Source: Fragilaria crotonensis (lineage: Eukaryota; Bacillariophyta; Fragilariophyceae; Fragilariales; Fragilariaceae). Taken from it: a stretch of 30,367 nt of DNA. The notes under the pieces are model-generated. The model was not told where the DNA came from, did no database searches, and saw only the letters and a list, made by a program, of their open reading frames with translations. Where the stretch lies: assembly GCA_022925895.1 (NCBI GenBank), contig JAKSYS010000721.1, positions 1 through 30,367 of the forward strand. Direction: 5' to 3'. Positions within the stretch are counted from its first letter, which is position 1. Every line of letters begins with the position of its first letter. Below, one piece after another: positions 1-30,367 of the stretch. The translations under genes and the position numbers were made by a program.

Positions 1-409
1 TATCCATGTGCTACAGTACAAGCTATGCATACTTGTATCAGGTTCCACGGACTACTACTGTATGCAGTATGCATACTCCGAGAATCGAGAACACTTTTGC
101 AGTATTTACATGCAATGCTACAGCACTGAAGTACTGAAACATCAATATTTATTTGGCATACATTGTTGTGGATTAGATTTGGTTGGTATAATTATTTGTC
201 AAGGCGTTTGGGACGTCAGACGTCACAGGCTGAAAAGGCCCTTCTTCTCAGAACTTCGTTCACATTCTCACGTAGCATTTATGTAGTCCGGATCTTGCGG
301 GTGTGCGTTCACCCGCACATATTTCCAAGCACGACTCCTCTCTACCGTAGACCCTACCATCGGAGCAGGCAGTCATGCGCGATGCGGTCTATGCAAAAAT
401 CTGATCTAC
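1..409. other. Intergenic, GTAC/TATGCATA-rich
   Basis: No gene is supported here. The first 150 bases contain several TATGCATAC and CAGTAT palindromic words and scattered GTAC, a pattern that recurs in almost every intergenic stretch of the left 20 kb. Short open frames on the plus strand are low-complexity by-products of these words. The stretch lies downstream of the minus-strand oxygenase gene, so it probably holds its 3' end; I could not identify a polyadenylation signal with confidence. Confidence 0.5.
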
Positions 410-1491
410 TCATCGCTTCGCCAGGCTGATTTGAGCAAAAATAACCATAAGGTGACGTGTCCCGCTTCGAATGTCTGCTCCGCTGTGAACTAGAGAACCA
501 GGATGCAGGATGAATTCACCAAATTCCAAGCGAACTACTTCTCGAGCATCTGGAAAGAAAGTTCTGGCAACCAAAACGTAAGATTCATGCACGAGTATGC
601 CACCGTGGTCACCAACAAGGAGTGTAAAAACTTGAAAACTTACCCTCCCCCGACATAGCTCGACGTTCGACTCAGGCACAAGTTCGCAGTAATGTCGCAC
701 TTGTCATGGTGTAGCTCAACGCCCGTATGTCCATCGCCATACTTCAAGACGTGAGGCTGGTTCTTATCCAGTGTTAATCGTTCAACGCCCCACAGCTGTG
801 TCATGCACTTGGTAATGTACGTGATAATGGGTTTGGAGGCTTCAAAAAGATGAGGAATTTCTCTCAATGCCACATCTTGTTTGGTGAGTGAGTACAAGTC
901 GGTTAGCCAGCCGTGGGGCTGCGTAGCAGCATATGCCTCACAGCCCAGCACAATGGTATCTAGCAAATGAAGCATGGTGTGCGGAAGGTGTAGTCGATGA
1001 ATGTTCAAGGAAGGATGACCAACCATGACGGATATGTCAGTGCGGTGCGGTTTTGGAATTGGGGCAAGCGCCGGAGATTGAAAAGGGTAGACATGTTGAG
1101 GGATTTGTCGATATGGTCGTGTCAATCGATGAGGTTTTGGTGGAGACACGATGGGTGTGTGGAGGCGTGATGGTGGTCGTATCGGGTTTCGTATTGGTGA
1201 TGGAGTAATGTGATGGAAGCGGTTGGGAGTGGCAAAGTCAGGCCCGCCGTACTTGGTAACTGTTGGTTCCATTGGGTGGGGTAGCCGAGGGTAGTGATCT
1301 GTGTCACTTCTCTCGCCTTTGCTTGTGTCGTGTGTCTTCGTATCACAAGCAAATGTCTCGTGCGGGTGGTCCACCGGAAGGTGTTGCAACGAAGACGCTT
1401 GCGTCGCTTTTCTCGGTTGTCTCATTTTGTGACGCATGATGGCAGGAAACCGACCGCGCGTGGTGTCATTGGGGGACGATGAGGGATGCAT
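410..1491 (-). CDS. 2-oxoglutarate/Fe(II)-dependent oxygenase (prolyl 4-hydroxylase-like)
   Basis: Two exons: 1491-644 and 563-410, with an 80-nt intron (643-564, GTAAGT donor, CAG acceptor) in phase 2, giving 333 residues. The join restores the double-stranded beta-helix core. HxD is H261/D263 in VELHHDKCD. A Gly-rich turn (VGGGTFFPD) spans the splice. The distal Fe ligand is H309 in GSLVHSG, and R319 in GTRHLMV, ten residues later, is the usual 2-oxoglutarate-binding basic residue. By family, such enzymes couple 2-oxoglutarate decarboxylation to hydroxylation of a protein or small substrate; the substrate here cannot be read. Residues 1 to about 150 are Pro/His/Arg-rich and look disordered. 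I see no clear signal peptide or membrane segment. The start at 1491 is the first Met of the open frame and is not independently supported. The gene is divergent from the TPR-like gene at 2340. Confidence 0.8.
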
Positions 1492-2339
1492 TCTGTGTGT
1501 TATGACTTCTAGAAAAAATGAGTGTATGCTGTAGTGGATTCATAAGCTCAACTCCCTGAAGCCAGTGTTGGAGTGTTACCCCACAAAACACAGTCCCACG
1601 TGAATTGCATGAGTTCAAAACTAAAATTTGTGAGACAAAATTTTGATACTGGGATGATGAAGTCTGAAGACTCCATTGTTGCCAGCTCAACTCCAGTAGA
1701 CAGATGTTAATAACGTGTCCAACGCGTATTTCCGGAGTATGCATACCGGTACACCAATACTTGGAGTACCAGGTACAAGTACTGGAGTACCAAGTAATAT
1801 ATGTAGTGAGCAGTATTTGCAATTTGCATTGTATGATAGCATTGCACGAGAGTTTTCCAGCACGAGGGGTTCGGAGTTCGGAGTTCGGAGTTGGAAGTGT
1901 GGAGTTTGTATGAAGCGATACGTGCATCGTAGAGTCGCACCGTCGCATGTGACTTATTACATCCCTGATCGCAGGATTCATCAAGTCACATAAACCTCGA
2001 CAGTCCCTTCGGCTTGAAGGAAGATAATGTAATTGCAGCTGATCTTCAGGTCAACGAAGGCATCAAGCAACAAGCGTTCCTGGGACATCCGGTAGTGTCA
2101 TTTATGCATATTGCCTTGTACATTGCACATACGTGAACTTCAGATTTTTCTTTGTGCGTCTTCGAGTGTGCTCCAAGTACAAGTAGAGTGCATTGTGGTT
2201 TCTGAACAGATCACTTGCAGTGACCAGCAATTACACAAATCCGTCTTTGCTGATAAGAGTACAAGTTACAAAGTACAGTAGACCGTTTCCAAATTCCGAG
2301 TGTTTCTGCAACATCAAATCTTTACAGTTCACGTCAATA
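1492..2339. other. Divergent intergenic region with GTAC-rich patch
   Basis: This is the shared upstream region of the oxygenase (minus) and TPR-like gene (plus), so it should hold both promoters. A GTAC/GGTACC-rich patch lies at about 1735-1800. A triple TTCGGAG microrepeat lies at 1870-1890. Open frames on both strands over 1466-1984 share these repeats and show no domain, so I treat them as chance. No TATA box or other promoter motif could be assigned safely. Confidence 0.45.
1870..1890 (+). repeat. TTCGGAG microrepeat, three perfect copies
   Basis: Three head-to-tail copies of the 7-mer TTCGGAG are followed by a degenerate fourth (TTGGAAG). It lies in non-coding DNA between two divergent genes. 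Its function is unknown. Confidence 0.8.
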
Positions 2340-2756
2340 ATGAGTGGACTTGCCAGTGCAATAGCAAGAGTCGTGGAGGAAGCACCAGGTGCCGTTGCCC
2401 AGCTTCTTCCATTTCTCAAGGCTGCAGCAAAGGAAGTCTTGATACCCATTTTCGCAGGAATCTTTGGCACTGTTGCAGTCATACGAGTATTTCAAACCCT
2501 TCATCGAATAGTTCATCCGCCGAATGCAAAGGAATTGCACAAGGAAGCTCTGGGATGTCTCAAAAAGGGTGAAAACAATCCCACCGTCAATAGAGCAAAG
2601 CAATTGCTCGAAAGATCCATCAAGAAAGATCCTCATTATTTGCCACCTCGCTTGTCACTTGCTGCTCTTCAGCTTTATCAGGAGCAGAATCACGAAGAAG
2701 CCACCGTTACGATAAAGCAAGCACAGGCCCTGTTCCCGAAAATAATAAGGAACTAG
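2340..2756 (+). CDS. Small TPR-like protein with N-terminal membrane segment (possibly frameshifted)
   Basis: The open frame gives 138 residues from ATG at 2340; an upstream in-frame ATG at 2193 would add 49 residues of non-conserved-looking sequence, so I prefer 2340. A hydrophobic, Ala/Ile-rich stretch (residues about 21-52, around VLIPIFAGIFGTVAVI) could be a membrane anchor. Residues about 62-137 form helical pairs of TPR style, with AKQLLERSIKKDPHY, then PPRLSLAALQLY, then EEATVTIKQAQALFP. This would fit a scaffold or organelle-membrane adaptor, but no specific family is recognised. The frame stops at 2756 soon after ALFP. A one-base shift (-1) near 2735 opens a further plausible coding run to the stop at 2864-2866, so the true protein may be about 40 residues longer. 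The end converges on the pyruvate kinase gene 94 bases away. Confidence 0.55.
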   Translation: MSGLASAIARVVEEAPGAVAQLLPFLKAAAKEVLIPIFAGIFGTVAVIRVFQTLHRIVHPPNAKELHKEALGCLKKGENNPTVNRAKQLLERSIKKDPHYLPPRLSLAALQLYQEQNHEEATVTIKQAQALFPKIIRN

Positions 2757-2960
2757 ACAATATGGAACTTGATGCAAAAGCCATGAAAGCGAACTTGGGA
2801 CATATGGTGCTGGTGGGCTCCGCTGCTACCACCTACCTTGGAGACTACTCATACAGATATAGATGACTGTGAATTTCACCAATAATTGTTTATGTAGCTT
2901 TTTCATTTCCAGTCGTACTGCAGTCTGCAATGCTCATGCTTTCCTTCTTCCTCTTGCTAT

Positions 2961-4811
2961 TTAAACCGAGAAACTCAACCCACGATTAAGGGATCCAACT
3001 GAGGCGTGCGAGTCCGATGCAGGGACAGTTCCAGATGTGATAGTCTGAACCTCGAGTTGAGTATTGGAACCGGTACCCTTCGTTTGTCCACAAACGACAA
3101 CCATGGCATCTCCTTCCTTGGCAATACCCGCCTCAATAGCGCGCTTTCCAACGATGGCAGTCAACGCAACGGTATCGTCAAGTGAGTCGACCACGTAGGC
3201 GTGGACACCCTTGTAGATACCACTCGCTTGACGAGCCACAGTTTCATCAGCTGTCAAACAAATCACGTGACATCCAGGACTGCATGACGAGCGTGTGCGT
3301 GTGGACATAAAGTGAGATAAGGAACATGTGAGTACAATATCGAAACAGAAATGTAATAGTATAGTCACAAAATGGAGTGAACAACACGGACACGTACCGG
3401 AACTTGGCAACGTTACGAGCGGAAGTGCCAGTCTCGGAGATCACCAAGATTAACGCAGCGCTCACATCAATCGCTGTCTTGACAGCAGATGAAGCAAGCG
3501 ACTCGCCAACGGAAAGGGCAAAGCGTCGGGCTGCCGAATTTCGGATCGACTGGAAGAGAGCATTGAAATTTTGACTGCTCTCGGCTTCGGCGGCAGTGCG
3601 GGCCATGACACGAATGGCTTGTTCAAAGTAAGGACCGTTGGCAGTCTCTCCCGAAAGCATGACGCAGTCAGTTCCGTCGTAAACGGCGTTTGCGACGTCG
3701 GAACATTCGGCACGAGTTGGACGGGGGTTGGTGATCATGGACTCCAGCATCTGAGTCGCAGTAATGACTGGCTTTCCGACGATGTTGGCCTCGCGGATCA
3801 TCATCTTTTGAGCCAGGAAAACTTTGGCGGGAGGGATCTCCATACCAAGATCACCACGAGCAACCATGATACTGTCAGTTGCCTCTAGGATTTCATCATA
3901 ATTCTGGAGACCTTCAAGATTCTCGATTTTGCAAATTATCTTGATGTGTGCGCCACCATTGTCGGCAAGGAGCTTGCGCAACGTGTGTACATCCGATCCC
4001 TTGCGGACAAAAGAAGCGGCAATAAAATCAACGTTGTTCTTGATACCGAAGTTGACAATATCATCGATATCCTTGTCGGTCAAGGTTGGCAAGTCGACGA
4101 CAACTCCAGGAAGATTCATATTCTTGCGCTCACCGATGGATGCGTTGTTCTCAATTCGGGTCGAAATTTCTCCCGCGGCTTCATCGCATGAGAGAACAGT
4201 CAAGACGAGAGAACCATCAGCAACCAAGATTTGCTGTCCAGGAGTGACCGACTTGGGAAGAGAATCATATGAGCAGGCAAGCTTGGTGCTATCTCCCAAG
4301 AAAGTGTAGTCCGTGGTAAGGATGAGGGTTTCTCCCTTGACAAGGTTAATCTTGGATTTTCCATCAGCGAAGAATCCGGATCGGATCTCGGGTCCCTTGG
4401 TGTCCAAAAGTACAGCTATGAGGTGAGGTAAGTGCGGTATGTGAGTGAGTGTGGGTGTGTTTGCAGGCGTGAAGCAGAATAAAGTTGTGAAAGCAACTGC
4501 AACCGCAGCAGCATGTTCATCCACTCCGCGACGCAACACGTACCACAATTCTTATTCTTGTTCTTCGCGGCAGTGCGGAGTCTCTCCAAGCAGGCGCCGT
4601 GGCCCTCGTGGTCGCCGTGCGAGAAGTTAAAGCGGGCCACGTTCATGCCGGCGTCGAGCATGATTTCGAGGTTCTCAACACTCCAGCAAGCAGGACCCAA
4701 AGTGCAGATAATCTTGGTGCGACGGGCCTTCTCGTCGGTGGAGCGCTTCACCATATCAAGGGTGATGAAGCCGCCGGCAAGAGTAGGAACATCGGATGTA
4801 TTGGAGATCAT
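2961..4811 (-). CDS. Pyruvate kinase (copy 1)
   Basis: Converts phosphoenolpyruvate and ADP to pyruvate and ATP, the last step of glycolysis. Three exons, 4811-4544, 4415-3398 and 3279-2961, with introns of 128 and 118 nt, give 534 residues. The N-terminal [12 protein letters not shown] and ARFNFSHGD (R60) motifs are followed by [10 protein letters not shown] (residues 92-101); E99 in this motif is the residue typical of K+-dependent enzymes. The signature IKIICKIEN gives catalytic K252 and E254, and VARGDLG gives D278; the spacing matches animal PK numbering at a constant offset of 18. [13 protein letters not shown] and MLSGETA follow. The C-terminal domain ends in an unusual Ser/Thr-rich tail of about 25 residues. 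No presequence is seen, so a cytosolic location is inferred. It is the left member of a tandem pair with the gene at 6092-7968; intron 1 is shared and intron 2 (after AKFR) is unique to this copy. Confidence 0.95.
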
Positions 4812-6091
4812 CTTTAATCTTTTTTTTGTATCTTGATCAGGGAGAGTGGAAAACAGGGGTACTGGTAGGACTGGTACGAAGCAGGAGTAGATTCCTTCCT
4901 AGGTTTCAAAAACTACAACAATGTGACAAACTTTGCGACAAACGTCGAGCAAAGATCGAATCTATGTGTGGCTATGGACTGGAGTGGTATGTGAAAATGG
5001 CAAGAAAGCGGCATTACACCAGAATTAGTAGCAGAACTATGATACCGGTATGATAGTCGATAGCAGTAAAGCAATGTACATATGCATACAGTCTACTGCG
5101 GAGTGCAGATTTCGCCATACTCCAGTACGAGTACGAGTCCTGAATCCCTGCTCTGGTTGCTCATGCACACCATATATGCATATATTCATCATAACAACAA
5201 TGTACTCTATGCATAGTACTTGTACGAGTACTGCACCTACTAGGACCTTGTAGGAGCACTACAGTACTATGCATACAGTTACAAAATAGCTGTGTCAGTC
5301 CAATACTACTGCTACGTAGTACTGGTACAGCGCGAGTTTACACACTGTGCTCGGCGCTTTGCTTGGTCTAATGTAGATCTGTGTTCCAGTAGCTGTTGTA
5401 GTGTACAAAGGGTCTACTTGTACTTGTACCTTGTACTCCGAACGCTGAGTCTTTACCGGTACTGTACTACATTTACGCGCGTTTGTACTTGCAACGCCTT
5501 TGGTCATTTGATATAACGGTATCAGTAGTTATTAGTACCGGGGACTGTACTGGAGTACTGTAGCCGCGAATGTCCGGTGTCCTGTGGATCTTGTCAAATT
5601 CTGTTCTGGAGCAGGGCCTGTTCGTGAGAGTGCTGGAAGTGCGTATTTGCGTCCACTGCCCAAACGAAAACCTCCCGCCGGTGTGCTGGAAGCTGAAAGT
5701 GCAATACGTCGTCTTCATTAAAAGTGACGTGCCCTCGTAGTCCAGTTGAACGCGCGTCATGTCTCGCAGCTGATCCATCGACGACAGAATCTAGCGATGG
5801 AGAGTAGGTGCTTGTGTCCTGTACTGATAATTAATATGTTCCTTAATTTCAAGTATGGCATACCGTAGTGACGTCTCTAAAAGTCTAAAGTGAAGGCAAA
5901 TTTGTGCCACACTATGCATACAGAGAAAATGCTAGGACTACTCCACTGCGAGACGTCGGATCGAATGTGAAATGCGCTCTAAACACTTGACAGACACCTG
6001 CATATTACTAGCGGCAGTAACCAATCCAAAACCTGCTTACGAAAGGCGCACGCTTACTAGTTAGATCTCTGCCTATCGTCCCACCCGATAC
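4812..6091. other. Intergenic between the two pyruvate kinase genes; GTAC-rich
   Basis: This is the upstream region of pyruvate kinase copy 1 and the downstream region of copy 2. About 5060-5560 is strikingly dense in GTAC, AGTACT and CAGTAC words, with some TATGCATA. A 101-codon open frame on the minus strand (5473-5778) shows no recognisable domain and is partly made of these repeats. No RNA gene or mobile element was recognised. Confidence 0.5.
5060..5560. repeat. Palindromic GTAC/AGTACT-rich tract
   Basis: Many short self-complementary words (GTAC, AGTACT, GGTACC, TATGCATA, ATATGCATAT) occur at much higher density than in the neighbouring coding DNA. The tract is not a regular tandem array; the words are dispersed and differently spaced. 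Similar, shorter tracts occur at about 1735-1800, 7560-7600, 8110-8560, 9200-9230, 9520-9670, 14030-14060 and 20580-20700. Confidence 0.55.
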
Positions 6092-7968
6092 TTAAGCGTA
6101 TTGAATTCTCATCACATTAGTGGCGCCCACACGTGCAGAAGTACCATAGACAACCACAATAGCATCACCAGGAGATGCTACCCCATCCTTCAGGAAACTT
6201 TCAATTGTCTGCTTAACAATCTCATCCGTCGCTTCCAACGAAGGCAAGACCTTCGCATCGCATCCCTTCAGGACACCGTAGCACTGACGAGCGACACTTC
6301 CAGAAGTTGTGAGGACAGTGATTGGACGGCCTGGGCGGAATTTTGCAACCTGGGCGGCTGTGGTTCCAGATTCGGAGCAGACAATTAATGCCTTGGCCTG
6401 GACATCAATACAAGTCTTGACTGCCGATGACGCAATCGACTCCGAGGTTGAAAGGGAGCCGTATCGGCCCAAAGTAGAGTTGCGGACAGCCTGGTAGAGT
6501 GAGTCAAATCCAACGGCGGACTCGGCCTCGACGCAGGTGGCAGCCATGATGGAGACTGCCGCGTTAGGGTGTTCACCTCCCGCGGTCTCGCCGGAAAGCA
6601 TGACACAGTCAGTTCCATCCAAGACGGCGTTGGCAACGTCTGAGCACTCGGCACGAGTAGGACGAGGATTGGCAATCATGGACTCCAGCATCTGCGTGGC
6701 GGTAACAACTGGCTTTCCAGCAATGTTCGCTTTACGGATCATCATCTTCTGGGCTAGGAAAACCTTTTCTGGAGGAATTTCCATACCAAGGTCACCACGG
6801 GCAACCATGATCCCATCAGTGACCTCAAGGATCTCATCGTAGTTATCAAGACCTTCTTGGTTCTCAATCTTGCAGATGATCTTAATATGTTGGTTATCGG
6901 GTCCGAGGACTTCACGGATCTTGGCGACGTCTGAAGCCTTACGAACGAACGAAGGAGCAATAAAGTCAATCTTGTTCGGAATTCCCCACTCAACAATATC
7001 ACTAATGTCCTTTTCAGTGAGGGTAGGGAGATCGACAATGACTCCAGGAAGATTCATGTTCTTGCGCTCACCAATAGATGCATTATTCTCGATACGGGTG
7101 GAGATTTCGCCGGCGTCGACATCGCAAGAGATGACAGTCAAGACAAGGGATCCATCGGCAACAAGAATTTGCTGACCAGGAGTGACCGACTTAGGGAGGG
7201 ATGGGTATGAACAGGCAAGCTTCTTGTTGTCTCCTTTGAATTCATAGTCGGTCGTTAGAATGAGAGTTTCCCCTTTGACAAGGTGGATCTTGCTAACACC
7301 ATCAGCGAAGAAACCCGACCGGATTTCAGGGCCCTTGGTGTCAAGAAGAACAGCTGAGATAAGAAGGAGAAGGGTGCGCAGTTCGTTAGGAAATGGTATG
7401 ATGTAAAGCGATACCAACCATCAACATAATAATCGAATATTTCGATCAATGATGTGCAAAACCGCAATGCAACAGTAGTCTGCATACACTGCACATCGTA
7501 CACGACCGTAGCGGTGCAGTAACTGGAACGGAATACAGAAAAGATCTGGTACTGTAGCTGCCGGGACCCGTATACAGTACAGTACTCAGTACGACAGAAG
7601 TATCCAAAATTGCTTGTTGTGTGTTTATCAACCATCAACATGACAACGGCAAAGGCGACCGACTGCTATTTGACAAGTGTGAAGGCGACAAGACACTTAC
7701 CGACATGCTTTCCAGTATTGGCGGCAGCTTCACGAAGACGGTCAAGGCAAGCCTTGTGTGCCTCGTGGTCGCCGTGAGAGAAGTTGAAACGAGCAACACT
7801 GAGTCCGGATCCAATGAGCTCCTCGAGCTGGTTTGGACCTTTCACATTCCAGCATGCGGGGCCCAAAGTGCAGATAATCTTCGTTTGACGCTTGGAGAGG
7901 TCAGTAGGAGCAATGATTCTGTCCAAAGTGATATTGGAACCACGAAGTTCAGGGCCTTGAGATTGCAT
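6092..7968 (-). CDS. Pyruvate kinase (copy 2)
   Basis: Two exons, 7968-7701 and 7353-6092, with a 347-nt intron (GTAAGT donor, CTCAG acceptor), give 509 residues. The first exon is 268 nt, exactly the length in copy 1, and the intron falls at the same codon (the Ala before [11 protein letters not shown]) in phase 1. The family motifs are intact: [31 protein letters not shown] with E99, [10 protein letters not shown] (K251, E253), [12 protein letters not shown] (D277), [13 protein letters not shown] and MLSGETAGG. The C terminus ends ARVGATNVMRIQYA, close to the normal family end, unlike the extended tail of copy 1. There is no targeting peptide, so it is probably cytosolic glycolytic enzyme. 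The intron contains GTAC-rich sequence and accounts for most of the gene's extra length relative to copy 1 intron 1. Confidence 0.96.
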
Positions 7969-9871
7969 TGTCTGTTAGAAGAGTCGCGTTGGAGTGTGAC
8001 GAGAACAAAAATGATTAAATTGTAATACAAGCCCACTTTTTAAAACTTGCTGAATCTTCGTCTGGTTGGTCACCACCGGAGCACCGGAACCACAGTATGC
8101 AAAATTGATATCGGTATGGCTGTACGAGTACTCTGCCCTCTGGTACTGGTGCAAATGCTGGCACGTCACAAATTCGTGCATTTGTGTTGGATTGTCGGTA
8201 CTAGTACTGTACACTGTAATGTGTAATGGCATGCTACCGTCAGTACTTGAATAATCCAGTAGTAGTACCTGGTACCACGAATAGCATACTACGAGCACTT
8301 GTACGGGCCTTCGGCGTGTTGTGTGTTCTTGGAACTCTTGGCAACCTGGTAATAAGCTGCTATCGTGCTCTATTTGTAGTCCGAATTCCGAATACAAATG
8401 TACTGTATTTCTGTATTACTCCCGAAGAAGTTCCTGATGCAAGACATACGTACACTGTCCAGTAGACCGGTACTCCTTTACAGCGTACTATGCTACACTT
8501 ACTGCCAAGTGTATTTGGCACGACGTACTGTACCGTAAGCAGTTCACAGTTCACTAAACACTAAATAGAAAATAGAAGTATACGGACTATGTACGTACTG
8601 ATTTGTATGGCATGTACTGATATGCTGATAAATAGATGTACTCGAGTGTACTATTCCGCAAACCGACAATACCATGCGACATCGGCACCCGTACGACAAT
8701 TCGATAGTACCATTTCATTTCTACTATGATACCATCTTGATTAGGCCCGTTCCTCTTTTCACAACATATTTTGCTCAGTTGGTCAGACTCAAGCTCGTTG
8801 CCAACAAACAAAAGGCACAAACAGGGAAAAAGGACCAGCACACAAAGTCCCTGTGTTTTCCTGAGATTTTGGAACTTGGAACATAGAAAGCGTGAAAATG
8901 TGCATTGAGACCATGGTTTCAACGTGCATGCCCGGACATGCCTTGTACTGTCTACCAACAGTGAACCATTGCATGACCAATGACACATGCAGCCTGCTTT
9001 GGTGATCTGATTGAGATTCACCCATCAGATTGATTACATTAGACAACAGAGTTGAAGTGACACCTTCATTCCCCCTCTCGCACATCATCAGAAGGAAATG
9101 TCTTTATGAAATCTGCGATTCTAAAAACATAGGAACTACTACGACCTTGATACATGAATATCAAACTACTGTACCATCTTGAAAGTTGCTGTTTGGTTCC
9201 GTACAAGTACTATAATACCATAAGTACTGGCTACTTATTACGAACACCATCCATCATTTGGATCTTAATTCAACTATCCTTGCCGCGTGTCACAACTCAA
9301 AAACCCATCCTAAAACAATACAAACATGGCGGCAGTTAACGCAATGCATACCATGCATGGTTGTATCGGATTTACGAATGCTCATTTAATTGTCGAAGAG
9401 CATGGGATGCCAGATACTCATGCCGTCTCATACGCTATGCAAGTTGCCGTGCTGCAGTCATCGCGTCGTAGCCATGCATGTTCATCGTTTGATAGATGCG
9501 TACTATATGCGGAATCGTAGTACCAGGTACTGGTGTATTGGGTACTGGAGCGTCAGAGAGGAAGGAGGAAGACCCGCCAGGCGAGCTTCGAAGATAAGTT
9601 AATCTCCACGTAGACCTCGTGAATGTAAGTACGTACTCAAGTACTATGTCATACTTGGATCCAGGTACACATGAAAGAGGACAAGTATTTATACTACGAG
9701 GTTAGCGGTAAGCCTGCATCCAAACATGAATTTGCATATGACTTACGTCTGCAATATAGCGGCTTGGGATCCAAACCTTTTCTGCCAGCGCTTGATTCAA
9801 CGTTGACATCAAATAATTTCGACGACCTGGCCTGTATTGTACTCGAGTAGCATCGATTTTTCAATCTTACG
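7969..9871. other. Intergenic between pyruvate kinase copy 2 and the aldolase; GTAC-rich
   Basis: These 1.9 kb separate two divergently transcribed genes and must contain both promoters. About 8110-8560 and 9520-9670 are rich in GTAC/AGTACT/GGTACC words. Several open frames of 60-144 codons exist on both strands (for example 8587-9021 minus, 9326-9520 plus) but show no domain, no family resemblance and no splice partner, so none is called. Confidence 0.5.
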
Positions 9872-11748
9872 ATGAAGCTTGTCCTTGCCCTCGCTTCTCT
9901 CCTCGTCGCCGCTCAGGCATTCGCCCCCGTCAGACAGGGTGCTCGACCTGCTGTCGCTCTCAAAAATCTCGCTGAAGAATTTGGAATCCCATGCGAGGAG
10001 GAGTGCGCGCTCGATAGCTATCCAAATCTTCCGCAATCCGTCCACCCTGGGGTCTTGTCCGGACAAGCGATGATTGACCTCCTTAACCACGCAAAGCAAA
10101 ATGGTAAGATATGTTGTGCTCAGCCCTCAGCACAAAGTATTCGGTAGAGTATGAGGAATGGAGTATGCCATAGCAGCCGAAATGACATTTCGTTTGGATT
10201 GGTTGCTGTACACCGTAATCACTACGACCCTTGTCGAATATGATGTCATGTCAATCAAACCATCCAGGCCGTAATGGTTTTGATCTTGATCATGGCGTAC
10301 AGCGGTGGCAAAGTGCGCTGCACTCTCATTGTCGTGCGGTCATTGACGACCATTTCCTTACTCCCTATTTAACAATCGCATCACCTACGTGGCCACTTCG
10401 ATTTTATTTGCTCTTTTTAATTCGGAGTGACTGGGTTCGACGACCAGGAGTGGAGCCTCATGTTTTCGCCGGGGAGCTGCAGGTTGAATCTTGCTCAACT
10501 TTTTCTCACCCAAAGTCCTTCTTTATTCCAGGTTATGCCATTCCTGCAGTTAATTGCGTCTCGTCGTCTGGCATCAACGCCTGTCTCGAAGCTGCGCGTA
10601 AGAATGATGCCCCCATCATCATTCAATTCTCGTCCGGTGGCTCGCAGGTAAGCAACTTGTCTGAACCGTCAAACGCTGGTACGAGTTCGTACACTGCATC
10701 CCGTCTCACTTGTTACATGCCTTTAAAAGTTCTATGGAGGCAAAGCATTGAGCAATAAAAACTACAGCGCTGCCATTGCTGGAGCTGTTTCTGGAGCGTT
10801 CCACGTTAGAACCATGGCGGAACAATATGGAGTCCCAGTGATTCTGCACACTGACCACTGTGCCAAGAAGCTTCTCCCATGGATTGATGGTTTGCTAGCC
10901 GCCTCTGAACGTTACTATCAGGATCACGGCGAACCTCTTTTCTCGTCGCACATGATTGACTTGTCTGAGGAACCACTTGAAGAGAACCTGGAAATTTGCG
11001 CGGAATACCTCGAACGAATGTCCAAGATTGGTATCTTGCTTGAGATGGAACTAGGTATCACTGGGGGAGAGGAAGATGGCGTCGATAACACAGATACTGC
11101 TCAGGAAGACTTGTACTCCAAACCAGAAGAGATTTATGAAACATACGAGAAGCTCATGACTGTATCGCCCATGTTTACGGTTGCGGCTGCTTTTGGCAAT
11201 GTGCACGGAGTATATTCCCCAGGAAATGTCAAGCTCGATCCTGAAATTCTGCATAAAGCTCAGGAGTACATTTCCGACAAGCTTGGCGACGACGCACCTG
11301 CTGACCGAAAGCCCGTGTCTTTTGTTTTCCACGGAGGAAGCGGTTCGGACGTCTCGGACATCCAACAAGCGATCGATTACGGTGTCATCAAAATGAACAT
11401 CGATACGGACACTCAGTGGAGCTACTGGGAGGGCATCAAGAACTTCGAAGAGAAGTACCATGACTATCTTCAAGGACAAATTGGAAACCCAGACGGCCCC
11501 GACAAGCCTAACAAGAAGTACTACGACGTAAGTTCTGAATGCGTGTGGAATAATTGAGTTGCTGATTTTTTTCTCATTCTTTTTGCGTTTTGCAGCCTCG
11601 TGAGTGCTTGCGAGCCGCTGAAATCAACACGGTCGCTCGCCTTTCCCAGTCGTTTGCGGACTTGAAGTGCCAAAACATTTGCGGACTTGGTGAGATGGCA
11701 GAAGCTACGAACGCCCTTGGTCCTCGTCGAGGCGGACTCCCAGTCTGA
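9872..11748 (+). CDS. Class II fructose-bisphosphate aldolase, plastid-targeted
   Basis: Reversibly cleaves fructose-1,6-bisphosphate to dihydroxyacetone phosphate and glyceraldehyde-3-phosphate; in a plastid it serves the Calvin cycle. Four exons, 9872-10103, 10532-10647, 10730-11527 and 11596-11748, with GT-AG introns of 428, 82 and 68 nt, give 432 residues. The presequence MKLVLALASLLVAAQA|FAPVRQGARP has a hydrophobic signal peptide, then Phe at the predicted cleavage site and a basic stretch, the diatom plastid pattern. Zn ligands are H159 (in HTDHC), E223 (LEMELG), H275 (NVHGVY) and H317 (FHGGSGS), with catalytic D158. These match E. coli FbaA spacing (H110, E174, H226, H264, D109). The ELGITGGEEDGVDN loop marks class IIA. 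N339IDTD is the phosphate/substrate-binding segment. The gene converges on the CLC gene 250 bases downstream. Confidence 0.95.
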
Positions 11749-11998
11749 GCTAGTATGAGTCACAATAGAGAAATGAAATTTGTTCATGTGAGTGTTAGGT
11801 AGTCTCCGGGCTTCAATATCGTGAATTCTGCAGGATTGCGCCACTATTAGAGCTCAACTTGGGTGTAGTACAACGTGATAGAGTGGCGCAGAAACATGGA
11901 ATAAATCTGTTACAACTGTTACAGTAGAGTGTGAACGATAAAAATCACACCCAACCACCTCAAAGCGAAGCATATGGTGCTCCAAGCTCACGATTGAT

Positions 11999-13597
11999 TT
12001 ACACAACCTGGACCCTGCCTCCGTCATTCTCAGTTCCTTCTTGGCCGCGGCATTTGCAGATGTCGACGTGAGGAGCATCGTCGGTCCAGTACAGACTCTG
12101 ATCAATGTCATTTCTTGGAACCTGTGACTTCAAGAAGGGCATGTAACTGGTCACAATGAGAGCAGTGAGCGAGGATGCCACAACGCCAGCCAAACAGAAC
12201 TGCTCCCCTGAAAGATAAACAAGAATCAACGGCGTTGCAAGCGAAGTTCTAGTGATAGAAACATTCATGGCTGCAGCCATACCAAGGGTGACGAGCTGGA
12301 CGGGCATGGCTGGAAATAGGAGTTCCAAGGCCCGCCCAAAGGCACAACCCGCGGTGATTAGGGGGAAGATGAATCCACCGCGATACCCGCCAGCCACAGT
12401 AAACGAGATGGCCATCAGCTTCGCAAATCCAGTAATGACACAAGTCCAGAATGAATTCATTTCAAAGCCAGTAACACCGGTTGTAGGCCACACGTTAGGC
12501 AGAGATTTGGCTGGGCCCATCGTTACTATCGTACCAATCTCAAACTCGCCCCAAAACATCGTTTGTGGAACAAGTAGTCCCAATGCAACGATCCCTGTGG
12601 CGCCTAGAAGGGCGCGCTTGATTGAGTTTTTTGGCTCGAGCAGATGGAGGTACTCGAACATATTCATGAGTTTTCCATTGAACTTTGCAAAGAGAAAGGC
12701 AAGTCCAGCGCCAACCAATCCAATGAAGATACCGAGGGCAACTTCGTATGGTTCAGCCGTCGGTAGCTTGACTTCTGTAATGGTCCAAATTGGACCAATC
12801 GGTAGGCCAGCTAAGGTACGAAACACAGCCAGGGTTAACTCGCCGCAAAAAATGGATTCAATTGCGTGCTCAAAGTACTCCAGCCCCAACCGTGATGTAA
12901 CTTCGAGGGCAAAGAGGGACCCTCCAAGAGGCGAACCAAAGAAGGCCGCCAATGCGCCTGACATGCCCATGAGGGTGTGCTTTCGGACGATGTTTCGTTG
13001 ACAATTGCCAAAAAGGTTGCGTGACACGAGACCCGAGATTCCAGCACAAATAGCGACAAGCGGAGCCTCTGGGCCCAAACTACCACCCCCAAGAATACTG
13101 AACTGTGAGGCGCAAATCATTGGTACGGCGTGGTCGACGCCAATGTAAGCATTTTCGTGTACACAATGAATAACATGGTTGAGGTCACCCGGGTCGCCTA
13201 GCAGCTTCACGGAAAGTCCCACCAACATGGCCATGCTAAAGCCTACAAGAGGAATGTAGAGAGGAAAGGCCCATTCTGGCCAATTGCCGACGACGTAGGT
13301 TTCAGGGATCTTCGTCCATAAAAGGTCAAGCAGCCCATAGAGAACTTCGTAGTAGATGAAGGCAGCGAACCCGCAGGAAATTCCAATTGCTGAGGCAATC
13401 ACTAAACTGTGGGGAAAGCTGCCTTCGCGAAAGTTTATGCAGTCGTCCAAGAAGGAACCTTGAAAATGTATGTTGACAGCATGAAAGGTTTGAGACTCTC
13501 GTCGTTTGATGTGCGGCACGTCGTGATACAAAGCCCCGTATCCGTTCAAGGGGGTCCTTTCTTCGGCAGCTTCTTCGGGCGGCATCTTGGTTGACAT
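11999..13597 (-). CDS. CLC-family chloride channel/anion transporter
   Basis: A single exon of 532 residues with about ten hydrophobic segments and no C-terminal CBS domains. By family, CLC proteins move chloride or nitrate, as channels or as proton-coupled exchangers. The selectivity-filter helices are recognisable: GDPGDLNH (near residue 134), GGGSLGPEAPL (171-181) with E177 as the likely gating glutamate, AAFFGSPLGGSLFALE, and GGYRGGFIFP. The SLGPExP form differs from the GxEGP of textbook CLCs and resembles the bacterial YfeO-like branch. The hydrophilic N terminus (about 60 residues) contains EERTPL (residues 12-17), which fits the acidic-dileucine-like [DE]xxx[L/P]L sorting signal of endolysosomal or vacuolar proteins. 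Location and ion are inferences. The first Met (13597) is a reasonable start; a second lies four codons in. Confidence 0.92.
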   Translation of the reverse strand: MSTKMPPEEAAEERTPLNGYGALYHDVPHIKRRESQTFHAVNIHFQGSFLDDCINFREGSFPHSLVIASAIGISCGFAAFIYYEVLYGLLDLLWTKIPETYVVGNWPEWAFPLYIPLVGFSMAMLVGLSVKLLGDPGDLNHVIHCVHENAYIGVDHAVPMICASQFSILGGGSLGPEAPLVAICAGISGLVSRNLFGNCQRNIVRKHTLMGMSGALAAFFGSPLGGSLFALEVTSRLGLEYFEHAIESIFCGELTLAVFRTLAGLPIGPIWTITEVKLPTAEPYEVALGIFIGLVGAGLAFLFAKFNGKLMNMFEYLHLLEPKNSIKRALLGATGIVALGLLVPQTMFWGEFEIGTIVTMGPAKSLPNVWPTTGVTGFEMNSFWTCVITGFAKLMAISFTVAGGYRGGFIFPLITAGCAFGRALELLFPAMPVQLVTLGMAAAMNVSITRTSLATPLILVYLSGEQFCLAGVVASSLTALIVTSYMPFLKSQVPRNDIDQSLYWTDDAPHVDICKCRGQEGTENDGGRVQVV

Positions 13598-14126
13598 GTA
13601 TCATGAAACAATGAGTGAAGTCCTGTGTGTAATAATCGTTTACGTGAAGAAAAAGTGAGGAAGTTAACATCATGCAGCAAGGATCAACTACTACCAGTAG
13701 TTGTAGAGATCAGATGGAAATGCACATTAGGAATCTGGACACCTCAAACACGAACTTCTGGAAGAAGTGTCTGTTTTTAGACAAGGGGTACGAATACCAG
13801 CTATAAGCATACATGTATGCATACTTCACATTTCACATTGCACGGGGCACGGGGCAGTGGACAGTGGTGTCAATTCGTCAAATACATATGTACGGCTGGT
13901 AGCATATCTGCTGATGTTCGCCGAGGTGACATTTGATTGGCAATTGCCACGTGCTCCGGTGGCGATTAGAATGCAAGGAACTGACGTCAATCATGACATC
14001 ACAGTACTGATGAATTCACGTGCTACCTACGGTCATACAGTACTCCAGTACGACAGTATCATACTGCGAGCATTACTCGAAAATTTTATTCAACTCTACT
14101 AGCTACTCTCTAGTATTAGATCATAA

Positions 14127-14146
14127 ACGTTACTAAAGTAACGTTA
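14127..14146. repeat. 20-bp near-perfect palindrome
   Basis: AACGTTACT, then two central bases, then AGTAACGTT. The AACGTTAC half is repeated again nearby (GGAACGTTACTTG at about 14331). It could be a transposon-end remnant or a protein-binding site; nothing decides. Confidence 0.5.
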
Positions 14147-14727
14147 CGCTAGTAGATTTTCCCTGACAAATAGTGAGGGCTACGATATGATCTACGTAAA
14201 TCAAAAATACTATTCTGACCACAGCAGTACATTCACGTGTTGTTCCCACTGTTTTGAATGGTATTTTAGATTCTTTGGTAACGCTGTGGGTACTCAAAAT
14301 TGGTGTCAATGTGTTACTTTTGCCTTAAGTGGAACGTTACTTGAACGCATCATCGCAGTAATACTTCGACTACTTCCGGGTGCTTCAGATCACAAACGCA
14401 AATAGCAACACAACAACAAGAACAACTTTTGACAACACGCAAGAATGTTGAATCCATGGAGGCAAGTTCCTTGTTGTCAGTTTGGAAGCTTAGTAGCAGT
14501 GTATGGCTGATCCTGATGTTGCCACCACATCTGGTGAGACATGACCCACAGGCACCAAATCCTTACCTTCGGGGCTTTTTGAATTCATACTTCTGACACC
14601 GCGAATCTCGCAAAGGTAGTCAAACAAATGGGAGAAGTCTTGATGATCAATTTGGATCGAAACAAATGCATCACAACTATTTGTACTCATTCGATCAAAT
14701 CCTGCGTTCCAGATTTGGCTCATCGGA

Positions 14728-15063
14728 ATGAGCAGCAAAACGAAATTCGATTATCTCTGTATCGGACATGTGGGGCAGGAATTGATGATGACAATCACGT
14801 TGGACAAGAAAATTTTGGGAGAAGTTGGCTTTGTTGGAGAAACTCCGGCCAAGGCTGCTAAGGCAGTGAAGAGCACATTTGGACAATTGCATCGGCATGA
14901 GTACAAGTTTTTGAATCGCCCAGGTGAGAAATCCAATGGCGAGCATCGCAGTGCAGGTCCCAGCAGGAAGCTTGAGCGAGGGTTTCTATCACTGGGGCTA
15001 CCATTAGCTACTAGTCTATTGGAATGGATGGAAGTTGATTCATGGAGAGGAGGGTCGGTCTAG
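14728..15063 (+). CDS. Hypothetical small ORF (111 codons)
   Basis: Starts ATGAGCAGC and reads through KFDYLCIGHVGQELMMTITL and an Ala/Lys-rich helix-like segment (about residues 40-50) before ending near SWRGGSV. The first 65 residues have a coding-like amino-acid mix. After residue 66 the quality drops, and a CCAG|GTGAG at about 14919-14927 could be an intron donor, so this may be one exon of a larger or decayed gene. No family is recognised and there is no similar copy in the window. Confidence 0.25.
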   Translation: MSSKTKFDYLCIGHVGQELMMTITLDKKILGEVGFVGETPAKAAKAVKSTFGQLHRHEYKFLNRPGEKSNGEHRSAGPSRKLERGFLSLGLPLATSLLEWMEVDSWRGGSV

Positions 15064-15530
15064 AAGAAGTGACACCAAATGTTGAACCGATGAACCCAAC
15101 AGCAGGTTAAGGGGTAATGGTGACAAAGGAATTGTTTGCCATCGGTCCCTTGGACAAAGATGGTGGGTTGCTGTTTGGCACTTTAAGAGATCCGGGAGAA
15201 GGAAGGAAGCAAATCAGAACTTTAGAAAGAATGACATGCAAGATGAGTTAATGATGTTAACTTTACCAGCCTTGCATCTTGATCATCACGATTGATCACT
15301 TGGCACTTTGCACTTGCCAATGAAGTGCCTGTGGAACTGAGTTGTACTCAGCGTACCTGGTACTGGAGTACTAGTTCTCTCCAGACTATGGGTATGCAGA
15401 TAGAATCTTACGATTTCATGCCGTGCCTTGCAGTACATTTCAGCCTACCTACGTTGTGTATTGGATCCTACGGTAACATCCTGCGTTATTATATTTCATA
15501 GTTACTCTCGTAGTAGCTACTAGCTACTAG

Positions 15531-15544
15531 TGTCTAAACGCCCG
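15531..15544 (+). repeat. Left terminal inverted repeat of transposon A
   Basis: TGTCTAAACGCCCG, the exact complement of 17000-17013, immediately preceded by CTAG. Confidence 0.85.
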
Positions 15545-15551
15545 GGGGGGT

Positions 15552-15589
15552 ATCTTTAATTAAAGACAAAACTGTCTTTATTTAAAGAT
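15552..15589. repeat. Subterminal 38-bp palindrome of transposon A
   Basis: Two 17-bp arms (15552-15568 and 15573-15589) around a 4-base spacer, with one mismatch. Each arm is itself a palindrome centred on TTAATTAA or TTATTTAA. It is positioned like the 40-bp palindrome of element B and is a likely transposase-binding site by analogy with other cut-and-paste elements. Confidence 0.75.
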
Positions 15590-16096
15590 GGCTATTTTCG
15601 TACGATTTGCAAGACGGTCGATGTACGTTTCGTACCATCATCAACACAAAATTTGACATCGACAATGGTCGATTGCCGTCATCGGTATCATCACATATCT
15701 AGCAATAGAGTCATAAAGTAACACTTGAAATCTATTCATTACTCACTGTTGCAGGACTCTAAGGTGGTAGGAAAGCTTAGCTTTTGTTTTTGGTGTGGCA
15801 AATCCACAATTTTGTTGTATACTCAAAAGTACCTTCGCACAGAGAGCACGTGTGTGGTGCTAAGCACTTGCAGGATAGGCATTGGCCCTGGTATATACCT
15901 TTGGGAGTGATACCACCATGTACTGTCCATTTGGGGTGAGGTGGCCTGATATTTCATCGCTAGGATTGTTGCAGATTGGTCATAAATCAGCCAATCGTCA
16001 ACCGACACCTTGAACGTTCACCAAATCTGATCTCGAAGAAAGTCAATGAGTTCTTCAGCCAGCCACCGAAGTGTTGACTAAAGTCTTCCTCTCCAC

Positions 16097-16117
16097 CTGC
16101 TGCTGCTGCTGCTGCTG
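16097..16117 (+). repeat. (CTG)7 microsatellite
   Basis: Seven perfect CTG units inside transposon A. On the minus strand they encode a run of Ala within the unrecognised frame at 15987-16196. Confidence 0.9.
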
Positions 16118-16999
16118 ACTCATCTTGCCCCGCCTGCATTGCCTGCTGTATGCAAAATAGCCAGTCATTGGATTTGAGTCGTGACATCATTATCATGTCG
16201 CAACAATCCCATCTTCAATGCTTCCTCCTTGATGCACCGCGGCATTCTTTGAACCAACAAAGTCACAATTGGAGAGAATGAAAGCAGTGGTGGCATGGGT
16301 TTGACCAGCAGGAGTGCTATCTTACTTGAATACCACATCTGGCAGCGCGTCAACTTCTGCTTCCGTCTTGCTCCCAAAGCAACAACTGCATTCATCAACA
16401 AGAGACAATACAAATCACTTTTGCTGCTTTAACCAATGCACCTATAACATCAGATTGGATTTGCATGGTTGAAACAACCTGTTGACAGCAAAGGAAGTGT
16501 GAATTGAGGTGTATATGACATCGTGGCGCACGACGAAAAAACGCACTCAGTTTAATTGTCACAACTCACGAAATAATGAAAATTAGAGAACGCCACCCGT
16601 TACATACCTCCTCTTTAACGCATTTTTAAGACAATTGTAACGCTGTGTTTTGGCTCAATCGAAGTGGAAGGTGATGAACTCAACGCGTTAAGTGAGGCCT
16701 CTAATGACATGATTTTATGTAGCCTGTGTAGGCCACATACTATACATCCGGGGGAAACCGTGTTATTTTTCGACCAAAAAAACTGGGGGAAAATGGGCTC
16801 CAGTTTTGTGTTCAAAAACATAAATCAGGAACTGTCGCTGACTAAGATGCCCCCGTTTGGCCCATGAGGTTTGACTAAATGGAGAATACATTGGCTGTTT
16901 TAATTTTGATTAAAAAGATGAAATGAAGAAGTTGAGTAAGGGCGGAAATCGATCTTTAATTAAAGATTTCACCAGTGGGCCATCTTTAATTAAAGACAG

Positions 17000-17013
17000 C
17001 GGGCGTTTAGACA
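17000..17013 (-). repeat. Right terminal inverted repeat of transposon A
   Basis: CGGGCGTTTAGACA, immediately followed by CTAG (17014-17017). Exact complement of the left end. Confidence 0.85.
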
Positions 17014-17279
17014 CTAGAAGCAACATGAAAAATCTTTGGACACCTTTCATATTGGCCAAAATGGCTGTGCTACACACTGCGTAGAAATCCGGGTATGATT
17101 AGTTTTTTTTCTCGTTCAGTTTTTTCACCAAGAACAACGAAAAAGGTGCCTTTGGAATCGTCTTGTCAAGGTCTACTCATTTCTGCAATAAAAATCGATA
17201 TATATGTGCTATTGTTTATTCGCCTGCTTGCATCACTCCATCTTCCGTGTTGCTCCCATCCTCAATCTACCAGTACTAG

Positions 17280-17293
17280 TGTCTACCCACCTG
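17280..17293 (+). repeat. Left terminal inverted repeat of transposon B
   Basis: TGTCTACCCACCTG, the exact complement of 20566-20579. It shares TGTCTA with the end of transposon A. Confidence 0.87.
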
Positions 17294-17333
17294 ACGGGGT
17301 TAATTAACCCCATTTGGGGTTAATTAACCCCGT
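17294..17333. repeat. Subterminal 40-bp palindrome of transposon B
   Basis: Two 19-bp arms (17294-17312, 17315-17333) around a TT spacer. Each arm contains GGGGTTAATTAACCCC, itself a perfect 16-bp palindrome. The TTAACCCC words recall the TTAA-CCC start of canonical piggyBac ends. Confidence 0.85.
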
Positions 17334-17640
17334 TTTTGCTCATATCGGTAATCGTTCCTGTTATCTTGTACATCGTCCGTTGGGATCCAAACTTGCTGAG
17401 CGTTGTAAGAACTGTATGAAGGAGCATGGTTGAAACGGACAGTAGGCCAGTGTTTGTGGTTATTGAGTTATCAGAGTTGTTCTGCGCGAATTTTTTTCCC
17501 TCCCAATTTTTTTGAAGTCGTGAGAATTCTCGACGATGATATTGATGCGTTCACAGCTCATTGATATCATCATTAACTGAAGTGAGAATGAGCAGCAACG
17601 ATCCTCGTTACCAGGTGGGGGCATTAGTGCATGCAAAGCC

Positions 17641-19437
17641 ATGCATGTAACGGCTCTCATTGAGTGTCACCGACGCTACGGCAGCAACGCAAAAACGAAG
17701 CTTGTCAATGGTACGGTCACAGAGCTTAGAACGGTCCCATCATCTAACCAAAAGCGAACGGTGACTCTCATTACTGCCATCTACAGCCTTGGTGGGCAGT
17801 GCAGGAAGGTTGCTACCTTGAATTCACGGTCAGTCAAGGCTGGTCATGTTGCAGCCATCCCCAACGAAGGTAATGGACCCGGGACCGAACTCGTGACTCA
17901 AGTTTTGATTCCGATTGACATCGCAAATGAAACCTCCACCGCCAATGAAGCAAATGATGTTGATGGAACGCCCTCAAACATTGACATGCACACTGAAAGT
18001 GAGACAATTGTACCTGATGGTTTGCCTGTTGCTCCAGAAGGAGGCCCTCAGGATGTTACACAACACGTGCTGGACACCGATAATAATGATCCTTCTCGGA
18101 CCGCAGCAACTGCTCATGGTATAGAATGGGTCAGGGCATCAGTGAATGCATCACCATTGAATGGCAATTTCCCCAGGCGAATTTGGAGCATCCGTAATTC
18201 CGTTGGTGATGTGTTGGCTCCAGGAGGAAATGGTGTTGCGACACAAAACATTTCACCTCTCGAATTTTTTTTGTTGATGTTTCCTCCCAAGCAGCTGACT
18301 GACATGGTCCGCTGGACAAATATCCAGCTTCAGAAATCATCAATGAAAGAGACAACGCCCAGTGAGGTCCTCAAATTCTTTGGGATCCTAATCCTAACAA
18401 CAACATTTGAGTTCACGACAAGAGCATCCTTGTGGAATACGACGGCATGGTCCAAGTATCGACCGGCACCTCAGTTCGGGTTGACCGGGATGTCAAAGAA
18501 CAGGTTTGAAGACCTGTTTAGTTGCATGAGGTGGAGTTTTCAACCGGCTGTTCCTACTTTTGAAGGGGAAGAAGAATCATCCGAACGATATAGGTGGAAG
18601 CTTGTTGATGATTTCGTTAAAAATTTTAACGAGCATCGAGCCAACTACTTCAATCCATCTGAGATGATCTGTGTGGATGAAAGTATGAGTCGCTGGTACG
18701 GACAGGGAGGCCATTGGATCAACCATGGCCTCCCTCAATATGTTGCAATCGACAGGAAGCCTGAAAATGGCTGTGAGATCCAGAATGCTGCGTGTGGTAT
18801 GAGCGGAGTCATGCTGCGACTCAAACTTGTTAAAGGCGCTGATCTGCCGGGTTCAGAAGAAGAGCAGTTTGGAAACAACGATGATAGCTTGCTTCATGGC
18901 ACAAATGTGCTGAAGCATGTCGTGTCACCTTGGTTTGGATCAAATCGGGTTGTGTGTGCCGATTCGTATTTTGCTTCTGTTGGAGCTGCAAAGGAACTGT
19001 TCCGTAATGGCCTCCGTTTCATTGGAGTGGTGAAGACCGCAACACGTGGTTACCCCAAATCGTTCCTAACAAGCGTCGAGCTTCAGAACCGCGGAGATTT
19101 TGTTGCCCTTCGGTCAAATGCAACAGAAAATAGTCCAGAACTTGGGGCAATGGTGTGGATGGATAGGGAGCGCCGGTATTTCATTTCGACTGCGGGCAGT
19201 TTTGAATGGGGGACTCCGTATCAACGATGCCGCTGGAGGCAAGTTGACCCGGCACCAAATGCAGCTCCGCAACAAGTGATGTTCACGATTCCCCAGCCAA
19301 AGATTGCTGAAATGTATTATACAACTTGTGGAGCAATTGACAGGCATAATAGACTTCGTCAAGATGACCTTCGCATCGAGAAGAAGATCGAAACAAAGGA
19401 TTGGTCTCGGCGTGTGAACTTGTCAATTTTTCGATGA
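17641..19437 (+). CDS. PiggyBac-type transposase (DDE_Tnp_1_7), main frame
   Basis: 598 residues from the first Met of the frame to an early stop. Residues about 10-70 are a small basic beta-rich region, perhaps a Tudor/SH3-like N-terminal module; 90-155 is acidic and low-complexity. The transposase core starts near residue 200 (SPLEFFLLMFPP) and includes SEVLKFFGILILTT and LWNTTAWSKYRPAP. The catalytic triad is visible: D346 in MICVDESMSRW, D441 in VVCADSYFAS, and D567 in TTCGAIDRHN, corresponding in order to the three Asp of piggyBac-family transposases. The enzyme would excise and reinsert the element by hairpin-end chemistry, acting on DNA in the nucleus. The frame breaks at a T5 run (19427-19431); the family C terminus continues in another frame from there. 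Confidence 0.85.
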   Translation: MHVTALIECHRRYGSNAKTKLVNGTVTELRTVPSSNQKRTVTLITAIYSLGGQCRKVATLNSRSVKAGHVAAIPNEGNGPGTELVTQVLIPIDIANETSTANEANDVDGTPSNIDMHTESETIVPDGLPVAPEGGPQDVTQHVLDTDNNDPSRTAATAHGIEWVRASVNASPLNGNFPRRIWSIRNSVGDVLAPGGNGVATQNISPLEFFLLMFPPKQLTDMVRWTNIQLQKSSMKETTPSEVLKFFGILILTTTFEFTTRASLWNTTAWSKYRPAPQFGLTGMSKNRFEDLFSCMRWSFQPAVPTFEGEEESSERYRWKLVDDFVKNFNEHRANYFNPSEMICVDESMSRWYGQGGHWINHGLPQYVAIDRKPENGCEIQNAACGMSGVMLRLKLVKGADLPGSEEEQFGNNDDSLLHGTNVLKHVVSPWFGSNRVVCADSYFASVGAAKELFRNGLRFIGVVKTATRGYPKSFLTSVELQNRGDFVALRSNATENSPELGAMVWMDRERRYFISTAGSFEWGTPYQRCRWRQVDPAPNAAPQQVMFTIPQPKIAEMYYTTCGAIDRHNRLRQDDLRIEKKIETKDWSRRVNLSIFR

Positions 19438-20028
19438 TTGTTGTGGACACCTGGTTGGTGTTTAATGCGATGAGGAACACACCAACTGTTCAACTAAATC
19501 AAAAAGAGTTCTATTCTGTCTTGTCAGAAGAGTTGATCGACAATTCCTATGGTAGCAGAGGCTGCCCCTCAAGTCAACCCCGATCTTCACCAAATGCGGC
19601 GTCTTTTGTCCAGGATGCATGTATGAGAGCATTGGAAAGTGGAGGACCACGTGCCGGTGTTCTGACACACTTGACACCTGTCAAGCGACTCAAAAATAGC
19701 AAGGGTGAGAGGACAAGTTTTAGATATCAAGGAAGGTGTAAGGAGTGCCAGAAGAAGACCACTTGGCAATGCTCAGACTGCGGCGATGGCGGAAAAACTG
19801 TCTACCTTTGCGCCACAAAAAAATGGAAAACGATGCTTCTTGGACCATCTGGCTCGCAATCTGTCAGTGCATGCTTCTCCTATCGATGCAATTCAGTACT
19901 GTGGTATGTGTTACTGCATCTACATGCAACAGTATACACATGCATGTACTGTGCTACTGGCCACGTGCATGGATACGTGCTTCTATCCATACAGCATTCT
20001 CTCAAGTTTACCTGGTACCCAATACTAG
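19401..20028 (+). pseudogene. Out-of-frame C-terminal part of the piggyBac transposase
   Basis: Beyond the T5 run the family sequence resumes in the -1 frame (VVDTWLVFNAMR, then a spacer and the Cys-rich RCKECQKKTTWQCSDCG and VYLC), then shifts again at the A7 run (19817-19823) into NGKRCFLDHL. These Cys and His pairs make the zinc-binding C-terminal domain that piggyBac-family transposases use for end recognition. Two single-base homopolymer differences (one T too few, one A too many) explain both breaks. The last part, after about 19870, is GTAC-rich and probably not coding. This copy is therefore probably inactive as read, unless the runs are sequence errors. Confidence 0.7.
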
Positions 20029-20520
20029 ATAGTCTAATTGGAGCTCTTTCTTGTGCTCCTCACAACTTCTAATATAGACCCTTTTATAGCCTCAACTGCA
20101 TTCTTGCCGGTCTCGACGATCGTAAGGGTGAAGAGGCAATAGGGCTATTGACGACAACGCTCACACTACTAACAAGACGAACGGTAACATTGTACGACAG
20201 CTCATCATACTTCATTGAGTGTCCCTGATCGTTTCATCGTGATTCACCCGTTCCAATTGGCGGTATTGATCTATCAACCGCCGCCGCATTCGTCGACGCT
20301 TGTGAGCCACACGTTTCATCCCTCCTACCCCTGAGCGTGAGCGCTCGTAATTAGGGAGGGTCTCACACAATCATATGCACCTTAGTGAGTTATGAGCATA
20401 ATTTGAGTAGTTGAACAGTGCATTCATTAGTGTCAACATGTTCATATTGACCGTCATGGTCGACACCATTTTGGAGTAGATGGCAGTATTTTTTTCTACT
20501 CACGATCGCAAAAACATGAT

Positions 20521-20560
20521 GGGGTTAATTAAGGCACACGACGGGGTTAATTAAGGCACA
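20521..20560 (+). repeat. Direct subterminal repeat of transposon B, right side
   Basis: Two copies of GGGGTTAATTAAGGCACA (20521-20538 and 20543-20560). They mirror the left-end palindrome by holding TTAATTAA next to GGGG, but the second half differs. Confidence 0.8.
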
Positions 20561-20565
20561 TGGAC

Positions 20566-20579
20566 CAGGTGGGTAGACA
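20566..20579 (-). repeat. Right terminal inverted repeat of transposon B
   Basis: CAGGTGGGTAGACA, followed by CTAG (20580-20583). Exact complement of the left end. Confidence 0.87.
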
Positions 20580-20636
20580 CTAGTACTTGTAGACTACTGG
20601 TTTACACTGTGACCTAAGCATGATGAGGACGAAGAA

Positions 20637-20657
20637 CCAGGAGGTAGACCTAGTACT
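20637..20657 (-). repeat. Degenerate second copy of the transposon B right end
   Basis: CCAGGAGGTAGACCTAGTACT resembles the true right end plus flank (20565-20587), with two one-base gaps and one mismatch. It lies 60 bases outside transposon B. It could be the scar of an older related insertion. Confidence 0.4.
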
Positions 20658-20719
20658 GTACTAGGTACTTGGGACTTGGGGTTACTATGACTCTACAATA
20701 AACCTAGTCTTGATCTAGC

Positions 20720-22870
20720 TACTGTATGATTCATGCATTCTTCTTCACTATAATTGTAAGTGGGAATGCCATAATTGGATGGAGGGAGTACCACATTTTC
20801 TCACTGACAATCCTAAGCCGCAAACACATTTGCTTGTCATCCTGATGGATGATTTTGACAATCCGATTGTTATTCCGCTGATATTCCGCCCACAGGCAGT
20901 GTGGCCGCAAACCAACCATGCTGGAGGAATTTGAATCACTACCACACATTCCTCACCGGTGAGGAACCTGCCCACAATCCACGTGACACCTCGATGGCTG
21001 AAACATGAAGATGCGCTTGCCAAGGCTGTATTGGCAACAGGGGGGGACCGCAGCATATGGTCCTCACCACCAAGGCACCTATATTCAGTCTCCAAAACCG
21101 CTCTGGATCCTGTTGCTCACCACAATGGGACTCACCAGTTATCGCTACGACAAATCTTTATCGTGCACAACGATGCGAGCGAACATCTCGACAAAAATCC
21201 GATCAAGCGACATCAGCTGGCTTGCAATTAACCCCAGACATCCTTGTGACCAACTGGGGAATCAAAGTCAAACTGCTGCCGCAAGGACAGTCAAGGTAGG
21301 AATGACACAGAGGACGAACATGATCTGCACAGTGCTCCATCCAACTACGTCCCGCCGCTTTTGCATGAACGACAGACAGCTACATTCCTGAGCGATGGCT
21401 CCCAATCGACACATAATTAATTTTAACACCACCTACAGACATAATAACAAATAGGCACAGATATTTGCCATGTTTGATGGTTGGTGCAGCTCAGCGCATT
21501 CCCCATGTCAAAGAACTCTCAACCACATGAGGGACTGTCACTTCTGCTCCAGCAAGAAGACGCCCCAAACACGATGATTATGGATGGAGTAAAGGAGCAC
21601 ACCATGGGTAATTTCCGTATGAAGTGCCGAGAAGCGGGATTTTGGGTAAAACAAACCAAACCATATACAGCATGGTCCAATGCTGCAGAAGCAGCAATTC
21701 GCGAACTGAAAAAGGGTTTTCTTTGGCTGATTGTCCAATCAAAAGCTCCCAAGAGGTTATGGGATGGCTGTGTTGAATGAGAGGGCTTCAATTGTTTCTG
21801 GGACTTGTTGCCCATCAAGCTGCTGACATTTCACCATTTGCCACGATCAAATGGTACGAATGGGTGCTCTTTGGAGACACATCCTTACCTTGTACCAGCA
21901 ATAGATATCGGGCCCGCAATGACCCGCAAGATCTTGAAAGCAAACAGAAGGGTCATGTATTGATCAACACTTTGATTACTAACTCCTCCAAATGAGATGG
22001 CCGGTGAAACAATGACAAAGTTACTCAATGACTCATTCAAGTGGTATGAGGACTTCTGAAAGGGGCCGGCCGGACCTTGAAGGCTTTGGAGACACTATCA
22101 TTTGATCCGTACAAAGACAATGACGGGAAACATGTTCCACCGCTCCCGGACAATATCAATGAGGCGGATCCCAACACTTATGACCATTACATTGCTTAAG
22201 CGTTCCACGCCAAGGAGTACTACCCAACAGAGAAATGGGAGAAACGATTGTCAGGCCCTTTCCCATATGACTATACATCCAAACTTGACACAACCAACTT
22301 TTTGGATCACAATAAATCTATCTAATACCGATTGCAGATTGGCGCACTGCGCTGGATTGTAGAACTTGGTCAAATTGACATCATCACAGAGGTATCGGAG
22401 TTATCATTGATGCTCGTGATGCCCCGCAAAGGTCATCTTGGCTGATGCTGTATTCAGGTACCCGGAAAAGCAACACAATGCACGCGTCATTGTGCTTGAT
22501 CCAACAAGCTTGACTGTGATTGACCTCTTTCTATGGTGAGGCACGCGAAGCCATACCACCTATGCTCCAGCACCTCGTGGAAACGAAATTGACGTACAAA
22601 TGTTGGCTGATTCTGACCACACGAGTGGCAAATGAATGCGACGGTCCAGGGTAGGTTCTATTGTTTTCCTGAACATGGCACCAATAAATGCAAAATCTTA
22701 CCTTGTTGCTATTCAGGAAGCTGTGCCCATGGGCAACGAATACCAGCAAGAATGGTCATGTTTCCACCCCCTTCATTCCTGCCAACATATGTACAAAGAT
22801 TACACCGGGAGGCATTCGTGACCAATGGTTGGACAACTCCTCCGCAACCTTGCCAATAACATTTGACTCT
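20720..22870 (+). mobile_element. Degraded Ty1/copia retrotransposon pol (diatom-type)
   Basis: Recognisable pieces of copia pol occur in the correct order but in several frames with stops. A pre-integrase segment lies at about 20840-21230 (VIPLIF, then HVTPRWLKHEDALAKA). Integrase core lies at 21481-21870, with MIMDGVKE, FRMKCREAGFWVKQTKPYTA and WSNAAEAAIRELKKGF, then frameshifted ADISPFATIKWYEWVLF. An integrase C-terminal stretch lies at about 22085-22190 (DPYKDNDGKHVPPLPD). The segment before RNase H follows at about 22290-22440 (LQIGALRWIVELGQIDIITEV, MPRKGHL). An RNase H-like piece lies at about 22630-22750 (RRSRVGSIVFLNMAPI). The reverse transcriptase is missing between the integrase end and the LQIGALRW segment, so this is a decayed, non-functional copy. 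No LTRs could be paired. Confidence 0.75.
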
Positions 22871-24387
22871 CCTCACTGCTCACATGGGTTCCCCTGGTGT
22901 TGGTATTGACAGAATTAGTACCTAAACGTCAGTGGTGTACACCAGAAATTGGCAACCTAATGTAGCTATCAAATGTTGCTCCAGTCATTTCAATAACATG
23001 TAATTTAAGAAGATACTCATTACCATTTTCTTTACTAACCATTTTTCCTTTCAGCGCTGCTAGACAACAATTGAAATGGCATCAAACACGGAGGAGTCTT
23101 CTCCATCCCCAATTAGTATGAATGTTTCAACATTAGTAACTGCTACAGTAAATTCAGATCATTGGTACTATGTACTATGCAGGCTTTGCCAGCATTTGTG
23201 GCATAGTGTCTTATCAAAGTAGACACTGGTGTAGCTGCAGCCTTTTGCTTCTAACATGATGATTGAGATCCAAAACTCTCAATACTCTCCAATTCATGGC
23301 AAAGAATCCGGCCCACCTGAAGCCATCAATAGCTGAGCATTTATCCCGCATTTTACACTCCAAATGAGGAGTTCAGCCAACTATGATGACTTTGTTGCTG
23401 GAAGTTATCAAGAAAATGACAATGCAGCACCTCTCAATAGCTTCTCTAGTACACTTAATGCTGGACTTGCAGAGGGCACAGTTTTCCATTAGTATAGGTG
23501 CCATTATGGAATACATTAAAGCTTGTAGTAGGGGTTGTAAGACTTAATTATCGTTGACCCCATGAGGTTTTTGGAGGATGACCAGTGTCCTGACTCATAC
23601 ATGTTGCAGCCATAACTTCATTCTGCAAAAAGGTTGAGACAATGATGGGCTTTGATTTCAACCCCCCATTAGCTACTTTGAGGAAAGCTACCGTCCATAT
23701 GATGTCCTATGCTCTGCACGAATTTCTCATGCAGACAATCTCTGCGAACCCCGAGGATCACCATGCTCCTCAATATGTTGATTGCTGCTTTGACTTTGCT
23801 CCTGTTCTGGTGACCCTAGTGCAAAAAACAGCTTGAAGCAACAAAAGTTAAAGATGGTGGGACACATACTTGCAAACAATACTGTGAGTTATTCCAAGAC
23901 CTGATGGTGGCAAGGAATCAGCTTTTTGTTCCCATTTTCTTCCCATGGTACTGGCATTGACAGCATGGGTCAACTCTAGAGGGCACTTGCAAAGCATCCA
24001 GGTCAACTTTCCTGGTGGATAAAATCAAGAAAAACCAGTGATGTTCCTAGCAAAGCTCCCAAAGAGAATATCACCAATCTCATGTGTTGATTTGGGGATG
24101 GATAAATTGAGCATAGCATTTGCATTTCACCATGTTTCCAATAGCAACCATCCAGTCAAAACACACCAGCCAGATGACTGGGATCATGGTGACTGAGGGG
24201 GGCATCATTCTTGGCTTCATTATTTGGAGTCCAAATGCTTCTGCCAGCATGCATCTACCAGGCAAGGCCAGGTTTACATGCATTCTTGTAGAACTTCCCT
24301 TTTGATCATGGCAAATACATTCTTCTGGTCACCTCAGGAAAATTACCAAGACTATCACAAGCATCCTCTCATCAATAAACTGGTGGA
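22871..24387. other. Unassigned, probably transposon-derived
   Basis: No intact gene. A 64-codon plus-strand frame at 23642-23836 (MMGFDFNPPLATL start) and two frames at 24120-24412 (including NTFFWSPQENYQDYHKHPL) have a coding-like composition but contain stops around them and match no family I can name. Base composition and decay resemble the copia remnant to the left, so they may be further fragments of the same or another element. Confidence 0.35.
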
Positions 24388-24525
24388 CCTGCTGCTTGGC
24401 AACAAGGATTGAAGACACATCATTAATCCCTGCCTGCTTTATCATGATTCCAACCACAACTGGACCTGTTTGGCAACAAGAATCGAAGAGAAATCATCAA
24501 TCCCTGCTTTATCATTCCAACCACA
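24388..24525 (+). repeat. Imperfect tandem duplication, unit about 70 bp
   Basis: Two copies of a segment running from GGACCTG...TTGGCAACAAG through AATCCCTGC...TTTATCATTCCAACCACAAC; the second is shorter by small deletions. No coding role is seen. Confidence 0.65.
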
Positions 24526-25183
24526 ACCCCAGCAGGTCAAGGGGTGACAATGAACTGCTTGTATCATGGTGTTCATCCTCAGTAAAAAGGTGGGTCTGCA
24601 CCAGTGTATCCCATTTGATTGGCCACTTTTGCTGAGCACACCACACGGCTACTTTCTGCTTGACATTTTTCATAGCAGCACAAGATGATATCAACCAATG
24701 ATAACGTAATGCTAGTACCTTGGACAACATCAATGCTCCTAGTGGACTCGGCAGGATCTACTGATATTGATGCTTGCACAATGGCCATGTATCTGCTTGC
24801 TTTCTTCCTGTTCTCTACAACTTCCTTGCTCTGGTACTAGGTGACATGAACTTCTGATGCTTTCTCATTGAGCAATGATGGTCCCAATCAGGGAGTATGT
24901 CAGTGCAAATATGCATGTCAATTAATATCCTGAGGGCAATGCCAATGACAGTTGTTTACGGTCCAGTCAAAGACGAGGACTTGCTTCCTGTGGATGTACC
25001 AACAATGTAGCAGTGTACAGCAATGTTCCATACCATCACGCATGGTGTTTTGTGTATTCCAATCACCCGGACCCCGGACCTGCCACCACTTTAAATGGAG
25101 ATTGTATTGCCCCATATTGATCCAAGAGGCCGCGGAATCAATGCTGTTTTTCCTTCAACAAGATTGCAAGCAATGTGACATTG
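24526..25183. other. No gene recognised
   Basis: Open frames of 60-85 codons on both strands show no domain. Sequence character matches the surrounding decayed repeat DNA. Confidence 0.35.
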
Positions 25184-25534
25184 GTTGCAGGTTGAGAGCA
25201 GATAAATAAATGCAAGATCCACACCATAATGATATGGCAGATGCTTCAGAATCAAGTTCAGACTGCTGGGGTGCCTTGTTTGCTTGGGAAAGAGATGCCG
25301 CAAGCTGCTGAGTCAGGTTTGTGTCAATAGTTGCAGGTTGAGAGCAGATAAATGCAAGTTCCACTCCATAATGATATGCCTGATGCTTTTGAATCAAGTT
25401 CAGACTGGGGTGTCTTGTTTGCTTGGTTCCACTCCATAATGATATGCCTGATGCTTTTGAATCAAGTTCAGACTGGGGTGTCTTGTTTGCTTGGGAAAGA
25501 GATGCTGCAAGCTTAGTCAGGTTTGTGTCAATAA
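25184..25534 (-). repeat. Nested tandem duplication (146-bp unit with a 68-bp inner duplication)
   Basis: The 21-mer beginning GTTGCAGGTTGAGAGC recurs at 25184 and 25330 (period 146). A segment beginning GTTCCACTCC at 25358 is duplicated again at 25426 (period 68). On the minus strand a frame of 131 codons (25155-25550) stays open through all copies and repeats a motif resembling IDTNLTKLAASLSQAN. Whether this is coding is unclear; a repeat unit lacking stops will automatically stay open when the frame is kept. Confidence 0.75.
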
Positions 25535-26422
25535 CTGCCTTGTTTTGCAACTGATTAGCTGGGATTGAAGTTCAGATAGCGGAAACTACTTTTGACAAAT
25601 TGTTCTTTGATGCTAGCACAAGAGTTCCATGTTGTGCTAAAGGCGTTCTTCTGCTCAGCAACAATCACTAGGAGTGATGGATGCATTGATTCCTTCCAAG
25701 GCATGACAGTGGCATCAGCACCCTCCATGCATCACACTATGTTTGAGTTTGTCCAGGTGCAATGACGACTTTGACTCCCTGTCACCTACAGTAGTGGGAG
25801 CTGGCCTGTGCAGGCATTTTGTGAACTGTAAGCTTAGGAAAAAAGTACTTTAGAAATTAAAGTACTCAAATTAAGCTATCTAAAGTGTGACTTATTCTGT
25901 TACACTACTATGTTATTGCAGCCTCCAGGTGAGGTTCATGGAAGTGATCTACTATATCAACAAGCAACTACTAGCCATGCAATGCTATCCTGGAGCACTA
26001 GTAACTGGGACATTGTACTGTTTTACCCTTAAGAATGCAATGCTGACTAAGATTTTTTTGAGAAAGTGCGGTGGAATATGAATGGAAAGAGGTGGATGAT
26101 ACCTTCAAGAATCCATCAATGAAAAAATGATCAGATAAAAAGGACATTGAGGAGTATCTGCAACTAACTTGCTTGTCCATGGAAACAAAGCAGGAACCAG
26201 TGATTTGCATGCATTTTGCTAAAGTTTGGTGAGTATGTTAATTGGAATTTTACTAGGGACGTAGTTGGTCACCAATGTCAGCCTTATTGTCTTCTGATTT
26301 TTGAATTGTGTGAAGACATAGCATATTTTTGCTTCGCTCATCAATTTCTCCATCTCTTCATGACTGTTTGCAACACTTGCAACCTCAAGATGAGCAAAGA
26401 AGTTATCTTTTTCAGATCAAGG
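25535..26422. other. No gene recognised
   Basis: Short frames only (at most about 100 codons, for example 26216-26536 plus, which runs into the tandem repeat). No RNA gene or domain is seen. Confidence 0.35.
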
Positions 26423-26612
26423 AATTGGCTGATTGGTCTTGAACATACTCAAATGAGCTTTTCTCACAATTGGCAGCTTATTCTTTATGTTGAAGTGACA
26501 TCTGACTTGGTTGATCAATTGGCTGATTGGTCTTGAACATACTCAAATGAGCGTTTCTCACAATTTGCAGCTTATTCTATTTGTTGAAGTGACATCTGAC
26601 TTGGTTGATCAA
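26423..26612 (+). repeat. Tandem duplication, unit 94 bp, two copies
   Basis: The segment beginning AATTGGCTGATTGGTC at 26423 is repeated at 26517 with only a few substitutions, ending near ACTTGGTTGATCAA. The strong similarity suggests a recent duplication. Confidence 0.85.
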
Positions 26613-26685
26613 CAACATTGAATACTTGTTGTTCAATGAGTTATCAAAATACCATGTACTTGCTTCATGAAGACATGATACACCA

Positions 26686-26885
26686 AAGCTAATGCAGCAA
26701 AATGCCAGGGTCAATCGTCATGGTTACTTCTCCTTTTCTCATTATACTATGCTGGATCGAGGGAATGAATCATCGAGGGAATGAATCATGAGGGAATGAA
26801 TCATGAACCTTTGCTAATGCAGCCTCATCAAAATTCCAGGGTTGGTGTCATGGTTGCTTCTCTATTGCTCATTATGCTATACTGG
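26686..26885 (+). repeat. Dispersed direct repeat enclosing a 16-bp minisatellite
   Basis: An imperfect copy of about 70 bp (GCTAATGCAGC through CTCATTATACTATGCTGGA) at about 26689-26756 recurs at about 26814-26885. Between them lie three copies of GAGGGAATGAATCAT (26757-26803), with 16, 16 and 15 bases. Confidence 0.7.
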
Positions 26886-27147
26886 ACAAGGTCATGAATT
26901 TTCTTCCTGACACAGCCTTCTTTGTTTTGATTTGATTGAAATGACAGAAGATTAAGACCCTATTGGTCTCTATGCTTCAATCATGTGAGGATCATCATCA
27001 TTCAAAAATGCTGCAAAAGGACCATAGTTCTCTTGAATCGAGCACGACCACCAACAACACTTGATTCATCAATGTCCTCCCCTATGTCATTGTCAATGGA
27101 CAGGTTGTTGTTATTAAAAACAAAACGCAAACTTATTATCGGGTTGT

Positions 27148-27566
27148 TCACCCTGTTATCAAGACCAAAGTATGTACCCCGAAGTAGACAAGTGGTTGTT
27201 CATGGACATAGTAATGTGCACAACATCAAGGCAACTGTTGACGCTAGAATTTTGGGCAAGAGACTGTTGACGCTAAAATTTTGGGCAAGAGACTAAATGA
27301 TCCAGACTAATCTTCACCCTGTTATCAAAGACCAAAGTATGTACCCCGAAGTAGACAAGTGGTTGTTCATGGCACTTTGTAATGTGCACAACATCAAGGC
27401 AATTGTTGACGCTAAAATTTTGGGCAAGAGACTAAATGATCCAGACTAATCTCATGGTGCTTTTCTTGGTCTTTGTAATGTGCACAACATCAAGGCAACT
27501 GTTGACGCTAAAATTTTGGGCAAGAGACTAAATGATCCAGACTAATCTCATGGTGCTTTTCTTGGT
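27148..27566 (+). repeat. Compound tandem duplication (166- and 96-bp periods)
   Basis: TCACCCTGTTATCAA occurs at 27148 and 27314 (period 166). GTAATGTGCACAACATCAAG occurs at 27211, 27379 and 27475 (last period 96). Each copy contains TGTTGACGCTAAAATTTTGG and most end AAATGATCCAGACTAATC. Translations such as VDAKILGKRLNDPD suggest the unit was once coding, perhaps in a transposon, but stops interrupt it. Confidence 0.75.
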
Positions 27567-28704
27567 CGCGTGATTCACCTAGACATCATTGATGGCAAGA
27601 CGTAAAGTACACGAGAACTCATGCTACGAAGAGGTCTGACTTTCTTACTTTATGGGTCAGACCAAAAGTACAAAACCATGATCAAAAGAACATGTGCGTC
27701 TTCGTTTATTGAATCAATGCTAGAACAACATTATAATATATATACAGTCACGAGCCAAAAAAACGTCAACAAAAGTCTCTTCGCGAGCTCGAACCGAAGA
27801 CAAGCAGGAATGAAACAGAAACGCAGACTGTCATGAGCACACGCGATGCAGCGCTCCTAACCTAAGTGAATGTCCAATGCTATCAATCACCAATTTGATC
27901 GCGTGGAAGCAAAAAATCAATATGATGACAAACTCAACTTGAAACATGAACTTACGATCGACTTCGATTTGATGGCACCTCGTGAATACAATCAGTTGAG
28001 ACCAAAACTCATAAAGGTCGTTGTTCAGGGTGCAGGGTGATCGATGAGATCATTTACATTTCTTGATGCTATCCTTTGAAAATATCGATTCATAACTCAG
28101 GGAATCTTGTAGAATGCAATTACACAGATACCATCCACTGATGCCTGAGGAAAGAAATCTGATATTTCCACATATTTCCACAAATAAGATGGTTCGACTC
28201 AGGGATTTTTTTCTTGTGGTCCGTTCATTGTTTTTCAATCCTGACATGAATCTTCTTCTGAATTTAGCGTTTGCTCGCGGTCTCATTTTTCCACATAAAA
28301 TGGTATTTCAAATTTCAAGTCAATGGTGTTTTATGCTAAATCAAGAGCTCTTTTATATTTGGTTTTCCTCGTCTTTTTGTGCGAGAGTTTAGCAACGAAA
28401 TCCTTTGAAGAAGCAGGTCGTGTTGCATATCAATCAATGGATTTTCTTTCCTGCTTTGTCTTGGGATATCATTTTCAGTTCGTCATCATTTCCATTCATG
28501 TAACGGTGGATGTGTCCAGGTGATCTTGCGCGGATGTTTAGTGCATTCTTATCATGCTAGGGCATTAGCTTTAAGTGTTCCGGCGGTTTACGAGAAGGAC
28601 AATGCCGACCTTTGATTGGTTTTGCCTCGATCCGTGTCCCCCAAAGGGCTGCATGTTACAGATTTATCCTTCTGTCTGTTTTCAATTCGCTTCATTTTAT
28701 CAAA
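27567..28704. other. No gene recognised; one hairpin
   Basis: Contains a perfect 8-bp stem GGTCTGAC/GTCAGACC (27633-27640 and 27656-27663) with a 15-base loop. A 92-codon plus-strand frame at 28114-28392 is hydrophobic and unrecognised. Nothing further is supported. Confidence 0.35.
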
Positions 28705-29159
28705 GGGATGATTTCGTCAATCTGAGTGTACATTTTTTCATCTGGAAATGAATTCGTACCTCTACCTATCTGATTCGGTAACGGCAAGTTCGCAGGGCCT
28801 TGCATTCTGCTTTGTCGTTCAATGGATACTTAATTCAAGGACCAATTTTTAGCAGGGGATGATTTCGTCAATCTGAGTGTACATTTTTTCATCTGGAAAT
28901 GAATTCGTACCTCTACCTATCTGATTCGGTAACGCCAAGTTCGCAGGGCCTTTGCATTCTGCTTTGTCGTTCAATGGATACTTAATTCAAGGACCAATTT
29001 TTAGCAGGGGATGATTTCGTCAATCTGAGTGTACATTTTTTCATCTGGAAATGAATTCGTACCTCTACCTATCTGATTCGGTAACGCCAAGTTCGCAGGG
29101 CCTTTGCATTCTGCTTTGTCGTTCAATGGATACTTAATTCAAGGACCAATATTTGGCAG
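28705..29159 (+). repeat. Tandem triplication, unit 151-152 bp
   Basis: Three copies start with GGGATGATTTCGTCAATC at 28705, 28856 and 29008. Copies 2 and 3 are nearly identical; copy 1 lacks one T and carries GGC for GCC near its middle. Ends diverge after CAAGGACCAAT. There is no consistent open frame, so this is satellite-like non-coding DNA. Confidence 0.9.
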
Positions 29160-30118
29160 CATGTTGGAGCCTTGCGATATATTTATGGCTTCAGGTCCTC
29201 GAGTTTGAAATTGTGGCTATGGTGTAATGGAAGGCCTATTGTCTTCGATTATGGCTTGCTGTTCACATGCGAATTCTTTCTCCGTTCGACAACTTTTTTT
29301 ATAAGGATTGACAAGAAATAAGCGAATACCCATACCTCGCCAATTTTGTGGTAAATTCGTCGGATCAATTAACTACCGGTACTCTTGTTATCAACAACTT
29401 ATCAACAACTATGGCATATTCTCCTGTGCAGAGAGGTTTCGGGTTCCGATTCAAGCAATTTCTTCAAGGCAACTTTCATTGACACCTGAATTGATAACGC
29501 GTAAGAACAAAGCGTGCCAAGCGAATCATTCCTCAATACAAGCGTTTTGGTTTAGCCAAGTAATTTTCTATTGCACCGCATTCATAGGCCTGGGGCGTAA
29601 GACGTAACAGCCGTCGCTTGAAGCGCCCCGAGTCCCGAGCGAGTCGTCCCTAAACGGCGTTGCCGTTGCGAAGGGAGGATCGAGCCGTCACATCCTATCC
29701 TGTACCAAGAGTGAATCGCGCATGTGTTTTGAAATTGAATCTTGTCAGTGCCGACCACTGAAAGCAGGCAAGATAAGATTCGATGAAGAAGCAGAGCAGC
29801 TGCGATCAAATCCAAATTCCCAGTCCCACCGACACTCTGAACTCTTAAGAATAATGAAGATTTTCATTGCCGTGCATGTAGTAGTTTGGTTTATACGACT
29901 TGGAGGCAAACTGGGGTTATCTCAATCATAAGATGAAGTACTTTGCCATGCATTTAGTACTCCGAGTATTTTTAAGCGATGTGGAGGCGCAGCAGCTGTT
30001 TACGTGCTGTCACTTCCAACATAGTGAACCCCTAACTGTACGTGCTGTTATTTCCAACATAGTGAAGCGTTCGAACGATGATGACAATTTAGGCTGTGGA
30101 GGCAACGCAAACTTGATG
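29160..30118. other. No gene recognised; GC-rich hairpin patch
   Basis: Mostly unremarkable, with short frames only. A GC-rich island at about 29600-29695 contains a two-part hairpin at 29647-29676: TCCCT with AGGGA outside, AACGGC with GCCGTT inside, loop of three. A partial direct repeat around TTCCAACATAGTGAA occurs at about 30015 and 30052. No tRNA, snRNA or protein gene could be supported. Confidence 0.4.
29647..29676. repeat. GC-rich two-stem hairpin
   Basis: Outer stem 29647-29651 with 29672-29676, inner stem 29653-29658 with 29662-29667, and a 3-base loop. It stands out against AT-rich surroundings. It could be an RNA structure or a remnant of a structural RNA; undecided. Confidence 0.55.
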
Positions 30119-30367
30119 ATATCCATAATAACGAACCTTTGAATTTCCTTGCTAGACGTCGAGTTAGTGCGTTGGTAAGCGGATGCAACTGTTTTATGAA
30201 TCGGCGCCCCGATCTCGAAGGAATCGGTACGGAGCCCAGTATATCCATAATAACGAACCTTTGAATTTCCTAGAGCTAGACGTCGAGTTAGTGCGTTGGT
30301 AAGCGGATGCAACTGTTTTATGAATCGGCGCCCCGATCTCGAAGGAATCGGTACGGAGCCCAGTATA
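30119..30367 (+). repeat. Tandem array, unit about 122-124 bp, cut by the window edge
   Basis: Copies start ATATCCATAATAACGAAC at 30119 and 30241, nearly identical apart from a small insertion in copy 2 (TTCCTAGAGCTAG versus TTCCTTGCTAG). A third copy begins at 30365, where the window ends. The array probably continues to the right. No open frame is kept. Confidence 0.88.

Follow-up and report, generated by a model that had tools for sequence, protein, structure and literature searches.

The element at positions 17276 to 20583 of the window, the 30,367-nucleotide stretch of Fragilaria crotonensis DNA (contig JAKSYS010000721.1) that was analysed, is very probably a decayed cut-and-paste transposon with a piggyBac-like transposase, from a lineage that inserts at and duplicates CTAG. 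A 4-bp CTAG duplication was found at dozens of insertions, and the transposase is of the piggyBac type.

The features of the element are given in Table 1. A search of the window for the terminal repeat TGTCTACCCACCTG with up to 3 mismatches returned the same two sites only, each with 0 mismatches. Shuffled sequence gave 2.2 matches on average, so the weight of the pair lies in the exactness of both repeats and in their inverted order around the gene. CTAG, with a frequency of 1.88 per kb across the window, is found directly outside both repeats. When the outer flanks were joined through a single CTAG, they read AGTACTAGTACT, the palindrome that the first-pass annotation had expected from removal of the element and one CTAG. 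The GGGGTTAATTAACCCC palindromes, like subterminal TTAATTAA palindromes generally, are candidate transposase binding sites, which is a guess. Four observations add to that earlier account: the early stop at 19437, the tail split over two frames, the insert of ~507 bp (bounded by a CAATC repeat, as read by eye) and the neighboring shorter element, both ends of which are 78–80% identical to the C363 copy.

Table 1. Features of the CTAG-flanked elements in the window
Feature	Position	Strand	Basis
Second, shorter CTAG-flanked element, repeats TGTCTAAACGCCCG	15527..17017	-	Same lineage as the 17276..20583 element
CTAG target-site duplication, left	17276..17279	.	Sequence; recurs at other copies
Terminal inverted repeat TGTCTACCCACCTG, left	17280..17293	+	Exact match
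Subterminal palindromes GGGGTTAATTAACCCC (two)	17296..17331	+	Sequence; self-inverse match; other copies similarly arranged
piggyBac-like transposase frame, 598 aa, DDD triad	17641..19437	+	ORF, Pfam, PDB, alignment; early stop relative to relatives
Transposase continuation and Cys-rich tail, other frame, decayed	19401..20072	+	ORFs compared with the relatives' alignment
End of transposase tail, third frame	19705..20028		ORFs compared with the relatives' alignment
Later insert, ~507 bp	about 19862..20368	.	Missing in a 98.6% identical copy on C421
Subterminal GGGGTTAATTAAGGCACA repeats (two), right	20521..20560	+	Sequence
Terminal inverted repeat TGTCTACCCACCTG, right	20566..20579	-	Exact match
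CTAG target-site duplication, right	20580..20583	.	Sequence; recurs at other copies

The window transposase had PF13843 (DDE_Tnp_1_7) as its sole Pfam match (1.5e-43; 149.9 bits against a cut-off of 22.4), and its matches in the PDB were piggyBat (1.6e-11) and piggyBac (7.9e-07). The DDD triad (D364, D459 and D585 in the numbering of the reference row) was invariant in all 13 rows of the alignment, the window copy included, and aligned with D268, D346 and D447 of piggyBac, which we take to be its catalytic residues. The relatives also have a Cys-rich C-terminal tail with six Cys and two His that are nearly invariant, a putative zinc-binding domain of the piggyBac type. The window row of the alignment stops short of this tail, which was found in two other frames. 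Hence, the three Asp and the Cys-rich tail reported in the first-pass annotation both hold. The predicted structure has the piggyBac fold; a 13-sequence version of the prediction (pLDDT 55.5) was superseded by a 24-sequence version.

We have then read the flanks of related copies across the genome (62.1 Mb, 881 contigs), where the transposase search returned 79 matching segments, of which one copy may hold several. For an unbiased figure, 58 loci that had been retrieved through a repeat word or a protein match were scanned for exact occurrences of the terminal pattern TGTCTANNNNCCYR, whatever the bases on its outer side. Of the 79 distinct ends so obtained, 76 have CTAG immediately outside, two GTAG, one CAAG and none TTAA. 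Allowing one mismatch added 6 CTAG ends and 23 others that resembled chance matches. The pattern TANTGTCTANNNNCCYR had 206 occurrences genome-wide vs. 13 for its reversed form, and the first 100 of these 206 places were listed. The terminal repeats varied by subfamily (TGTCTA followed by CCCACC, AAGGCC, GCCTCC, TGCGCC, AACGCC or others) and CTAG remained constant, even for transposases as little as 46% identical to the reference row (C363). All ends read, bar one, come from this single genome.

Both ends could be read in 61 copies (a set of 39, a newer set of 20, C34 and C153), and CTAG was found on both sides of 56 of them, TTAA on none. The pairs were located partly by patterns that favor CTAG or, with the 206-site pattern, require TA before the repeat, and therefore the unbiased figure is that of 76 in 79 ends; 20 regions, around part of 65 repeat-word places, were picked by repeat word and pairing and not by flank. 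Since C363 and C339 sit at the same insertion site, in a duplicated region, the 61 pairs represent 60 insertion events. In C34 and C253 the two ends of the copy lie ~10 kb apart, and C34 looks like one element broken up by other DNA. Beyond CTAG, the flanks were unlike, with equal outer 4-mers in none of 59 sites and a mild preference for TA adjoining the insertion site.

The first-pass annotation had cautioned that the true ends might lie at the inner TTAACCCC words. The element would then duplicate TTAA, and the outer repeats would be host or satellite sequence, a reading to which we give practically no credence. It could appeal to TTAATTAA, which lies no more than about 30 bp from either end of the window element. 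However, copies at unrelated places have the TGTCTA repeat in common and differ outside CTAG, and no TGTCTA repeats are present in the clean empty relatives. Copies were located through the TGTCTA repeat or through the protein, with 20 protein-found loci examined outside the TGTCTA pattern search, and among them we met none whose homology stopped at the inner TTAA. The same annotation had viewed TTAA as retained inside subterminal palindromes: TTAATTAA is indeed there in many of the copies printed, but its interpretation as a relic of a TTAA target found no support.

The pairs and single ends that deviate from CTAG bear on whether the duplication could be TA only, in the style of Tc1/mariner or PiggyMac, with an element that starts with G (GTGTCTA...) and prefers C-TA-G targets. 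A copy inserted at CTAG looks identical under both models, CTAG being palindromic. Four of the 61 pairs had unlike flanks: C592 (CTAG/CTAC), C691 (GTAG/CTAG), C131 (CTAG/CGAG) and C153 (AGAG/CTAC, with CTAG displaced from its repeats by 2 and 3 bases). C592 and C691 differ at the outer base as a TA-only model permits, and so do the single ends of C26 (ATAG), C58 (GTAG) and C153 (GTAG). Nevertheless, the empty relative of C592 reads CTAG, pointing to a later 6-bp change; C691 and C153 read CTAG plus added bases; and the single end of C50 (CTAC) has a changed inner base. A TA-only duplication would further predict CTAG to the right of C38. This copy is the one pair in which TTAG flanks both ends when read on one strand, so it does not have the 2-bp TA duplication of Tc1/mariner elements. 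Partner ends of C26, C50, C52 and C58 were searched for and none was found. Overall, we consider a TA-only duplication improbable and retain the 4-bp CTAG duplication.

Unoccupied sites were sought by joining the flanks of 49 insertions through one target copy and querying the genome. The 49 comprised the set of 39, of which 24 were queried a second time, and 10 of the 20 newer pairs, the other 10, C34 and C153 being left out; the best 40 candidates were considered per query, so that the relatives found are a lower bound. A related site without the element was obtained for at least 20 of the 49 insertions, and one or two such sites were read base by base for each. Exactly one CTAG with both flanks matching was present for 11 of these 20 (C827, C217, C608b, C764, C408a, C386, C123, C232, C316, C111 and C133). 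The relative of C284 has one CTAG and a 3-bp length difference beside it, and those of C482, C403 and C334 have one CTAG with one flank matching over only about 2–20 bases. For C592 the relative has CTAG and the occupied copy carries the 6-bp change at its right flank. The relatives of C73 (CTAGAG) and C466 (CTACTAG) contain 2–3 extra bases that resemble partial second target copies, like excision footprints, slippage in (CTA)n being an equally possible cause. At the site itself, the relative of C62 shows GTCG and that of C207 a gap. Unoccupied relatives thus mostly keep one CTAG, though they were perhaps never occupied. For the window copy, the best 40 candidates gave only its own flanks. C408n was dropped from the count, the match being its own right flank.

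These sites weigh on the idea that CTAG belongs to the terminal inverted repeat (CTAGTGTCTA...) and that nothing is duplicated. A nearly invariant and palindromic CTAG would fit both ends equally well under that idea. However, an empty site should then have no CTAG, whereas the 11 unoccupied relatives keep exactly one with continuous flanks, and the TTAG/TTAG of C38 also speaks against it, which leaves it extremely unlikely. The first-pass annotation had proposed a lineage with altered target, to be supported by many copies with CTAG on both sides and by CTAG-only empty sites; within this genome both were found, the 56 pairs and at least 11 empty sites arguing for a genuine target duplication of CTAG.

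The ends might instead be moved by another, unseen transposase, with the piggyBac-like gene as a passenger. Fifteen of the 39 paired copies have lengths of 748–1483 bp, too short for the gene, and must be moved in trans, which such a scenario would accommodate. Against it, wherever a copy longer than 2.7 kb could be read for a repeat subtype (TGTCTA plus CCCA, AAGG, GCCA, GCCT, TGCG, AACG and others), CTAG-flanked copies of that subtype contain a transposase of this same family. We consider a passenger gene very improbable.

A second lineage of PF13843 transposases, hereafter lineage B, is present in the same genome. Its copies start with CGGATATTGGACCACCC and end, on the reverse strand, with CGGTTTAGAAATCACCC or variants; these ends were found by aligning copies, a simple inverted-repeat scan having missed them. 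Read by eye, the 4-bp flanking repeats were ATAC (C162), ATAG (C24), AAAA (C2), GTAG (C201), AAAT (C706), ATTT (C230), TTGT (C235) and TAAT (C131), and two of the ten copies read (C416 and C259) had unlike flanks; the ten leave out C54 and C91 (ends undefined), C109 (left end only) and further matches. Both lineages share PF13843 and the 4-bp duplication, whereas the repeats of lineage B begin with CGG and its duplications vary. Such variation indicates that CTAG is not forced by the reading procedure and that not all of these transposases keep to one target word. None of the copies read, which represent part of the PF13843 matches, was flanked by TTAA. We therefore think it likely that the 4-bp stagger is fixed and the target word evolvable, with one lineage on CTAG and lineage B variable and mostly A/T-rich.

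Beyond this genome, the IMG/VR contig L089 holds a relative with 59% best-segment identity. Its left end reads CTAG and then TGTCTATCCTCCCG, followed by the GGGGTTAATTAACCCC palindrome as in the window element, and its right end is lost. The contig of another relative (L090, 41% best-segment identity) is catalogued within a bacterial MAG, and on inspection neither terminal repeats nor CTAG were recognised there.

By analogy with piggyBac, excision would start with a nick by the transposase at both 3' ends of the element. Each freed 3'-OH would then attack the other strand at a distance of 4 nt outward, forming a hairpin with the flanking CTAG as its loop. The donor would keep complementary 5'-CTAG overhangs that could reseal to one CTAG, and the opened element ends would join a new CTAG across a 4-bp stagger. 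For piggyBac itself, Chen et al. (2020, PMC7351741) describe a hairpin that spans the 4-nt flank, 5' overhangs complementary to each other, repair without a scar and 4-bp-stagger integration, as well as the catalytic roles of D268, D346 and D447. CTAG differs from TTAA in the outer two bases alone (C..G for T..A). The TA in the middle and the 4-bp stagger on a palindrome are kept; with this TA and its self-complementarity, CTAG would meet the needs of this chemistry.

According to the same paper (PMC7351741), piggyBac reads TTAA unpaired, with N440 reading one target base; a T0–A3 hydrogen bond is put forward as the reason why TTAA is obligatory, the T–A contact being thought irreplaceable. 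In the alignment, N440 stands 7 residues before the catalytic D447 and piggyBat also has Asn there. In the CTAG lineage, with C and G as the outer target bases, an ungapped count back from the third Asp places at this position a Tyr (Y578 in the reference row) that all 13 rows share. From this sequence comparison, Y578 in place of N440 is a candidate specificity determinant. If the 4-bp stagger is indeed the fixed property and the target word evolves, the lineage would be a natural exception to the obligation imposed by the T0–A3 bond and would point to the Tyr for N440 and its neighbors as specificity determinants.

Among known systems, piggyBac of Trichoplusia ni (PDB 6x67 and 6x68; PMC7351741) targets TTAA and piggyBat of Myotis lucifugus (PDB 9c0f; PMC11707139) duplicates it, whereas the duplication here is CTAG. 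PiggyMac of Paramecium, a piggyBac relative, is described as directed to TA and not TTAA (PMC8086355), so that one domesticated enzyme already provides a precedent for changed specificity; PiggyMac is, however, a nuclease that removes eliminated sequences, in contrast to the mobile element with CTAG duplications found here. Non-TTAA flanks of bee piggyBacs were interpreted as possible mutations in the available part of PMC10140906, and that of PMC5963040 reports algal piggyBac families with their duplications unnamed. A search of the open-access literature, judged by titles and the starts of abstracts, found no piggyBac with CTAG duplications.

The CTAG lineage is a member of piggyBac by its enzyme and lies outside piggyBac by a definition based on TTAA. 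piggyBac is used in genome engineering because of its insertion at TTAA and its possible scarless removal. The target word of piggyBac-related elements can evolve, the family described here being at CTAG and not TTAA. With the same enzyme and 4-bp stagger, the CTAG lineage makes target choice testable by comparing or swapping residues, and lineage B, which shares the genome and is not tied to one 4-bp target, adds a third state to compare. The lineage may also yield a transposon that works seamlessly at a target word other than TTAA.

Besides the main element, which itself carries an inserted repeat, the window holds another member of its lineage, likewise flanked by CTAG (see table). The CTAG duplications of the second element are separated by 1483 bp, and its sole tblastn match to the transposase of the CTAG-lineage copy on contig C363 was a remnant of the transposase tail. 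The repeat within the main element was also found, entire or partial, on contigs C157, C397, C665 and C671.

Repeat and second element located in the window
Feature	Position	Orientation	Flanks and ends
Repeat inside the main element, ~507 bp	19862-20368		CAATC direct repeat, read by eye
Second element, lineage of the main element	15527-17017	reverse	CTAG on both sides; repeats TGTCTAAACGCCCG

Nesting was observed on contig C408 (locus L046, 3250-4083), where a short element is placed at the target duplication of an element from a different subfamily, abutting exactly the CTAG that borders the latter's end. The C764 insertion lies within a high-copy repeat, present at C764:163535 and in at least 38 other places among the matches listed; copies of this repeat are often ~7.5 kb from each other, resembling the two LTRs of a retrotransposon.

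Two or three added bases were seen beside CTAG at two unoccupied and two occupied sites (L060, L067, L154 at 1882-3201 and L033 at 865-880), in the forms CTAGAG, CTACTAG and CTAGTAG. These may be footprints or the result of slippage.

Relatives were present on contigs filed under other organisms. The nominally viral L089 (IMGVR_UViG_3300049043_000356) contained a CTAG-type transposase frame of 671 aa together with a left end, and may be host DNA or DNA of a large virus. L090 (JAHDDY010000183.1), filed under a Rhodobacteraceae MAG, encoded a transposase 41% identical to the CTAG lineage over the best segment, and is perhaps eukaryotic DNA within the bacterial bin. Within the genome of the window itself, another piggyBac-like lineage (L075-L082 and L143-L151) has ends starting with CGG and 4-bp duplications of varying sequence.
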